From Spirochaetaceae bacterium (GTDB lineage Bacteria; Spirochaetota; Spirochaetia; Treponematales; Rectinemataceae), in NCBI GenBank assembly GCA_025355995.1, contig JANXYQ010000076.1:1-64000 (forward strand): a stretch of 64,000 nt of DNA, written 5' to 3'. The first letter of the stretch is position 1, and each line of letters starts with the position of its first letter. Below the pieces are notes generated by a model. That model was not told where the DNA came from and did no database searches. It saw nothing but the letters and a program-made list of their open reading frames with translations. The position numbers and the translations under genes are program-made. This document shows positions 1 to 64,000 of this stretch, in pieces.

Positions 1-174
1 AACATGTCCAAGCGAGCGGCCACGATGCTCAAGGAGGACATGGAATTCATGGGGCCCGTGCGCATCAAGGACGTGGAAGAGGCCCAGCAGAAGATCGTGT
101 CCATCATCCGCCACCTCGAGGAGACCGGCGAGATCATCATCTCGCGCGGAGAAGGGGACGAGCTCGTCCAGTAA
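1..174 (+). CDS. fliG: Flagellar motor switch protein FliG, 3' end only
   Basis: The frame is open from the first base and ends in TAA at 172-174, giving the last 57 residues of a protein whose start lies outside the window. The tail has the FliG C-terminal pattern: an MLKEDMEFMGPVR stretch followed by a KDVEEAQQKIV helix. FliG forms the upper switch ring, binds FliF and contacts the stator. It is the first gene seen of the flagellar operon, 9 bp before fliH, as in other spirochaetes. Identity rests on this C-terminal pattern plus the fliH-fliI-fliJ context. Confidence 0.9.
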   Translation, partial: NMSKRAATMLKEDMEFMGPVRIKDVEEAQQKIVSIIRHLEETGEIIISRGEGDELVQ

Positions 175-183
175 GGAAGAAAT

Positions 184-1110
184 ATGGCGAAAACTGTGTT
201 CCGGCCCTTCGAGGTCACCTCCCTCCAATCGACGATGGTCCTCAAGCACGAGGGGCAGGAGAGCGCGCGCGACGTCCAGGAGGCCGAGGAGGCGCACGAG
301 ATCGCGGAATACGCCGGGCCGACCGCGGACGACCTCCGCCGCGAGGCCGAGGCTTTCAAGGCCCAGTGGGACAAGGAGAAGGAAGCTATGCTCGCCTCCG
401 CGAAGGCGGAGGCCGACCGCATCGTGCGGGAGGCCGAGAACGCCGCCTTCGAGGAGGTCAGGCGGAAGACGAACCAGGCGCAGAAGCTCAAGCAGGAGGC
501 CGAGGAGGAAGCCGCCAAGGTCGTCGGCGAGGCCGAGAAGCGAGTCGCCGACCTCGAGGCCACAGCCGGATCGCGCCTGGAGGCCGCCGAGCGCGAGGCT
601 TCCAAGAAGGGCCGCGAGGACGGCCGCGAGGAAGGCTACAAGGAAGGCGTCGCGGAAGCCGAGCGCCTCGTGGGCCGGCTCCACCTGATCCTCGACAGGG
701 CCATGGACAAGCGCGCGGAGATCCTGCAGGAGACCGAGGCCCAGGTGGTGGAACTGGTCCTCCTCGTAGCGAAGAAGGTCGTCAAGGTCATCTCCGAAAA
801 CCAGAAGAGCGTCGTGATACAGAACATCTCCCAGGCCCTGAGGAAGCTCAAGACCAAGAGCGACGTTATAGTCAGGGTAAACCTGGCCGACCTCCAGCTC
901 GCCACGGAGCACGTCAAGGACTTCGTCCAGATGACGGAGAACGCGAAGAAGATGCAGATCGTCGAGGACTCGACCGTGGACCGCGGGGGCTGCGTGATCG
1001 AGACCGATTTCGGCGAGATCGACGCCCGTATCGCGAGCCAGCTGAACGAGCTCGAGGAGCGGATACTCGACGTCGCTCCGATCAAGGCGCGCGGAAAGGT
1101 CCAGGGCTGA
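184..1110 (+). CDS. fliH: Flagellar export ATPase regulator FliH
   Basis: 308 residues. FliH binds FliI and tethers it to the C-ring at the base of the export apparatus. Residues about 45-160 are a highly charged Glu/Lys/Ala-rich coiled coil, including the repeating GREDGREEGYKEG segment typical of FliH. The C-terminal part, about 180-300, is the FliH/V-ATPase E-subunit-like domain. The ATG at 184 follows an AAGGAAG ribosome site. The next gene, fliI, starts 1 bp after the stop, so the two are translationally coupled. Confidence 0.93.
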   Translation: MAKTVFRPFEVTSLQSTMVLKHEGQESARDVQEAEEAHEIAEYAGPTADDLRREAEAFKAQWDKEKEAMLASAKAEADRIVREAENAAFEEVRRKTNQAQKLKQEAEEEAAKVVGEAEKRVADLEATAGSRLEAAEREASKKGREDGREEGYKEGVAEAERLVGRLHLILDRAMDKRAEILQETEAQVVELVLLVAKKVVKVISENQKSVVIQNISQALRKLKTKSDVIVRVNLADLQLATEHVKDFVQMTENAKKMQIVEDSTVDRGGCVIETDFGEIDARIASQLNELEERILDVAPIKARGKVQG

Positions 1111-1111
1111 C

Positions 1112-2518
1112 ATGGAAGGGCTCGCGAAATACCTGGACGCCGTCGAGCGCGCGGATCCCATCAAGTACGTCGGCCGCGTGACGAAGGTGCTCGGCCTGCT
1201 CGTGGAGAGCCGAGGCCCGCAGGCGGTCATAGGCGAGGTTTGCCAGATCATAGTCCCGAGGCTCGGGAAAGCCGCCTACGCGGAGGTCGTCGGCCTCAGG
1301 GAAGACGCGGTCCAGCTGATGTCCTACGAGGGCCTCGAGGGGATAGAGGTCGGCTGCCAGGTGGTCGCGACTGGGGAGCTCCTTCAGGTGCCCGTCTCCG
1401 AGCGCCTGCTCGGCCGGGTCCTCGACAGCATGGGGCGGCCCGCCGACGGGAAGGGCGACATCGCCTCCGAGACCTTCTACCCCGCGGTCGCGAGGCCGCC
1501 CGACGCCCTCACGCGAAAGCGCATAACGCGCCGCGTCGTCACGGGCGTGCGCGCCATCGACGGCCTCACGCCGCTCGGCCGCGGCCAGCGGATCGGGATC
1601 TTCGCCGGGTCCGGCGTCGGCAAGTCAACCATCATGGGCATGATCGCGAGGAATACCGACGCCGATGTCAACGTGATCGCCCTGATAGGCGAGCGGGGCC
1701 GCGAGGTCCGGGAGTTCATAGAGAACGACCTGGGAGAGGAGGGCCTGCGCCGCTCGGTCGTCATAGTATCGACCTCCGACACGCCGCCCCTATCGCGCCT
1801 GCGCGGGGCCTACGTCGCCTCGGCCGTCGCCGAGTACTTCCGGGACCAGGGCAAGGACGTGATGCTCCTCTTCGACTCGGTGACCCGCTTCGCGCGAGCG
1901 CAGCGGGAGGTCGGCCTCGCGATCGGCGAGCCGCCCGCAACCCGGGGCTATACGCCGAGCGTCTTCGACTCGATGCCCAAGCTCCTCGAGCGCTCCGGAA
2001 CCTCGGACAAGGGCTCCATAACCGGTATCTACACCATACTCGTGGACGGGGACGACATGGACGAGCCCATCGCCGACACCGTGCGGGGAATCCTCGACGG
2101 CCATATCGTCCTCTCGCGGCGGCTGGCGGAGCGCTATCACTACCCGGCCGTGGACGTGCTCAAGTCCATTTCGCGCCTCGTCGGCTCCGTGACGGGCCCC
2201 ATCACCCAGAAGGTCATGGGCTTCGTCCGCAAGACCATGGCGGTATACGAAGAGAACGAGGACATGATCACGATCGGAGCCTACGTGAAAGGCTCGAATC
2301 CGGCCGTGGACGAGGCGATCGCGAAGCGCGAGGCGGTGGAGGAATTCCTGGTCCAGACGGTGGAGGAGAAGGCGCCCATCGCGGATACGCTCAAGCGGCT
2401 CTCCGCCATCGCCGGCATCGCGATACCGGCGCAGGAAATTTCGGCCTACGCCAGCGAGGGGCGCGCGGGCGACTCCGGCGCCGTACCGCGGCCCGAGCCC
2501 AGGGAGGATTTCGCGTGA
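1112..2518 (+). CDS. fliI: Flagellum-specific export ATPase FliI
   Basis: 468 residues, normal family length. FliI is the hexameric ATPase that energises unfolding and export of flagellar subunits with FliH and FliJ. Walker A GSGVGKS is at about residues 166-172, and a Walker B-like DVMLLFDSVTRFA follows near residue 250. The sequence has the F1-beta/FliI family hallmarks ERGREVREF and SGTSDKGSITGIYT. A strong AGGGAGGA ribosome site lies inside the last codons of the gene, just before a GTG that overlaps the stop codon (see the micro-ORF entry). Confidence 0.96.
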   Translation: MEGLAKYLDAVERADPIKYVGRVTKVLGLLVESRGPQAVIGEVCQIIVPRLGKAAYAEVVGLREDAVQLMSYEGLEGIEVGCQVVATGELLQVPVSERLLGRVLDSMGRPADGKGDIASETFYPAVARPPDALTRKRITRRVVTGVRAIDGLTPLGRGQRIGIFAGSGVGKSTIMGMIARNTDADVNVIALIGERGREVREFIENDLGEEGLRRSVVIVSTSDTPPLSRLRGAYVASAVAEYFRDQGKDVMLLFDSVTRFARAQREVGLAIGEPPATRGYTPSVFDSMPKLLERSGTSDKGSITGIYTILVDGDDMDEPIADTVRGILDGHIVLSRRLAERYHYPAVDVLKSISRLVGSVTGPITQKVMGFVRKTMAVYEENEDMITIGAYVKGSNPAVDEAIAKREAVEEFLVQTVEEKAPIADTLKRLSAIAGIAIPAQEISAYASEGRAGDSGAVPRPEPREDFA

Positions 2519-2636
2519 GCCTCCCGCTTGATGGCTTGACCGCGAAAGCCAGGCCCGTCACCCGCGGGGGACCGGCATGACCCGTTCGGGAAGCCGGGAT
2601 CGCGAGGCGCCCGCCACGCTCGGAGGCGCCGAGTGA
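2515..2636 (+). other. Two overlapping micro-ORFs linking fliI to fliJ
   Basis: The 114 bp between fliI and fliJ can be read as a relay of two tiny frames. GTG at 2515 overlaps the fliI stop as GTGA and runs 21 codons to TGA at 2578-2580. ATG at 2577 overlaps that stop as ATGA and runs 19 codons to TGA at 2634-2636, which overlaps the fliJ GTG at 2633 as GTGA. The first frame has a strong AGGGAGGA site. The peptides are Arg/Gly-rich with no recognised domain. The relay may simply pass ribosomes to fliJ, or may be chance in GC-rich DNA. Confidence 0.35.
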
Positions 2637-3070
2637 GGCGCTTCAAGTTCAACCTCGAGAAGCTCCTCGAGCTCAGGGCCTTCTACGAGCGCAAGGCCGA
2701 GATGGTCCTCGCCGAGAAGGCCGGCCGTTGCGCCCTCCTCGACGCCGAGCTGCGGGAGGTGGCCCAGTCGCGCGCGCGGACGGGCCGAGAGATGTTCTCC
2801 TCCGGCCGCGACATGGCCGACTACCGCGCCGCGGAGCTCTATATGATTCGGCTCGATCGGGACCGCGAGAGGATCATAGCCGAGCTCGCCCGCGCCGAGC
2901 TCGAGCGCGAGGAGGCCCGCGCGGCCTATGTCGAGAGGCACAAGGCCCGCGAATCCATTGGGAAAATCAAGGAGCGCCGAGAGGCGGAATACTACCGCCT
3001 CGAACGGCGCGAGGAAACCAAGGCTCTGGACGACCTGGCCAGGCGCAGGACCGTCGGAGCGAAGGGCTAA
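2633..3070 (+). CDS. fliJ: Flagellar export chaperone FliJ
   Basis: 145 residues, starting at GTG 2633 after a GGAGG site. FliJ is a small antiparallel coiled-coil protein that sits in the FliI hexamer and helps switch the export gate to proton-driven export. The sequence is nearly all charged helix and opens with FKFNLEKLLELRAFYERK, a typical FliJ N-terminus. FliJ is poorly conserved, so the call relies on the coiled-coil character, the length and the place between fliI and flbB. Confidence 0.85.
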   Translation: MRRFKFNLEKLLELRAFYERKAEMVLAEKAGRCALLDAELREVAQSRARTGREMFSSGRDMADYRAAELYMIRLDRDRERIIAELARAELEREEARAAYVERHKARESIGKIKERREAEYYRLERREETKALDDLARRRTVGAKG

Positions 3071-3076
3071 ATAGAG

Positions 3077-3709
3077 ATGGCAAGCTTCGGAAGACCTAGG
3101 GTTCTCGGGCGCATCGTTCTCCTGCTGGCGATAATACTCGCCCTCGTCATTGGCGGGATCGTCTGGTTCGACTACATCGGGCTCATCGACGCGAAGAGCG
3201 TCCTGGCGCCGGCCTACGGGCTGCTGGGCGTCAAGACGCGCGCGCCGGCCGCGGCGCGGGCCGACAGCCCCGCCCTCCTCGAGGAGGAGCGCTACGCCAA
3301 GCGGATGGAGTCGATCTCCACCCGTTCCGAGGAGCTCGACGCGAGGGAGGGCGGCCTGGTCAAGCGGGACGCCGAAGTCTCGCAGAAGGCCCAGGAACTC
3401 GACGACCGGGGCAAGGCCCTAAATGACCAAGAGAAATCGTTCAATGACAAGGTGAAACAGTACGACAATAGGAAGGCTAACATCGACCAGAACGCGCAGT
3501 ACCTGGTCGGCATGCCTCCCGCTAAGGCGGTGAGCATACTGGTTGCGATGGACGACCAGACGGTCATCGACGTCTTCCACGCGGTGGAGGAGAGGGCGAA
3601 GGCCGCTGGGGTCGGCTCCCTCGTATCGGTCTGGCTCGCCGGCATGCCGCCCGATCGCTCCGCGACTCTGCAGCGCAAAATGTCGGCTAAACCGAGTTCC
3701 CTGGAATAG
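3077..3709 (+). CDS. flbB: Periplasmic flagellar collar protein FlbB (MotE-like)
   Basis: 210 residues. There is one membrane segment at about 10-32, then a coiled coil (about 70-140) with repeated SEELDAR / AQELDDR type heptads, then a MotE/MgtE-N-like domain (about 145-200) containing VGMPPAKAVSIL and AGMPPDRSATLQ. In Borrelia, FlbB is a core part of the spirochaete-specific collar that surrounds the periplasmic motor and organises stator units. Place (after fliJ, before fliK) and architecture both match. The gene starts 6 bp after fliJ. Confidence 0.85.
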   Translation: MASFGRPRVLGRIVLLLAIILALVIGGIVWFDYIGLIDAKSVLAPAYGLLGVKTRAPAAARADSPALLEEERYAKRMESISTRSEELDAREGGLVKRDAEVSQKAQELDDRGKALNDQEKSFNDKVKQYDNRKANIDQNAQYLVGMPPAKAVSILVAMDDQTVIDVFHAVEERAKAAGVGSLVSVWLAGMPPDRSATLQRKMSAKPSSLE

Positions 3710-3729
3710 GGAGGTTTAGCTGGCCCCCT

Positions 3730-5106
3730 GTGCCGGCAGACAGCGAGCCAAGCTCGTTAGGGTCGAGGCAAAGGAGAGCGCCAACGTCAATGCTGGCCCA
3801 GACCACAAGCGCGGTCGCCCCGTCGGCCCATGAACAGGGGGGCGCGAGCGCCAAGAAAGATCGAGGGATCGCCGGATTATTCGCGGATATCCTCTCCCAG
3901 GCCCAGAAGAACTTGGGGACCAAGGGAGGCGATCCGACCAAGGCCCGTATGGCCGACGCGACGAAACCCTCCGAGCGCCGAACCCCGCACGATCCGAAGG
4001 CGGAGAGCTTAATGCCGCGCGAACGAGCTAAAGGCGGCGCGGGCACGGGCCTCGACCCCCTTTCCGAGACCGGCGACGCGCGCGCCGAAAGGCGATCGCG
4101 AGTCGATGCGGCGACGCCGAGGGGCCCCCATGCCGCGGAAGCGCAGGCGCCGAGCATGCCTGCCCGCCAGATTCGCGGGAGCGCCCGTGCCGAGGCGAGC
4201 GATACGGATGCCGGGGCGGCCCAGGTCGTCCAGGAAAAGCGCCGCGCAAAGGAAAAGCGCGAGATCCAGTCCGACGAGACGGCCGCCGCGGCAGGCGTCG
4301 GGTCTCACGCGAGGACGCTCCCCGGGAGCGCGATCCTTCCCAAGCCTAAATCCGCCTCCTCGAGCATAGACGCCGATTCTTCCATTGATAAGAAGGCCGA
4401 GCGAGCGTCCTCCGAGCCGAAAATCACCGTCACCGACCTGCGCCGCTCGAGCGAATCGAGGCGGGAAGCCGCCTCCAAGGCCGGGGCGAAGGCCGACGAG
4501 TCCGCTAAGGACGGCGTTCGCGAGGCCAAGGCGCCCGGCGCAGATTCCGGGCGCGAGGTGGTCCGCGAGCTTTCCCTCGATGCGCGGCGCTCGGGCGAAG
4601 CCCCGGCCCGGACGGAGAAGGCAGATGCCTCGCCGGCCCGCGCCAAGGATTTCCAGTCGGTCATGGCCGAGCGGATGCGCGACGCATGGAACGGGGAAAT
4701 CGTCCAGAGCGCGCATATCGTACTGAAGGACGGCGATGCCGGGATTATTCGCCTGAGGCTCAGGCCCGAATCTCTGGGAAACGTCAAGATAGAGCTGAAT
4801 CTGTCCGAGAACAATATTAGCGGCCGGATCATAGTCGAGTCCGACGAGGCCAAGAACGCCTTCGAGAGGAACATGAACGAGCTTTCGGACGCCTTCAAGC
4901 AGGGCGGCTTCGATTCGGCCAGGCTCGAGGTATCGGTGGGCGGGGGAGCGGGGGGCGGGGCTCAGGCCGGGAACGCGGGAGCGGGCTCCGGCGGAGGGCC
5001 CTTCTTCTCGGAGAGGCTTCGCGACGCGGTCGGATCGACCGCGGACCCGGCGACCGCCGCCTCGGCCTACGCGCGCCGCGGAAGCGCGATCGACATGCTG
5101 GTATAG
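3730..5106 (+). CDS. fliK: Flagellar hook-length control protein FliK
   Basis: 458 residues. FliK is exported as a molecular ruler and triggers the export switch from hook to filament substrates. Residues 1-300 are low-complexity Ala/Ser/Arg/Glu-rich, as usual for the ruler part. The C-terminal domain (about 320-410) has the family pattern LRPESLGNVKIEL, followed by FERNMNELSDAFKQGGF. A Gly/Ala-rich tail follows. The start is uncertain: GTG 3730 lies about 15 bp from its GGAGG, while ATG 3790 has an AAAGGAG site and may be the true start. Confidence 0.85.
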   Translation: MPADSEPSSLGSRQRRAPTSMLAQTTSAVAPSAHEQGGASAKKDRGIAGLFADILSQAQKNLGTKGGDPTKARMADATKPSERRTPHDPKAESLMPRERAKGGAGTGLDPLSETGDARAERRSRVDAATPRGPHAAEAQAPSMPARQIRGSARAEASDTDAGAAQVVQEKRRAKEKREIQSDETAAAAGVGSHARTLPGSAILPKPKSASSSIDADSSIDKKAERASSEPKITVTDLRRSSESRREAASKAGAKADESAKDGVREAKAPGADSGREVVRELSLDARRSGEAPARTEKADASPARAKDFQSVMAERMRDAWNGEIVQSAHIVLKDGDAGIIRLRLRPESLGNVKIELNLSENNISGRIIVESDEAKNAFERNMNELSDAFKQGGFDSARLEVSVGGGAGGGAQAGNAGAGSGGGPFFSERLRDAVGSTADPATAASAYARRGSAIDMLV

Positions 5107-5117
5107 GAGGATTTAAG

Positions 5118-5561
5118 GTGGACATGAGCGTGAATACCGCGTTGAGCGCGCAGGACCTGGCATCGACGAGGGTAGAGGTCGACACCTTCAACAAGTCGAT
5201 AAAGGCCGGGAAGGCCGGGAAGTCGGGGCTCGACCGGGACGACTTCCTCAAGCTCCTCATTACGCAGCTCCAGCATCAGGACCCGACCTCGCCGGTGGAG
5301 GACAAGGATTTCATCGCGCAGATGGCCCAGTTCTCCTCCCTCGAGCAGATGACCAACATGAGCACCGGCTTCCAGAAGCTCTCCGGCCTCCTCGCCTCCA
5401 GCGAAGCCTCGCAGGTTCTCGGCAAGACCGTCGAGCTCCGCGACGGCGAGAACCTCGTAACCGGCGTAGTCGACAGGGTGGTCCGGGGAGAGAGCCCGCT
5501 CGTGGGCGTGAACGGCAAGATATACGACTTTTCCCAGATCGAATCCGTAGTAAGCAAATAG
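5118..5561 (+). CDS. flgD: Flagellar hook assembly scaffold FlgD
   Basis: 147 residues, beginning at GTG 5118 seven bases after AGGAGG; an in-frame ATG two codons later is an alternative. FlgD caps the growing hook and places FlgE subunits. The family signature [19 protein letters not shown] is at about residues 36-54, followed by [14 protein letters not shown]. Like other spirochaete FlgD proteins it is short, lacking much of the Ig-like domain found in enteric bacteria. It is followed 13 bp later by flgE. Confidence 0.93.
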
Positions 5562-5574
5562 GAGGGCTAGCCCC

Positions 5575-6972
5575 ATGATGCGTTCTTTATATTCCGGCGT
5601 CGCAGGCCTGCAGAATCACCAAGTCAGGATGGACGTGCTCGGCAACAACGTCGCGAACGTGAACACCACGGGCTTCAAGAAGGGGCGCGCTACCTTCCAG
5701 GACCTCCTCTACCAGCAGATGTCGGGCGCCTCCGCGCCGAACGGCGAGGTGGGCGGCGTCAACCCCAAGGAGATCGGCCTAGGCATGTCCGTCGGGTCGA
5801 TCGACACGATCCACACACAGGGCGCCCTTCAGACCACCGGGGTCATGACGGACCTCGCGGTCCAGGGGAACGGCTTCTTCGTGCTCAAGAAGGGCGAGAG
5901 CACCCTCTTTTCCCGCGACGGCGCCTTCGGCCTCGACAAGGACGGCAGGATCGTGAACCCGTCGACGGGCTATAAGGTGCAGGGCTGGCTGGCCCAGACG
6001 ATAAACGGCCAGCAGATCCTCGGCACCTCCGGCGCGACCCAGGACCTCATCGTGCCCATAGGCTCGAAGGACCCGGCCAAGGCGACCGCCCGGGTCGACA
6101 TAGCCTGCAACCTCGACAAGCGCACCATCGAGGTTCCGCCCAACGCCGGCGCGGATACCGTCGAGCAGGGAACCTGGCGCGTCGAGGAAAAGATATACGA
6201 TTCCTTCGGAGGGCCCCACACGCTCCGCGTCGAGTACCGCAAGGTAGTCGGCCAGCCCAACCAGTGGCAGGGTACCGTCACGATCGACCCGGACGCCGCC
6301 GCCTCGACCAACGCGGGCGTGGCCCTCGGGGCCAACCCGGCGGCCGGGAACGGCAACACCTTCACGGTCGAGTTCGACAACCGCGGGCTCCTGGCCCGGG
6401 TCAGGGATGGCCAGGGCAACGCCTCGCAGGCGACAGGGGCCCTCGACATGGGCGTCTCCTTCGACGTGCAGGGCGCGACCCCCGCTGCGGGCGGAGGGGC
6501 CACGCGGCAGACCTTCAGGCTGAACCTCGGCACCGTCGGCTCGGCCACGAATACGGTCACGCAGATGGCCGAGCGCTCCTCGACCAAGGTCTTCGCCCAG
6601 GACGGCTACACCATGGGCTACCTCGACAACTTCAAGATAGACCAGTCGGGCATCGTCACCGCCGTCTACTCGAACGGCACCAACAGGACCATAGGCCAGA
6701 TGGCGCTGGGCAGCTTTACCAACCCGGGCGGCCTCGAGAAGGTCGGCGAGACCAACTTCGTCCAGTCCAATAACTCCGGCATGGCCAACATCGGTCCCTC
6801 GGGGATCGCGGGCAAGGGCAAGCTGATCGCCGGGACGCTTGAGATGTCGAACGTGGACCTCGCCGAGCAGATGACCGACATGATCGTCACGCAGAGAGGC
6901 TTCCAGGCCAACTCGAGGACCATCCAGACCTCGGACCAGATGCTCCAGGAGCTCCTGACCCTTAAGAGGTAG
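5575..6972 (+). CDS. flgE: Flagellar hook protein FlgE
   Basis: 465 residues. FlgE polymerises to form the hook, the universal joint of the motor. The N-terminus [15 protein letters not shown] with [15 protein letters not shown] and the C-terminal coiled coil with [17 protein letters not shown] are the conserved rod/hook ends. Lys165 (in PIGSKDP) and Cys178 (in DIACNLDK) sit at the same numbers as the residues joined by lysinoalanine in Treponema denticola FlgE, so this hook is probably covalently cross-linked. Two adjacent ATGs, 5575 and 5578, follow a GGAGGG site. Confidence 0.96.
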
Positions 6973-7123
6973 CGATAGTCGCGGCCGAGCCGCACTGAAT
7001 CGTTAGCGCATTGCGGGGGAGAGACCGCTAAGGTACGTAAAAGGAAGCGGAATGGGGATATTCCCTTCGCGCGCCCCAGCGTGCCTTGGCGGTTTTCCGC
7101 ATTCCTGATTAGGAGATAGCCGA
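6973..7123 (+). other. Intergenic region between flgE and flbD
   Basis: 151 bp without a convincing gene. It contains a small perfect hairpin (GCGG-TTTT-CCGC, 7089-7100). A wider pairing is possible between GGAATG near 7049-7056 and CATTCC near 7100-7105. No clear T-tract follows, so it does not look like a strong terminator. It may be an RNA processing or partial attenuation element between the highly expressed hook gene and the downstream genes. Confidence 0.3.
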
Positions 7124-7321
7124 ATGATCGAGCTTTCAGCCCTCTCGGGCAAGAAAATGTGGATCAATCCCCATCAAATCGAGTTCATGGAGGCCAATCC
7201 CGACACCGTCCTGGGTTTGGTCTTCGGGAAGAAGGTGGTCGTGGCCGAAAAGCCCGAGGAAGTGATCGCGCGAATCGTCGCCTATCGAAGGTCCATCGCA
7301 TCCTTCGGCGAATCCGACTGA
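7124..7321 (+). CDS. flbD: Flagellar protein FlbD
   Basis: 65 residues, the usual size of the spirochaete and Firmicutes FlbD family (unrelated to Caulobacter FlbD). It shows the family pattern of a short beta-rich protein: IELSAL, KMWINPHQIEFMEANPDTVL, GKKVVVAEKPEEV. The ribosome site AGGAGA precedes ATG 7124. The molecular role of the family is not established. Its place directly after flgE is conserved. The gene that should follow, motA, is missing. Confidence 0.9.
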   Translation: MIELSALSGKKMWINPHQIEFMEANPDTVLGLVFGKKVVVAEKPEEVIARIVAYRRSIASFGESD

Positions 7322-7360
7322 GGCCCGGGTGACCGGACGGCCTCCGCGCGCCGCTTCCGC

Positions 7361-7389
7361 TTTTCAGCTCCGGCGCCTTCGTGTATACT
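7361..7389 (+). promoter_or_regulatory. Possible sigma-70-type promoter before fliL
   Basis: TTTTCA (7361-7366), a 17-bp spacer and TATACT (7384-7389), matching the consensus boxes at 4 of 6 and 5 of 6 positions. It lies in the flbD-fliL gap and overlaps the start of the sigma-28-like element. It could keep fliL-fliM-fliY transcribed independently of the upstream operon. Confidence 0.4.
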
Positions 7390-7415
7390 AATACGTCCAC
7401 GTGAAATACCGATAA
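7389..7415 (+). promoter_or_regulatory. Sigma-28 (FliA)-type promoter before fliL
   Basis: TAAT (7389-7392), exactly 15 bp, then ACCGATAA (7408-7415). This differs at one base in each box from the flagellar sigma consensus TAAA-N15-GCCGATAA. Transcription would start about 7422, leaving a short leader with a GCGGGGG site before the fliL ATG at 7438. The sigma factor that would read it, FliA, is encoded at 19305-20099 in the same operon. Confidence 0.6.
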
Positions 7416-7437
7416 TCAAAAGAGCGGGGGTACAGCC

Positions 7438-7992
7438 ATGTCGGATAGCGTCGACGATCAGGAGATGAGTTTCGCCGAAGGCGAGGCCGAGGCGGCGCCG
7501 CCGGCAAAGGCCAAGGGCGCGGGCCCAGGCATCGCGCGCATCCTCATGATAGTCGGCATCGGGCTGGGCGCGGTCATCTTCATCGTCACCGTAGTCGTCA
7601 TCACCGTCAGCATCGTCAACAAGCAGGGCAAGCCCGCCACCACGATAGTCAAGTCCGAGGCCTACCAGGCCACGACACCGGTCTTCCAGTACGTCGGCAC
7701 GATCGCCGAGATCCGCACCAAGACGAGCGACCTCGAGCCGTCCTCCATCGCCGTGAAGATCCAGCTCGGGCTCGATAAAGAGGACAAGGATACGCCCGTC
7801 GAGATCAACGCGCGCATGCCGCAGATACGGGACTGGCTCCGACAGTACTTCACCGCGAGGACGGCCGAAGAGCTTACGCCGGACAAGGAGCCGATCATCA
7901 AGGACGTCATCAAGGAGAACCTCAACAATTTGCTGGGCAAGAACAGCATAAAGGAAATTCTCTTCGACACGCTCAACGTGGTGAAGCTCTAG
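7438..7992 (+). CDS. fliL: Flagellar basal body protein FliL
   Basis: 184 residues. FliL is a single-pass inner membrane protein that rings or clamps stator units. The acidic cytoplasmic tail (1-22) is followed by one membrane helix at about 33-60 (ILMIVGIGLGAVIFIVTVVV) and a periplasmic stomatin-like FliL domain ending in IKEILFDTLNVVKL, a typical FliL C-terminus. The normal upstream neighbours motA and motB, whose products FliL binds, are absent here. A sigma-28-like promoter precedes it. Confidence 0.93.
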   Translation: MSDSVDDQEMSFAEGEAEAAPPAKAKGAGPGIARILMIVGIGLGAVIFIVTVVVITVSIVNKQGKPATTIVKSEAYQATTPVFQYVGTIAEIRTKTSDLEPSSIAVKIQLGLDKEDKDTPVEINARMPQIRDWLRQYFTARTAEELTPDKEPIIKDVIKENLNNLLGKNSIKEILFDTLNVVKL

Positions 7993-8021
7993 GCTAGGGG
8001 CGGGATCGGAATGGAGGCTGC

Positions 8022-9056
8022 ATGACCGAAGTCCTCTCTCAGGACGAGATAGACCAGCTCCTCACCGCCATCAACGCGGGCGAGACGGAGATCGAGAGCA
8101 TAAAGCCGACCGCCGACACCCGCAAGATCAAGATATACGACTTCAAGCGGCCGGACAAATTCTCGAAGGAGCAGATCCGCACCGTCCAGAACATGCACGA
8201 GACCTTCGCCCGACTCACGACTACGACCCTCTCCGCCTCGATGCGCGCCCTGGTCCACGTCCACGTAGCCTCGGTCGATCAGCTCACCTACGAGGAGTTC
8301 ATCCGCTCCATCCCTACGCCGACCACCCTGGCCGTCGTCAGCATGGATCCCCTCAAGGGTCAGGCCATACTCGAGATAGACCCCTCCGTCACTTTCACCA
8401 TCATCGACCGCCTCTTCGGCGGCTCGGGAGAAGGCGCTAAGCTCAATCGGGAGCTCACGGACATCGAGCACTCCGTCATGGAGGGAATTATCGTCCGCAT
8501 CCTGGGCAACATGCGGGAGGCCTGGACTCAGGTAATCGACCTGAGGCCCCGACTTTCCCAGATAGAGACCAATCCCCAGTTCGCCCAGATCGTCCCGCCC
8601 TCCGAGATGGTCGTCCTCGTCACCCTCGAGACGAAGGTGGGCGAGGTCGAGGGGATGATGAACCTATGCATACCCTACATGACCATAGAGCCGATCGTCT
8701 CCAAGCTCTCGGCCCAGTTCTGGTACTCCTCGGTCCGCCGCGGGGCGACGACCGAGAACCTCAATATCCTCAAGGAAAAGCTGTCCACGGTGGAGATCCC
8801 CGTCATCGCCGAGGTGGGCCACATCAGCATCCCCGTCCGCGACGTCCTCGCCTTGCGCAGGGGCGACGTCATACGGCTGTACTCCGTGCACGTAGACGAC
8901 CCGATGGCGCTCAACGTCGGCAACAAGAAGAAATTCCTCTGCCGCCCCGGCGTCATCGGCAAGAAGATGGCCGTCCAGATCACCAAGAAGCTCGAGGACG
9001 TCGGCCAGGAAGAATTCGAGGAATTAGCATCCGAAGGAGAAGATAACAATGAGTGA
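8022..9056 (+). CDS. fliM: Flagellar motor switch protein FliM
   Basis: 344 residues. FliM is the middle switch ring protein and the main docking site for phosphorylated CheY. The N-terminal CheY-binding peptide LSQDEIDQLL is at residues 5-14. The CheC-like middle domain includes the conserved GGSGEGAKLNRELTDIE, and the C-terminal SpoA/FliN-like domain ends the protein. The ATG at 8022 follows GGAGG. The end overlaps fliY by 8 bp, so production of the two ring proteins is coupled. Confidence 0.97.
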   Translation: MTEVLSQDEIDQLLTAINAGETEIESIKPTADTRKIKIYDFKRPDKFSKEQIRTVQNMHETFARLTTTTLSASMRALVHVHVASVDQLTYEEFIRSIPTPTTLAVVSMDPLKGQAILEIDPSVTFTIIDRLFGGSGEGAKLNRELTDIEHSVMEGIIVRILGNMREAWTQVIDLRPRLSQIETNPQFAQIVPPSEMVVLVTLETKVGEVEGMMNLCIPYMTIEPIVSKLSAQFWYSSVRRGATTENLNILKEKLSTVEIPVIAEVGHISIPVRDVLALRRGDVIRLYSVHVDDPMALNVGNKKKFLCRPGVIGKKMAVQITKKLEDVGQEEFEELASEGEDNNE

Positions 9057-10221
9057 CGGCGCCCTCTCCCAGGAAGAGATAGACTCCCTCCTCGCGGGAC
9101 TCGATGGAGGCCCCGGCCCGCAGGCCGCGCCCGCGCCCTCCGGCCGGCAGGGTACCGGGCTTTCGCCCCAGGAGGCCCAGGCCTTCAAGGCGATCCTGGA
9201 ATCGACGCTGAGCGCGCAATCGCAGAACCTGTCCATGATCACGGGCCTTCCCGTCACCATACAGAGCCCCGTCGTGGACGGCACCACGAGGGACGGTTTC
9301 CTCCGGGATGTCCCCGAGGAAGTCCTCTCCGTATCCGTGCCCTTCGCGGGGTCCCTGCCCGGCGATCACTGCTTCGTGATGCCTAAGGAGACGGCGATAA
9401 AGATCGCCTCCCTCGCGAACAAGGACGAGACCCTCTCCGAGCTGGACGATATGGCCATCTCCGCGGTGCAGGAATGCATCTCGACGCTGGCCGGCACCCA
9501 GATCACCGTAGTGTCCGAGAAGACTGGCAACCGCAACATCACCGCAGGCGTCGCGGAAGGCTCCTTCGGCCCCAAGGCGATGGCGAGGGTCCCCTCGGGC
9601 GATTTCCTGCGCGCGATCTACCCCGTCCAGATCGGAGAGGGGCAGAGCGAGCGCCTCGTGGAGCTCTTCGCCCTGTCATTCGTCAAGGACGTCCTTGCCT
9701 CGGCCGGCGGCCCCTCCCAAGGGCAGCAGGCGCAGCCTCCCGCGATGATGGGCGGCCAGATGGGCGGAAATTATAGCGGGATGCAGATGGGACAGCAGAT
9801 GGGCGGTCAGCAGATGGGCGGGAATCAGCAAATGGGGCAGCAGATGGGCGGCTCCTACGGCGGCATGCAGCAGGGCTACGGCGGCTACAGCGGCATGAAT
9901 CCGCCCAACGTTCAGCCCGTGCAGTTCGCGAGCCTCCAGATGGGGCCGGCGGGTCAGGAGTCCGGGAATATCGGACTCATCATGGACGTCAACATGGAGA
10001 TGACGGTCGAGCTCGGCCGTACGCGAAAGCTCATCAAGGAAATCCTCGGGATGGGCGAGGGCACGATCATCGAGCTCGACAAGCTGGCCGGCGAGCCGGT
10101 CGACATCCTGGTCAATCACAAGCTCATCGCGAAGGGCGAAGTCGTCGTCATCGACGAGAATTTCGGAGTCCGCGTGACCGAGATAGTGTCCCCGATGGAG
10201 AGGATGGCCGATTTAGGCTAA
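9049..10221 (+). CDS. fliY: Flagellar motor switch phosphatase FliY (FliN homologue)
   Basis: 390 residues, far longer than FliN. It has an N-terminal CheY-binding-like LSQEEIDSLL (about 6-15), a CheC-like domain (about 35-225), a low-complexity Met/Gly/Gln linker (about 234-284) and a C-terminal FliN/SpoA domain (about 300-385, with MEMTVELGRTRKLIKEIL). FliY completes the C-ring and in Bacillus dephosphorylates CheY-P. The one CheC-type active-site motif visible has Glu142 but Ser145 where Asn is expected, so phosphatase activity is doubtful. Confidence 0.93.
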   Translation: MSDGALSQEEIDSLLAGLDGGPGPQAAPAPSGRQGTGLSPQEAQAFKAILESTLSAQSQNLSMITGLPVTIQSPVVDGTTRDGFLRDVPEEVLSVSVPFAGSLPGDHCFVMPKETAIKIASLANKDETLSELDDMAISAVQECISTLAGTQITVVSEKTGNRNITAGVAEGSFGPKAMARVPSGDFLRAIYPVQIGEGQSERLVELFALSFVKDVLASAGGPSQGQQAQPPAMMGGQMGGNYSGMQMGQQMGGQQMGGNQQMGQQMGGSYGGMQQGYGGYSGMNPPNVQPVQFASLQMGPAGQESGNIGLIMDVNMEMTVELGRTRKLIKEILGMGEGTIIELDKLAGEPVDILVNHKLIAKGEVVVIDENFGVRVTEIVSPMERMADLG

Positions 10222-10247
10222 AATTTTGCCCTTCTGATAAATAGCTC

Positions 10248-10276
10248 TTGCATTTCACCCTCCGATGCACTAAAAT
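10248..10276 (+). promoter_or_regulatory. Sigma-70-type promoter before fliO
   Basis: TTGCAT (10248-10253), 17-bp spacer, TAAAAT (10271-10276) in the unusually AT-rich 80-bp gap between fliY and fliO. Transcription would start about 10283, only 7-8 bases before the GGGAGGGG ribosome site of fliO. This is probably an internal promoter that starts the export-gate half of the operon. Confidence 0.55.
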
Positions 10277-10301
10277 ATAGTGGTAATTCGGGAGGGGATC
10301 T

Positions 10302-10949
10302 TTGACACGTATAGCGCTCGTCCTGTGCGCCGCGATGGCGCTGGGGGCGGGAGCCGTCGCCGGGGCGCAGGGCAGCAATGCCGCCGCGCAGCCGGTAACC
10401 GGGAACGCCGTGGGGACGGCGCGAACGGTCGACGAGACGACTCTCTCCTTAGGCGACGCGGCGGCGCCGGCAAGGGCCGCGAACAACGCGGCCGGAACAA
10501 CAACACTCTCATATTTCCTCCGCATGGTAGTCGTGCTGGCGCTTGTGCTGGCCGCGATCTACGGAGTCTACCGCCTCATGAAACGCCTGTCGCGACCCAA
10601 GGCGACGGACGACAAGACCGTCAGGGTCCTCGCCTCCACCTCGCTCGGGCCGGGCAAGGCCCTCCACGTGATCGGGCTCGGCTCGAAAGCCTATCTGATA
10701 GGCGCGACCGACGCCTCGATCTCGCTCGTGGCCGAGGTCGATGACAAGGATTTCATCGATGCCCTGGCCCTCGAGGCCGCGATGGCGCCGCAGTCGACGC
10801 TGCCGGACGCAGGAAGGGATTTTAGCCGGCTGATTTCAGGACTCATGGGCGGCCTTCGCGGCCGCGGAGGCGCGGCTCGCAAGTCCGGCGCGAAGCCTAG
10901 CGACGGGGACTTCCTCGCGGGGCAGCGCGAGCGGCTGAGGAAATTCTGA
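10302..10949 (+). CDS. fliO: Flagellar biosynthesis protein FliO (FliZ in spirochaete naming)
   Basis: 215 residues from a TTG start at 10302 with a strong GGGAGGGG site. A signal peptide (about 1-22) is followed by a short low-complexity periplasmic part, one membrane helix (about 70-90, MVVVLALVLAAIYGVYRLM) and a cytoplasmic FliO domain with VRVLASTSLGPGKALHVIGLG. FliO helps assemble the FliP/FliR core of the export gate. The tail is rich in Gly and Arg. fliP follows 8 bp later. Confidence 0.88.
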   Translation: MTRIALVLCAAMALGAGAVAGAQGSNAAAQPVTGNAVGTARTVDETTLSLGDAAAPARAANNAAGTTTLSYFLRMVVVLALVLAAIYGVYRLMKRLSRPKATDDKTVRVLASTSLGPGKALHVIGLGSKAYLIGATDASISLVAEVDDKDFIDALALEAAMAPQSTLPDAGRDFSRLISGLMGGLRGRGGAARKSGAKPSDGDFLAGQRERLRKF

Positions 10950-10957
10950 GGACCGCC

Positions 10958-11863
10958 ATGAGGGAACGAAGCCTTATAGCTGCCAGGATCGCCGCGGCTC
11001 TGGCGCTCGCGTTGCTCTTGCCCTCGGCCGTCTCGGCGCAGGCGGCCGCCTCTCAGACCAAGTCGCCGAGCTCGGCGATCTCCACCTTCGCCCCGGCGGC
11101 TCCGACGGCCTCCTCGGCCGCCAAGCCGAGCTCGTCGGGATCCAGCATCCGCCCTACTACCGGCCTGCCTACCACGGTCCCCCTCGTGCCGCTCGTGGAC
11201 CTCAGGGTGAGGAACCCGACCTCGGGCCAGGAGGTCGCCTTCTCGGTCCAGCTGCTGCTGCTACTCACGGCCCTCTCCCTGGCCCCGAGCGTGCTGATAC
11301 TGATCACGAGCTTCCTGCGCATCTCGATAGTCCTCGACTTCGTGAAGCGGGCCCTCTCGCTGCAACAGGTGCCGCCGAGCCAGGTCCTCATGGGCATTTC
11401 GCTCTTCCTGACCGTCTTCATAATGTGGCCGACCTTCCAGACCGTCTACGAGGACGCGTTAAAGCCGCTGTCCGACGGAAAGATCGGTGTCGAGCAGGCC
11501 TACTACGCGGCCGAAAAGCCCTTCCGAATTTTCATGTTCAACCAGATGAAGGCCAAGCCCGAGAACATCAGGCTCTTCATGTCGATGCGCGGCTTGCCCA
11601 AGCCGAACAACCTCGCCGACGTACCCACCTACGTGCTGGTGCCGGCCTTCATACTCAACGAGCTCACGGTGGCCTTCAAGATAGGCATACTCCTGTACAT
11701 TCCCTTCATCATCATAGACATGGTCGTCTCGTCGATACTCATGTCCATGGGCATGATCATGCTCCCTCCCGTCATGATATCGATGCCGTTCAAGCTGATC
11801 CTCTTCGTCCTCGTCGACGGATGGGGTCTCCTCACGCAGCAGCTGGTGAGGTCCTTCTTCTGA
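10958..11863 (+). CDS. fliP: Flagellar export gate protein FliP
   Basis: 301 residues. FliP forms the pentameric core of the FliPQR export channel. The cleavable signal peptide (about 1-30, ending near VSAQAAA) is typical of flagellar FliP. After a Ser/Ala-rich spacer come four membrane helices, with the family motifs LSLAPSVLILITSFLRI, LRIPSQ-like QVPPSQVLMG and the C-terminal GWGLLTQQLVRSFF. It continues the FliO-P-Q-R gate block. Confidence 0.96.
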   Translation: MRERSLIAARIAAALALALLLPSAVSAQAAASQTKSPSSAISTFAPAAPTASSAAKPSSSGSSIRPTTGLPTTVPLVPLVDLRVRNPTSGQEVAFSVQLLLLLTALSLAPSVLILITSFLRISIVLDFVKRALSLQQVPPSQVLMGISLFLTVFIMWPTFQTVYEDALKPLSDGKIGVEQAYYAAEKPFRIFMFNQMKAKPENIRLFMSMRGLPKPNNLADVPTYVLVPAFILNELTVAFKIGILLYIPFIIIDMVVSSILMSMGMIMLPPVMISMPFKLILFVLVDGWGLLTQQLVRSFF

Positions 11864-11874
11864 AGGGGGCTTAG

Positions 11875-12144
11875 GTGAGCGTAGGCGAAGCGGTTTCGAT
11901 CATGCGCGGGGGGATCTTCGAGATCCTGATCCTGGCCGCGCCCGTTCTGCTCGTCGCGATGGTAGTGGGCCTCCTCGTGTCCATCTTCCAGGCGACCACC
12001 TCGATCCAGGAGCAGACCCTCACCTTCGTGCCGAAAATCGCCGCGATCATGCTCGTCCTCGCCCTGCTCGGGGGCTGGATGTTCGGCAGCCTCGAGCAAT
12101 ACACGAGGGATCTCTTCGCGATGATCCCCCAGATGGCGCGATGA
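11875..12144 (+). CDS. fliQ: Flagellar export gate protein FliQ
   Basis: 89 residues with two membrane helices (about 15-38 and 50-72), starting at GTG 11875 after a GAAGGGGG site. The conserved ATTSIQEQTLTFVPKI between the helices is the FliQ signature. FliQ wraps around the FliP-FliR helical assembly in the export gate. Confidence 0.95.
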   Translation: MSVGEAVSIMRGGIFEILILAAPVLLVAMVVGLLVSIFQATTSIQEQTLTFVPKIAAIMLVLALLGGWMFGSLEQYTRDLFAMIPQMAR

Positions 12145-12154
12145 GGCGGCGCGG

Positions 12155-12931
12155 ATGACCTGGCCCTTCGCCGATTTCAACCTCTTCGCGCTGATCGCCG
12201 TGAGGGTCCTCGCGATGATCGAGGTGGCCCCCCTCCTCTCCGGATCGGGCGTGCCGCAGGTGGCGAAGGTCGGCTTGGCCGGCTTCGCGGCCGCGGTCGT
12301 GTTCCCGGCGGTGAAGGCCTCGGGCTACGCCATACCCGACGATGGGATGGCGTACGCGCTTCTCATCGTCGGCGAGGCGATGATCGGCCTCTTGATGGGA
12401 TTCTTCCTCTCCATCGTATACTCGGCCTTCACGACCGCCGGGCAATTCTTCTCGCTGCAGATCGGTTTCGGCGCCTCGGAAACCTACGATCCCCTGGCCG
12501 AGGTCGAGCTCCCCCTCATGGGCCAGTTCCTCAACCTCATCGCGATGTTCATTTTCGTGTCGACCTCCGGCTTCCAGAAACTGTTCCTCATAGGCATCCA
12601 GGGCTCCTTCAAGGCCATGCGCGCCATAGACCTCGTCGAGCGCCGCGACGGCATCGTCCAGTTCCTCATGAGCGCCACGGGCGCCCTTTTCCAGCAAGCC
12701 CTCATCCTGTCCCTGCCCGTGCTCGGCACCCTCTTCATCGTGACCGTCGCCATGGGCCTGCTTTCCAAGGCCGCGCCCCAGATGAACCTCCTCACCGAGG
12801 GTTTCCCCATCACGCTCACGGTCACTTTCTTCATCATGCTCTCCGCCCTGCCCTTCATGATGGAAGCCTTCTCCCACCTAGTCGAGGCGAGCTTCGACGA
12901 TCTCGGCATCCTCGTCGGGGGCAAGCTTTGA
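12155..12931 (+). CDS. fliR: Flagellar export gate protein FliR
   Basis: 258 residues with about six membrane helices. FliR is the single-copy member of the FliP5Q4R1 gate and also contacts FlhB. Family features are VRVLAMIEVAPLLSG near the N-terminus, FGASETYDPLAEVELPLMGQF in the middle and KAAPQMNLLTEGFPI near the end. Its TGA overlaps the TTG start of flhB as TTGA, so the two are translationally coupled. Confidence 0.96.
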   Translation: MTWPFADFNLFALIAVRVLAMIEVAPLLSGSGVPQVAKVGLAGFAAAVVFPAVKASGYAIPDDGMAYALLIVGEAMIGLLMGFFLSIVYSAFTTAGQFFSLQIGFGASETYDPLAEVELPLMGQFLNLIAMFIFVSTSGFQKLFLIGIQGSFKAMRAIDLVERRDGIVQFLMSATGALFQQALILSLPVLGTLFIVTVAMGLLSKAAPQMNLLTEGFPITLTVTFFIMLSALPFMMEAFSHLVEASFDDLGILVGGKL

Positions 12932-14130
12932 GCGCCTTCGAGCTCGCCCTAGACGCCGAGCTCGAGCGCCTCCGCCGCCCGGTCGCCCTCGACCCCGGCA
13001 GCATCGACCTGCAGTGGTTCGCGGCCGAGGACGAGGGGCGCACCGAGGAGCCCTCCGAGACCAAGATCCGGAAGGCGAGGGAAGAGGGCAAGGTAGTCAA
13101 GAGCCAGGAGCTCATCGGGGCCGTAGGCCTCCTGTTCCCGGCCCTCACCCTCCTCCTCCTCGGACCCTACTACGCGCGGACGATGCGGGACATGCTCGTG
13201 TTCTATTTGAGTCTCGTCGGCAAGACCGACATCACCACCGATTCCGGACCCATCGTCTACGCCTTCTTCTCGTATTTCGCGAAACTGTCCCTGCCCCTGG
13301 CGGGCGTGGCGGTCGCGGGCGCCATCTTCTCCAACGTCCTCCAGGTCGGCTTCCTCTTCTCGGCGAAGCCGATCACGCCGGACTTCTCCAAGGTGGTCCC
13401 GCGCTTCGGACAATACTTCAAGCGGACGCTCTTCTCGGTCGAGGGCTACTTCAACTCGGCCAAGTCCTTCGTGAAGATCATCATCATCGGGCTCATGGCC
13501 TTCCTGACCATCCAGGGCGAGTTCGACAAGCTGCGCAGGCTCTTCGAGGGGCCCTTCTGGCCCTCGATCACCTTCGTCTTCTCGCTCACCATGCGCCTGG
13601 TCATCGAGGTGGCTGTGGCTATGCTCGCCCTCGCGATTCCCGATTACATCTTCCAGCGGCGCCAATATATGGAATCCCTGAAGATGTCCAAGCAGGAAGT
13701 GAAGGAAGAGCACAAGATGCAGGAGGGGGATCCCCTGGTGAAGAGCCGCATGCGCGAGCGGATGCGGGAGCTCCTCTCCCGCAACATGGCGGCCAACGTG
13801 CCCAAGGCTGACGTGGTCATCACGAACCCGACGCACTACGCTATCGCACTCGAATGGGACAGGGAGAAGATGGCCGCGCCCACGGTGACCGCGAAGGGAA
13901 TGGACGAGGTCGCCCAGAGGATCAAGCGGATCGCGATCGAGAGCGGCGTCCCCCTGGTGGAGAATCGGCCCTTGGCGCGGGCCTTGTACGCGGAGGTCGA
14001 GATCGGCGACGCGATCCCGGAGCAGTATTACCAGGCTATCGCGACCGTCCTCGCGCACGTGTACGGCCAGGGCGGCATCGACGGCCGCGTCGGGGAAGCC
14101 GAATCGGCGCTCGCAGGGGCGGAAGCGTGA
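12928..14130 (+). CDS. flhB: Flagellar export specificity switch protein FlhB
   Basis: 400 residues from TTG 12928, which overlaps the fliR stop. There are four membrane helices (about 75-250) and a cytoplasmic domain with the self-cleaving NPTH site at Asn300/Pro301, whose cleavage lets FliK switch export from hook to filament subunits. An extra N-terminal stretch of about 28 residues precedes the usual DLQWFAAEDEGRTEEPSE start. No better-placed internal start is seen, so this extension seems real. Confidence 0.96.
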   Translation: MSAFELALDAELERLRRPVALDPGSIDLQWFAAEDEGRTEEPSETKIRKAREEGKVVKSQELIGAVGLLFPALTLLLLGPYYARTMRDMLVFYLSLVGKTDITTDSGPIVYAFFSYFAKLSLPLAGVAVAGAIFSNVLQVGFLFSAKPITPDFSKVVPRFGQYFKRTLFSVEGYFNSAKSFVKIIIIGLMAFLTIQGEFDKLRRLFEGPFWPSITFVFSLTMRLVIEVAVAMLALAIPDYIFQRRQYMESLKMSKQEVKEEHKMQEGDPLVKSRMRERMRELLSRNMAANVPKADVVITNPTHYAIALEWDREKMAAPTVTAKGMDEVAQRIKRIAIESGVPLVENRPLARALYAEVEIGDAIPEQYYQAIATVLAHVYGQGGIDGRVGEAESALAGAEA

Positions 14131-14148
14131 GCAAGGGAGGCGGATTAA

Positions 14149-16236
14149 ATGGCTGACACTCAGCGCCTCGTGCGCAACAACCTGATAGGGAGCGCGTCGG
14201 ACATGGCCGTCGCCGTGAGCGCGGTGGCCGTCGTCCTCATGATCATCATACCGATCCCTTCGGTGCTCCTCGACGCCCTCCTCGCCTTCAACCTCACGCT
14301 CGCCATCCTCATACTCCTCATCGTCCTCTTCACGCGAAAGGCGACGGAATTCTCGATCTTCCCGACCATGCTTCTCGTCACGACCGTGTTCGGGCTCGCG
14401 CTCAACATCTCCACGATGAGGCTGATCCTCTCCAAGGGATCCAACTTCGACGTCAAGATGATCCGGGCCTTCGCGTCCTTCGTCGTCGGCGCCGGCGGAG
14501 CCGACGGCCTCATCATAGGCTTCATCATCTTCATAGTCATAATCGCCGTGCAGGTGATGGTCATCACCAAGGGCGCGACCCGCATCGCCGAGGTCGCCGC
14601 CCGCTTCACCCTGGACGGACTCCCGGGCAAGCAGATGTCGATCGACGCGGAGTACAACTCGGGCTCCATCACGGAGGAAGAGGCCATCAGGCGCAAGGGC
14701 GAAGTGCAGCGTGAGGTCGATTTCTACGGCCAGATGGACGGCGCCTCGAAATTCATCTCCGGCAACGTCAAGGCCGCGATCCTGATCACCGTCATCAACT
14801 TCATCGGCGGATTCGTCATCGGCATGGTCCTCCACCACGAGGACTTCACCACCGCCATTACGACCTACACCCTCCTGACGATAGGCGACGGGCTCATCTC
14901 GCAGTTGCCGGCCCTCCTCGTGTCTGTCGCGACGGGTATCATCGTCACCCGGGCCAACTCCGAGGGCACCTTCGGCAACGACGTCGCCAAGCAGTTCTCC
15001 CAGAACTCCAAGGTCTACCTGATAGGCGCTGCGGTGCTGGTCGTCATGGCCGTGTTGCCGGGCTTCCCCTGGTACGTCCTCATCCCGATGGGAGCCATGC
15101 TCGCCTACGTGGGACTGCGGCTCGCCCGCAAGCAGGTCGCCGACGCGGACAGGGCGAAGACGGCGGCGGCCGGCGCCAAGAAGGCCGACGTCCCCTCGGA
15201 TCTCTCGCCCGTAGTCCCCCTCGACCCGATAAGCCTGGAGCTCGGCTACGGCCTCATCCCCCTCGTGGACAAGGACAAGGGGGCCGACCTCCTCGAGCGC
15301 ATAACGCGCATAAGGAAGGAGAGCGCGCTCGACATGGGGCTCGTCGTGCCGAGGATCAGGATCATCGACAATATGAGGCTCGAGCCCTCCGAATACTGCT
15401 TCAAGATACGCGGGGTCCAGGTCGGCAGGGGGCTCATCAGGCTGGGCTACTACCTCGCGATAAACCCGGGCGGGGTCACCGAGGACATCCCCGGCGAGAA
15501 GACGAGGGACCCGACCTTCGGGCTTCCCGCGCTCTGGATAGCCGAGGACCAGCGCGACAGGACGGAGCGCGCGGGGTATACCGTGGTGGACGCCCCGAGC
15601 ATCATCGCCACCCACCTGACCGATATAATCAAGCGCCACGCCTCCGAGATCCTAGGCCGACAGGAGGTCCAGTCCATCCTCGACGCGCTCAAGAAGGACT
15701 ATCCCGCCGTGGTGGAGGACGTCTCCAAGCGGATGAACCTGGGCGAGATGCAGAAGGTCTTCCAGGCCCTCCTTCGCGAGCAGGTCTCGGTGCGCAACAT
15801 GGTGGTGATACTCGAGACCCTCGCCGACTACGCCGGCGTGACCAAGGATCCCGTGTTCCTGGCGGAAAAATGCAGGCAATCCCTCGCGCGCCAGATCTGC
15901 CTCCAGTACGCGGACGGCGAGCGGTCCCTGAGGGTCCTTACGGTGGAGTCCTCCCTCGAGCAGAAGATCATCGACTCGAGAGTGGATACGCCCGGCGGCG
16001 TGGTGGCGGCGCTCGAGCCGGCCTTGCAGCGACAATGGATCAAGGCGCTGACCAAGGCGGTCGCGGCGGTCCAGCAGAAGGGCTGGCTGCCCGTCGTGCT
16101 GTGCTCGGAAGGGGCGAGGGCGCTCGTGAAGGCGAGCACCGAGCGCGAGCTGCCGGACCTGGTAGTCCTTTCGGTTCCGGAAATAGTGGCCGACATCCGC
16201 GTAGAGGCGGTCGGCGAGATAAAAGTGGAAGGTTAG
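14149..16236 (+). CDS. flhA: Flagellar export gate protein FlhA
   Basis: 695 residues, normal length. FlhA forms the nonameric export ring and ion channel of the gate. About eight membrane helices lie in residues 20-320, including the LRLILSKG-like MRLILSKGSNFDVKMIRAFASFVVGG-type region and the FHIPEP-family loop with GLPGKQMSIDAEYNSG. The large cytoplasmic domain (about 345-695) docks chaperones and FliI/FliH. The ATG follows a GGAGGCGGA site 18 bp after flhB. Confidence 0.97.
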   Translation: MADTQRLVRNNLIGSASDMAVAVSAVAVVLMIIIPIPSVLLDALLAFNLTLAILILLIVLFTRKATEFSIFPTMLLVTTVFGLALNISTMRLILSKGSNFDVKMIRAFASFVVGAGGADGLIIGFIIFIVIIAVQVMVITKGATRIAEVAARFTLDGLPGKQMSIDAEYNSGSITEEEAIRRKGEVQREVDFYGQMDGASKFISGNVKAAILITVINFIGGFVIGMVLHHEDFTTAITTYTLLTIGDGLISQLPALLVSVATGIIVTRANSEGTFGNDVAKQFSQNSKVYLIGAAVLVVMAVLPGFPWYVLIPMGAMLAYVGLRLARKQVADADRAKTAAAGAKKADVPSDLSPVVPLDPISLELGYGLIPLVDKDKGADLLERITRIRKESALDMGLVVPRIRIIDNMRLEPSEYCFKIRGVQVGRGLIRLGYYLAINPGGVTEDIPGEKTRDPTFGLPALWIAEDQRDRTERAGYTVVDAPSIIATHLTDIIKRHASEILGRQEVQSILDALKKDYPAVVEDVSKRMNLGEMQKVFQALLREQVSVRNMVVILETLADYAGVTKDPVFLAEKCRQSLARQICLQYADGERSLRVLTVESSLEQKIIDSRVDTPGGVVAALEPALQRQWIKALTKAVAAVQQKGWLPVVLCSEGARALVKASTERELPDLVVLSVPEIVADIRVEAVGEIKVEG

Positions 16237-16239
16237 GCG

Positions 16240-17532
16240 ATGCAGTATTTCACGGAAATGGCCGCCTCGCACCGCGAGGCCCTCGACATGATCAGGGCGA
16301 AGTACGGGGAATCCGCGCAGGTCCTCTCCCACAAGACCGTCAGGATGGGCGGCTTCCTCGGCTTCTTCGCGCGGGAAGGCGTGGAGGTGACGGGCTACAT
16401 CCGGCCCGAGCGGGCGCAGGAGCCGAGGGCATCGGCCGAGGCGAGGCCAAGGCCGCAGGATTTCGAGGAGGAGAAGAGGAAGATCCTCGCCCAGGCGAAG
16501 GCCGACCAGGCCCTGCAGCAGGTCCTCGCCGAGATCCAGGGAATACGGGACCGGCTCGACGAGCGGCCCGCGGCAGCCGCCGAGGCCGGCGACCACGAGA
16601 CCATACGGCGCGTCGATGCCCTGCTCGCCCTCAACGACTTCTCGGAGAGCTTCCGCCGCGAGGCGGTGAGCCGGCTGCGGAAGGATTTCTCGCTCGATGC
16701 CCTGGACGACGTCGAGGAGGTCGAATCGGCCGCCCTCGAGTGGGTCGGGGACTCCATCCGGTTGTGGAAGGGGCCGGAAGGGCCCGGCACGCGCGGGTCG
16801 CTCCCGAGGATCCTGGCCCTGGTGGGGCCTACGGGAGTCGGCAAGACCACCACGATCGCCAAGCTCGCCGCCATACACGCAGTCGGGATCGGCGACGCGA
16901 GCGGCGGCTCGCGAAAGCCGCAGTCCGTGAGGATGATCACGATAGACAATTACAGGATCGGGGCGCGGCAGCAGATCGAGACCTACGGCGGGATCATGGG
17001 CGTGCCCGTCTCCTGCGTCGAGACCGCCGAGGACCTGCGCAAGACGATCGCGATGCATTCCGACGCCGATCTCGTCCTCGTGGATACGGTCGGGAAGAGC
17101 CCGAGGGACTCCGTCAGGCTGGCGGAGATGCAGAGGGTGCTGGCGGCCTGCGGGCCGACGGCCGAGACGCACCTCGCGCTCTCGGCGACGACGAAGGCGA
17201 GCGACATGGTCCAGATCATGCGGCAGTTCGAGCCCTTCGACTACAAGGCGGTGGTGATCACCAAGCTCGACGAGACGAACCGAATCGGGAACGCCATCTC
17301 CGCCCTGGCCGAGAGGGGCAAGTCCATTTCGTACATCACGAACGGCCAATCGGTGCCGCAGAACATAGAACTGGCTCGCATAACTCGCTTCTTGATGAAC
17401 CTGGAGGGGTTCCGCGTCGATAGGCCGCGCCTGGAGGCGCGCTACGGCGAGGAGCCCGATGAATCGGAGGGCGGGCGAGAGGGCCGACCCAACAGCCGGC
17501 CCTCTCGCGGGGCCGCAGAGGATTGGAGCTAA
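16240..17532 (+). CDS. flhF: Flagellar placement GTPase FlhF
   Basis: 430 residues. FlhF is an SRP-type GTPase that positions the new flagellum at the pole. The N-terminal part (MQYFTEMAASHREALDMIRAKYG) matches the FlhF B domain. There is a central helical N domain, and the G domain starts at about residue 195 with GPTGVGKTTTIAKLA, followed by IDNYRIGARQQIETY, DTVGKS and TKLDETNRIGN. It starts 3 bp after flhA and is followed by its usual antagonist flhG. Confidence 0.96.
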   Translation: MQYFTEMAASHREALDMIRAKYGESAQVLSHKTVRMGGFLGFFAREGVEVTGYIRPERAQEPRASAEARPRPQDFEEEKRKILAQAKADQALQQVLAEIQGIRDRLDERPAAAAEAGDHETIRRVDALLALNDFSESFRREAVSRLRKDFSLDALDDVEEVESAALEWVGDSIRLWKGPEGPGTRGSLPRILALVGPTGVGKTTTIAKLAAIHAVGIGDASGGSRKPQSVRMITIDNYRIGARQQIETYGGIMGVPVSCVETAEDLRKTIAMHSDADLVLVDTVGKSPRDSVRLAEMQRVLAACGPTAETHLALSATTKASDMVQIMRQFEPFDYKAVVITKLDETNRIGNAISALAERGKSISYITNGQSVPQNIELARITRFLMNLEGFRVDRPRLEARYGEEPDESEGGREGRPNSRPSRGAAEDWS

Positions 17533-17533
17533 C

Positions 17534-18424
17534 ATGGAAGATCAAGCGCAGGCGCTACGCGAATTGATGGGCAAGCGGGCTCCCTCGAACGATAAAAGAG
17601 ACGTCCCGGCTCCCGACCGCGCAAAGAAGACGCGCATAATAGCCGTCGCGTCCGGCAAGGGCGGGGTGGGAAAGACCAACCTCTCGGTCAATCTGGCCAT
17701 CGCATACGCCAAGCTGGGCAAGAAGGTCATCGTCATGGACGCGGACCTCGGCCTCGCGAACGTCAACGTGATGCTCAACATGATCCCCAAATTCAACCTC
17801 TATCACGTGATCCGCAAGCAGAAGACCATGCGCGAGATCATCCTGGACACGGAATACGGGATCCAGATAGTGGCCGGGGCCTCGGGCTTCTCCAAAATCG
17901 CCAACCTGACCGACGAGGAGAGGCAGAGCTTCATCAGCGAGCTCTACACCCTCCCCCAGGTGGACATCATCATCATAGACACGGCCGCAGGCGTTTCGGA
18001 CAACGTGCTCGGCTTCGTGGCGGCCGCCGACGACGCGATCATCGTTACCACTCCGGAGCCGACCGCGATAACGGACGCCTATGGCATCATAAAGATTATC
18101 GCGACCGAGATAGAGAACCTCAACATCGGGCTCAAGCTCGTCGTGAACAGAGTGAAGACGGTCACCGAGGGGCGGCGCGTGGCCGAGCGGATAATCAACA
18201 TCTCGGGGCAGTTCCTAAACCTCAAGGTCGACTATCTCGGTTGCATCTACGACGACCCGATCGTCCCCGCCTCGGTGCTGAGGCAGAAGCCCTTCATTAC
18301 CCAGGATCCCCGGTCGAAGGCCGCGATATCGGTCGCCCATCTCGTCAGCCGCATCGAAAAGACGGATTTCTCGGACGATCCGGGCATAGGCAGGTTCATA
18401 AAGAAGCTCTTCGGGAAGGATTGA
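17534..18424 (+). CDS. flhG: Flagellar number regulator FlhG (FleN/YlxH, MinD-like ATPase)
   Basis: 296 residues from ATG 17534, which has GGAG upstream; the same frame stays open upstream inside flhF. The deviant Walker A GKGGVGKTNL at 41-50 and DTAAGVSDNVL mark the MinD/ParA family. FlhG limits flagellar number by acting on FlhF. The N-terminal DQAQALRELM resembles the helix that in other FlhG proteins activates the FlhF GTPase. In spirochaetes the pair sets the number of periplasmic flagella per pole. Confidence 0.95.
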   Translation: MEDQAQALRELMGKRAPSNDKRDVPAPDRAKKTRIIAVASGKGGVGKTNLSVNLAIAYAKLGKKVIVMDADLGLANVNVMLNMIPKFNLYHVIRKQKTMREIILDTEYGIQIVAGASGFSKIANLTDEERQSFISELYTLPQVDIIIIDTAAGVSDNVLGFVAAADDAIIVTTPEPTAITDAYGIIKIIATEIENLNIGLKLVVNRVKTVTEGRRVAERIINISGQFLNLKVDYLGCIYDDPIVPASVLRQKPFITQDPRSKAAISVAHLVSRIEKTDFSDDPGIGRFIKKLFGKD

Positions 18425-18457
18425 TTGTCGGTCTTTTCGGAGGTTCGATCGGATATA

Positions 18458-18478
18458 TCGAGGAGCGCGGCTCCTCGA
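18458..18478 (+). repeat. Perfect hairpin between flhG and the next gene
   Basis: TCGAGGAGC and GCTCCTCGA (9-bp arms, 3-nt loop). It is followed by a smaller GGCCT/AGGCC hairpin at about 18490-18506 and no T-tract, so it is not an intrinsic terminator. It lies in the 142-bp gap 18425-18566. A weak promoter-like pair (TTGACG 18511-18516, TACTCT 18535-18540, spacer 18) follows. It may be an mRNA processing or stability element within the operon. Confidence 0.4.
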
Positions 18479-18566
18479 CGCGTGGGGAAGGCCTTCGCGA
18501 GAGGCCGAACTTGACGTGGGCCGGGATTTCAGCCTACTCTTAGGCAGATAGGAGGGTCCGGAGACG

Positions 18567-19304
18567 GTGGATAAAGACCTGCGCGCCTCGCTCGTCGCCG
18601 CAGGCGCGGCGACCGCACTCTCCGCCCTCGTCGGCGTGATCGCCGGGGTCGGGTTCCTGACCCTAGTCGCCCGCGCGCTGCTCGGCGGGCTCGCCCTCGG
18701 GGCGACGACGTACGGAGTCCTTTTCCTCCTGCGCGCGACGGTCCCGGGGATCCTTTCGCCCGCAGATCCCGCCGCCGAATCCGAGACCAGCGCCGGCGAA
18801 GACGCCTTAAGGGGCACGAACGTGGATATTGTACTGCCCGGCGAGGCCGTCTCCCCGGAATCCTTCCTCGGCGCGGACGCGTCGCCGCGCTACTTCGCGG
18901 ACCCCGCGATCGCCAAGGAGAGCGGCGCCTCCGCGCTTGCCCAGGAGAGCGGACTCGGCGAGGACGAGGCGAGCGACCTCTCCCCTGTCGACGACGCGAG
19001 CCTGCTCGAGCCGGAGGAGCTCGTAGGCGGTTCGGCCGCCGCGATTCCCTCCGGAGCGGGCTTCGAGAGGGACCGCAGGCCCTCTCCGGGCTTCGAGGAC
19101 CTGGACGTACTGCCCGACCTCGAGGGCTTCAGCGATTCCTTCACAGCGTCAGAATTCAGCTCGGGCGGATCCTCCTCGGAAAGCGGCCCGAAGGGGCGCG
19201 GCTCCCAGGCGGGCTCGACCGCGAGGCCCGGGCAGGAAGGCCTCGATCCCGCTTCCCTCGCGAAAGCCGTGAGAACTATCCTCAAACGAGACCAGAAAGG
19301 GTAA
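18567..19304 (+). CDS. Conserved spirochaete membrane protein between flhG and fliA
   Basis: 245 residues from GTG 18567, preceded by AGGAGG. Residues about 5-57 form two membrane helices. The rest (about 60-245) is acidic, rich in Ser, Ala, Gly and Glu, and predicted disordered, ending in a short basic helix (LAKAVRTILKRDQKG). I do not recognise a domain. A gene of unknown function in this place is also present in other treponemes. Its stop is followed directly by the fliA GTG, so the two are tightly coupled, which hints at a role linked to late flagellar gene control. Confidence 0.75.
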   Translation: MDKDLRASLVAAGAATALSALVGVIAGVGFLTLVARALLGGLALGATTYGVLFLLRATVPGILSPADPAAESETSAGEDALRGTNVDIVLPGEAVSPESFLGADASPRYFADPAIAKESGASALAQESGLGEDEASDLSPVDDASLLEPEELVGGSAAAIPSGAGFERDRRPSPGFEDLDVLPDLEGFSDSFTASEFSSGGSSSESGPKGRGSQAGSTARPGQEGLDPASLAKAVRTILKRDQKG

Positions 19305-20099
19305 GTGAAAATGGTCGAGAACCCGCTACAGCGGTTGACGGAAGACGAGCTCTGGTCCCGCTACAAGATCAAGAAGGATCCCGCGATCAGGGACGCCTTC
19401 ATAAGGCAGTACGCGCCTCTCGTCAAGTACGTGGCCGGCAAGGTCGCCGCGAGCATGCCGAATACCGTCGAATTCGAGGACCTCGTGGGGTACGGAGTCT
19501 TCGGGCTGCTCGACGCAATAGAGAAATTCGACCCCGATAAGAACGTGAAATTCAAGACCTACGCGATCACCAGGATCCGCGGGGCGATATTCGACGAGCT
19601 TCGCTCGATAGATTGGGTGCCGCGCTCCGTGCGCCAGAAGACCAAGGAGATAGAGGACGCCGTCGTGAGCCTCGAGTCCAAGCTCGGCCGCCCGGCTTCC
19701 GACACGGAGATCGCCTCGTCCATGGGCGTGTCCGAGGACGACTTCCTCAAGACGATGCTCAAGATATCGAGCACCTCGGTGCTCTCGCTCAACGACGTCT
19801 GGTACTCGGGGGACGAGACCGACAAGATCTCTATCGGGGAGAGCATAGAGTCCCCCTCCAGCATGAACCCCGACGCCACGGTCGAGCGCGAGGAAGTGAA
19901 ACGCGTGATCGTGCAGGCGATCAACGAGCTGCCCGAGAAAGAGAAAAAGGTGCTAGTCCTCTATTACTACGAGGATCTGACGCTCAAGGAGATTGGCCAG
20001 GTACTGGAAGTAACCGAATCGCGCGTGAGCCAGCTGCACACGAAGGCGATCCTGCGCCTCCGCGCCAAGCTGACCAACCTGCGCAAGGGAATTCTATAA
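19305..20099 (+). CDS. fliA: Flagellar RNA polymerase sigma factor sigma-28 (FliA/WhiG type)
   Basis: 264 residues. The GTG at 19305 abuts the upstream stop; an in-frame ATG lies two codons later. Region 2 ([52 protein letters not shown], described here by its position about 45-110), region 3 (about 120-180) and region 4 with the [23 protein letters not shown] at about 225-245 are all present. It should transcribe filament, chemotaxis and stator genes. A matching promoter-like site is seen at 7389-7415. Confidence 0.95.
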
Positions 20100-20103
20100 G
20101 GCC

Positions 20104-22089
20104 ATGGCCGCAACTCTCGGCCTGGGCGAAATCGCCACCCTGATGCGGCGGTACCTCGAGGAGGACGGAGCCAAGAAGTCCCTCGTGGTGGAAGGCAGGT
20201 CGGTCGAGGAAGCCCTGGCCGACGCGGCCATACAGCTGGGAGTGCCGCTCAAGAACCTGGAGTTCGAGGTCATAGAGAAGGGGACGCCCGGGGTCCTAGG
20301 GGCGGGCAGGAAGCCCTGGCGCGTCCGCGCCTACCCGACCGTCTCCAAGCGCAAGGTGGAGATGCCCCAGGTCAACGCGGCCGCCGACGATTTTGCCGAC
20401 GCCGCCCCGGTAGTGGAGGTGAAGGACGTCGACGGCGAGTGCTTCGTCCGCCTGGCGCCGGATGGCGCCCTCCTCAAGATCATCCCCCCCCAGGGCAGGG
20501 GAAAGCGAATTTCGGACCGCCAGGCCTTCGACAAGCTCCAATCCCGCGCGGTGAATACCTTCGACGAGGGCCTCGTCAGGGAGGTAGTGAAGCAGGCCTC
20601 GAGCGATTACGTGCGCGTCGGCGAGTTCATATCGAATCCCGCCAACGACGCCCTGATCACCGTGGACATCACCGACCAGGAGATGAAGGGCTTCGTCATC
20701 ATGACCCCTCCCGGACCCGGCGGCTCGGACCTCTCCAAGGACGCCATACTCGCGTTCCTCAGGAACAACCGGATCATACACGGCGTCTCGGAAGCCGCGC
20801 TCCAGGCCATCGAGGACAAGCCGCGCTACCGCGAGCCCCTGCTCGTCGCCGAGGGCACGAGGCCCCAGAACGGGCGCGATTCCTACGTCCAGTACAATTT
20901 CGAGACCGACAAGAACAGGCACCAGCTCCGGGAGGCGGCCGACGGCAGGGTCAACTTCAAGGAACTGGGGCTCATCCAGAACGTAGTCGCCGGGCAGCCC
21001 CTCGCGCGCAAGCTGCCTCCCGAGCAGGGCCAGCCGGGGCGCACCGTGACGGGCAAGATGATCCCCGCGCGCAACGGGAAGGACATGCCCACCCCCATGG
21101 GGCGCAACGTGCACATGGGCGACGACGGAACTACCCTCATCGCGGACATCAACGGCCTCGTAACCTTCATCGGCGGCAAGATAAACGTCGAGGAGATCTT
21201 CACCGTCCCCGGCGACGTCGACCTGAAGACGGGCAACGTCATGTTCCTCGGCACCGTCATCGTCATGGGCAACGTCGAGGACGGCTTCTCGGTCAAGGCT
21301 TCCGGCAACATCGAGGTGCGGGGCTCGGTGGGGAAGTGCGAGATAGTAGCGGAAGGCGACATCATCATCCACCAGGGCGTCGCGGGCAAGGGCGGCGGGA
21401 CGGTGCAGGCCGGCAAGAACATCTGGAGCAAGTTCATAGAGAACACCTCCGTCGAGGCGGGGGAGAACGTGATCGTCTCCGATGGCCTCATCAACACCAC
21501 CATCGTCGCGAACAAGAAGATAATCTGCCAGGGCAAGCGCGCGGCCATCGTCGGCGGGAAGTACCGCGCCTGCGAGGAGATCAACGCGAAGACCCTCGGA
21601 TCGCCGGTGGGCGGGACCGAGACCATCCTCGAGGTGGGCTACGACCCGAAGAGCAAGGAGAAGATGGACGGCCTCCAGGCACAGGCTCTCCAGATCAAGA
21701 AGCAGGCGGAAGAGCTCGACAAGAACATAGCGACGTTGAACGCCACCAAGAAGCAGCGCAAAACCCTCCCCGAGGACAAGGAAGCCATACTCCAGGACTA
21801 CATCATCAGGCGCGAGGAGCTGGTCGCCGAGGTCCGCGGCCTCGCCAAGGAGATAGAGACCATCCAGGCCTACCTGAACGGCCTGAAGACGAAGGGCCGC
21901 ATCAGCGCCTCGAGCCGCGTGTACCCGGGCGTCAAGCTCGTAATCAAGGACGTGAAAGAGGATATCAAGACCGAGCAGAAGGCGATAACGTTCTACCTCG
22001 AGAACCAGATGATCCGAACGACGCGCTACGAAGAGCCGGAGGACGAGATCCTCAAGAAGGGGCCGCCAGATGCCCATAAGGCCGATTGA
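20104..22089 (+). CDS. fapA: Flagellar assembly protein FapA (DUF342)
   Basis: 661 residues. The N-terminal Jag-N-like domain (about 20-80, VVEGRSVEEALADAAIQLG and KGTPGVLGAGRKPWRVRAY) is followed by the FapA/DUF342 domain with a long beta-helix (about 330-510, repeating hydrophobic rungs such as GDVDLKTGNVMF and ASGNIEVRGSVG). A C-terminal coiled coil (about 525-600) and a tail end the protein. In Vibrio, FapA affects polar localisation of FlhF-dependent assembly. The family may bind nucleotides or RNA, which is not proven. Its end overlaps the next gene by 20 bp. Confidence 0.88.
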   Translation: MAATLGLGEIATLMRRYLEEDGAKKSLVVEGRSVEEALADAAIQLGVPLKNLEFEVIEKGTPGVLGAGRKPWRVRAYPTVSKRKVEMPQVNAAADDFADAAPVVEVKDVDGECFVRLAPDGALLKIIPPQGRGKRISDRQAFDKLQSRAVNTFDEGLVREVVKQASSDYVRVGEFISNPANDALITVDITDQEMKGFVIMTPPGPGGSDLSKDAILAFLRNNRIIHGVSEAALQAIEDKPRYREPLLVAEGTRPQNGRDSYVQYNFETDKNRHQLREAADGRVNFKELGLIQNVVAGQPLARKLPPEQGQPGRTVTGKMIPARNGKDMPTPMGRNVHMGDDGTTLIADINGLVTFIGGKINVEEIFTVPGDVDLKTGNVMFLGTVIVMGNVEDGFSVKASGNIEVRGSVGKCEIVAEGDIIIHQGVAGKGGGTVQAGKNIWSKFIENTSVEAGENVIVSDGLINTTIVANKKIICQGKRAAIVGGKYRACEEINAKTLGSPVGGTETILEVGYDPKSKEKMDGLQAQALQIKKQAEELDKNIATLNATKKQRKTLPEDKEAILQDYIIRREELVAEVRGLAKEIETIQAYLNGLKTKGRISASSRVYPGVKLVIKDVKEDIKTEQKAITFYLENQMIRTTRYEEPEDEILKKGPPDAHKAD

Positions 22090-22405
22090 CCTCCAGACTC
22101 TCCTGATGCAGATGTCCCAGGTCGGCCGCGACCAGGCGATCGAGAAGGACGGACCCGTCCTCCAGGCCGGCATCCAAGGGGCCGTAGCCCAAAAGAGGGA
22201 GATCGAGTCCAAGGAGGCGATCCGCCGCCCCGAGGAATCGAAGGACGGGCCTACCGCGATCCGGGACCGCGCTGGGCGATCCCGGGGCCAAGGGGGCAGG
22301 GGCGGCCAAGCGGGGGAGGGCGACGAAGGCCCCGAAGGCGAGGAGAAGAGCGAGGAGATCGTCCGCGACCCGACTCTCGGCAATCGCGTGGACCTATCGG
22401 GATGA
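22070..22405 (+). CDS. Small charged hypothetical protein downstream of fapA
   Basis: 111 residues. The ATG at 22070 lies inside fapA and the end overlaps the next start as ATGA, so it is coupled on both sides. The N-terminal 50 residues look helical (IDLQTLLMQMSQVGRDQAIEK). The rest is Gly/Glu/Arg-rich and probably disordered. I recognise no domain. The overlaps and the conserved context in treponemes support it as a real gene, perhaps an accessory factor for flagellar or polar assembly. Confidence 0.7.
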   Translation: MPIRPIDLQTLLMQMSQVGRDQAIEKDGPVLQAGIQGAVAQKREIESKEAIRRPEESKDGPTAIRDRAGRSRGQGGRGGQAGEGDEGPEGEEKSEEIVRDPTLGNRVDLSG

Positions 22406-23028
22406 GCGCCATAGCCCAATTCTTCCTGCTCGCGGCCATCGAGCTCTCCGGCCTGTTCGTCATCTGGTTCCTCATCAGGTCCAGGCTCAGGCGATATCTC
22501 GAGCTCGAGAACCTGCTCTCGGTCGTGCGCGACGAGGCGCGGGCCCTCGTGCTCGAGCTCAACGAGACCGCCGACCGCAGCGTGACCCTGGTGGAAGACA
22601 GGATGAAGGCCCTGCGCGAGCTCTTGGCCGAGGTGGACCGGCGCATCGGCGTCGAGCGTAGGGTGCTCGAGACCAGGGACGCCGAGAGGGAAGTCTACGC
22701 CAGGCTCAACAAGCGCAGGCCGATCGTCCCCGCGGAAGCCGAGCGGCCTCCCGCCCCGCAGGCCGATCGCGCTCCCGCGCGCGAGCAGGAGCCGATCACC
22801 CTGAGCTTCGGCCCCGCGGCTCCCGAGTCCCGGCCGACGCCCGCGGTGGAGGTGGCGGAGAGCTCGGTGATCCCGCCGAAGACCAGGCGGGAGGAGGCCC
22901 TGGAGCTCCATCGCGGGGGGTTCTCCGCCGACCTCATCGCGGCTCGGACCGGCGCCACCGTCGCCGAGATTGAGCTCCTCGTCGAGCTGGAGGAGAGGCG
23001 CTCCGCGGGCAAGGGGAGCGCTCCCTGA
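22402..23028 (+). CDS. Single-pass membrane coiled-coil protein with C-terminal HTH-like domain
   Basis: 208 residues, starting in an ATGA overlap. It has one N-terminal membrane helix (about 4-26), a basic stretch, a coiled coil (about 30-100), a Pro-rich linker and a C-terminal helical motif, ALELHRGGFSADLIAARTG with VAEIELLVEL. The last part looks like the small HTH-like domain found at the end of DUF2802/DUF6115-type membrane proteins that sit in flagellar operons of other bacteria. That link is from pattern only. A role in polar or flagellar organisation is an inference from context. Confidence 0.7.
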   Translation: MSAIAQFFLLAAIELSGLFVIWFLIRSRLRRYLELENLLSVVRDEARALVLELNETADRSVTLVEDRMKALRELLAEVDRRIGVERRVLETRDAEREVYARLNKRRPIVPAEAERPPAPQADRAPAREQEPITLSFGPAAPESRPTPAVEVAESSVIPPKTRREEALELHRGGFSADLIAARTGATVAEIELLVELEERRSAGKGSAP

Positions 23029-23029
23029 G

Positions 23030-24793
23030 ATGAGCCCCGTAATCGGAATAGACTTCGGGACGACGAACTCCCTCTGCGCCTGGCTGGACGGCGATAGGCC
23101 GTCTATCATCCCCAACGCCCGAGGCTCGCGCTCGACCCCGACGGTCGTGGCCTGCACCGCCAAGGGCGAGACCCTCGTCGGCGAATCCGCGAAGAACCAG
23201 GCCTATATCAACCCGGAGAACACGATCGCCGGAGTCAAGCGCCTCCTCGGGACCGGGAGCCTTCTGTCCATGGGCGGGAAGTCCTGGCGGGCTGAGGAGA
23301 TCGTCGCCCTCGTGCTGGCGGCGCTGAAGCGTGACGCCGAGGATCATCTGGGCCGCGAGGTCCAGGCGGCAGTGATCACCGCGCCCGCCCATTTCTCGGA
23401 CAAGGAGAGGCGCGCCCTATCCGACGCCGGCAAGCTCGCCGGACTGGACGTGATCAGGATCGTCAACGAGCCGACGGCCGCGGCTCTCGAGCGGGCCTGG
23501 CGAAACCCCTCGGGGGAGGCGGGGAAGTCCCTCGTCCTAGTCTACGATTTCGGGGGCGGGACCTTCGACGTCACCATCCTGTCGCGCGAGGGCGCGGATT
23601 GCCGCGTCCTCGCCTCGAGGGGCGACGGCAGGCTCGGAGGGGCCGACCTCGATCGCGAGCTCCGGCGTATTGCCTGGGCCCGCTTCGCCGCCGGGGGACT
23701 GGACCTCGAGTCCGACCGCTTCCTCTCGCAGCAGCTCGCCGAGGCGGCGGAGCGCGCCAAGATAGAGCTTTCCGAGCGCGAGAGCGCCTCCATCGCGCTG
23801 GCCTTCGCGGCCTCGGGCGGGAGGATCGTCCACCCCAGCCTCGATCTGAGCCGGGAGGATCTCGAGGCCATCGCGCTGCCCTACGTCGAGAGAAGCCTCG
23901 CCCTCGTCGAACGGACGCTCCGCGACGCCGGTCTCGGAAGCGGGGACATCGATTCCCTCGTGCTCTCGGGCGGGTCGAGCCGCATTCCCCTCGTGCGGCG
24001 CATGCTCGAGGAACGGCTCTCGCTGAAGCCCGAGGGCGGCGTCAACCCCGAGGAGATCGTGGCGCTCGGAGCCGCGGTCTGTGCCTCCCTTTTCTCGGGA
24101 AAGGGCGAGGCGGGGGATCGCCTGCGCGTACGCGACGTCGTATCGAGGACCTACGGCGTGGAGGTCGACGGAGGGATCTTCATTCCCTTGGTCAGGAAGA
24201 ATAGCCCCGTCCCTTCGACCCATAGCCGCGCTTTCACGACCGTGGCCGACGGCCAGGATTCGGTGGAGATACACGTCCTCCAGGGAGAGAGCAGGGTGGC
24301 TGCCGAGGACCTTTCCCTGGGTAGGTTCCTCCTCGCGGGCATACGTCCGGCGAAGGCGGGAGCTCCCCGCATCAAGGTCGACTTCACGATCGACGAGTCT
24401 GACATGCTTCACGTCGCGGCCGTCGACCTCGAGAGCGGGGCGGAGCAGGCCATCAGCATAGCCGACGTCGGCAGGGGGGCCTCGGACGAGAGCCGAGAGG
24501 AGCTCGCGAGAAAGGTCGCCATCCTGGAAGGCAGGCTCGACGAGCTCATGCAGGGACTCGACCTCGAGCGAGGGCTGCAGTCGGAGATCGGCGACCTTCG
24601 CGCCCGAGCCCGATCGGACCTGCGGGCCTCGGGGAAGGAAGGCGACCTGCGCATGCTCAAGGCCGAGCTGGAGGGGATCGTCGGCGAGCTCCTCGCGAGG
24701 CGGTCGGAAGCCCGTAACGAAGCTCGCGTTGTTAATGATGCTCGCGTCATTAACGGGGCTCGCCTCGCCGGGACCAAAGGGGCCGGTCCTTGA
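23030..24793 (+). CDS. Hsp70 (DnaK) family chaperone, paralogue
   Basis: 587 residues from ATG 23030, one base after the previous stop. The ATPase domain has IGIDFGTTNSLCAW, VNEPTAAALERAW, VYDFGGGTFDVTIL and LSGGSSRIPLVRRML. The beta substrate-binding domain (about 370-490) contains YGVEVDGGIFIPLV and the DESDMLHVAAVD stretch. The lid is short and ends in an Ala-Arg-rich tail without the acidic DnaK C-terminus. It is shorter than housekeeping DnaK (about 640) and has no grpE beside it, so it is likely a specialised paralogue that works with the J-protein encoded next. Confidence 0.9.
   Translation: MSPVIGIDFGTTNSLCAWLDGDRPSIIPNARGSRSTPTVVACTAKGETLVGESAKNQAYINPENTIAGVKRLLGTGSLLSMGGKSWRAEEIVALVLAALKRDAEDHLGREVQAAVITAPAHFSDKERRALSDAGKLAGLDVIRIVNEPTAAALERAWRNPSGEAGKSLVLVYDFGGGTFDVTILSREGADCRVLASRGDGRLGGADLDRELRRIAWARFAAGGLDLESDRFLSQQLAEAAERAKIELSERESASIALAFAASGGRIVHPSLDLSREDLEAIALPYVERSLALVERTLRDAGLGSGDIDSLVLSGGSSRIPLVRRMLEERLSLKPEGGVNPEEIVALGAAVCASLFSGKGEAGDRLRVRDVVSRTYGVEVDGGIFIPLVRKNSPVPSTHSRAFTTVADGQDSVEIHVLQGESRVAAEDLSLGRFLLAGIRPAKAGAPRIKVDFTIDESDMLHVAAVDLESGAEQAISIADVGRGASDESREELARKVAILEGRLDELMQGLDLERGLQSEIGDLRARARSDLRASGKEGDLRMLKAELEGIVGELLARRSEARNEARVVNDARVINGARLAGTKGAGP
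24731..24754 (+). repeat. Perfect inverted repeat at the 3' end of the Hsp70 gene
   Basis: GTTAATGA (24731-24738), 8-nt loop TGCTCGCG, TCATTAAC (24747-24754). It lies within three near-repeats of 18 bp that encode an ARVVND-ARVING-ARLAG series. The AT-rich arms stand out in GC-rich coding sequence, 36 bp before the start of the J-domain gene. It could form an RNA hairpin that tunes translation or transcript ends between the two genes. Confidence 0.5.
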
Positions 24794-25437
24794 GCGCTCG
24801 CGAGGATCGCGGTCGCGAGGATCGCAGGGGCAGCGCCCTCTCGACCCTCGCCCTCGGGCCCGGAGCCGACGAGGACGACATAAGGGCCGCGTATAGGCGC
24901 CTCGCGATGCGCTACCATCCCGACGCGACGGGCGATCCCCTGACCGCGCGGCGCTTCTCGCGCGTGGTGCGGGCCTACAAGGTGCTCGTGGCGGGCGAAA
25001 GCGAGGCGGCGGGCAAGAGAAGGGCCCGCTACAGAAGCGTCGAGGAGGCCCGCGCATCCGGCGCGAGCGATCTCTTCTCCCTGGGCCAGGTCCTCGCCTC
25101 GGACCCGGATTCGGGCGCCCGCGGCGCGGCGGCGCGGGCACTCGGCCTCTCCGGCCGATCGGCAGCCTACGTATTCCTGCGGCGCGCCTTGTACGATACC
25201 GTCGACGAGGTCGCGCTCGAGGCGGTGAGGGCGGTCGCCCTCCTCGGGTCCCGCCAAGCCGAGGGCGAGGTAGCCGCGCTCTATTCCAGGGCCGCTCCCT
25301 CGCTCAAGGAGGGCATCCTCGAAATCGCGTCGGCGACCGGGGAGAGGCTGTTCCGCGCAACTCTCGAGGCGGCGTCGAAGGGCGAGGATTCCCGCCTTCG
25401 GGCCCTGGCGCTGCGCTTGGCCAGGCCGGACAAATAG
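24790..25437 (+). CDS. J-domain protein with HEAT repeats
   Basis: 215 residues from TTG 24790, which overlaps the Hsp70 stop as TTGA. The J-domain (about 15-75) reads DEDDIRAAYRRLAMRYHPDATGD and keeps the HPD motif needed to stimulate Hsp70. Residues about 95-210 are short helical pairs such as GARGAAARALGLSGRSAAYVFLRRALYD and VALEAVRAVALLGS, typical of HEAT repeats. There is no Gly/Phe or zinc-finger region, so it is a class C J-protein. The HEAT part probably chooses the client, and the coupled start implies a matched dose with the Hsp70. Confidence 0.85.
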   Translation: MSAREDRGREDRRGSALSTLALGPGADEDDIRAAYRRLAMRYHPDATGDPLTARRFSRVVRAYKVLVAGESEAAGKRRARYRSVEEARASGASDLFSLGQVLASDPDSGARGAAARALGLSGRSAAYVFLRRALYDTVDEVALEAVRAVALLGSRQAEGEVAALYSRAAPSLKEGILEIASATGERLFRATLEAASKGEDSRLRALALRLARPDK

Positions 25438-25463
25438 GGCTGGACGACGGGGGAGGCGCGGCG

Positions 25464-27122
25464 ATGAAGCTACGTATGCTGGTCCTCGTCGCCTCCGCCT
25501 GCGCTCTCGCCCTCGGCGCGGGCTCGCGGGCGGCTTCCTTACCCGAGGACCCGGCCAAGACCCAGGTTCCCGGAACCTTCCCGATCGTGCGGAGCCCGAT
25601 CAGGCTGACCGGGATCGCGCCCACGATCGGCTTCATCAAGGACTGGAAAACCAACTCGAGCTACCTCTGGCGCGAGCGGCTCACCAACGTCAAGGTCGAT
25701 TTCGCGGAGACGACCAGGACCGAGGCCAAGACGAAGCTGAGCATCCTGCTCGCCTCCGGCGACTACCCCGACATCATTTTCGGCATGAGCGGCTCCGGGC
25801 TCTCGGTGCAGGATGTCGGGCGGTATGGCAATCAGGGCGTCTTCATCCCGCTGAACGGCCTCATAGACGAGCGCGGCTTCGAGATCAAGCGGATGCTGAA
25901 GTCGGATCCCGAGATAAGGAAGGCCATAACCAGCCCGGACGGGAACATCTACGCCCTGCCCCTGGTAGCGATGGACGACTACCACCTGACGATGCGGCAG
26001 AAGGCCTGGATCAACAAGACCTGGCTCGACAGGCTGGGCCTCAAGATCCCGGACACCGCCGATGAGTTCTACGAGGTCATGAAAGCCTTCAAGGAAAGGG
26101 ATCCCAACGGGAACGGCCTCGCGGACGAGATTCCGATGACCGGCGCGAAGCGCAGCCAGGAAGACCTGGCGATGTGGATCATGAACGCCTTCGTCGTAGC
26201 GGGCGGCCCCGACGAAGGGGCGGACGCGACGCTCAACAACTACGAATTCATCGTCGGGGACAAGGTTTTCTTTAACGCCAATACCCCGGAGTTCAAGGAA
26301 GGCCTCGGATTCATCCATAAGCTTTTCAGGGAAGGCCTGATCGACGTCGCCGCCCTGACGCAGGACAGGAGTCAGATCAAGCCTCTCGTCGACGGCGGCG
26401 CGGTCAGGGTCGGCCTCGCGGCCTCCCATCATCCGGCCAATTTCTGCGGTCTCTCCGACGACATGAGCGCGCCCATACACCAATACGTGGCGCTCCCCCC
26501 CATCAAGGGCCCCAAGGGCAACAGGACGACGGCGTGGATGATCGACGCGACCATACAGCCGGGCCAATTCGCCATCACCGATAAGTGCAAGAATCCGGTC
26601 GTGGCCTTCATGTGGGCCGATTCCTTCTTCAACCTCGAGGCGACCCTCGCGGACAAGGGAATAGAGGGGCTACACTGGTCCAGGGTCGGCCCGGGCGAGA
26701 GCCTCGTCGGCCTCAACGGCAAGGCCGCGAAATATAAATACGGCAAGGCGCTTTCACTGGACGACAACGCGCAGATCGGCTTCGGGCCCGGCTGGACCAG
26801 GGACCTCAAGAACGAATTCGCCGTTTCCAAGGATAGGTTCTCCTACGAGGAATTCCTCTACGACGCGACCAAGCTCTACGAGCCCTGCAAGGTCCGGCGC
26901 TATCCCTACGCCACCGCGCCGATCGCCGAGGCGGACGTGACGGAGTTCAACGACCTGCGCCGTACCATACACACCTACGTCGGCGAGTGCGTCGACCGTT
27001 TCGTCATCGGCGACATCGACCTCGAGAGGGACTGGGGCAAGTATACGAGGCAGCTCGACCGGATCGGCCTCAAGCGCTACCTGCAGATATTGACCGAGGC
27101 CTACGCGGCCTCGTCCAGGTAA
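25464..27122 (+). CDS. Extracellular solute-binding protein, LplA-like polysaccharide/oligosaccharide type
   Basis: 552 residues from ATG 25464 after GGGAGG. A signal peptide occupies about 1-24. No convincing lipobox follows the hydrophobic core. The mature protein has the family-1 pattern of long binding proteins (SILLASGDYPDIIFG, VPLNGLID-like VFIPLNGLIDERG, KTWLDRLGLKIPDTADEFYEVMKAFKERDPNGNG). Such proteins usually pair with LplB/YtcP permeases, but none is adjacent. The next gene is a membrane AraC regulator, so it may deliver a periplasmic signal to that sensor, or serve a permease encoded elsewhere. Confidence 0.85.
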   Translation: MKLRMLVLVASACALALGAGSRAASLPEDPAKTQVPGTFPIVRSPIRLTGIAPTIGFIKDWKTNSSYLWRERLTNVKVDFAETTRTEAKTKLSILLASGDYPDIIFGMSGSGLSVQDVGRYGNQGVFIPLNGLIDERGFEIKRMLKSDPEIRKAITSPDGNIYALPLVAMDDYHLTMRQKAWINKTWLDRLGLKIPDTADEFYEVMKAFKERDPNGNGLADEIPMTGAKRSQEDLAMWIMNAFVVAGGPDEGADATLNNYEFIVGDKVFFNANTPEFKEGLGFIHKLFREGLIDVAALTQDRSQIKPLVDGGAVRVGLAASHHPANFCGLSDDMSAPIHQYVALPPIKGPKGNRTTAWMIDATIQPGQFAITDKCKNPVVAFMWADSFFNLEATLADKGIEGLHWSRVGPGESLVGLNGKAAKYKYGKALSLDDNAQIGFGPGWTRDLKNEFAVSKDRFSYEEFLYDATKLYEPCKVRRYPYATAPIAEADVTEFNDLRRTIHTYVGECVDRFVIGDIDLERDWGKYTRQLDRIGLKRYLQILTEAYAASSR

Positions 27123-27130
27123 TTCGGCCT

Positions 27131-29431
27131 ATGCTTCGCCTTAAAAGGCCGGGGCGATCGATATTCCTCAGGTACGCGGCCACGAACATGGCCATCATGG
27201 TCCTCCCGATACTCCTCGCCGGAGCGTTCTACGCCGTCACGGCGCGGACGGTCCGCGACGCCGTGGACGGCCTCGCGGCTGAGCAGCTGGGAGCGAGCGC
27301 CCGCGGCGTCGATCGCAGGCTCCAGGATATGCAGCGCGCGGCGGTCCAGCTGTCGATCGACTACGACGTCAACTTCTACCTCAACGACGACGGGCCGTAC
27401 TCGGCGATAGAGGAATACGACCTCCGCAAGATTTCCGATAAGCTGAGCTCCTTCCTCCTCGGCAACGACCTCCTCTCCATGCTGATGCTCTATTTCTCCG
27501 GATCGGGCTACGTCGCCTTCGAATCCGGCGCCTGCCCCTACTCCTCGTTCTACGGACCGATGTTCTCCGTCTACGGCACGAGCGCGGAGGCCTGGCGCGA
27601 GGGCGTGCTGCGCGCGGGCGGCGAGGCACGGCGGATAGTAGGCCTCCGCGCCAGGTACGCGGAGAAGGACTTCGAGTGCGCGCTCGCGATCTATCCGATC
27701 GGACAGGGCGCCTACCGGCGGGGCGCGATCGTCGGCATGATCGACGCGGGCAGCCTTTCGCGCCTCCTCGCGGATATGCCCGAGAGCTACGGCGGCTGGG
27801 TGACCGTCTACGACCGCTCGGGCCAGGTCGTCGCGACCACCGACGGGACGCAAGAGCGTTCCCTGCGCGGCGCGGGAATGCCCGCAATCCTCTCGGGGCC
27901 GGGCGGCGAGGCGGCGGGAGGGGAGGCGACGGTCAAGGCGGCGGGAAGGTCATACCGGCTCTATAGGGTCAGGTCCTCCGTCTCGGATTGGGTCTACGTG
28001 GCCGCGCTCGACGAGGGGCGGGTCCTCGCCGGGCCTCGGACGGTCATGGTGACCGCCATCCTCATCCTCCTCGCCTGCTTCGCTATCGGGACGGCGGCGT
28101 CCTATTGGTTCGCGCGGACGAACGCGAAGCCCGTGGACAGGCTCATCCGCCTCATACTGGGCGAGGCGGACGAGGGCGACGGAGGCGCCACGAGCGTTTT
28201 CCAGCGCGTCGAGGAGGCTATCGTCGGGCTCGAGGTCGAGAATCGGCGGCTGGAGGGCGAGGTCGTCTCGGTTTTCGCGATGGCGAAGGCGAATTTCTTG
28301 CAGGCCCTCCTCGCCGGGAGCTACAAGGATCGGGCGAGGCTGGCCGAGGAGGCCGAGAAAGTCGGCGTCGACCTGGGCGGAGGTCGCCTCGTCATGATGG
28401 CCGGCATGGGCGCGGCGGGAGTCTCGGTAATGGAGGCCGGAGAGGAATTTTCCCGAGCCGTGGAGCTCGCCCAGGTCGCGCTGGCCCCGGGCGAGTACGC
28501 CGTCCTGACCTCGCCGGGAGAGGCCGCCTTCGTCCTCGCGGCCGGGCGCGCCCCGGACCGGGAAGGCGGCGAGCGGACCAGGCCGAGGGCGGCTGCCGAG
28601 GCGCTCCGAAGCGCCTGCTCCGCGGATTTCCGCGGAGCGCTGTCCTTCGGCGCCGGAGCGCCGGTCGAGGATGCCTTCCTCCTCACGATGTCCTTCGCGC
28701 AGGCTGAGTCGGCGAGGGCACGCGCGGCGAGGGCGGGAAGCCTCGACGTCCTCACCCACGGGGAGGGCGCGAGGTCGGGCGAGTACCGATGCTACTCGAT
28801 CGACCTCGAGGAGGCGATCATGCGCGCGGTTCGCTCGGCCAATGTCGATTTGCTGCGGTCCCTGCTCGATTCGCTCCCGGATCCCTCCGCCGGCGACTCG
28901 CCGCTCGATCTCTACTCGGAGGCAGACCTGGCCTCGGGGTTGCGTGGGACCGCCGTGAGACTCTGCGCGGAGATTCCCAAGGAGTCCTCCGCCCTCGCCG
29001 CCCGCCTGGGCCAGTCTCGGCGGATGTCTCCCCGGGCCGCGATCGAGGAGCTGTCTGCGCTCCTCGCCGAGCTCGCGCGCATGAGGGAAGGCGCGAAGCG
29101 CAGCCACAACTCGGCCCTCGCGGAAGGCATTCTGGGCTTCATCGCCGAGAAATACCGCGACCCCGACCTCGGGCTTGCGATGGTCGCGGATAAATTCCGG
29201 ATGTCGGAGAACTACCTTTCGAACCTCTACAAGGAGCAGACGGGAGAATGCATTTCCCAGACGATCGAGACGGCGCGCATCTCGGCCGCCAAGGAAATGC
29301 TTGCCCGAACCGGCGGCACCCTCGAGGGCGTCAGCGCCTCGGCCGGCTATCGAAGCGTCTCGTCCTTCAGGAGGGCCTTCAAGCGAGTGGTCGGCGTCTC
29401 GCCCTCGGACTATAGAAGCTCGGCGCCGTAG
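27131..29431 (+). CDS. Membrane-bound AraC-family transcriptional regulator with extracytoplasmic sensor
   Basis: 766 residues from ATG 27131, 8 bp after the binding protein gene. One membrane helix lies at about 18-40, an extracytoplasmic cache-like sensor at about 45-300, a second helix at about 302-325, then a cytoplasmic linker and a C-terminal AraC DNA-binding domain (about 660-764: LAMVADKFRMSENYLSNLYKEQTG and SVSSFRRAFKRVVGVSP). This layout matches one-component regulators of polysaccharide use in Firmicutes and Paenibacillus. It probably controls nearby transport and glycosidase genes. Confidence 0.88.
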   Translation: MLRLKRPGRSIFLRYAATNMAIMVLPILLAGAFYAVTARTVRDAVDGLAAEQLGASARGVDRRLQDMQRAAVQLSIDYDVNFYLNDDGPYSAIEEYDLRKISDKLSSFLLGNDLLSMLMLYFSGSGYVAFESGACPYSSFYGPMFSVYGTSAEAWREGVLRAGGEARRIVGLRARYAEKDFECALAIYPIGQGAYRRGAIVGMIDAGSLSRLLADMPESYGGWVTVYDRSGQVVATTDGTQERSLRGAGMPAILSGPGGEAAGGEATVKAAGRSYRLYRVRSSVSDWVYVAALDEGRVLAGPRTVMVTAILILLACFAIGTAASYWFARTNAKPVDRLIRLILGEADEGDGGATSVFQRVEEAIVGLEVENRRLEGEVVSVFAMAKANFLQALLAGSYKDRARLAEEAEKVGVDLGGGRLVMMAGMGAAGVSVMEAGEEFSRAVELAQVALAPGEYAVLTSPGEAAFVLAAGRAPDREGGERTRPRAAAEALRSACSADFRGALSFGAGAPVEDAFLLTMSFAQAESARARAARAGSLDVLTHGEGARSGEYRCYSIDLEEAIMRAVRSANVDLLRSLLDSLPDPSAGDSPLDLYSEADLASGLRGTAVRLCAEIPKESSALAARLGQSRRMSPRAAIEELSALLAELARMREGAKRSHNSALAEGILGFIAEKYRDPDLGLAMVADKFRMSENYLSNLYKEQTGECISQTIETARISAAKEMLARTGGTLEGVSASAGYRSVSSFRRAFKRVVGVSPSDYRSSAP

Positions 29432-29435
29432 CGCA

Positions 29436-30686
29436 TCACTTGTTGATCATCCTCACGATCAGGTCGGCGATCTGCTGTCCTCCCTTGGCGGTAGTGTAAT
29501 TGCCGAAAGCCACCAGCTGGTACAGGAGGAAGAAGGAGCTGTTGAACTCCGTATCGTTGGGCAGGTTCGGCGTCGGCTTCGAGGTATGGGCCCCGGCGAT
29601 CTTCAGGTAATCGAGCACCTTCTGATCGACGCCTTCCAGCGCGGCTGTCCGCGCCGTTGAGGAGGCGGAGGCGCCCCGGTCGAGGCCGAGCACCTTCGCG
29701 GCCTCGGGGGAGTTGACGAGGAAGTCGACCAGCTTGACCGTGGCCTCGGGATTCTTGGTTTCCTTGTTCACGGTGTAGTACTGGCTGGCGTTTTGCCAAA
29801 GCGCCTTGGTAGCCACGGCTCCCGGGAACTCCATGAGGGCGAGCTCGTCCTTCGTGGCGGCCTGGTAGCCTCCGAGCTGGTTGGTATACAGGAAGCCTAT
29901 CGCTACCTTTCCCGCGATGATCGCCGAGGTGTCGGCGTTCGTCTCCGCGAAGCCGGCCGCGATATCGGCCGGGGGAATGAGCTTGTTGTCGCGGTAGTCC
30001 TTGAAGAGCTCGAGGTACTTCTGGGCGTCCGCCGCCTTGACCTGGGTGGATTTCGGATCCGCGACATAGAGCTTGGTGCCGTTGTAGCCGGTCCAATAGC
30101 CGAAGGGCGTAGTGCCGGAGGACGAGGCGCCGATATCCTGCATCGGATACACGCCCGTGGGAAGCTTCGCCTTGAGGGCCACGAGATAGGCGCGGAATTC
30201 GGCGTAGGTCATGGAGAGCGCCGGGAGAGGGGCACCGGCGCGCTGGATCAAGGACTTGTTGTAAACCAGGGCGGGCATGGTGACGCCGGTGGATATTCCA
30301 TAGAGCTTGCCGTCGAAGGTCCCGCCCTGGATGGCGGCAGGGTCGATGACCGCCGTGTTCAGTATGGTGCCCGCGTACTTGTCGAGGGGCAGCAAGACGC
30401 CCTTCTTGACGTAATCGCCGATGTTCCCGCCCATCTGGATGATGTCGGGGCCCGCTCCTCCGGCGAGCTGGGTGTCGACCTTGGTGAAATGATCCCCCGC
30501 TCCGCCGGAAATCTCGGGGTTCACGGAAATAGACGGATTGGCGGCCCTGAACAGGTCGATGGCCGCCTGGCTCTTCTTAATCCGGGCCTCGCCTCCCCAA
30601 TACGCCCAACGAACCGTGACGCCCTGCCCGAAGAGCATGGATGCGCCCATAGCAAGGGTTAGCAACACTAGGCCGAACTTTCTCAT
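29436..30686 (-). CDS. Sugar ABC transporter substrate-binding protein
   Basis: 416 residues. A signal peptide (about 1-20, MRKFGLVLLTLAMGASMLFG) without a lipobox Cys is followed by a family-1 binding fold: WAYWGGEARIKKSQAAIDLFRAANPSI, GAGPDIIQMGG and DKYAGTILN. It lies last in a three-gene operon after its two permeases, the reverse of the usual order. The stop is 4 bp from the stop of the convergent AraC-family gene, leaving no room for a separate terminator. The ligand is unknown; neighbours suggest a plant-type oligosaccharide. Confidence 0.9.
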   Translation of the reverse strand: MRKFGLVLLTLAMGASMLFGQGVTVRWAYWGGEARIKKSQAAIDLFRAANPSISVNPEISGGAGDHFTKVDTQLAGGAGPDIIQMGGNIGDYVKKGVLLPLDKYAGTILNTAVIDPAAIQGGTFDGKLYGISTGVTMPALVYNKSLIQRAGAPLPALSMTYAEFRAYLVALKAKLPTGVYPMQDIGASSSGTTPFGYWTGYNGTKLYVADPKSTQVKAADAQKYLELFKDYRDNKLIPPADIAAGFAETNADTSAIIAGKVAIGFLYTNQLGGYQAATKDELALMEFPGAVATKALWQNASQYYTVNKETKNPEATVKLVDFLVNSPEAAKVLGLDRGASASSTARTAALEGVDQKVLDYLKIAGAHTSKPTPNLPNDTEFNSSFFLLYQLVAFGNYTTAKGGQQIADLIVRMINK

Positions 30687-30717
30687 TCCGAACCTCCTTG
30701 AAAAATTAGGGGCTTCA

Positions 30718-31566
30718 TCACCCCTTGATGCCGGTAGTGGAAATTCCCTGCACGAAATATTTCTGCAGCGAGAAGAAGAGGATGAAGCTCGGAACCAGCG
30801 AAAGGACGGACATGGCGAACATCGGACCCCATGACGAGACCCCGGAGGAGTCCAGGAAGAGCCGCAGTCCCATGGGAACCGTGTATCTCTGCGGGGAGTT
30901 CAGGTAGAGGAGCTGATTGAAGAAATCGTCCCAGGTCCACAGGAAGGTGAAAAGCACCGTCGTGATAAGGGCCGGCACGGTCAGGGGAATGATGATCCGC
31001 CAGTATATGCCGAATTTGCCGCAGCCATCGATCAGCGCGGACTCGTCCAGTTCCTTGGGCAGGCTGCGAATGAACTGCACGAGGAGGAAAATGAAGAAGG
31101 CGTCGACCGCGAAGAGCTTCGGTACGATTAGCGGCAGGAAGGTATCGATCCAATGGAAGGAACGGAAGATGATATACCTTGGGATGAGCGTAACGTGGCC
31201 CGGCAACATCATGGTTATCAGCAAAATCGCGAACCATATATTCCTGCCCGCGAAACGGAGGCGGGCGAAGGCGTAGGCGGTCAGGGAGCAAAAGACGGCA
31301 TTGGCGACGACGCACAGGGCGCATATGAAAAAGGAATTTCGGAAGAAGGCGCTGAAGCCGACGATGCCGATCCCGCTCCATCCTTTGACGTAATTCTTCA
31401 GGGTGAAGGCCTTGGGAATCAGTCCCGGATCGCCGAAGATCGCGTTGGTCTCCTTGAAGGATGCGGCGATCAGCCAAAGGATCGGATACAGCATCCCCAA
31501 GCCGAGGACGATGATGAGCGAATTCAAATAGCCGGCGCGGAGCATTCCGGAGGCCCGCTTGTTCAT
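30718..31566 (-). CDS. Sugar ABC transporter permease, MalG/UgpE type
   Basis: 282 residues with six membrane helices. The conserved cytoplasmic loop that docks the ATPase is ELDESALIDGCGKFGIYWRIIIPLTVPAL-like at about 195-225 (EAA motif). It overlaps the upstream permease stop by 4 bp and ends 31 bp before the binding protein gene. It forms the heterodimeric channel with the 31563-32486 product. No ATPase gene is adjacent, so a shared MsmX/UgpC-type ATPase elsewhere is implied. Confidence 0.93.
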   Translation of the reverse strand: MNKRASGMLRAGYLNSLIIVLGLGMLYPILWLIAASFKETNAIFGDPGLIPKAFTLKNYVKGWSGIGIVGFSAFFRNSFFICALCVVANAVFCSLTAYAFARLRFAGRNIWFAILLITMMLPGHVTLIPRYIIFRSFHWIDTFLPLIVPKLFAVDAFFIFLLVQFIRSLPKELDESALIDGCGKFGIYWRIIIPLTVPALITTVLFTFLWTWDDFFNQLLYLNSPQRYTVPMGLRLFLDSSGVSSWGPMFAMSVLSLVPSFILFFSLQKYFVQGISTTGIKG

Positions 31567-32486
31567 TCCCCGCTCCCGTAGCTCACCAGGGAGCCGGATG
31601 CCCGGAAGGTCAGGGCGGTCAGGGCGCCGATGATGATAAGGAGGACCCAGGCCATGGCGGAGGCATAGCCCATCTCCCCGAACCCAAATCCTTTTATATA
31701 GAGGTACAGGCTATAGAACATCGTCGAATCCAGGGGGCTCCCGTTTCCGCCGGAAATGATGAAGGCCTGGGTGAAGGACTGGAAGGCGCTGATCATCTGC
31801 ATCACCAGGTTGAAGAAGATAATGGGAGAAAGGCAGGGCAGGGTTATCGAGAAGAACTGCCGAGTCCTGCCGGCCCCGTCCACGCTGGAGGCATCGTAGT
31901 ATTCCTGCGGTATCTGCTTTAGTCCGGCGAGGAAGATGATCATCGGCGAGCCGAACTGCCACACGGCGAGGAGCATCAAGGTATAGAGGGCGTATTTCGG
32001 ATTGGAAATCCAGGCCGGGGGGTCGAGCTTGAACAGCCCTCGGAGAATCGTATTCAATACCCCGTCCCCGGCGAAAAGCCTTCTCCAGAGCACCGCGATG
32101 GCGACCGATCCGCCGAGCAGGGTGGGGATGTAGTAGATCGCCCGATAGAAAGGAATGAGCCTCAGCTTGCGATTCATCAATACCGCCACGCCCAGGGCGA
32201 ATACCAGCTTAAGGGGAACCGAGATGAAGACGAACCTCAGGGTAACGAGGAGCGAATTGAGGAAGCGATCATCCTTGGGGTACTGCGCGTCGCCAGCGAA
32301 CATTACGAAAAAATTCCGCAGGCCGGTCCATTTGGGCGGCTGGAGGATATTGTATTGGGTAAAGGACAGGTAAAGGGAGTAGGCCATGGGATACAGGGTC
32401 AGTACGAAGAAACCGAGCAGCCATGGAATGAGGAAGGCATAGGATGATAGGTTTTCCCGGATCGCCTTTCGGGTTTTTCTTTTCAT
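31563..32486 (-). CDS. Sugar ABC transporter permease, MalF/UgpA type
   Basis: 307 residues from ATG 32486, which has GGAG about 9 bases upstream; a TTG 21 bases further upstream is in frame but less likely. Six membrane helices are present, with the EAA loop QEYYDASSVDGAGRTRQFFSI. It is the first gene of the operon 32486-29436 and is divergent from the GH43 gene across a 158-bp intergenic region, so transporter and hydrolase are probably co-regulated. Confidence 0.93.
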   Translation of the reverse strand: MKRKTRKAIRENLSSYAFLIPWLLGFFVLTLYPMAYSLYLSFTQYNILQPPKWTGLRNFFVMFAGDAQYPKDDRFLNSLLVTLRFVFISVPLKLVFALGVAVLMNRKLRLIPFYRAIYYIPTLLGGSVAIAVLWRRLFAGDGVLNTILRGLFKLDPPAWISNPKYALYTLMLLAVWQFGSPMIIFLAGLKQIPQEYYDASSVDGAGRTRQFFSITLPCLSPIIFFNLVMQMISAFQSFTQAFIISGGNGSPLDSTMFYSLYLYIKGFGFGEMGYASAMAWVLLIIIGALTALTFRASGSLVSYGSGE

Positions 32487-32526
32487 GACGATCGCTCCAT
32501 TGCGCAAGAATGCGCTGTCGGCGAAT

Positions 32527-32532
32527 ATTGTA
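32527..32532 (-). promoter_or_regulatory. Possible -10 element of the permease operon
   Basis: TACAAT on the minus strand, 5 of 6 matches to TATAAT, 41 bp upstream of the chosen permease start. No good -35 box is found at the right spacing, which would suit an activator-dependent promoter such as one driven by the nearby AraC-type regulator. Weak on its own. Confidence 0.3.
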
Positions 32533-32644
32533 CCGCCATACCGGCCGATCAGAAAGCGCGCAGTTCCTACGCTCTCCGGTCCTTTGTTAAGAATCGCGGC
32601 GCTCGCGCCTTATTTTCCTCGATCCATGCTCTCAAGGACGTGAG

Positions 32645-33541
32645 ATGAAGACATCCGAAGTTCGAATGCGGGATCCCTTCGTCGTGGCGCAGCCGGGGAA
32701 AGGCCGCTATCTCCTCTACGGGACGACGGATCCCGACTGCTGGAACGGGCCCGGCATCGGCTTCGACGTCTACGTAGGCTCGGACCTGGAGAATTGGGAG
32801 GGCCCCCTCGCCGCTTTCCGTCCCGATCCGGGCTTCTGGGCGAATAGGAATTTCTGGGCCCCCGAGGTCCACGAATACCGCGGGCGCTTTATCCTCCTGG
32901 CGAGCTTCAAGGCCGAGGGCAGGGCGCGCGCGACGCAAGCGCTCGCGGCCGACGAGCCGACCGGGCCGTTTCGAGTCCATTCGCCCGAACCCCTGACTCC
33001 GCCGGAATGGGAATGCCTGGACGGCACCCTGCACATCGATGGCGAGGGCTCGCCCTGGCTCGTCTTCTGCCACGAGTGGGTCCAGGTCCGCGACGGGGAG
33101 GTCTGCGCGCGGCGCCTCTCCCCCGACCTGCGCGAGCCTGCGGGCGAACCCATCCTTCTCTTTAAGGGGTCGGACGCGGTCTGGACGAGACCCCATCCCC
33201 GGAAGGACGGGTCGGTCGACCCGCTCATGCGGGTGACCGACGGGCCCTTCTTGCGCCGGGGCGGCTCGGGCGAGCTGTACTTGCTCTGGTCGAGCTTCTC
33301 GGCTTCCGGCTACGCGATGGGAATCGCCCGCTCCGAGAGCGGGATGGTGCTTGGGCCGTGGAGGCAGGAGGAGAGGCCCCTGGTAGACCGGGACTCGGGA
33401 CACGGGATGCTCTTCCGCTCCCTGGACGGCCGCCTTCTCGCTGCCTGGCATTCGCCTAACGCGTCTCCGCTGGAAAGGCCCGTCTTCGCGGAAGTCCTCG
33501 AGGCCGATGGTGCCTTGTCGCTGAAACCGAGCCCTCAGTAG
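32645..33541 (+). CDS. Glycoside hydrolase family 43-type enzyme, intracellular
   Basis: 298 residues, no signal peptide, so probably cytoplasmic. The five-bladed propeller family pattern is visible: RDPFVV near residue 8 (catalytic base Asp), NFWAPEVHEYRGRFIL, ECLDGTLHID (second Asp region) and VTDGPFLRR, the position of the acid residue. The last carries Asp in TDGP where many GH43 enzymes have Glu. Likely an arabinosidase or xylosidase acting on imported oligosaccharides. The last 7 bp overlap the convergent glycosidase gene. Confidence 0.85.
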   Translation: MKTSEVRMRDPFVVAQPGKGRYLLYGTTDPDCWNGPGIGFDVYVGSDLENWEGPLAAFRPDPGFWANRNFWAPEVHEYRGRFILLASFKAEGRARATQALAADEPTGPFRVHSPEPLTPPEWECLDGTLHIDGEGSPWLVFCHEWVQVRDGEVCARRLSPDLREPAGEPILLFKGSDAVWTRPHPRKDGSVDPLMRVTDGPFLRRGGSGELYLLWSSFSASGYAMGIARSESGMVLGPWRQEERPLVDRDSGHGMLFRSLDGRLLAAWHSPNASPLERPVFAEVLEADGALSLKPSPQ

Positions 33542-35207
33542 CTGGGCGCGACGACTCCCGGCGCGCTTTCGCGCCGCAATTCCCCGGCGCGGACGCGCAA
33601 GACCTCGTTGCCCAGGGCGGCGAAGCGAAGCCCGGCGCCGGAAGCGCCGCCCAGCCTCAGGGCGCCCTCCACGCGCCTGTCGACCATGCCCACGAGGGCG
33701 AGCGGACGGCCCGCGCGGTCCGCGACCACCCGGACCCCGCGAGGACAGGAGAAGAGGGGCTTGCCGTCCGAGAAGGCGCGAGCGCCCTCCGGGCCGCATT
33801 CGAATTCGACTAACTTCCCATCAACGAGCCGCGAGTAGGCGGACCGCCCGAGGTCTGCGCCGGCGCCGCCGACCGGCGGCAGGGCGGTGAACCAGAGCTC
33901 GCCGCCGGGCCGCGGGAGGATGCCCATGAGGCGCTCGACGGCGTCGAGGGCGAGGAGGAGGGCCGGCGAGTAGCCCTCGGAGTAGCCCTCCTCGCCGGTC
34001 CAGGGGGACAGGCATTGGCCGAATCGCGTCATCCTCGAGCAGGCGAGGAGGGCGGGCCTCAGGGCGTAGCTCAGCTCCACCTGCCTGCCGTGGGCCTCGA
34101 AGGCCGCGGGGGCGCGGAGGATCGAGAGGACGTTGGTCGCCCCGCCCCAGGTATTGTAGCCGCTCGAGGGGTCGAAGCGGGGATCGTCCATCGCGATAGA
34201 GGTGAAGGGATACCGAGGGAAGAATTTCCTCGAGTTGAGTAGATAGCGCGAGAGCGCGCGCTCGAACAGCCCGTCGTCGCCGATCTCGCAGGCCAGCACG
34301 CGGAGCAGGACGTCCGATTGGACCCTCACCGGCCGGCCCCTGCGGTCGAGGTCGTAGAAGAACTCGTCCTCCGCATCCCAGCAGCTGCCCATGAGGGCCG
34401 CGAGGCTGAGCGCCGCCTTGGCCTCCCACGCGTCCGCCTCGTCCCCTCGCCCGAGCTCGCGCGCGATGCGGGCGAGGTAGAGGCGCTGGCAATGGACGTT
34501 GGCCGTCAGGTCGGGGGCGATGAAGGGGAGGAGGGGCGAATCCGGATCGCAGGCGGCGGGATCCTCCCCGTAGGTCGTATCCGGACAATGCCAGAAGCGC
34601 GGCGAGAGGTCATGGCCGGCGTCGAAGGCGCAGAAGGCCTCCACCCCGCCCGAGCCCCGGGTGTCGCGATGGGCGGCGATCCAGGCGTCGTTGGCCGACA
34701 GGGCCCCGTACATCTCCAGGATGAAATCCCCATCCTCGCCGCTTGCCCTGTAGTGGTTCCAGACCGATCTCGACAGCGGCGTGACCATCTGGACCTGGCG
34801 ATAGGAGGGACCCTCGGGGAGGACCTTGTACGGGATGAGGCCGTCGGGACGACGAAGCCGCGCGAAGGTCTCGAAGGTCGAGCGCGCTATCCCGGGGCAG
34901 AAGCGGGAGAGGGTCTCCGCGCCTATCGTCGCCGTGCTCTCGAGCCAGGAGCCTCGATAGGCCCCGCCCTCGATGAGCATGGGAGCGCCGAGCGGCGAGG
35001 CCAGCACGCAGGAGGAGAGGAGGCCGAGGGCGCGATAGTACATCGCCTGGATGCCGGGTTCGCTCGAGGCGAAGGCGGCGCCCGAGGCCGAGAGCTCCTC
35101 GTAGAATGCGTCGGCGAAGGGCGGCGCGGGCATGGCTCCTCCCGCGGCCAGGGAAGAGCGGGCGAGGCCCGCGGGATCGATGCCGTCCAAGACCTTTAGC
35201 GTCCTCC

Positions 35208-35211
<4 letters not shown>
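33535..35211 (-). CDS. Putative (alpha/alpha)6-barrel glycosidase, MGH1/GH63-like
   Basis: 558 residues, no signal peptide. The pattern of a six-hairpin glycosidase is seen: IEGGAYRGSWLESTATIGAE, GLIPYKVLPEG, ANDAWIAAHRD, DAGHDLSPRFWH, CWDAEDEFFYDLDRRGRPV and GYNTWGGATNV. The WDAEDEFFYDLD and RG..W segments resemble the catalytic region of MGH1/trehalase-like enzymes. The substrate cannot be told. The ATG overlaps the stop of the NtrC-type regulator as ATGA, making it the last gene of the pgi operon and a rare direct coupling of a hydrolase to an NtrBC pair. Confidence 0.65.
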
Positions 35212-36587
<1,376 letters not shown>

Positions 36588-37775
36588 CTAGGCCTCCCTC
36601 TCCGCGGTCTCGCCCTCGTCGTAGGGCAGGAGGCGCCGTTCCTTCTGCGGGATCGGCAGGTTGATCATGAAGGTAGAGCCCTGGCCCGGGCGCGAGGTGA
36701 CCATGATCTCGCCGTCGTGCTCGCGGACTATCTTGAAGGTGATGGTGAGGCCCAGCCCCGTGCCGTTCTCCTTGGTCGTGAAGTAGGGCTCGAAGATCTT
36801 GGGCAGGTCCTCCTCCGAGATGCCGACGCCGGTGTCCCCTACCGTTATCCGCACGGCCTCATCGGCCTTCTCGGCGACCAGGCGCAGCTTGCCTCCGCCG
36901 GGCATGGCGGCGAGCGCGTTCTTGACCAGGTTGAGCACCGCCTGCTTCATCAGGCGCTCGTCGAGGGCTACGCGGGGCAGGGCATCCGCCACGTCGAGCT
37001 CGACCATGACGCCCGTGCGCTCGGCCTCGGGCCTTATGAACTCGGCGATTCCGGCCACGAGCTCGCCGGGGTCGGATTCGCGCAGCTGCACGTCCATCGG
37101 CCTCACCGCGAAGAGGAAGTCGACGACGATCTTGTTGAGCCTGTCGATCTCCTCGTCCACAACGCCGAGGTGGCGCTCGAGGAAGGGGATCTCGACCTCG
37201 TCCTTGCCCTGGAGGGCCTTCCTGATCAGCTGGATGTGGATCGAGAGCGAGCCCAGGGGATTCTTGATCTCGTGGGCGACGCCGGCGGCGAGCGTGGTCA
37301 GCGACGCGAGGCTCTCCGCCCGGCGCAGCTGGGCCTCCTTGCGCCGCTTCTCGGTGATGTCCTCCATGTGGACGATGGCGCCCTCGATGCGGCCCTGCGA
37401 GACGAGGGTGCTCACCGACACCGCTATGAGACGGGTCGCGCCCTTTGCGTCGAGGCCGAACTCCCGGTCGAGCACGGTCTCCTCGCCCTCGAGCGTGGCG
37501 CGGAAGAATTCCGAGAGGTCCTCGTCGGAGACGCTATGCCAGAGCGCCCGTTCCGTAGGGTCGGAGCCGGTGAGGCGCAGCATGCGTTCGGCCGACTTGT
37601 TGTAGATGATGGGGAGGTGGTCGCGGTCGCAGACGACGATGCCGTCGAGCATGGAATCGAGGGCCGCGTCCATGCGCCCGTTCTCCTCGGCCAGAGCGTA
37701 GAGCAAGGACCGCATCTGGTCCTCGTTGAGCTTGGGGAGCTTGGCGAGGGCGCGCTCGACGAAGCGTCGCATCAA
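36588..37775 (-). CDS. NtrB-like cytoplasmic sensor histidine kinase
   Basis: 395 residues, no membrane segment. A PAS domain (about 35-140) is followed by HisKA with the phospho-acceptor His168 in VAHEIKNPLGSL and a HATPase domain (N box LNLVKNALAAMP, G boxes GDTGVGISEEDLPKIFEPYFTTKENGTGLGL). It is the partner of the NtrC-type regulator that begins immediately after its stop. Lacking a membrane anchor, it should sense a cytoplasmic cue, plausibly central carbon or nitrogen state given its operon with pgi. Confidence 0.94.
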   Translation of the reverse strand: MMRRFVERALAKLPKLNEDQMRSLLYALAEENGRMDAALDSMLDGIVVCDRDHLPIIYNKSAERMLRLTGSDPTERALWHSVSDEDLSEFFRATLEGEETVLDREFGLDAKGATRLIAVSVSTLVSQGRIEGAIVHMEDITEKRRKEAQLRRAESLASLTTLAAGVAHEIKNPLGSLSIHIQLIRKALQGKDEVEIPFLERHLGVVDEEIDRLNKIVVDFLFAVRPMDVQLRESDPGELVAGIAEFIRPEAERTGVMVELDVADALPRVALDERLMKQAVLNLVKNALAAMPGGGKLRLVAEKADEAVRITVGDTGVGISEEDLPKIFEPYFTTKENGTGLGLTITFKIVREHDGEIMVTSRPGQGSTFMINLPIPQKERRLLPYDEGETAEREA

Positions 37776-37797
37776 CTACCCCCGGCGGCGTCGCTTA

Positions 37798-39117
37798 TCA
37801 CGAGGATCCTCCAGCTCGCGGCGGTCCGGCGTCGCTCAACGCGTAGAGCAGCGACTCGGCGATGAGGCCGGGGCTGCGGTTCAGGGTCTCGTAGTCGCCG
37901 GAGGCCTCGCGGATCAGGGCCGCGGCGCGTTCGACCAGGCCGAGTCCCGCGGCGTCGACGCCCTCTTCCCTCACGAGGGACGAGAGTATCGAGGAGAGGG
38001 CCGCGAGGAAGGAGCGGAAGCTCGAGCTCAGTGCTTCGTCCTTCTGGCCGAAATCTTTGGTCTCCTCGAGGAGGCACGCGAGGGCGGATGTCCTGCCGCC
38101 GGCGATCTCGGACTCGCGGGCCAGCGCCTCGATCGGAGGGGCGAAGGCCGCCCGGTCGCTCCGCGCGGCGAGGGCCGCCCCCAGGAAGGCCTCGGCTCTC
38201 TCGCGGGCCCGCGCGGGGGGAAAGGCCCTTCGAGCGGCGAGGAAGGACTCGATGGATGCGGCGGGCTCCGCGCTTCGGAACACCCGCTCGACGACGAGGG
38301 CGGTTCCCGCCGCGTCGCGCAGCGCGAATTGATAGGTTCTCGAGCGGGAGAGGATGGTCGTCATCACCGCGCTTCGATGGGAGCTCAGGAGGACGAACCT
38401 GACGCTGTCCGGCGGCTCCTCGAGTATCTTCAGGAGCGCGTTGCGCGATCCTTCCTGCATCCGATCCGCGTTCTCGATGATCACGGTCTTGCGGTGGCCC
38501 ATGGGCGCGAGCCGCGCCCAGAACTCCACGTTGCGGATCAGGAAGACGGGAGGGGCGTCCGGAACGAAGCCCTCGAGCTTGGCGCAGGCGAGGCTCGCCT
38601 TGGCCGCCGCCTCTGCGGCGCCGGGAGCGAGGGCGCCCGGCGCGGCTTTTTCCGGCGCGACGGCCTCGAGGAGCTCCTCGAGCTCCCGCAGGGAGGGCGC
38701 CGCCTTGGCCAGGCGGGCCTCCTCCCCCTCGTAGAGAACCGCGTCGAAGCGCCGCGCCAGCTTGCGCGCCGCGCGCGAGAAGAAATAGGCCGACGCGGGA
38801 CCCGGCGCACGACCGAGGATCTCAAGGGCGGTGGGTATTTCCTCGGGAAAGCTGCGGGGGCCGAAGAGGAGGAGGTCGGGATGGACGAGGGAGCGATGCC
38901 TCGAGCAGGAGGGGCAGGGGCAGTTCCACGGCGCGATGGACGCGCCCGCGCGTGGCGCGCCCGCGCAGGATAGGACGCGGGCTAGCTCCAGCGCCGCCGT
39001 TAGTTTTCCCGATCCCGGGGGTCCCGAGAAGAGTATCGCAGGCGGAAGGCGTTCGGATTCAAGGTCGGATTTGAGGGCCTTGAGGACTTGATCCTGCGCG
39101 AGGAGGTTCTCGAACAC
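37798..39117 (-). CDS. holB: DNA polymerase III delta-prime subunit-like clamp-loader ATPase
   Basis: 439 residues, longer than typical delta-prime (about 330). It has Walker A GPPGSGKLTAAL at about 32-43, a zinc-binding Cys cluster (CPCPSCSRHRSLVHPD) like DnaX/HolB, and the KTVIIENADRMQEGSRNALLKILEEPP segment with the SRC-region equivalent after it. It loads the sliding clamp as part of the polymerase III holoenzyme. The long C-terminal helical part is extra. It sits between cvpA and the histidine kinase in a compact operon. Confidence 0.85.
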   Translation of the reverse strand: MFENLLAQDQVLKALKSDLESERLPPAILFSGPPGSGKLTAALELARVLSCAGAPRAGASIAPWNCPCPSCSRHRSLVHPDLLLFGPRSFPEEIPTALEILGRAPGPASAYFFSRAARKLARRFDAVLYEGEEARLAKAAPSLRELEELLEAVAPEKAAPGALAPGAAEAAAKASLACAKLEGFVPDAPPVFLIRNVEFWARLAPMGHRKTVIIENADRMQEGSRNALLKILEEPPDSVRFVLLSSHRSAVMTTILSRSRTYQFALRDAAGTALVVERVFRSAEPAASIESFLAARRAFPPARARERAEAFLGAALAARSDRAAFAPPIEALARESEIAGGRTSALACLLEETKDFGQKDEALSSSFRSFLAALSSILSSLVREEGVDAAGLGLVERAAALIREASGDYETLNRSPGLIAESLLYALSDAGPPRAGGSS

Positions 39118-39126
39118 GCCGTCTTC

Positions 39127-39681
39127 CTAGGGCTTCTTGACCGTCGGCGCCTTGAGCTGCAGCTTGAGCTCTGGCGCCTCCAGCTTGATGCCCTGCGTCG
39201 CCTTTGCCACTTCGGGCCCGATCACGGGGAGGATTAGCCTCGCGAAATACGAGCCGCTCAGGAGCTTCGAATATCCGGCGATCGATTTGAGCGCGGGTTC
39301 CAGCAGGCTCATCGCGACGAGGACCAGCGACACGAGGATGAGCCCCTCGGCGAGGCCGAGGACGAGGCCGAGGGCCCTGTCGACGCCACCGAGCTCGGCC
39401 GCCTGGATGCCTTCCTCGAGGAGGCGCTCGATGATCTTGACGGCGACGAAGGCTACGAGAAAGGCGGCGGCGAAGCCCAGCGCCGCGACGAGAACCTCCG
39501 GTTGGGGCTTGAGGCCCCAGCCGACGAACAGCTGTCCGACAGCCTTGTAGAGAAAGAGGCCGGCGAGGAGGCCAGCCAGAACGGCCGCGACGGAAAGGAC
39601 CTCCGCGATGAAGCCCCTGATCATGCAACGGACCCCGAGGAGGGCGAGGATGACGACGAAGATCCAATCGAGTGCGTTCAT
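39127..39681 (-). CDS. cvpA: CvpA-family membrane protein
   Basis: 184 residues with four membrane helices in the first 130 residues. It opens with MNALDWIFVVILALLGVRCMIRG-type sequence, the CvpA signature (NxxDxI... then G..RG). CvpA proteins affect envelope stress and bile resistance in enteric bacteria; the exact biochemical role is unknown. The start overlaps the murG stop as ATGA, consistent with an envelope role beside peptidoglycan synthesis. Confidence 0.85.
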   Translation of the reverse strand: MNALDWIFVVILALLGVRCMIRGFIAEVLSVAAVLAGLLAGLFLYKAVGQLFVGWGLKPQPEVLVAALGFAAAFLVAFVAVKIIERLLEEGIQAAELGGVDRALGLVLGLAEGLILVSLVLVAMSLLEPALKSIAGYSKLLSGSYFARLILPVIGPEVAKATQGIKLEAPELKLQLKAPTVKKP

Positions 39682-40826
39682 GGGGTCTCTCCTATTCGTT
39701 TGAGTATGAGTTCGGCTATTTCGGCCGCGGCGTCGCGGCCGGCCAAGGCCTGCGCCGCGGCGCCCGCCTCGGCCAGGCGGCCGCGGTTCCGGATGAGCCC
39801 CAGCGCCTCTTCCACGAGACGGTCCGCCGTAGCGTCGGGTCCGACGAGGCTGACGGCTGCCCCGGCTCGGGCGAATAGGGCGGCGTTGTCCACCTGGTCG
39901 CCGCGGGTGCCCGAGCCGCAGAGGGGGACGAGGAGCATGGGCTTGGCCAGCGCGGCGCTCTCCCAGAGCGTGCCCGCGCCCGCGCGCCCCACGACGAGGT
40001 CGGCCGCCGCGAGGAGGTCGGCCATCTCGTCCCGGATATAGGCGAAGGCCCTGTAGCGGCTCGCAATCGAAGCGTCAGTCGGTAGTGGCGCGGCATCCGG
40101 CCCCGTCTGGTGCACGACGAAGGCCTCCCGGACGAGGCGGGGCAGGGCTGAGGCGACCAACTCGTTGATCTGCCGCGCGCCCTGGCTCCCGCCTAGGAAG
40201 AGCATGACGGGCAGCGCCGCGTGGCCCGTATCCTTCAGTCCCGTATCCTCGGGAAGGCCGAGGAGGGCGCGGCCGCGCGCGGCGTCGCCGCGGCGGATGG
40301 CGGCGCGGACCGGATTGCCCGCCACTATGGCCCTGTCTTGCGCGGCCTGCGGCAGCAGGCCCCGCGTCTCCTCGTAGCTGAGGACGACGGCCTCGGCCCT
40401 GCCGGCGTTGAGCCTGGTCGCGAGTCCCGGCGTGAGGTCGGACTCGTGGGTGAAGTAAGGTATGCCCAGGGAGGCTGCTGCGGCGCAGGGCGGGACGCTC
40501 ACGTATCCGCCCTTGGAAAAGAGGAGCAGGGGCTGGAGCTCCTTCAGTATTTTCCTCGCGGCCGCGAATCCGGCCAGGACGCGGAAGGCGTCCGCGGCGT
40601 TCTTGGCCGAGAGCTCACGCCGCAGCTTCCCTGAGGGGACGGAGAAGAACTCGATCCCCGCGGCCTCTACGGCCTCGCGGTCGGAATCCTTCCTCGAGCC
40701 GATCCAAGCCATCCTGCCGGAGAAGCCGCGGTCGCGCAGGGCGCCGGCCACGGCGAGGCCGGGGTAAACGTGCCCCCCGCTGCCGCCCCCGGTAAAGGCG
40801 ATGGTCGGTCTAGCCGAGGGGCTCAA
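39678..40826 (-). CDS. murG: UDP-N-acetylglucosamine transferase MurG (lipid II synthase)
   Basis: 382 residues from TTG 40826, with GGAG upstream, two bases after the pgi stop. MurG adds GlcNAc to lipid I on the inner face of the membrane. The N-terminal GGGSGGHVYPGLAVA (about 13-27) and the C-terminal LFLGGSQGARQIN and VVGRAGAGTLWE with GDQVDNAALFARAG are the GT-B family motifs. A longer upstream frame exists only as a shadow of pgi. It is unusual that murG is outside a division/cell wall cluster and follows pgi. Confidence 0.94.
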   Translation of the reverse strand: MSPSARPTIAFTGGGSGGHVYPGLAVAGALRDRGFSGRMAWIGSRKDSDREAVEAAGIEFFSVPSGKLRRELSAKNAADAFRVLAGFAAARKILKELQPLLLFSKGGYVSVPPCAAAASLGIPYFTHESDLTPGLATRLNAGRAEAVVLSYEETRGLLPQAAQDRAIVAGNPVRAAIRRGDAARGRALLGLPEDTGLKDTGHAALPVMLFLGGSQGARQINELVASALPRLVREAFVVHQTGPDAAPLPTDASIASRYRAFAYIRDEMADLLAAADLVVGRAGAGTLWESAALAKPMLLVPLCGSGTRGDQVDNAALFARAGAAVSLVGPDATADRLVEEALGLIRNRGRLAEAGAAAQALAGRDAAAEIAELILKRIGETP

Positions 40827-40828
40827 GG

Positions 40829-42412
40829 CTACTCCGCGGCCGGCAGGCCGAGCATGGCGGCGTAGGCCGCCAGGGCGGGATCGCCCTTCGCCCCGGCGAG
40901 GACCTTCTTCGCGAGAAGCTTGCCCAGCTGCACGCCTTCCTGGTCGAAGGAGTTCACATTCCAGGCGAAGCCCTGGAACATCACCTTGTTCTCGTAGTGG
41001 GCGAGGAGGGCGCCGAGGGCCCGGGGGTCCAGGCGAGCGCCTCGGATGAGGGTGCTCGGTCTCCCTCCCGGGAATTCCTTGTTCTTGTCCTCGTCCTTCT
41101 TGCCCCGGGCGAAGGCCACAATCTGCGCCGCGAGGTTGGCGTTGAGCTTGGCCCGGCTCGTAGAGCCCTCGACCTCTATGTCGCCACCGGTCTGTCCATC
41201 CAGGAAGCCGATGAACTGCAGCGGGACGGGGTCGGTGCCCTGGTGCAGCAGTTGGAAGAACGAGTGCTGGCCGTTGGTGCCCGGCTCGCCGAAGACCACG
41301 GGCCCGGTGGAGTAGCCGACGGGGACTCCCTCCCGGTCGACCCTCTTGCCGTTGGATTCCATGTCCAGCTGCTGCAGGTGGGCGGGGAAGCGCGAGAGGG
41401 CCTCGGAGTAGGGCAGGACGGCCGTCCCGCCCATCCCGAGGACGTTGCGCTCGTACAGCCCTATCATGGCATCGAGGAGGGCCGCGTTGTGCGATATATC
41501 CTTCTCCTGCGCGAGGCGGTCGGCCTCGTGGGCCCCCGCCAGGAATTCGGCGAAGGCGTCGGGCCCGAAGGCGAGGGACAGTATGACGCCGCCGACGGCG
41601 CTGGAGGAGGAATAGCGGCCGCCGATGAAATCGTCGATATAGAAGGATTCCAGAAAGCTCTCGTTGCCGGCGAGGGGGCTCGTCTCGCTCGTGACGGCTA
41701 CCATGTGCTTGGCGGGCTCGAGCCCTGCGGCCTCGAGCCTGTCGCGCACCAGGCACTCGTTGGCGAGCGTCTCCTGGGTCACCCCGCTCTTGGATACCAG
41801 GACGAAGAGGCTCGTCCCGAGGTCGATCTTGGAGAGCAGGTCCTCGCCGTCGTCGGGGTCGACGTTGGAGATGAAGCAGGCGCCCATCATCGCCCGTCCC
41901 TCGGCGATGGCCCAGCGCTCGAGAGCGAGGTAGAGGGCCCGGGGGCCGAGGTCGGAGCCCCCGATCCCTATCTGGACGACGGTGGTGAAGGGCTCCCCCG
42001 TCGAGCTTACTATCTTGCCCGAATGCACGTCCCGGGCGAATCCCGCGGCCTTCTCGCGCTCTCCCTCGTAGAAGGCGCGCAGATCGCGATCGTCTCGGAG
42101 GACCGCCTTGCCCAGCCTGCCTCGCGCGAGGTGATGGAGGACCATCCGCCCCTCGCCCGTATTCATGACCTCGCCCTCGGCGAGCAGCTTATACTTTTCC
42201 AGGAGTCCCTGTTCCTCGGCCAGCTCGCCCAGGCAGGCGAGGACGGCGGCGTCCACGGGAGTAGCCGCCCAATTATACGTCAGGCCGCCGCCGGAGGGGA
42301 TGTCGCAGGCGGCGATCCGCTCGGCGGTCAGCAGCTCGCCGAGCTTGGGAACCGGGAGCGCCGCCAGCTTGGGGAAGGCCTTGGTTTCGTCGAGCCTCTT
42401 GTATTCGATCAT
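40829..42412 (-). CDS. pgi: Glucose-6-phosphate isomerase
   Basis: 527 residues from ATG 42412, six bases after AAAGGAG. It interconverts glucose-6-phosphate and fructose-6-phosphate. Family features are VVQIGIGGSDLGPRALYLAL, VLVSKSGVTQETLAN, GGRYSSSSAVGGVIL and FQLLHQGTDPVPLQFIGF with a Gln-Glu-containing GVPVGYSTGPVVFGEPGTNGQHSF stretch (noted in parts). It is the first gene of a seven-gene leftward operon ending at 33535 and is divergent from the PilZ-like gene. Confidence 0.96.
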   Translation of the reverse strand: MIEYKRLDETKAFPKLAALPVPKLGELLTAERIAACDIPSGGGLTYNWAATPVDAAVLACLGELAEEQGLLEKYKLLAEGEVMNTGEGRMVLHHLARGRLGKAVLRDDRDLRAFYEGEREKAAGFARDVHSGKIVSSTGEPFTTVVQIGIGGSDLGPRALYLALERWAIAEGRAMMGACFISNVDPDDGEDLLSKIDLGTSLFVLVSKSGVTQETLANECLVRDRLEAAGLEPAKHMVAVTSETSPLAGNESFLESFYIDDFIGGRYSSSSAVGGVILSLAFGPDAFAEFLAGAHEADRLAQEKDISHNAALLDAMIGLYERNVLGMGGTAVLPYSEALSRFPAHLQQLDMESNGKRVDREGVPVGYSTGPVVFGEPGTNGQHSFFQLLHQGTDPVPLQFIGFLDGQTGGDIEVEGSTSRAKLNANLAAQIVAFARGKKDEDKNKEFPGGRPSTLIRGARLDPRALGALLAHYENKVMFQGFAWNVNSFDQEGVQLGKLLAKKVLAGAKGDPALAAYAAMLGLPAAE

Positions 42413-42493
42413 TTGCGGCTCCTTTCCTGAAGATACCATGATATCCGCGCCTAGGGGCTTCATCAAGGCATCCCCTTGGCCGACAAAGAAGTA

Positions 42494-42499
42494 TATACT
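42494..42499 (+). promoter_or_regulatory. Possible -10 element of the PilZ-like gene
   Basis: TATACT, 5 of 6 matches, 17 bp before the GTG start, in the 103-bp pgi/PilZ divergent gap. The only -35-like sequence (TTGGCC at 42476) is too close, so the promoter is incomplete by eye. The leader would be nearly absent. Confidence 0.3.
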
Positions 42500-42515
42500 G
42501 TTTTTGGGGGGCGCC

Positions 42516-43733
42516 GTGGCCGTACGAATCGATAGGGTCGAGAGGGAGTTCATCCTGGGCTCGGCCGCGGAATCCAAGACCGAGGCGAGGCTTAGGATAG
42601 CCGGGAAGTCGATGAAATGCCTCTTGGCCTCTTTCAGCGAGAGCGGAATCGGCTTCGCCATGCCGGGCGGCCCCCTCTCCTTCACCCCGCGGGAGCTGGT
42701 CTCCGTTTCCTTCGATTTCCGCGGCCAGGCCGTCGCCTTCGACGCGCCGGTGCTTAAATCGGCGTCGGGGATAGTCGAGCTCAAGATCCCGGAATCCATG
42801 TACCGCAGCCTGTCGCGGCGTTGGCCCCGCGTGAGTCCCCCAAAAGACTTGACGGTGGATTTCCTCCTGCCCGACTCCGAGCTCAGCCTAGATTGCCCCG
42901 AGTCCGAGACCTGGTCGGACGTGGAGCTCCCGGAGCTCAGGGAGGGTCTCGATTCGAAGAGCCTCGTCTCCCTCGTCGAGAGCTTCAAGGCCAAGGCCTC
43001 CGAGATTGCGAGCGAGGGCAGGGTAATCATGTACAAGGACAGGGGACCGGCCGATATAGCCGAGGAGATCGCGTCCAGGCTCGGCCGCACCCTGTACGTC
43101 CCCTCGACCTCCGGCGCCCTTCCCCAGTCCGACCCCTATCCCTCGGGCCGCATAATCACCAGGGAGATGGCCGAGGAATTCGAGGGTCCCGCGGCCGTCG
43201 CGCAGGGCTCCAAGCTCTCGGCCTACCTGCATGGCCGCGAGCTCGAGGGGCTCAATTCGGGCCTGTGGTGCCCGGTGATCTACTACCGCTACGCGGTGGG
43301 CATGGTGCTCATGGCCAACGGCCCGGAACGGCGCAGGTCCATGGATTTCGGCGCCGTCGACCTAGCCTGGGAATTCTCGCGCATCCTCGCCTGGTTCCTC
43401 AAGCGCCATTCCTATTTCGCCGCTTCCGACAAGGCCGGAGGACCGCGCCGGGGCGGGATTATCGACGCGACCCCAGCGGGCCTCCTGGCAGTCCTTCCGA
43501 GCGGGGGAGGGCAGGGAGCGCTCCCGGCCATCCCCCAGGGCTCGGTGATAAAGCTCAGGCTTAGCTTCCAGGGAAAGACGATCATCTGCTCGGGGAAGGT
43601 TGCTCGCCGGTACGAGGAAGGCGATTCGAACTTCTGCGGCATCGCCTTCATGGACCTCTCGGCACAGGACATGGCCGACCTCTCGCTCGATCTCTACGGC
43701 GAGGACGAGCAGTTCCCGGCGGGCGGGGCCTAG
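42516..43733 (+). CDS. PilZ-like domain protein (possible c-di-GMP effector)
   Basis: 405 residues from GTG 42516; the frame is open further upstream only as antisense to pgi. The N-terminal beta-rich domain (about 1-110) has ASFSESGIGFAM, and the C-terminal domain (about 310-405) has RRGGIIDATPAGLLAVLP and RYEEGDSNFCGIAFMDLS, both like PilZ folds. The strict RxxxR and D/NxSxxG motifs are only partly met, so nucleotide binding is uncertain. The middle 200 residues are not recognised. Similar two-domain PilZ proteins occur in treponemes, where c-di-GMP affects motility. Confidence 0.7.
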   Translation: MAVRIDRVEREFILGSAAESKTEARLRIAGKSMKCLLASFSESGIGFAMPGGPLSFTPRELVSVSFDFRGQAVAFDAPVLKSASGIVELKIPESMYRSLSRRWPRVSPPKDLTVDFLLPDSELSLDCPESETWSDVELPELREGLDSKSLVSLVESFKAKASEIASEGRVIMYKDRGPADIAEEIASRLGRTLYVPSTSGALPQSDPYPSGRIITREMAEEFEGPAAVAQGSKLSAYLHGRELEGLNSGLWCPVIYYRYAVGMVLMANGPERRRSMDFGAVDLAWEFSRILAWFLKRHSYFAASDKAGGPRRGGIIDATPAGLLAVLPSGGGQGALPAIPQGSVIKLRLSFQGKTIICSGKVARRYEEGDSNFCGIAFMDLSAQDMADLSLDLYGEDEQFPAGGA

Positions 43734-43736
43734 ATA

Positions 43737-43967
43737 ATGGGCTTGCAAGAGGCCGTGGCCCTCTCCTTTAAGGTAATCGCGGATTGGCGCGTCCTGTTCA
43801 TAGCCGGCGCCGTCCTCCTCCTGTGCGCCGCCCTCCGATACGTAGGCTCCGTGTACCACAAGCGCTCACCCCGGCCGCGTGCAGCACCTCGCGCATTTAA
43901 GGCTCCCGCGGCTAAGGCTCGCGTGGGGACGCGAGCATCGGCGTCCGACGAAGGCCTCGTCGAGTAG
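43737..43967 (+). CDS. Small single-pass membrane protein
   Basis: 76 residues starting 3 bp after the PilZ-like gene. There is one membrane helix (about 18-37, VLFIAGAVLLLCAALRYVGS) followed by a basic, Pro/Ala/Arg-rich cytoplasmic tail. No family is recognised. Its tight spacing suggests co-expression with the PilZ-like protein, perhaps as its membrane partner. Confidence 0.6.
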   Translation: MGLQEAVALSFKVIADWRVLFIAGAVLLLCAALRYVGSVYHKRSPRPRAAPRAFKAPAAKARVGTRASASDEGLVE

Positions 43968-43990
43968 TTCCATCGAAATGAAATTTCGTC

Positions 43991-44020
43991 TTGACAGAAT
44001 TCTACAAGTGCCTATTTAAT
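43991..44020 (+). promoter_or_regulatory. Sigma-70-type promoter of the ROK gene
   Basis: A perfect -35 TTGACA (43991-43996), an 18-bp spacer and TTTAAT (44015-44020, 5 of 6). The -10 box forms the left edge of the palindromic operator, so binding there would block RNA polymerase. Transcription would start about 44027. Confidence 0.7.
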
Positions 44021-44041
44021 TAACTAAGTTAGTTAATTAAA
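44015..44041. promoter_or_regulatory. 27-bp perfect palindrome, operator for the ROK repressor
   Basis: Arms TTAATTAACTAA and TTAGTTAATTAA are separated by a single G at 44028, and the outer T/A pair at 44015/44041 also matches, giving 13-bp perfect arms. The element is entirely AT-rich in a GC-rich genome and covers the -10 box and start site of the ROK gene promoter. Operators of XylR/NagC-type ROK repressors have similar TTAGTTAA-like half-sites. Autoregulation of the locus is the simple reading. Confidence 0.75.
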
Positions 44042-44075
44042 GACCTGCGTTGTGAGCAGGCTCAGAGGCAGATTG

Positions 44076-45200
44076 ATGGGTTCTTTCATTCCCTCCGACC
44101 TCAAGGAGAGAAATCGGGCGACCGTCTACTCGCTACTCTCGGCGACGCAGGGCATCTCCAAGGCGGACTTGGCCCGGGAGAGCGGCATCAGCGCCCCGAC
44201 AGTCCAAAAAATAGTCGAGTATTTTGCCGCCCTCGGCCTGGTGCGGGGCATCGCTGATGGTCAGGCTCGGGCCTCCTCCTTGCTCCCGGGAAGGAGGCCC
44301 CAGCCCCTCCTCCTGAATCCCGGCGCCGCCTACGCTATAGGCGCGGAGTACGACGGAGTCCACCTTACGGTGGGCGTGGTCGACCTGGCGGGGCGCCTCC
44401 TCTCGCTCGAGCGGCGGAAGTCGCCGGCTGACGTCCAGACCCTGCTGGCGGAGGCTATCGAGGGCGCGGTCGACGGGGCCATCGCCGCGGCCGGCATCGA
44501 CCGAGGCGCCATCGTAGGCCTCGGCCTCGGCTTGCCGGGCACCGTCGATCCGATCGGCCGGACCCTTCGATTCGCCCCCCTCGTCGGGATCACGGCGCCG
44601 GCGGATTTCGGCCCCCTCCTCGACGAGATAGAGGCTCGCCTCGGCTTTCCCCTGGTGCTCGAAAACGACGCCAACGCCGCCGCCCTGGGCGAATACGCCG
44701 CCCGCTCCCTCGGCTCCGGAGGGGACCTGCTTTTCGCCGTACTCGGCCGCGGCCTCGGCGCCGGCCTGATCCTCGACGGCAAGCTGCGGAAAGGCCCGAA
44801 GGCCTTCGCAGGCGAGATCGGCTATCTCGTCTTCGATCCTGCCTGGGCCTCCTCGCTCGACGCGCCCGGCTGGCTCGAGGGCGAGACGGACCTCGCGTCG
44901 TTCTGGGCCGAGGCCGAGAGCCCGGGAGGGGTCTCGCAGGCCTCCCTCGAGCGCGTCGCCGACCGCCTCGCCCTGGGGCTAGCCAATATCTGTATCGCCC
45001 TGGACCTGAACCGCGTGGTCGTAGGCAGGGCCCATCGCGAGGGCTTCGGGCCCGAGATGCTGAGGCTCATCGGCGAGAGGCTGTCCAGGCTCTCGGTCCT
45101 GGAGATCTCCTGCGAGGCGCCGGTCGCGCGGGAGTCCGGAGTGGCGGGGGCGGCCGGACTGGCCCTGGATAGATGGCTTAAGGGAGTGTTCGCCGGCTAG
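44076..45200 (+). CDS. ROK-family transcriptional repressor (XylR/NagC type)
   Basis: 374 residues from ATG 44076, which has AGAGG eight bases upstream; GTG 44052 in the same frame lacks a ribosome site. An N-terminal winged HTH (LKERNRATVYSLLSATQGISKADLARESGISAPTV region, about 7-42) is followed by a ROK sugar-kinase-like domain with GLGLGLPGTVDP, LVLENDANAAALGEY and LGRGLGAGLI. The usual HCxxC zinc motif of ROK kinases is not seen near GEIGYLVFDP. It should sense the sugar carried by the ABC system that follows and act on the palindrome upstream. Confidence 0.9.
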   Translation: MGSFIPSDLKERNRATVYSLLSATQGISKADLARESGISAPTVQKIVEYFAALGLVRGIADGQARASSLLPGRRPQPLLLNPGAAYAIGAEYDGVHLTVGVVDLAGRLLSLERRKSPADVQTLLAEAIEGAVDGAIAAAGIDRGAIVGLGLGLPGTVDPIGRTLRFAPLVGITAPADFGPLLDEIEARLGFPLVLENDANAAALGEYAARSLGSGGDLLFAVLGRGLGAGLILDGKLRKGPKAFAGEIGYLVFDPAWASSLDAPGWLEGETDLASFWAEAESPGGVSQASLERVADRLALGLANICIALDLNRVVVGRAHREGFGPEMLRLIGERLSRLSVLEISCEAPVARESGVAGAAGLALDRWLKGVFAG

Positions 45201-45246
45201 AGAGCCGAAGCGTCACGATATCGCATGGAATTCCGAGGAGGCGAGA

Positions 45247-46527
45247 ATGCGCAAGAGAATGATTGCGGCGGCCATTGCCGTCGCGCTGGTAGCCGCGCTT
45301 GCGGCGACGCTGGGGCTGGCTGGTTGCGCCAAGCCGGCCGCGAAGAAGGGTCCCGTGGAGCTCAACGCGCTATTCATGAAACAGGCGGGCTACAGCGAGG
45401 ACGATATCACGGCGATGACCGCCGAATTCACGAAGGCCAACCCGAAGGTCAAGGTCAACCTCACCTTCGTGGCCTACGAGGAGCTCGAGCCCAAGATCCT
45501 GGCGTCCTATTCCTCGGGCGGCTACGACGTCGTCCTGGGCGACTGCATCTGGCCGCCCAAATTCTCCAAGGCTGGGGTGGTTCTCGACGTGACCAAGCGG
45601 ATGGCCGCGGTCGATACCAAGGACATCTTCAAGGGAGCCCTCGACTCGGTGAGCTACGACGGGAAATACTACGGCATGCCCTGGCTCAACGATTGCAAGT
45701 ACCTATTCTATAACAAGAGCATGCTCAAGAAGGCGGGCTTCTCCGCGCCGCCCGCCACCTGGGACGAGCTGGCGGCGATGGCGAAGGCCATTAAGGCCAA
45801 GGGCATCGCCAAATATCCGATAGCATGGAGCTGGAGCCAGGCCGAGGCCCTCATCTGCGACTACACGGCCCTCTCCGAGGCCTTCGGCGGTGGCATGATA
45901 GGAACGGACGGCAAGCCGGCGATCTCGGCGGACGGTAACCTGAAGGCCCTCGAGTTCATGGTGAAATCCCTGAAGGACGGCATCACCAACCCGAAGTCCA
46001 CCGAGATGCTCGAGAACGACGTCCTGGCCACCTTCATAGCGGGCAACGCGGCCTTCGGCCTCAACTGGACCTACATGTACGCCGCCGGGAAGGACCCCGC
46101 CCAGTCGAAGATCGGCGCCGACGTGGGAATAGCCCCCATTCCCGGCACCGCGGCGGCCAAGAGCGCCACCGTGAACGGCGGGATGCCCCTCATGATCACC
46201 TCCGGCTCCAAGAACCCCGACGCGGCGTGGAACTACATCCTCTATCTCTCGTCCCAGGACGTGCAGAAGAAATACGCGAAAAACGCCCTTCCGATCTGGA
46301 AATCGCTCTTCGAGGACGCCTCCGTCGTGGCGACCAGCCCCGAGGTGGTCGTGACCTCCAAGACGCAGTACGATTACATCAGGAACAGGCCGCAGGTCCC
46401 ATACTACGGCGAGCTTTCGACCGAGCTCCAGGCGGATATCCAGTCCGCCCTCCTCGGGAAGATGACGCCCGCCGCGGCCCTTGCGGCCGCCCAGGCGAAG
46501 GCGGTCGATCTGGCGGCGAAGAAGTAA
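45247..46527 (+). CDS. Sugar ABC transporter substrate-binding lipoprotein
   Basis: 426 residues from ATG 45247 after GAGGAGG. The signal peptide ends in a clear lipobox LAGC at about residues 24-27, so the mature protein is a lipoprotein in the periplasm. Family-1 binding features are AEFTKANPKVKVNLTFVAYEELEPKIL-type sequence, YDVVLGDCIWPPKFSKAGV and YYGMPWLNDCKYLFYNKSML. It is followed by a hairpin and two permease genes, and is probably repressed by the upstream ROK protein. Confidence 0.94.
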   Translation: MRKRMIAAAIAVALVAALAATLGLAGCAKPAAKKGPVELNALFMKQAGYSEDDITAMTAEFTKANPKVKVNLTFVAYEELEPKILASYSSGGYDVVLGDCIWPPKFSKAGVVLDVTKRMAAVDTKDIFKGALDSVSYDGKYYGMPWLNDCKYLFYNKSMLKKAGFSAPPATWDELAAMAKAIKAKGIAKYPIAWSWSQAEALICDYTALSEAFGGGMIGTDGKPAISADGNLKALEFMVKSLKDGITNPKSTEMLENDVLATFIAGNAAFGLNWTYMYAAGKDPAQSKIGADVGIAPIPGTAAAKSATVNGGMPLMITSGSKNPDAAWNYILYLSSQDVQKKYAKNALPIWKSLFEDASVVATSPEVVVTSKTQYDYIRNRPQVPYYGELSTELQADIQSALLGKMTPAAALAAAQAKAVDLAAKK

Positions 46528-46609
46528 GGGGGCTACGGGGCGGGAGGCCGCCTAATTAGCCTGATTTCCATTATCGAGTCGATAAGGCGATGATGGAGGA
46601 CGGGGATAC

Positions 46610-46687
46610 CCGCCAACGTACGCAAGGGCAAGCGGCGGCTCGGCTCGCTTCATTAGCGCTCTGTCGCGTATGTTGGCGGTTTTCTTT
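46610..46687 (+). terminator. Large stem-loop between binding protein and permease genes
   Basis: CCGCCAACGTACGC (46610-46623) pairs with GCGTATGTTGGCGG (46666-46679) with one G-T wobble; the 42-nt loop holds a second small hairpin (AAGCG/CGCTT). TTTTCTTTC follows directly. It looks like a partial intrinsic terminator or 3'-end stabiliser that would let the binding protein be made in excess of the permeases. It occupies the 227-bp gap 46528-46754, which has no gene. Confidence 0.6.
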
Positions 46688-46754
46688 CGTGCGATCGCGG
46701 CGACGAATTCCTGGACGGTACCTCGCACGTATCCTTAAGCACGGAGCTGAACAG

Positions 46755-47645
46755 ATGTCCATCCGAAATTCCGAGGGGCGCTTCGCCCTAGCGGTCTCCG
46801 CGCCGGCCCTGGCGATCATCCTCGCGGTCGTGCTCCTGCCGCTCGCCACGACCTTCGCGTACAGTTTCATGAACGTCGAGCTAATCTCGGCGGCCAATGG
46901 CTCCTTCGTGGGCCTCGCTAACTACGCCGAGGTGCTGGGCTCGAGGGCCTTCTGGGCCGCGCTTGGGAGGACGGCCTATTTCACGGCCGCCTCGGCCTCG
47001 CTGGAGACGATCCTGGGGCTCTTCATCGCCCTCCTCCTCAACGAGGAATTCTTCGGCGTAAAATTCCTGCGTAGCATCGTGATCATCCCCTGGGCGATAC
47101 CTACGATCGTCAACGGGAGCCTGTGGAAATGGATCTACAACGGCGAGTACGGCATCATGAACGCGATCTTCCTCAAGCTCGGCCTCATCTCCGAGTACCG
47201 GTCCTGGCTGTCGGACCCCTTCGCGGCGATGAACCTGGTCGTGGTCGCCGACGCGTGGAAGATGACGCCCCTCGCGGCCATCTTCTTCCTCGCCGCTCTG
47301 CAGTCCGTCAACAAGGCCACCTACGAGGCGGCCACGGTGGACGGCGCCGGGCCATACAGGCGATTCTTCTCCCTGACCCTTCCTTACCTCACGCCCACCC
47401 TCCTCGTCGTCCTCGTCATGAGGACGGTCGAGAAGTTCAAGGCCTTCGACGTCTTCTACATGATAACCCGGGGCGGTCCCGCGAATGGGACGAAGGTCCT
47501 CATGTACGAGACCTACCAGAGGGCTTTCACGAACCTCCAGTACTCTCAGGCTTCGACCTACGCCTATCTCTTCGTGATAATCATCGCATCGCTGACCGCG
47601 TTCTATATCAAGGCGCTTCGGAAAAGCGAGGAATTCAATGCTTGA
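46755..47645 (+). CDS. Sugar ABC transporter permease, MalF/UgpA type
   Basis: 296 residues from ATG 46755, eight bases after GGAG; the frame is open further upstream through the hairpin but lacks a ribosome site there. Six membrane helices are present, with the EAA loop KATYEAATVDGAGPYRRFFSL at about 190-212. It overlaps the next permease by 8 bp. It forms the channel for the lipoprotein encoded upstream. No ATPase gene is adjacent. Confidence 0.93.
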   Translation: MSIRNSEGRFALAVSAPALAIILAVVLLPLATTFAYSFMNVELISAANGSFVGLANYAEVLGSRAFWAALGRTAYFTAASASLETILGLFIALLLNEEFFGVKFLRSIVIIPWAIPTIVNGSLWKWIYNGEYGIMNAIFLKLGLISEYRSWLSDPFAAMNLVVVADAWKMTPLAAIFFLAALQSVNKATYEAATVDGAGPYRRFFSLTLPYLTPTLLVVLVMRTVEKFKAFDVFYMITRGGPANGTKVLMYETYQRAFTNLQYSQASTYAYLFVIIIASLTAFYIKALRKSEEFNA

Positions 47646-48492
47646 GAGGAATCGGGGCCTCGCCATTTCGCAATACGCCTTCGCCCTGGCCCTTGCCGTC
47701 GGCATCCTGGGGCCCTTCGTATGGATGATCGTCACCAGCCTCTCGCTGCAGCGCGATCTCACCGCGGTCCCTCCGGTCATCTCGCTCGCTGGCTTGAGCT
47801 TGGAGCGCTACCTGCGCATCCTCACGAGCCGCTCGACGAGCGACATCGCCTACGCATTCCGCGTCGCCATGGGCAACAGCCTCTTTGTCGCGATAGCCGT
47901 CACGATTTCCGCCCTGGTCTTCGGGAGCCTCGCCGCATATGCCTTCGCCCGGCTGAAGTTCAAGGGGCGCGGCCCCCTCCTCCTCTTCATCCTCTTCACC
48001 TATATGGCCCCGCCCGTCATCTTCGTAGTGCCCCTCTACCTCATACTATCCGGCCTCGGCATGCTGAATTCGAAGCTGACCCTCGTGCTCCTCTACAGCT
48101 CCTTCGTGATTCCCTTCATCATCTGGGTGATGCGCGGTTTCTTCGCGTCGATCTCGCGCTCCTACGAGGACGCCGCCGCCATGGACGGCTGCACCAGGCT
48201 GCAGGCTCTCCTGCACGTATTCCTTCCCATGGCGCGGCCCGGCCTGGTAGCCACCGGCATCCTCGCCTTCCTGATGGCCTGGGACGAATTCTTCATGGCC
48301 CTCATCTTTACTTCGAACCTCGCGGCCAAGACGATTCCGGTCGCCATCGCCGAGTTCAACGGGAAGTTCTCGATAGACTACGGGATGATCTCCGCGGGCG
48401 GAGTGCTCGCCTCGCTGCCCCCGGTGATAATCGCGATCGTATTCCAGAAGTACATCGTGATGGGAATGACCTCGGGAGGAGTCAAGGAATGA
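47638..48492 (+). CDS. Sugar ABC transporter permease, MalG/UgpE type
   Basis: 284 residues with six membrane helices, including the EAA loop SYEDAAAMDGCTRLQALLHVF near residue 180-200 and the C-terminal FQKYIVMGMTSGGVKE, typical for the MalG family. It is the last gene of the ROK-SBP-permease operon. It ends 16 bp from the convergent zinc-ribbon membrane protein gene, so no separate terminator is visible. Confidence 0.94.
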   Translation: MLERNRGLAISQYAFALALAVGILGPFVWMIVTSLSLQRDLTAVPPVISLAGLSLERYLRILTSRSTSDIAYAFRVAMGNSLFVAIAVTISALVFGSLAAYAFARLKFKGRGPLLLFILFTYMAPPVIFVVPLYLILSGLGMLNSKLTLVLLYSSFVIPFIIWVMRGFFASISRSYEDAAAMDGCTRLQALLHVFLPMARPGLVATGILAFLMAWDEFFMALIFTSNLAAKTIPVAIAEFNGKFSIDYGMISAGGVLASLPPVIIAIVFQKYIVMGMTSGGVKE

Positions 48493-48508
48493 GGGGCTCC
48501 CCTCGCTC

Positions 48509-49225
48509 CTAGAGGTGGAAGAGCTTGCGCAGCGAGGCCCTGTTCACGATCCGGTAGTGCACGTAGAAGAGGAAGCCCGCCGAGGGCAGGCCGGCGACCA
48601 GCACGATCGCCGACCAGGTAAGGAATAGCCGCCCCTGGAAATTCAGGTTAAGGACCGTCTCCAGGCCGATGCTGGCGAGGACCACCCCGGCCAGCACTAT
48701 GGCGATTACGTTGATGCCCTTCCGCTTGGATATCGAGGATAGGACGCCGCAGCCCACGACGATGCCCTCGAAGATGAGCGCGAGGGGCAGGCCCAGGCTG
48801 GGGAACCAATCCAAGGATCCGTCGATGGCGTCGAGCGCGAGCAGGAAGGCGAGGCTCGAAGGCCCGAGCACGGAAAAGATAAGCCAAGGCCGGCCGCTCA
48901 GGATCGTTGGGATGCCTACTGCGAGCCAGAGGTAGGAGAAGGACGCCAGCGGGTAGAGCGCCCAGGTCAGCCGCCCGTCGACCAGCGCGTTGATCGCGAG
49001 GACGACGATCGCGGCGATCAGGCTGCAGGCTGTGAAAAGCTCCAGGAAAACCGTGCGCTTCTCCCTGGGAGTCAGCGTGTCCCCGTCCTCCGGATCGAGG
49101 ATGTGCTCGGGATAGGCGCGATGGGGAGCCGGCGAGCCCTCGCCGGCCTCGATCGCGGCGTGGCAGAGGGGGCAGTGCCGAGCCGAACCCCCGACCTCTA
49201 CTTTGCAATTCGGGCATAGGGCCAT
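48509..49225 (-). CDS. Zinc-ribbon multi-pass membrane protein (DUF6320-like)
   Basis: 238 residues from ATG 49225. The N-terminus is a zinc ribbon with CPNC (4-7) and CPLC (18-21). After a linker with TPREKRTVFLELFTACSL come about six membrane helices up to the end. The layout matches DUF6320-type proteins, which often sit beside a condensation-like acetyltransferase, as here (8 bp downstream of it). The function is unknown; a membrane partner for an acyl transfer reaction is an inference from context. Confidence 0.75.
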   Translation of the reverse strand: MALCPNCKVEVGGSARHCPLCHAAIEAGEGSPAPHRAYPEHILDPEDGDTLTPREKRTVFLELFTACSLIAAIVVLAINALVDGRLTWALYPLASFSYLWLAVGIPTILSGRPWLIFSVLGPSSLAFLLALDAIDGSLDWFPSLGLPLALIFEGIVVGCGVLSSISKRKGINVIAIVLAGVVLASIGLETVLNLNFQGRLFLTWSAIVLVAGLPSAGFLFYVHYRIVNRASLRKLFHL

Positions 49226-49233
49226 GGCTTTCC

Positions 49234-50577
49234 TCACATGTTGGAGCTGACATCTATGGGGATACCCAGCCCTTCCAGGCGGGTGAAGAACAGGCGCTCC
49301 AACTCGGTCGCGGAGAACAGGGACCCGAAGCTGATATATAGATCGTCCCTGAAGCTGACGCAGGCCGCCTTCGTCCTGCAGAGCCGGCTGGGCGCCGGTA
49401 TGAATGCGAAGCTCTCGACCAGGGCGGCCAGCGATTCCGGCAGCGCGACGGAGCCGAGGTTGGAGAGGGAGCCGGACATCGTGTTCTCGCCCATCCGCTT
49501 GTAGACGAGCCGGGCCGCCATGTCCTTCAAACCGAGGGGTAGGGCGCGGATAAGCATGGAGCGCCCTCCCATCGCGTTGCGCGAAAGCTGGCGGGAGATG
49601 TTCTTGACGCTCACCGCCTCCTGCATGAAAAAGTGGACCGACTTGACGATCTCCTCGAAATCGTAGTGGCCGAGGCGCGTGTCGAGCGAGGGAAGCACGT
49701 ATAGCGAGAAGTTGCGCATGGTGCGGCTCGGGAAGAGCTTGCGGAGGTTCACCGGAACCTCGATGGCCAGGGTATGGGGCAGGGCCTTCCGGACTGGGCC
49801 TGGCAGGTCGTAGTAGAGCTCCTGGAGCGAGGCCAGGTATACGGCCGTGAGCAGCTCCGTGAGGCTCGCCCCGAGCCGCTTGGAGAGCCGGAGGACGGCG
49901 CTCAAGGGCATCTGCCCCGTGATGACTCGGTACTGCCCTCGCCACAGGGGCAGGGCCGGGAAATGAAAGGCCCTCGGGACCTTCCCGGGGTAGGGGATGC
50001 CCGGAAGCGCGTGCCGATTGAACGCGTCCTCGGATTCCTCGGCGTCCGGCTGCTCCGAGGGCGAGAAGATGCCCTCGCTCTCGGGGATATCCTCGCCGAG
50101 CTGGCGGAAGTATTCGAGGACGAGGGCCCTGAGGAAGCCGAGGGCCCCGGCCCCGTCGCAGAGGACATGGCAGAATTCCACGGCTATCCTCGAGGAGTAG
50201 GCCCGCACGCGGAAGAGGAAGTGGCCTCGGCGCGCCCTCATGTTCAGGCAGGGATACTTCGAGTCCGCCGAGACCTTGGTGCGCTTGTCGACGGCGGGCT
50301 CGAGGTAGTACCAGAAGAAGCCGCGCCTAAGCAGGGCGTCGTAATAGGGGAATCGCGGAGCTATGGCCGCGAGGGCGGATTCGAGGGCGGGAAGGACGAC
50401 CACGGAACGAAGGGTGGCCGAGATCCGGAATACGAGGGTCGCCGTCGAATTGGTCAGGCCCGGCATGAAGGCGCCGGCGTTGTCGAGGACGTACCAGCTT
50501 TCGTCATCGTATCGGAATTCCGTGCGCGAGAAACGCTGGTTTCGGCGCAGGTGGTCCGCTGTCTCTCGCTTACCCAT
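49234..50577 (-). CDS. Condensation-domain-like acyltransferase (alcohol acetyltransferase/PapA type)
   Basis: 447 residues. The catalytic HxxxDG motif appears as HVLCDG in VEFCHVLCDGAGALGFLRAL (parts shown), near residue 137. The later EVPVNLRKLFPSRTMRNF and SLSNLGSVALPES segments match the DFG-region side of the chloramphenicol-acetyltransferase/condensation superfamily. It would transfer an acyl group from CoA to an alcohol or sugar lipid. It overlaps the RecQ-like gene by 8 bp upstream and precedes the zinc-ribbon membrane protein. Confidence 0.75.
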   Translation of the reverse strand: MGKRETADHLRRNQRFSRTEFRYDDESWYVLDNAGAFMPGLTNSTATLVFRISATLRSVVVLPALESALAAIAPRFPYYDALLRRGFFWYYLEPAVDKRTKVSADSKYPCLNMRARRGHFLFRVRAYSSRIAVEFCHVLCDGAGALGFLRALVLEYFRQLGEDIPESEGIFSPSEQPDAEESEDAFNRHALPGIPYPGKVPRAFHFPALPLWRGQYRVITGQMPLSAVLRLSKRLGASLTELLTAVYLASLQELYYDLPGPVRKALPHTLAIEVPVNLRKLFPSRTMRNFSLYVLPSLDTRLGHYDFEEIVKSVHFFMQEAVSVKNISRQLSRNAMGGRSMLIRALPLGLKDMAARLVYKRMGENTMSGSLSNLGSVALPESLAALVESFAFIPAPSRLCRTKAACVSFRDDLYISFGSLFSATELERLFFTRLEGLGIPIDVSSNM

Positions 50578-52114
50578 TACCTACACTATGAGCCGAAGAG
50601 GGAAGTTCTTCAACTCGAGCGCGAGAGCCGCGCTTCCTCCCCGCGATCGTTCCCTTCCATATCCGGCCATCCAGCTCCCTGACGAGCCCGGTCCGCAGGG
50701 CCTCGGCCATCGCTCGCAGGGCGTCCTTCGGGTCCCAGCCGCTCATGGCGCCCCAGAACGCGCAGCGAGGCGGCTCTCCCGACCCGTCGCGCCCCGGGCG
50801 CCCGAGGAGGAGGGAGACCGCCTCCTCGGCCGAGAAGCGCCGTGCGTTGCTTCGCGCGAAGCCCTCGATTTCCGCCTCTCCTTCGCGGCCTTCCCTACCG
50901 GCGCCCTCGCAGCGGTCGCAGCCCGAGCAGGGCGCCCTGCCCTCGCGCGCCGTCCCGAGCAGGTCGAGGAGCCTGTCGCGCCTGCACCCCTCCACGGAAA
51001 GGGCATAGTCGAGCAGGGCGCGGAAGCGGGACCTGCGCAGGGAGTCGGCCTCCCTTTCGAGCCTGCCTTCCTCGCCCGGCCCCGCGATGAGGACGGCGCG
51101 GGAGGGGAGGGCGTCGCGGCCCGCGCGCCCCGCCTCCTGCAAATAGGCCTCTACGCTCGTCGGGGCCTCGAAATGAACGACGCTGCGTATGTTTTTCTTG
51201 TCCACGCCCATGCCGTAGGCGCAGGTGCTCACCAATATCCCCCGCTCGGACGCGAAGAACCATTCCTCGATCGATTTCTTCTCATGTCTCTCGAGGCCCG
51301 CGTGGTAGAAGCGGATTTCGCCCTCGTCCAGCCTCTCCCTGAGGAGGCGCGCGAGCATCTGCGCGCTTTCTCGCGAGGAGCAGAAGATAACGAGCGGTCG
51401 GGGCAGCTCCCTCGCGAGCCGCACGAGGCTGTGCTCCCTGCTGAGGGTCCGAACGACCGCATAGGCGATATTCGGCCTGTCCGGATCGCCCTCTATCACC
51501 CTATACGCCGAGCCGGCGAAGAGTATCCTCGCAACCGCCTCGAATACCGTCGGGCTGGCGGTCGCCGTAAAGGCGCTCAAAGCGGGAGGATCCAAGGCTT
51601 CGATTATCCTTCCAAGGTCCAGGTAGGCGGGACGGAAGCTCTCGCCCCACTCCGAGACGCAATGCGCCTCGTCGATGGCGAGGTGGATGGGCCGAGCCTC
51701 TTTAAGGAAATCCAGGAGCCTCGCGGTTCTTAGGCATTCCGGATTGGAAATAATGATTTTTGCCTTCCCGTGCTCTACCGACGCCTCCGCGGCGCGGCGC
51801 TCCTCGCCGGACTGGCCCCCGCGGAAAAGGGCGCAGGCTATGCCCAGGGTCTCCAGGCGCCGGCGCTGGTCCTCCATCAGCGCCAGCAAGGGGTAGGCGA
51901 CGACGGTGGGGCGAGGGAGGAGGATGGCCGGCAGCTGGAAGCAGAGCGATTTTCCGAAGCCGGTCGGCAGCAGCACGACCTGCCGGAGCGGCTCGGCGCC
52001 GGCGCTGCAGGCGTCCAGGACGTTGGCCGCGACCAGGCGCTGGTAGGGATAGAGATAGTCGAGGCCGAATATTTCCTTCGCGGCGCGGGCGACGGGGTCC
52101 TCGGTGCATTCCAC
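50570..52114 (-). CDS. RecQ-like ATP-dependent DNA helicase
   Basis: 514 residues from GTG 52114. It has Walker A LPTGFGKSLCFQ (about 49-60), DEAHCVSEWGESFRPAYLDLG (DEAH box and RecQ aromatic loop, partly quoted), FTATAS, and motif VI with YLQEAGRAGRD. A zinc-binding Cys set follows (CRRDRLLDLLG and CSGCDRC). The usual HRDC domain is absent and the C-terminus is short, so it is a minimal RecQ. Role: unwinding of recombination or repair intermediates. Confidence 0.9.
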   Translation of the reverse strand: MECTEDPVARAAKEIFGLDYLYPYQRLVAANVLDACSAGAEPLRQVVLLPTGFGKSLCFQLPAILLPRPTVVAYPLLALMEDQRRRLETLGIACALFRGGQSGEERRAAEASVEHGKAKIIISNPECLRTARLLDFLKEARPIHLAIDEAHCVSEWGESFRPAYLDLGRIIEALDPPALSAFTATASPTVFEAVARILFAGSAYRVIEGDPDRPNIAYAVVRTLSREHSLVRLARELPRPLVIFCSSRESAQMLARLLRERLDEGEIRFYHAGLERHEKKSIEEWFFASERGILVSTCAYGMGVDKKNIRSVVHFEAPTSVEAYLQEAGRAGRDALPSRAVLIAGPGEEGRLEREADSLRRSRFRALLDYALSVEGCRRDRLLDLLGTAREGRAPCSGCDRCEGAGREGREGEAEIEGFARSNARRFSAEEAVSLLLGRPGRDGSGEPPRCAFWGAMSGWDPKDALRAMAEALRTGLVRELDGRIWKGTIAGRKRGSRARVEELPSSAHSVGNG

Positions 52115-52161
52115 ATGGGGTCTACGCGCGCCGCGGGGCCGCCCGAATGAGCTCCCCTGCC

Positions 52162-53352
52162 CTAGAAGCCCTTGATCTTCTTGCCGCAGAGCATGTTCTG
52201 GTAGCAGCGGACGCAGCCGGGGAATATCCCGTCGGGGCTCGCCTTGAGCTCATCCCGGAATTTTTTGGCTCGCGGCCCGTTGAATATCTCGAAGAAACTC
52301 GCGTCCTTGATGTTGCCCAGCTTGTAGTCCGGATAGTCGGCGCAGAAATGCACCCCGCCGTCGTAGTCTATGTTGGCCTGGCTCCAGGGAACGGAGCAGT
52401 GCGTGCGGACCGGTATCTCGAGCTCGCTGTAGTAGGTGTTGATCTTCTCGGGATTGAGGGCGGGCACGGTGACGATGGGGTGGTCGGTTTCCATCGCGTG
52501 TATCCGCGTGAGGATGTCGTAGAGCTCCTGGCCGTCGATCCCCTCGTTGTAGTCGGTGTCGTAGGCTTGGAGGCAGCCGATCTCGGTGTCCAGCCTCTCG
52601 CGCATGAACTCGCGCTGGCGCTCGACGATGGCGGCGTTGGTGTAGGTCCCGAGGTTGAAGATGTGCCAGGACAGGCCGAAGCTCTGGGAGGCCTCGGCGA
52701 GGCGGTAGAGGTCCTTGTAGTTCAGGTTGTTGACGGTGCTCACGATGCCCATGTGGGGAAGATGCGAGCCCTGCCGCTTCTTCTCCCTGTTTATGGCCTC
52801 GAAGCCCTCGACCACTCGCTTGTACGAGCCCTCTCCGCGGATCCTGTCGTTCGTCTCCTCGAAGCCGTCGAGGGAGACGAAGAGGGCGTGCCACTTTTTG
52901 CGCACGATCTCCTCCGCGTTCTTCGCGAGGTGGGTCCCGTTCGTGTTGACGCTCACGGCCAGGCCCGCGTCCTTCATATAGTCCACGAGGGGAAAGAGGT
53001 CGGGATAGAGGAAGGGCTCTCCGCCCCAGAGGTAGATGGTCGGCTTCTTGTGTTTTATCTCGTCGACGAGGCGCTTGTAGGTCTCGAGGCTTACGATCTT
53101 CTTGGATTCCTCGGCCGCGAAGGCGCCCTTGAGCACTCCCTTGTCCCCGCGCTGGCCGCACATGACGCAGCGCAGGTTGCACAGCGGCGTGAGGCGGAAG
53201 TACAGCAGACTCAGCTCGTGGGTTCGGCCCTTGTAAAAGCGATGGTCGATCTGCATCGACTTCTTCTGCGACGCGAAGGACTTGGCGAATTTTAGCGCGA
53301 GGCCTGGATCAGCCTTGAGGAGCTTGGGCACTAGGGAAAAATTGGTCTTCAA
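52162..53352 (-). CDS. Radical SAM protein with SPASM-type C-terminal cluster domain
   Basis: 396 residues from TTG 53352, seven bases after AGGAG. The radical SAM cluster is Cys58-x3-Cys62-x2-Cys65 in LCNLRCVMCGQRG. A later LWGGEPFLYPDLF is the GGE motif, and VSVNTNGTHL follows. The C-terminus has six or more Cys (HCSVPWSQ, HFCADYP, GCVRCYQNMLCGKK) that fit a SPASM domain binding extra Fe-S clusters. Such enzymes modify peptides, or act like anaerobic sulfatase maturases. No substrate peptide gene is obvious nearby. Confidence 0.85.
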   Translation of the reverse strand: MKTNFSLVPKLLKADPGLALKFAKSFASQKKSMQIDHRFYKGRTHELSLLYFRLTPLCNLRCVMCGQRGDKGVLKGAFAAEESKKIVSLETYKRLVDEIKHKKPTIYLWGGEPFLYPDLFPLVDYMKDAGLAVSVNTNGTHLAKNAEEIVRKKWHALFVSLDGFEETNDRIRGEGSYKRVVEGFEAINREKKRQGSHLPHMGIVSTVNNLNYKDLYRLAEASQSFGLSWHIFNLGTYTNAAIVERQREFMRERLDTEIGCLQAYDTDYNEGIDGQELYDILTRIHAMETDHPIVTVPALNPEKINTYYSELEIPVRTHCSVPWSQANIDYDGGVHFCADYPDYKLGNIKDASFFEIFNGPRAKKFRDELKASPDGIFPGCVRCYQNMLCGKKIKGF

Positions 53353-53488
53353 GCTAATCTCCTGCGCGATGGAATCGACTCGTACGTAGATAGACAGCCC
53401 GCCTCGATTATTCGTTGCGCCGCCCTATCCGCGCGGGCCCGAGGCTCGAGGACCGAGCGTCGAGGATATCCTAGAAGGAGAATCGGCG
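53353..53488 (-). other. Intergenic region upstream of the radical SAM gene
   Basis: 136 bp without a gene. It holds a perfect 10-bp palindrome AGGATATCCT (about 53463-53472) and the AGGAG ribosome site of the radical SAM gene. No convincing promoter boxes were found by eye. The palindrome could be a regulator site, but it is short. Confidence 0.3.
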
Positions 53489-54148
53489 CTACAGCCCCGC
53501 GCGCGGGCAGAGGTACAGCAGGGGGCAGGGCGGCAGCGCCGAGAGAGGGACGCAGGCGGGCTTCCTGGCGGTGCAGACGAATTTCCCATGGCGATTTGCG
53601 GCGTGCGAGAATCGCGTCCATCGTTCGGCCGGCACGAGTTCCGCTATCCTCCTCTCCATGTCCGAGGCATCCGCCTTTTTGCCCAGGCCGAGCCGAAGGC
53701 AGACCCTGAGCACGTGGGTATCCACGATTATGCCCGGCTGCCCGAAGCAGGCCGAGAGCACGAGATTCGCGGTCTTCCTCCCGACGCCCGGCAGCTCGAG
53801 GAGCTCCCCCATCGTCGACGGGACCTTACCCCCGAACCTCGCCTCGAGTATCCTCGCCGCCTCGACGAGGTGGCGCGCCTTGGTCCTGAAGAAGCCCAGA
53901 CTATGGATCGCCGCCTCGACCTCCTCGACCCTGGCCCTCGCCATGGCGGCGGGGGTGGGCCAGGCCGCGAAGAGGCCAGGCGTCGCCTTGTTCACCTGCT
54001 CGTCGGTGCATTGGGCGGACAGGGCGACGGCGCAGACGAGTTCGAAGGGGTCGCGATAGGAGAGCAGGGGTTCGGCTTCCGGCCACAGCGGGGCGAGGGT
54101 GTCGAAAACGGACTCCGCGCGCGCCTTAAGCTCGCCTACGCTGCTCAT
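53489..54148 (-). CDS. nth: Endonuclease III (DNA glycosylase/AP lyase) with atypical Fe-S spacing
   Basis: 219 residues from ATG 54148. It removes oxidised pyrimidines. The helix-hairpin-helix LPGVGRKTANLVLSACFG carries the catalytic Lys, and IIVDTHVLRV carries the catalytic Asp. The four C-terminal cluster Cys are at 192, 199, 208 and 214, i.e. C-x6-C-x8-C-x5-C, whereas the usual spacing is C-x6-C-x2-C-x5-C. The six-residue insertion lies between the second and third Cys. The gene is divergent from a small secreted protein gene. Confidence 0.92.
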   Translation of the reverse strand: MSSVGELKARAESVFDTLAPLWPEAEPLLSYRDPFELVCAVALSAQCTDEQVNKATPGLFAAWPTPAAMARARVEEVEAAIHSLGFFRTKARHLVEAARILEARFGGKVPSTMGELLELPGVGRKTANLVLSACFGQPGIIVDTHVLRVCLRLGLGKKADASDMERRIAELVPAERWTRFSHAANRHGKFVCTARKPACVPLSALPPCPLLYLCPRAGL

Positions 54149-54173
54149 GGCGCCAGTATAGCCTCTATTCCGC

Positions 54174-54201
54174 TTGCATTGTCGCCCGCATGGGCTATAA
54201 T
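54174..54201 (+). promoter_or_regulatory. Sigma-70-type promoter of the small secreted protein gene
   Basis: TTGCAT (54174-54179), 16-bp spacer, a perfect TATAAT (54196-54201). Transcription would start about 54208, just before the GGAGG site and the ATG at 54223. The nth start is only 26 bp away on the other strand. Confidence 0.75.
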
Positions 54202-54222
54202 TTCGTGCGAACGGAGGGTCGA

Positions 54223-54609
54223 ATGAAACGTGCAACAATCTTCATCGTCCTGGTCGCTTTTTTCGCGTGCTCGCTCGCGGCCGAGACCTCCGCCTTTTAC
54301 CCCGTCAGGATCGACGTGGTCAAGGTCTTCTCCCATTCCGACGGCTACAAGGTCGTCTACCGCAAGGGTACCTCCGACGTGGCCGCGGTATATCTCCCCG
54401 CTCGCTGGTTCGTTCCCGGGGGCAAGGCCGAGCTCGTGCGCGCCAACGACGCCAGTTTTCCGTACATGAGCGTTTTTTATAAGGACGGGAAATTCGACCA
54501 CCTCAGGCTCTACGTCCTCTATGACGACAAGGACCTGACTTGGGGTATACTGAGCCCGTCCGAGGGTGCGGGGAAATTCGGTTCCGAGGAACTGAAGCTC
54601 GAGTTCTAG
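54223..54609 (+). CDS. Small secreted protein of unknown function
   Basis: 128 residues from ATG 54223 with a GGAGG site. A signal peptide (MKRATIFIVLVAFFACSLAA, about 1-20) probably ends at Ala-Glu near 20-21. The mature part (about 108 residues) is beta-rich with many Tyr/Phe and charged residues (GYKVVYRKGTSDVAAVYLP, YVLYDDKDLTWG). No family is recognised. It has its own strong promoter and could be a periplasmic protein. It is followed 44 bp later by the nrnA-type gene. Confidence 0.8.
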   Translation: MKRATIFIVLVAFFACSLAAETSAFYPVRIDVVKVFSHSDGYKVVYRKGTSDVAAVYLPARWFVPGGKAELVRANDASFPYMSVFYKDGKFDHLRLYVLYDDKDLTWGILSPSEGAGKFGSEELKLEF

Positions 54610-54653
54610 CCATCCCCCCAAGTCTAGCCCTTTTGGCAAGAAAGGCGTAATTA

Positions 54654-55628
54654 ATGCGATCCGTTCCTCCCGAGCTACTCGATTTCATCGATCGGCACGG
54701 GCCGTTCTACGTCATCGGCCACAAGGAGCCGGACGGCGATTGCGTCGGCTCCCAGCTAGCCCTCGCCTCGTTCCTGAAGCGCAGCGGCAAAACCGCGTAT
54801 CTGTGCTCGGCGGGGCCCTTCTCGCGCAATGAGATAATGCCCTACGAAAGCAGGTTCTTCGTCGAGGCTCCCCCCGAAAAACCCTCCGAGAGGGCCGCCG
54901 CGATCGTCCTCGACTGCTCCAGCCTCCAGCGCATCGGGGTCGTAGCGGAAACACTGCCCAAGGTCCCTATCGCCTTCATCGACCACCACGCGGCGGGATC
55001 AGCGGTCGGCGACGTAGTCTTCATCGACGATACGGCCCCTTCCGTGACCCTGATGGTCCTGCTCCTGATCGAGGCGATGGGCGGAAAGCCGAACAAGGAG
55101 GAGGCGGAGTACCTCCTCTTCGGCCTCGGAACCGATACCGGCTTCTTCCGCCACCTGGACGATACCTCGAGCGAAGCCTTCGAGGCGGTTTCTCGGCTCG
55201 TGTCGGCCGGCGCCTCGCCCAAGCGCGTCTACAACCTCATGTACGGCGGCAAGAGCCTTTTCTCGCGCAAGCTGATGGGGGAGATCCTCACTCGAACCGA
55301 ACCGCATTTCGACGGGGCCGTGCTCGTCTCCTTCGTGACCCTGATGGACCAGCAGCGCTATGGCCTCGCGAGCAGGGATTCCGATACCCTATACCAGCTG
55401 CTCATGAGCATTTCCGGCTGCGAGGCCGCCATGATCATTCGGCAGGAGGGAGAGTCCGATTGCACGGTCGGCCTGCGCGCCCGCGACAGGATCGACGTCG
55501 GCTCCATCGCGGCGACCTTCGGCGGGGGCGGACACCGCCTGGCCGCCGGTCTCTCCCTCCGCGGAGGGCTCGAAGAAGTGAAGGACAAACTCCTAGGCGC
55601 CTTCGAGCCCTGGTTCAACGGCGGCTGA
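54654..55628 (+). CDS. nrnA: DHH-family phosphoesterase, NrnA-type oligoribonuclease/pAp phosphatase
   Basis: 324 residues. The DHH domain shows IGHKEPDGDCVGSQLAL (about 22-38), LDCSS and IDHHAAGS, which bind two metal ions. The DHHA1 domain ends the protein with GGGGHRLAAGLSLRG. NrnA proteins degrade nanoRNAs and convert pAp to AMP, and related ones hydrolyse pGpG or pApA from cyclic dinucleotides. The gene is between a secreted protein and the sigma-like gene, with a 255-bp gap after it. Confidence 0.9.
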   Translation: MRSVPPELLDFIDRHGPFYVIGHKEPDGDCVGSQLALASFLKRSGKTAYLCSAGPFSRNEIMPYESRFFVEAPPEKPSERAAAIVLDCSSLQRIGVVAETLPKVPIAFIDHHAAGSAVGDVVFIDDTAPSVTLMVLLLIEAMGGKPNKEEAEYLLFGLGTDTGFFRHLDDTSSEAFEAVSRLVSAGASPKRVYNLMYGGKSLFSRKLMGEILTRTEPHFDGAVLVSFVTLMDQQRYGLASRDSDTLYQLLMSISGCEAAMIIRQEGESDCTVGLRARDRIDVGSIAATFGGGGHRLAAGLSLRGGLEEVKDKLLGAFEPWFNGG

Positions 55629-55863
55629 TTCGGAAAAGGGAGACCCGCTCTTCCATGGAGAGGCTGCTCTCCTCGAGAGGGCGCGGGCGACGAGAAACGA
55701 CAGGCTGGCCCCGTCCTCTCGTTCCCCCAGGGCCAGGCGGGGTTCCGATGCTTTATTAGCATAATTTCGACCAGCGGCTAATTGCTTTCGCCGCATCGTC
55801 TTTCCCTACCGTGCAACAGATCCCGCCCGAATTCCCTAACTCATCGGCATGCTTCTTGCAGTT
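55629..55863 (+). other. Intergenic region between nrnA and the sigma-like gene
   Basis: A 255-bp gap with no gene, ending in the hairpin described next. It holds CTCTC/GAGAG and TGCT-TTATT-AGCA stem-loops and a CATAAT box near 55758-55764 with no matching -35 element. The downstream gene probably starts in this gap, but I cannot place a promoter with confidence. Confidence 0.3.
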
Positions 55864-55878
55864 CCTCCTTTCGGGAGG
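55864..55878 (+). promoter_or_regulatory. Hairpin sequestering the ribosome binding site of the sigma-like gene
   Basis: CCTCC (55864-55868), loop TTTCG, GGAGG (55874-55878). The right arm is the whole Shine-Dalgarno sequence, five bases before the ATG at 55884. In RNA the site would be paired with its exact complement, which could limit translation until the hairpin opens, for example by heat or a bound factor. Confidence 0.6.
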
Positions 55879-55883
55879 CATAA

Positions 55884-56786
55884 ATGCCGGAAAGCACGCT
55901 CAACGACCTCATGGTCGCGTATCGCTTTAGCGGAGAGGGCAGGGATCTCATCATGGAAAAAGTCGCCGCCCTCGTATATGACAAGCACCGGAGATTCGGC
56001 TTCGACGACGAGGACGACGCCGCTAATGCCCTGCTGAAATTCCGAGTGAGGATCGTCAAATTAATCGAACGCTTCGAATACCGGGGCGTGCCCTTCGATG
56101 CCTACCTAGCCGCCAACCTGCGCTACCTCGCGCGGACGGCCCGCAGGGAGAGGCGCCGCACGAAGGAAAGGGAGTCGGTGTGCGAGAGGGCCGCCTTCGA
56201 GGAGACGGGAGCGACGGGAGCCGAGGCCTTCGACGCCTCGTCCTTCGGCGCTTCGGATATGGTCTTGGCGGCGAGGCCGAGGGAGCGGCCGGCATCCAAG
56301 CGGAGGCCACGCGCGCGGGGCGGCCTCATCCCGCGCTGCCCCTCCGAGGCCGCGGCCTATTCGAGCCGCCTCGTTTTCCTCGCCGTGAAGTGCGCCTGGG
56401 AAATGGACGAGGAGGGCATCTCGCGCGTCGCCGCTTCCGCCGGCGTAGGCCGCGATTGGCTGGCGGCGGCCATAGAGCAGGCCAGGCGCTCCCTCGTCGG
56501 CGAATGCTCCCGGATCGAGCGGCTGAGCCAGCGCCGCAACGCCTCCTGGACGAGGCTCAGGCTCCTCGAGTCGCGCCTTGCCGACGAGACCGATCCCTAC
56601 CGAAGGGAGCGGCTGGAAGCGGCGAAGGGCAGGGAGGAGTGCCGCTACGCCAATGCCAAGGGAGAGCTCGGTTGCCTAAGGACGATCGTGCCCAACTCGG
56701 TAGTCGCGAGGATACTGGGCGTCCCGAAGGGCACCGTGGATTCCGGGCTTTATTATCTGCGGAAGCGCTACGGTCCCGGCGCCTAG
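55884..56786 (+). CDS. Divergent sigma-70-like (ECF-like) factor, putative
   Basis: 300 residues. Residues about 1-95 resemble sigma region 2: GFDDEDDAANALLKF, then FEYRGVPFDAYLAANLRYLARTARRERRR-type sequence (2.2-2.3). The C-terminus, NSVVARILGVPKGTVDSGLYYLRKRYG, resembles a region 4 HTH. Between them lie an Arg/Ala-rich linker, a second helical part (GISRVAASAGVGRDWLAAAIEQARR) and a coiled coil. If real, it is a long, unusual sigma factor; it could also be a sigma-derived DNA-binding protein. There is no anti-sigma gene next to it. Confidence 0.6.
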   Translation: MPESTLNDLMVAYRFSGEGRDLIMEKVAALVYDKHRRFGFDDEDDAANALLKFRVRIVKLIERFEYRGVPFDAYLAANLRYLARTARRERRRTKERESVCERAAFEETGATGAEAFDASSFGASDMVLAARPRERPASKRRPRARGGLIPRCPSEAAAYSSRLVFLAVKCAWEMDEEGISRVAASAGVGRDWLAAAIEQARRSLVGECSRIERLSQRRNASWTRLRLLESRLADETDPYRRERLEAAKGREECRYANAKGELGCLRTIVPNSVVARILGVPKGTVDSGLYYLRKRYGPGA

Positions 56787-56844
56787 GGGCTCGGGAGGGC
56801 GCCGTCTTGCCTCGGACGCGGGCCTGAGGTTATCGTTCCGGACC

Positions 56845-57447
56845 ATGGAACTATTCGTCGCTACCGGCAACGCGCATAAACTCATCGAACTCGGACCCGC
56901 CCTGCCAGGGCAGGTCCTGAGGAGCCCGGCGGACGCGGGCATCGAGGGCTTCGACGTCGTGGAGGACGGCGCCACATTCCTCGAGAACGCGGTTAAGAAA
57001 GCCGTGGCCCTCCATCGGCTCGTCGGAAAGCCCTCCCTCGCCGACGATTCGGGGCTGTCCGTCCGAGCCCTGGGAGGAGCGCCCGGAGTGCTCTCCGCCC
57101 GTTACGGATCGATCGACGGGCGCCGCAAGCTCGAGGCCGCCGAGCGCAACGCCTACCTGCTCGCGAACATGGAGGCTCACGAGGATAGGGCCTGCGCCTT
57201 CGTCTGCTGCCTCGTCCTCGTCCTCGCCGAGGACAGGGTGTTCGCCGTCCAGGAAACCTGCCCGGGCGAGCTCCTCCGCGCGCCCAGGGGGAGCGGGGGC
57301 TTCGGCTACGATCCCGTAGTCTACCTCCCCGAGCTGGGAAAGAGCGTCGCGGAGCTTGCGATCGGGGAGAAGAATCGCCTCTCCCACCGTGGCCGGGCCT
57401 GTGCGCGGATGGCTGCCCTGCTCGCCGAACTCGAGTCCAGACCCTAG
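56845..57447 (+). CDS. rdgB: XTP/dITP diphosphatase RdgB (HAM1 family)
   Basis: 200 residues. It hydrolyses deaminated purine triphosphates (dITP, XTP) to keep them out of DNA and RNA. Motifs are LFVATGNAHKLIEL at the N-terminus, TFLENAVKKAVAL, LADDSGLSVRALGGAPGVLSARY (partly quoted), GSGGFGYDPVVYLPELGKSVAEL and LSHRGRACARM. Length and motif order are normal for the family. It lies 58 bp after the sigma-like gene. Confidence 0.95.
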   Translation: MELFVATGNAHKLIELGPALPGQVLRSPADAGIEGFDVVEDGATFLENAVKKAVALHRLVGKPSLADDSGLSVRALGGAPGVLSARYGSIDGRRKLEAAERNAYLLANMEAHEDRACAFVCCLVLVLAEDRVFAVQETCPGELLRAPRGSGGFGYDPVVYLPELGKSVAELAIGEKNRLSHRGRACARMAALLAELESRP

Positions 57448-57475
57448 TTTTCTCGAAATTCCTTCTTGCACCCAC

Positions 57476-57498
57476 TGACATATTATGTCAATATGTCA
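57476..57498. promoter_or_regulatory. Palindromic operator candidate before the XRE-cupin gene
   Basis: TGACAT-ATT-ATGTCA (57476-57490) is a perfect 6-bp inverted repeat, and a further ATGTCA follows at 57493-57498. The AT-rich block lies 25-47 bp upstream of the regulator start at 57523, suitable for autoregulation by the XRE protein. A TTGCAC box is at 57466-57471, but no clear -10 box is seen. Confidence 0.5.
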
Positions 57499-57522
57499 CA
57501 TATTTGGCGTTGGGAGGTTCCC

Positions 57523-58092
57523 ATGGACGATTCGAAGAAGGTCGGGCCGAGGCTCTCGCAGTTTAGGGCGGATAGGGGCATGACCGTGGACGCGCTTTCC
57601 GCCCGCTGCGGTGTCCCGGCCGAAACGATAGAGGCGATCGAGGCGGGGCAGATGAGTCCCTCCATCGCTCCCCTCGTCAAGCTTTCCCGCGCCCTCGGGG
57701 TGAGGCTCGGCACCTTCCTCGACGACGCGGGGGGCCGGGGACCCGTCGTCTGCCGCGGCGGGCAGGCTTCCGAGGTCATGCGGGCGCCCGGCCAGGTGTC
57801 CGCCAAGATGGGGGCCATGAGCTTCTACTCCCTCGCGAAGGACAAGGCCGGTCGCTCGATGGAGCCCTTCATCGTCGACGTTCGCCCGATCCCCGGGGAC
57901 GAGGCCAATCTCTCCTCCCACGAGGGCGAGGAATTCATCTACGTCCTTCAGGGCGAGGTGGAGGTGCGCTACGGCTCCGATACGCGCGCCCTCGTAGCGG
58001 GCGATTCCATCTATTACGACTCCATCGTGCCCCACCGAGTCAGCTCGAAGGCTCCTGCCCGGCTGCTGGCCGTCGTCTACGCGCCCTTCTGA
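57523..58092 (+). CDS. XRE-family transcriptional regulator with C-terminal cupin domain
   Basis: 189 residues from ATG 57523, six bases after GGGAGG; upstream in-frame ATGs lack ribosome sites. The N-terminal HTH (about 8-65: [32 protein letters not shown], in part) is followed by a cupin (about 110-188: [21 protein letters not shown] with [18 protein letters not shown]). Such regulators often sense a small metabolite and control the neighbouring acyl-CoA ligase, here 11 bp downstream in the same operon. Confidence 0.92.
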
Positions 58093-58103
58093 GGAGGACC
58101 GCC

Positions 58104-59759
58104 ATGGCATTCACCAACGAAACCGTGGGCGGCCTGCTCTCCTCCTGGGCTAGGAAGGCCCCCTCCCGGGAATTCATCGTATACGCCGACAGGGACCTCC
58201 GCTTCAGCTACGCGGAATTCGACGAGAGGGTGGACAGCCTAGCCAAGGGCCTCCTCGCCATCGGCCTGAGCAAGGGCGATCACCTGGGAATATGGGCGAA
58301 CAACGTCCCGGATTGGCTGACCATCCTCTTCGCGACGGCGAGGATAGGCGTGGTCCTCGTCACGGTCAACACCGGCTACAAGCTCCACGAGCTCGAGTAC
58401 ATCGTGCGGCAGTCGGACATGAAGGCCCTCTGCATAGTCGACGGCTTCAAGGACTCGGACTACGTGTCCATGGTCAGGGAGCTGATCCCCGAGCTCGCCG
58501 CGCAGGAGCGAGGCCGGCTCTCGAGCGCGCGATTCCCGGCGCTCCGGAGCCTGATCTACATGGGCCCGAAAAAGCACCGGGGGATGTACAGCATGTCCGA
58601 GCTCCTCCTCCTCGGGGCGCACTGCGAGGAGGACTGGCTGCGCGAGGCGTCGGCCTCGCTTTCCTGCCACGAGGTGATCAACATGCAATACACCTCGGGG
58701 ACGACAGGCTTCCCCAAGGGCGTGATGCTGAGCCACCACAACATCGTGAACAACGGGCTAAACATCGGCGAGTGCCAGCGCTTCACCGAGTCCGAGAGGG
58801 TCTGCCTCCCGGTGCCCCTCTTCCACTGCTTCGGGCTCGTCCTCGGCGTGATGGCCGCGCTTACCCACGGCGCCACGATGGTCGTCTGCGAGAACTTCGA
58901 CCCGCTCCTCGTGCTGGCCTCCGTGCAGAAGGAAAGGTGCACCGCCCTCTACGGGGTTCCCACGATGTTCATAGCCGAGCTCAACCACCCCATGTTCGGC
59001 ATGTTCGACCTCTCCTCGCTGCGCACCGGCATCATGGCGGGCTCTCCCTGCCCCATGGAGATCATGAAGCGCGTGATCGAGGACATGCACGCGAAGGACA
59101 TCACGATAGCCTACGGCCTCACCGAGTCGTCCCCTGTAATGACCCAGACCCGGGTCGACGACCCCATCGAGGTAAAGGTCGGGACCGTGGGGCGAGCCCT
59201 GCCCGGCGTCGAGGTCAAGGTCTGGAGCCCCGAGGAGGGGAGGGACTGCGCCGTCGGAGAACAGGGCGAGCTCTGCTGCAGGGGCTACAACGTTATGAAG
59301 GGCTACTACGGCATGGAGGAGGAGACGGCCCGAGTCATCGACGCCGAGGGCTGGCTGCACTCAGGCGACCTCGGCGTCGTCGACGCCCAGGGCAACTTCC
59401 GCGTGACCGGGCGCATAAAGGACATGATCATCCGGGGCGGCGAGAACGTCTACCCGAGGGAGATCGAGGAATTCCTCCTGAGCCTCGCCGGCGTGAGCGA
59501 CGTGCAGGTCGCCGGAGTGGCGAGCGAGAGATACGGCGAGGAAGTCGCGGCCTTCGTGATCCGCAAGCCAGGCGCTTCCTTGAGCGAGGAGGAGGTGAGG
59601 GATTTCTGCAGGGGGAAGATAGCCCGCTTCAAGGTGCCCCACTACGTATTCTTCGTCGAGGAGTACCCGATGACGGGCTCGGGGAAGATCCAGAAATACA
59701 AGCTTCGCGAGCTTGGGAAAAAGCTGGCCGACGAGCAGGCGAGCGCCACCGCGAAATAA
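58104..59759 (+). CDS. AMP-forming acyl-CoA ligase
   Basis: 551 residues from ATG 58104 after GAGGAGG. It activates a carboxylic acid to acyl-AMP then acyl-CoA. The P-loop [20 protein letters not shown] is at about 192-211, with [25 protein letters not shown] and the C-terminal [16 protein letters not shown] and lysine motif [12 protein letters not shown]. Length and motifs fit medium/long-chain fatty acid or aryl-acid CoA ligases. It is paired with the XRE-cupin regulator. Substrate unknown. Confidence 0.93.
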
Positions 59760-59855
59760 CGCGAAGGCACGCTAATTCGCGCAGGCAATCGAATGGCATC
59801 GCAGGCCGTTTCGTATTCGGGCGCTTTAGCGCAGCTTCGCGGTTCGGCAATGAAA

Positions 59856-59881
59856 CGGCCGCGTCCCAAGGGACGCGGCCG
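59856..59881 (-). terminator. Strong hairpin terminator of rpmE
   Basis: CGGCCGCGTCCC (59856-59867) and GGGACGCGGCCG (59870-59881) form a perfect 12-bp stem with a minimal loop, 21 bp after the rpmE stop. On the minus strand it is followed by GTTTCATT, a weak T-tract. It may also block read-through from the acyl-CoA ligase gene, which ends at 59759 on the other strand. The rest of the 143-bp convergent gap holds a GCGC-TTTA-GCGC mini-hairpin at 59821-59832. Confidence 0.7.
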
Positions 59882-59902
59882 CTCTCGTACATGAACGAGC
59901 GC

Positions 59903-60121
59903 TTACTTCTGTTCCGGCGCGGCTTTGATGCCGTACTTCTTGTTGAAGCGCTCGATGCGTCCTGCGGTGTCTACGAGCTTCTGCTTTCCGGTAAAGAATG
60001 GGTGGCAGGACGAGCAAATTTCGACCTGGATCTTCTTTACCGTCGAACGGGTCTCGATGACATTGCCGCAGGCGCAGGTGATGGTGGTGAGCTCGTACTT
60101 GGGATGGATTCCGCTCTTCAT
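59903..60121 (-). CDS. rpmE: 50S ribosomal protein L31, zinc-binding form
   Basis: 72 residues. ATG 60121 lies six bases after GGAGG; an adjacent ATG at 60124 is closer. The family opening [20 protein letters not shown] and the [21 protein letters not shown] segment are clear. Four Cys (CAC and CSSC) mark the zinc-containing form. L31 sits at the subunit interface of the ribosome. The gene is 164 bp downstream of rho, a common neighbour in bacteria. Confidence 0.97.
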
Positions 60122-60285
60122 CATGAACCTCCGCGATGCTGATGCCTGAAAACCGGCCATATGGACGGCAGCCGGCGAACCGCTGGTAATTAAAGGCGGT
60201 CCGCAGTGCGATTTCTCCCTTTTCTTTCGATCGGGGGAAACTAACTTAATAATATCGATAATACCGACTTTCGTCTACGACAGCC
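60122..60285 (-). other. Intergenic region between rho and rpmE
   Basis: 164 bp with no gene. It contains a hairpin (TTTCTCCC with GGGGGAAA at about 60210-60241, one wobble) just downstream of rho, and an AT-rich patch around 60245-60262. Read on the minus strand, the patch could supply a promoter for rpmE, but no box pair is convincing. Confidence 0.3.
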
Positions 60286-62043
60286 CTAGGACGGGGTGTT
60301 CATCGATTTCAGGAAGGCCTCGTTGTTCTTGGACTTCATCATCCTGTCGATCAGGAGCTCGATTATCTCCACGTCGTCCATCGGATTGATCACCTTGCGG
60401 AGCACCCAGATCTTCTGGAGCTCCTCTTCCGAGAGGAGGAGCTCCTCCTTTCGGGTGCCGGACTTCTTGATGTTGATGGCCGGGAAGGTGCGGCGGTCCG
60501 AGAGGCGGCGGTCGAGGTTGATCTCCATGTTGCCCGTGCCCTTGAACTCCTCGAAGATCACCTCGTCCATCCTGGAGCCCGTATCGATGAGGGCGGTCGC
60601 GATGATGGTGAGGGAGCCTCCCTGCTCGATGTTGCGCGCGGCGCCGAAGAAGCGCTTGGGCTTGTGCAGGGCGTTGGAGTCCACGCCGCCCGACAGGATC
60701 TTGCCGCTCGTGGGCACCGTCTGGTTGTAGGCGCGCGCGAGGCGGGTGATCGAGTCGAGGAGGATGACCACGTCCTTGCCGTGCTCGACCAGGCGCTTCG
60801 CCTTGTCGAGGACCATCTCGGCCACCTGGACGTGGCGCGTGGCCTGCTCGTCGAAGGTCGAGGAGATCACCTCGGCCTTGACAGTGCGCTCCATGTCGGT
60901 GACTTCCTCCGGGCGCTCGTCGATGAGGAGGACGATCAGGTAGACTTCGGGGTGGTTGGCCGTGATGGCGTTCGCGATCTTCTGGAGGAGGATGGTCTTT
61001 CCGGTCTTGGGCGGCGACACGACGAGGGCGCGCTGTCCCTTGCCGATAGGGCAGAAGAGGTTGATGATCCGGGTCGAGACTTCCTGCGTCGTCGTCTCCA
61101 GGTCGAGCCGCTGGTGCGGGTAGAGGGGAGTGAGGTTCTCGAAGGGGATGCGGTTCTGCGCGACCGCCGGCTCGTCGAAGTTGACCTGCTCGACGCGGAG
61201 CATCGCGAAGAAGCGCTCTCCCTCCTTGGGGCTGCGTATCTGGCCGTAGACGGTATCGCCCGTCTTGAGGTTGAAGAGCCTGATCTGCGACGGGGAGATG
61301 TAGATGTCGTCCGAACCGGGCAGGTAGGAGTTTTGGGGCGAGCGCAGGAAGCCGTAGCCGTCGGGCAGGATCTCGAGCGAGCCGTAGGCGTAGATGATGC
61401 CGCCGCGGTCCGTGTGCGCCTTCAGGATGTAGAAGATGAGCTCCTGCTTCTTGAAGGAGATCATCTCCTCGTGATTGATCCCGTACTTGCCGCCAAGGTC
61501 CCGAAGCTCCTTCAGGCCCATCTCGGTGAGGTCGTTGATGGAAAGGCGGGAGCGGTTCTCCCCGTAGTCGGACTTGCCGTTCTGCTCCGCCTGCGCCTTC
61601 TCGTTCGCGCGCTCGAAGCTTTCCTGCCTGCGGACGAAGCCGGCCTGCATGGCGTCGCGACCCTCGAGGTCGCGACGACCCTCGAGGTCGCGACGGCCCT
61701 CGCGGTTCGAGGATTCCTGACGACCCTGCGGTGAGGAGTCGCCCATGCCGGGCAGGCCTGAGTCGGCCCGCGGGGCCTTTCGCTTGACGCGTATGCGCAC
61801 CGGATTCCGCGCGCCTAGGTCCGCCTCGCCCTCCTCCTCGCCTCCCTGCGCCTCGTAATCCGAAGCGGCTTCGGCTCCCTCGGCAGGGCTCTCGTCCTCG
61901 GCTGCCGCCTGGGAGAAAGGAGCGAGATCGGGCTGGCTGTCGGGCGACTCGTCGCTGTTGCCGTTGGCCTCGACCTGGTCGAGCGCCTTTCGCTTGCGGA
62001 TGATCGCCACGGGTTTTTCCGAACGCTGTTCTGGGTTGTCCAT
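60286..62043 (-). CDS. rho: Transcription termination factor Rho with long N-terminal extension
   Basis: 585 residues versus about 420 in E. coli. Residues about 1-160 are an acidic/basic low-complexity extension with a tandem RRDLEG repeat. The Rho N-domain (about 165-225, [21 protein letters not shown]), RNA-binding OSB fold ([17 protein letters not shown]) and ATPase domain ([53 protein letters not shown]) are all intact. N-terminal insertions occur in Rho of several GC-rich phyla and can add RNA affinity. Confidence 0.96.
61658..61711 (-). repeat. 18-bp tandem repeats within rho
   Basis: Two exact 18-bp units (61658-61675 and 61676-61693) and a degenerate third (61694-61711). They encode the six-residue repeat RRDLEG in the N-terminal extension of Rho. 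Each junction also has TCGCGAC/GTCGCGA inverted arms, so it could fold in DNA or RNA. Unit number is likely to vary between strains. Confidence 0.7.
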
Positions 62044-62046
62044 TGT

Positions 62047-62199
62047 TTACGGCGGGCCGTAAGGCCCTTTCCTTCTTGAAGATACGGTGTTTGTCGGGAA
62101 TAGGGAGCCGTCGCGGAATAGGTTGGTTTTTCCTTCTCCTGAACGGGCGGGACCCTGAAGTCCGGCCTGGGACGATCGGTCCCGCTTTGGTCCGCGCAT
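62047..62199 (-). other. Possible 50-codon leader ORF in the rho 5' region
   Basis: ATG at 62199 to TAA at 62047-62049, ending three bases before the rho ATG at 62043. The peptide is Arg/Gly/Ser/Pro-rich and not recognised. No strong ribosome site is seen. It fills most of the long leader between the rho promoter and rho, so it may be a regulatory leader peptide, or chance. Confidence 0.3.
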
Positions 62200-62235
62200 G
62201 TTCAAGCGCGGCACCGCTCGGCTCTCTTACTCACG

Positions 62236-62264
62236 ACTATAGACCGGGCAAATCGTATTGTCAA
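62236..62264 (-). promoter_or_regulatory. Strong sigma-70-type promoter of rho
   Basis: On the minus strand: perfect TTGACA (62259-62264), 17-bp spacer, TATAGT (62236-62241, 5 of 6). Transcription would start about 62229, leaving a leader of about 185 nt before rho. Rho genes in other bacteria are autoregulated by termination in a long leader, and this layout fits that. Confidence 0.8.
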
Positions 62265-62274
62265 TATCGACCCT

Positions 62275-62826
62275 TCACGGGCGATGCTCCCCGGCGCCTC
62301 GCCCGAGGGCGAGGTCGGTAATGCGGGACATCGCGCGCGACGCCGCGCTCTCGCGCACGCTTTCCCTGTCGCCGGAGAATACTGCGGACTCCTCGTACGC
62401 CTCGCCGTCCCAGCAGCGGTATGCGAACCATACCAGGCCCACGGGCTTTCCCGCGCCGCCTCCCTCGGGTCCCGCGATGCCGGTTATCGCCAGGGCCAGG
62501 TCCGCGCCCCCGCCCTTGGGGCCGCCGCTCGCCGAGATCGCGCCCTCGGCCATCGCCCTGGCGACCTCTCGGGAAACGGCTCCGAATTCGGCTATCGCAT
62601 CGGGCGCCACGCCGAGCAGGCGGGTCTTGCACTCGTTCGAGTAGGCCGCGACCCCGCCCCACAGTATCGTCGAGGCTCCGGGTATCGCGGTGATGGCGGC
62701 TGTGACCATGCCGCCCGTGCAGGACTCGGCGCAGACGAGCCGGAGGCGCCGATCTGACAGCGCCCGGTAGAGCCCCTCCGCGGCCTCGGCGACCGTATCC
62801 TCGGGAAGGATCAAGCTAGGCGTCAT
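62275..62826 (-). CDS. pncC: CinA C-terminal domain protein, nicotinamide-nucleotide amidase PncC
   Basis: 183 residues, a stand-alone CinA-C domain. It deamidates nicotinamide mononucleotide in NAD salvage. The family motifs are VCAESCTGGMVTAAIT (about 34-49), GGVAAYSNECKTRLLGV and ALAITGIAGPEGGGAGKPVGLVWFA (in part). The N-terminal COG1058 domain of full CinA is absent. Its ATG overlaps the bactofilin stop by 11 bp. Confidence 0.9.
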   Translation of the reverse strand: MTPSLILPEDTVAEAAEGLYRALSDRRLRLVCAESCTGGMVTAAITAIPGASTILWGGVAAYSNECKTRLLGVAPDAIAEFGAVSREVARAMAEGAISASGGPKGGGADLALAITGIAGPEGGGAGKPVGLVWFAYRCWDGEAYEESAVFSGDRESVRESAASRAMSRITDLALGRGAGEHRP

Positions 62827-63211
62827 CCTTGGGGGAGGTGAAGGGATCGAAGGAGGAGGGGTCGCGGATCATCTCGCACTTGCCCTCGAATACCACGCCG
62901 TCGGCGATCCGAAGCTTGGAGGTGCGCACGTTTCCGTAGACCTTCGCGCTCGGGAGCATCTCGAGGCGGTCCGCCGCCTCTATGTCGCCATGAACGATCC
63001 CCCCGACGACGACGCTCGACGCCCGTATGCGGCGCGCGCTGACGACCGCGTCGTCGTCTATGAAGAGCTTGCCCATGGAATCGATCTCGCCCTCGAACTT
63101 GCCCTTGATGCGCAACGAGTCCTTGAACCGCAGGGTCCCGGAGAAGCTGGTTTCCTTGCCGAGGGTGGTCGCGATGAGCGGGATGGATTCGTCCTTTCTC
63201 GGCTTCGCCAT
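62816..63211 (-). CDS. Bactofilin family cytoskeletal protein
   Basis: 131 residues from ATG 63211 with a GAGAG site; GTG 63226, overlapping the upstream stop as GTGA, would add five residues. The beta-helical DUF583/bactofilin pattern is visible: TTLGKETSFSGTLRFKDSLRIKGKFEGEI (in part), GKLFIDDDAVVSARRI, VVGGIVHGDIEA and KVYGNVRTSKLRI. Bactofilins polymerise without nucleotide and scaffold cell-shape and polar proteins; in spirochaetes they affect helical shape. Confidence 0.92.
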   Translation of the reverse strand: MAKPRKDESIPLIATTLGKETSFSGTLRFKDSLRIKGKFEGEIDSMGKLFIDDDAVVSARRIRASSVVVGGIVHGDIEAADRLEMLPSAKVYGNVRTSKLRIADGVVFEGKCEMIRDPSSFDPFTSPKDDA

Positions 63212-63222
63212 TTTTCGCGCTC

Positions 63223-63447
63223 TCACTTATGGGTCATGACGAATACGCCGTCCCAATCCTCGGGAGGCGGGTTTTCGATGTAGAATTTGCAGCGCAGGTA
63301 ATATACCTTGCTAGGCCCGTCGGCCTGGTCGATCTTGAGCGCCTCGCCGAAGAACTTAAGGGCCTCCGCGAAGTTCATGAGCTTGTAGAGCTTGCGCCCC
63401 TGGGTGAAGAGTTCGACGACTTTCTTCTTGTCCTCGGTGATCGTCAT
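63223..63447 (-). CDS. Small TPR-like protein
   Basis: 74 residues. It contains one TPR-like helical pair (VVELFTQGRKLYKLMNFAEALKFFGEALKID, in part), then a segment PSKVYYLRCKFYIENPPPEDWDGVFVMTHK, which resembles the end of tetratricopeptide-containing adenylate cyclase regions in treponemes (EDWDGVF). It lies between a response regulator and bactofilin in one operon. Exact role unknown. Confidence 0.75.
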   Translation of the reverse strand: MTITEDKKKVVELFTQGRKLYKLMNFAEALKFFGEALKIDQADGPSKVYYLRCKFYIENPPPEDWDGVFVMTHK

Positions 63448-63463
63448 GTGAGAGCCCCCTTCG

Positions 63464-64000
63464 CTATTCCGGTCGGCCCCGATATTTGGTCTTGATGGTA
63501 GGCAGCTCGGTCTCCGTTTTCTTCAGGCTGTCCGCCTCCGCCTTGAGGGCGGCCACCGCGGCGTCGAGCGAATCGAGCTCGGCGATGGCTCGTCCCGCCT
63601 CCAGCCGCGTGCGCTCCACGAAGGGCTTGGCCGAGCCGCATTCCGGCTCCAGCGCCACGGCGTCGCGCATCAGGTCGACCAGCGGGGAGCGGAGGCTGGT
63701 AGCGAAGCCGAGCACGCGCTGGGCGATCTCCTCGGAGATGCGGATGCGCGCCTCGCGCCGCTCGATCTGGTGTATGAGCTCGCGGGTGCGCAGCACGGCG
63801 CGGATCCGCGCCAGGACTTCCGAGAAATTGAAGGGCTTGGTGATGTAATCGTCGGCCCCGAGCTCGAGGCCCTCGACCTTGTCCTTCACGTCGTCCATCG
63901 CGGAGAACATGATGATCGGCGTGTCGGCGAACTCGCGGAAATCCTCGCTGGTCTTGATTATCTTGGTGACCTCCCACCCGGAAAGGCGGGGCATGACGTT
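63464..64000 (-). CDS. Response regulator receiver protein, 5' part beyond window
   Basis: The frame is open to the window edge, and the first visible residues NVMPRLSGWEVTKII match the stretch after the phospho-acceptor Asp, so the N-terminal part of the receiver is missing. Visible are the Ser (FSAMDD) and Lys (DYITKPF) residues of the receiver fold. A C-terminal helical part (about 100 residues, LIHQIERREARIRISEEIAQRVLG, in part) has no DNA-binding domain. It probably signals by protein contact and is followed 16 bp later by the TPR-like gene. Confidence 0.85.
   Translation of the reverse strand, partial: NVMPRLSGWEVTKIIKTSEDFREFADTPIIMFSAMDDVKDKVEGLELGADDYITKPFNFSEVLARIRAVLRTRELIHQIERREARIRISEEIAQRVLGFATSLRSPLVDLMRDAVALEPECGSAKPFVERTRLEAGRAIAELDSLDAAVAALKAEADSLKKTETELPTIKTKYRGRPE

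Follow-up and report, generated by a model that had tools for sequence, protein, structure and literature searches.

The window, the whole stretch of 64,000 nucleotides analysed here, carries an open reading frame for a 300-residue protein (55884-56786, + strand), which we describe as a putative regulator related to sigma70 and carrying two HTH modules of the region 4 type. Its ATG start is preceded by a ribosome binding site, GGGAGG (55873-55878, + strand), recognised from the sequence; GGAGG-type sites also stand before most homologues. The gene is single-copy in its own genome and lies between two genes of the same strand, an NrnA-like DHH/DHHA1 phosphoesterase upstream (54654-55628) and an RdgB/Ham1 NTP pyrophosphatase downstream (56845-57447). 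This synteny is kept: in the organism's own family the DHH gene is upstream in 22 of 23 testable loci and RdgB is downstream in 24 of 24, and the corresponding counts in a sample taken across the class and the phylum are 19/36 and 24/36. No anti-sigma gene was found beside the reading frame, whose adjoining genes are these two, in agreement with a preliminary description of the locus. A small, putatively secreted protein encoded 5′ of the DHH gene (54190-54609, + strand) recurs near homologues class-wide. Elsewhere, the window encodes a sigma28/FliA-like factor (19389-20072, + strand) and an NtrC-type enhancer-binding protein (35658-36161, - strand).

Within the family, the protein shares 64 % identity with its nearest relative and about 24-53 % with the other homologues. 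In a named genome collection, the nearest relative comes from 'Spirochaetaceae bacterium UBA1306'. Homologues occur in 26 of the 30 genomes of the organism's own family (16/16 among those of good quality) and in 191 of 294 genomes of its order, spanning 72 of 83 genera. A wider profile matched 240 of 393 genomes of the phylum, most sampled members of the class being positive. Among free-living members of the class, most keep the gene at this same locus. The exceptions include one family whose genomes measure 0.9-1.8 Mb, presumed from their size to be Borrelia-like, and a single 1.1 Mb genome from the same order, likewise presumed T. pallidum-like. Most of the matches outside the class are weak, with E between 1e-3 and 1e-8, and may represent ordinary sigma factors; a small number, with E as low as 2e-20, appear to belong to the gene family. 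The gene had been proposed to be spirochaete-specific. This holds insofar as it occurs mainly, and class-wide, in one spirochaete class, and it is qualified by the weaker matches elsewhere in the phylum and by the scope of the search, which was the phylum itself.

Two genomes of family f5 (G167 and G182) hold up to five family matches each, which suggests local expansion or split genes. A phage origin was rejected: no match was found in phages or viral contigs, and the PHROGs matches were weak and mixed. We found no description of the gene family in the literature searched, which covered few subscription journals; its genes may be annotated elsewhere as hypothetical or sigma-like.

Domain architecture of the protein

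AlphaFold2, Foldseek, VIA-align and hhalign all point to a sigma region 2-like domain at residues 1-107 (55884-56204, + strand), with a profile-matched core at residues 20-94. Because the full-length AlphaFold2 model was mediocre (pLDDT 63) and its Foldseek matches were mainly coiled-coil proteins, the N-terminal domain was modelled alone, from two sequences, and residues 1-107 then gave a predicted region 2 fold with a pLDDT of 87. Foldseek returned 35 matches for this model, mostly sigma factors but with weak E-values (at least 0.7). The top VIA-align match was region 2 of E. coli sigmaE, with a Z of 9.1 and an rmsd of 3.2 across 98 residues, a Z of about 9 not being decisive for a helical domain, as unrelated helical bundles can reach such values. 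It was followed by SigC, SigK, an engineered sigmaE region 2, ShbA, AlgU and CnrH, and the structural case for region 2 rests on the consistency of this hit list rather than on Z alone.

Profile comparison was performed with hhalign by matching the family profile to sigma factor profiles from the same genome, using reversed profiles as controls. Region 2 (residues 1-107) gave a P of about 1e-4 (reversed control 0.14), the C-terminal HTH a P of 6.5e-6 (reversed control 0.06) and the full length a P of 6e-6, with a co-linear match over profile columns 20-200 that corresponds to region 2 followed by the first region-4-like module. Across these three comparisons the reversed controls ranged from 0.06 to 0.7, and the forward P values were lower by at least roughly three orders of magnitude. 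The results support common ancestry with sigma factors for region 2 and the C-terminal HTH, the two ends that the preliminary description had likened to sigma regions 2 and 4 and for which it had proposed a profile-profile search.

Family models capture the protein to varying degrees. TIGR02937 (sigma70-ECF) scores the window protein at 18 bits (E 0.0017), below its curated cut-off of 42.9 bits, and matches 26 of 46 family members, the best at 7e-11. A Pfam search of the window protein returned no sigma match and nothing relevant, and a PDB sequence search with the family profile gave only a weak homeobox match. The earlier idea that such long sigma-like proteins form a new family is supported in that they appear sigma-related by fold and profile, belong mainly to one spirochaete class and are missed by Pfam.

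Within region 2.2, the usual core-binding glutamine is replaced in the family alignment (L51 in the window protein). Acidic residues stand at position 44 in 80/82 sequences and at position 48 in 76/83, the window protein itself having N48, and an aromatic residue at 74 and basic residues at 80/88 are kept across the class. Region 2 is followed by a poorly conserved linker (residues 108-154; 56205-56345, + strand) with one conserved proline, P136. About 60 residues past region 2 lies the first region-4-like helical module (residues 155-208; 56346-56507, + strand), which hhalign places co-linear with ECF region 4; compared alone, this module gave P values of 1.5e-3 to 3e-3. Next comes a predicted antiparallel coiled-coil hairpin (residues 206-267; 56499-56684, + strand), based on AlphaFold2 helices at 190-234 and 238-267 and on coiled-coil matches. 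The C-terminal region-4-like HTH (residues 266-297; 56679-56774, + strand) bears the signature LGVPKG[ST]VDSGL and is matched, besides hhalign, by the sigma factor profile NF009171 (residues 269-294 of the window protein, E 0.006). The first module and the C-terminal HTH also match each other as an internal repeat (P 3.6e-5 over 26 columns; reversed 0.19).

Regions 2 and 4 had initially been seen as separated by about 180 residues with another helical motif and a coiled coil. Both elements are present, but the separation is no empty spacer, as it holds the first region-4-like module. The helical motif is probably a region 4 module in its usual position and the C-terminal HTH probably a diverged duplicate of region 4 beyond the coiled-coil hairpin, the internal module being the weaker claim of the two. 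Given the co-linear match over columns 20-200 together with a second region 4 match at the C-terminus, the layout looks like that of an ECF-type sigma factor with a C-terminal extension (region 2, region 4, coiled coil, second HTH) and not like a sigma factor split by a long insert.

Elements upstream of the gene

A sigma54-type (-24/-12) promoter, TCGGCATGCTTCTTGCA, is predicted at 55844-55860 (+ strand), 24 nt before the ATG, with transcription predicted to start at about 55871. Its -24 GG and -12 GC have 10 bases between them, and the site is near the consensus TGGCAY-N5-TTGCW. Homologous loci were searched with a weight matrix based on the known sigma54 consensus, with a threshold at the 99th percentile of dinucleotide shuffles. 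A site above threshold was found upstream of 25/25 homologues of the own family, in 9 of 20 loci from the order's other families and in 24 of 37 from the wider set. Overall, 58 of 82 homologue loci have such a site against 0.8 expected, the loci being related and the counts thus not independent. Outside this site, the intergenic stretch shows little conservation. Transcription of the sigma-like gene from the predicted promoter is strongly supported by this sequence evidence. Several f5 loci have no recognisable sigma54 site (L090, L091, L092, L094, L168 and L169 among the homologues), and some f5 homologues of this kind share a CCGATAT stretch before the start.

The rpoN gene is present in 278 of 288 genomes of the order, and the own genome has 14 strong matches to enhancer-binding proteins. 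A stricter sigma54 pattern gave 16 sites in this genome versus 9 with a reversed-pattern control, so that about half may be chance. The genes behind these sites, identified from their translations, include the sigma-like gene, rpoN, an ammonium transporter (amtB)-like gene and a glutamine synthetase III-like gene. The site at rpoN (G000:C59, L122) lies 94 nt before the predicted start and suggests autoregulation.

Further upstream, 25-27 of 82 loci carry a strand-oriented direct repeat with a period of 10, TGTAAC-N4-TGTAAC, which lies 5′ of the sigma54 site and is absent from the window. Its core, GTAA-N6-GTAA, has 29 copies on the gene strand in 25 of the 82 upstream regions and 1 on the other strand, with 0.15 expected, and no other spacing of GTAA direct repeats is enriched in these regions. 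Most copies of the TGTAAC repeat lie 43-206 nt upstream of the -24 element; examples precede the start codon by about 162 nt (L082), 216 nt (L137) and 235 nt (L170). The exact 17-mer occurs in three of eight genomes, all copies being upstream of the sigma-like gene. No inverted-repeat enhancer site is enriched upstream of the homologues. A second sigma promoter was considered for the TGTAAC repeats but seems unlikely, because no -10-like element was seen at a fixed distance from them. The repeat could be an enhancer, a response-regulator site or an autoregulatory site; we take it to resemble a CpxR/OmpR-type response-regulator site.

A proposed sigma54 relay and its alternatives

We propose, with a probability of roughly 0.6, that the gene product is an ECF-like, sigma70-derived transcription factor that forms the second tier of a relay headed by sigma54. 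In broader terms, the product is most likely an ECF-like sigma factor, or a regulator of sigma descent, that is induced through sigma54 and has a doubled region 4. Judging from the sequence, sigma54 RNA polymerase and a signal-responsive enhancer-binding protein would initiate transcription from the 55844-55860 promoter, and the resulting mRNA, with its very short leader, would be translated without a hairpin gate. Homology and fold suggest that region 2 would then dock on RNA polymerase and melt a -10-like element, and that one or both region-4-like modules would read upstream DNA. The C-terminal extension of coiled-coil hairpin and second HTH might provide a second DNA contact, or might hold the factor inactive and so replace an anti-sigma. 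The product would finally switch a second gene set, either with RNA polymerase or on DNA.

Alternatively, the protein may descend from a sigma factor but have lost sigma activity, working instead as a repressor, an activator or an anti-sigma-like competitor. Its expression would again depend on the sigma54 promoter, and it would bind DNA via its two HTH modules or bind RNA polymerase without directing initiation. The score under the curated sigma cut-off, the core-binding glutamine that is not conserved in region 2.2, an unusual acidic motif, VDS, in the signature of the C-terminal HTH, and a doubled HTH with a coiled coil, which is unusual in sigma factors, all fit this explanation. However, a pure DNA binder would not need the class-wide region 2 fold with its acidic residues at 44/48, aromatic 74 and basic 80/88, and we judge the loss of sigma function to be a serious but rather unlikely alternative. 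That the protein is a helical HTH protein unrelated to sigma factors, its resemblance being due to convergence of helical bundles, seems very unlikely. The individual scores are weak, helical folds reach middling Z by chance and the Foldseek E-values are at least 0.7; nevertheless, TIGR02937 matches 26 of 46 members, forward profiles far outperform reversed ones and the structural matches of region 2 are mostly sigma factors.

The preliminary description had envisaged a hairpin-controlled start and a stress sigma factor; on such a reading, the hairpin would hide the ribosome site until stress melts it. A hairpin, CCTCCT-TTC-GGGAGG, can indeed be drawn at 55864-55878 (+ strand; 5′ arm 55864-55869), but its stability does not exceed that of dinucleotide shuffles (z 0.02). 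When the folded segment is extended to take in the promoter as well, z is -2.3. Counted from the predicted sigma54 start at about 55871, the 5′ arm spans roughly -7 to -2. Upstream of that start, it would not be transcribed and is thus probably absent from the mRNA. In addition, the hairpin is not common to homologue leaders, and an Rfam search gave no match. Post-transcriptional gating by stress is therefore extremely improbable, and a conserved sigma54-type promoter takes the place of the hairpin. The stress label finds no support either: the connection to sigma54 suggests that an enhancer-binding protein relays a signal to the gene, the sigma54 pattern also standing before the amtB-like, glutamine synthetase III-like and rpoN genes of this genome.

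Relation to known systems

A conserved, syntenic and apparently sigma54-driven sigma-like gene found class-wide is a candidate second regulatory tier, a question that is testable in culturable relatives. If the relay reading is true, the protein would represent an additional sigma architecture, one in which region 4 is duplicated and no separate anti-sigma exists. More tentatively, and possible rather than probable, the relay may be class-wide in spirochaetes, running from sigma54 to a sigma factor of new architecture, with Borrelia RpoN-RpoS as one instance and the doubled region 4 reading tandem upstream elements. Little was found in the literature searched on roles of sigma54 in spirochaetes beyond Borrelia and Leptospira.

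With ECF sigma factors (TIGR02937; sigmaE, SigC, SigK, SigH) the window protein has in common the region 2 fold, the co-linear regions 2 and 4 and the HTH signature. It differs in scoring under the curated cut-off and in its extra coiled coil and second HTH, and, unlike typical ECF genes, its gene has no co-encoded anti-sigma and has a sigma54-type promoter. In ECF41 a C-terminal extension is a fused regulatory domain that replaces the anti-sigma (PMC3426412), and the window protein likewise combines a long C-terminal extension with no obvious anti-sigma gene. Here, however, the extension is a coiled-coil hairpin with a second region-4-like HTH, and the locus and promoter differ as well. The ECF41 partners (carboxymuconolactone decarboxylase, oxidoreductase, epimerase) are not among the neighbours, and no ECF41-type family match was found.

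Leptospira EbpA-RpoN pairs sigma54 with an enhancer-binding protein and has amtB as a target, and the portion of the account considered here mentions no sigma-like target (PMC12655853), in contrast to the gene at this locus. The likeness lies in the sigma54-type site at the own genome's amtB-like gene. In Borrelia, rpoS is directly activated by sigma54 (PMC3037356; PMC12655853), and the present locus resembles this system in that a spirochaete sigma54-type promoter, predicted here, would drive the gene of a second sigma-type factor. RpoS differs in being a sigmaS-type factor, and the present gene family was not found in small genomes presumed Borrelia-like. By analogy, Borrelia RpoN-RpoS and ECF41 would be parallels to the proposed relay in how they work, and not in shared membership.
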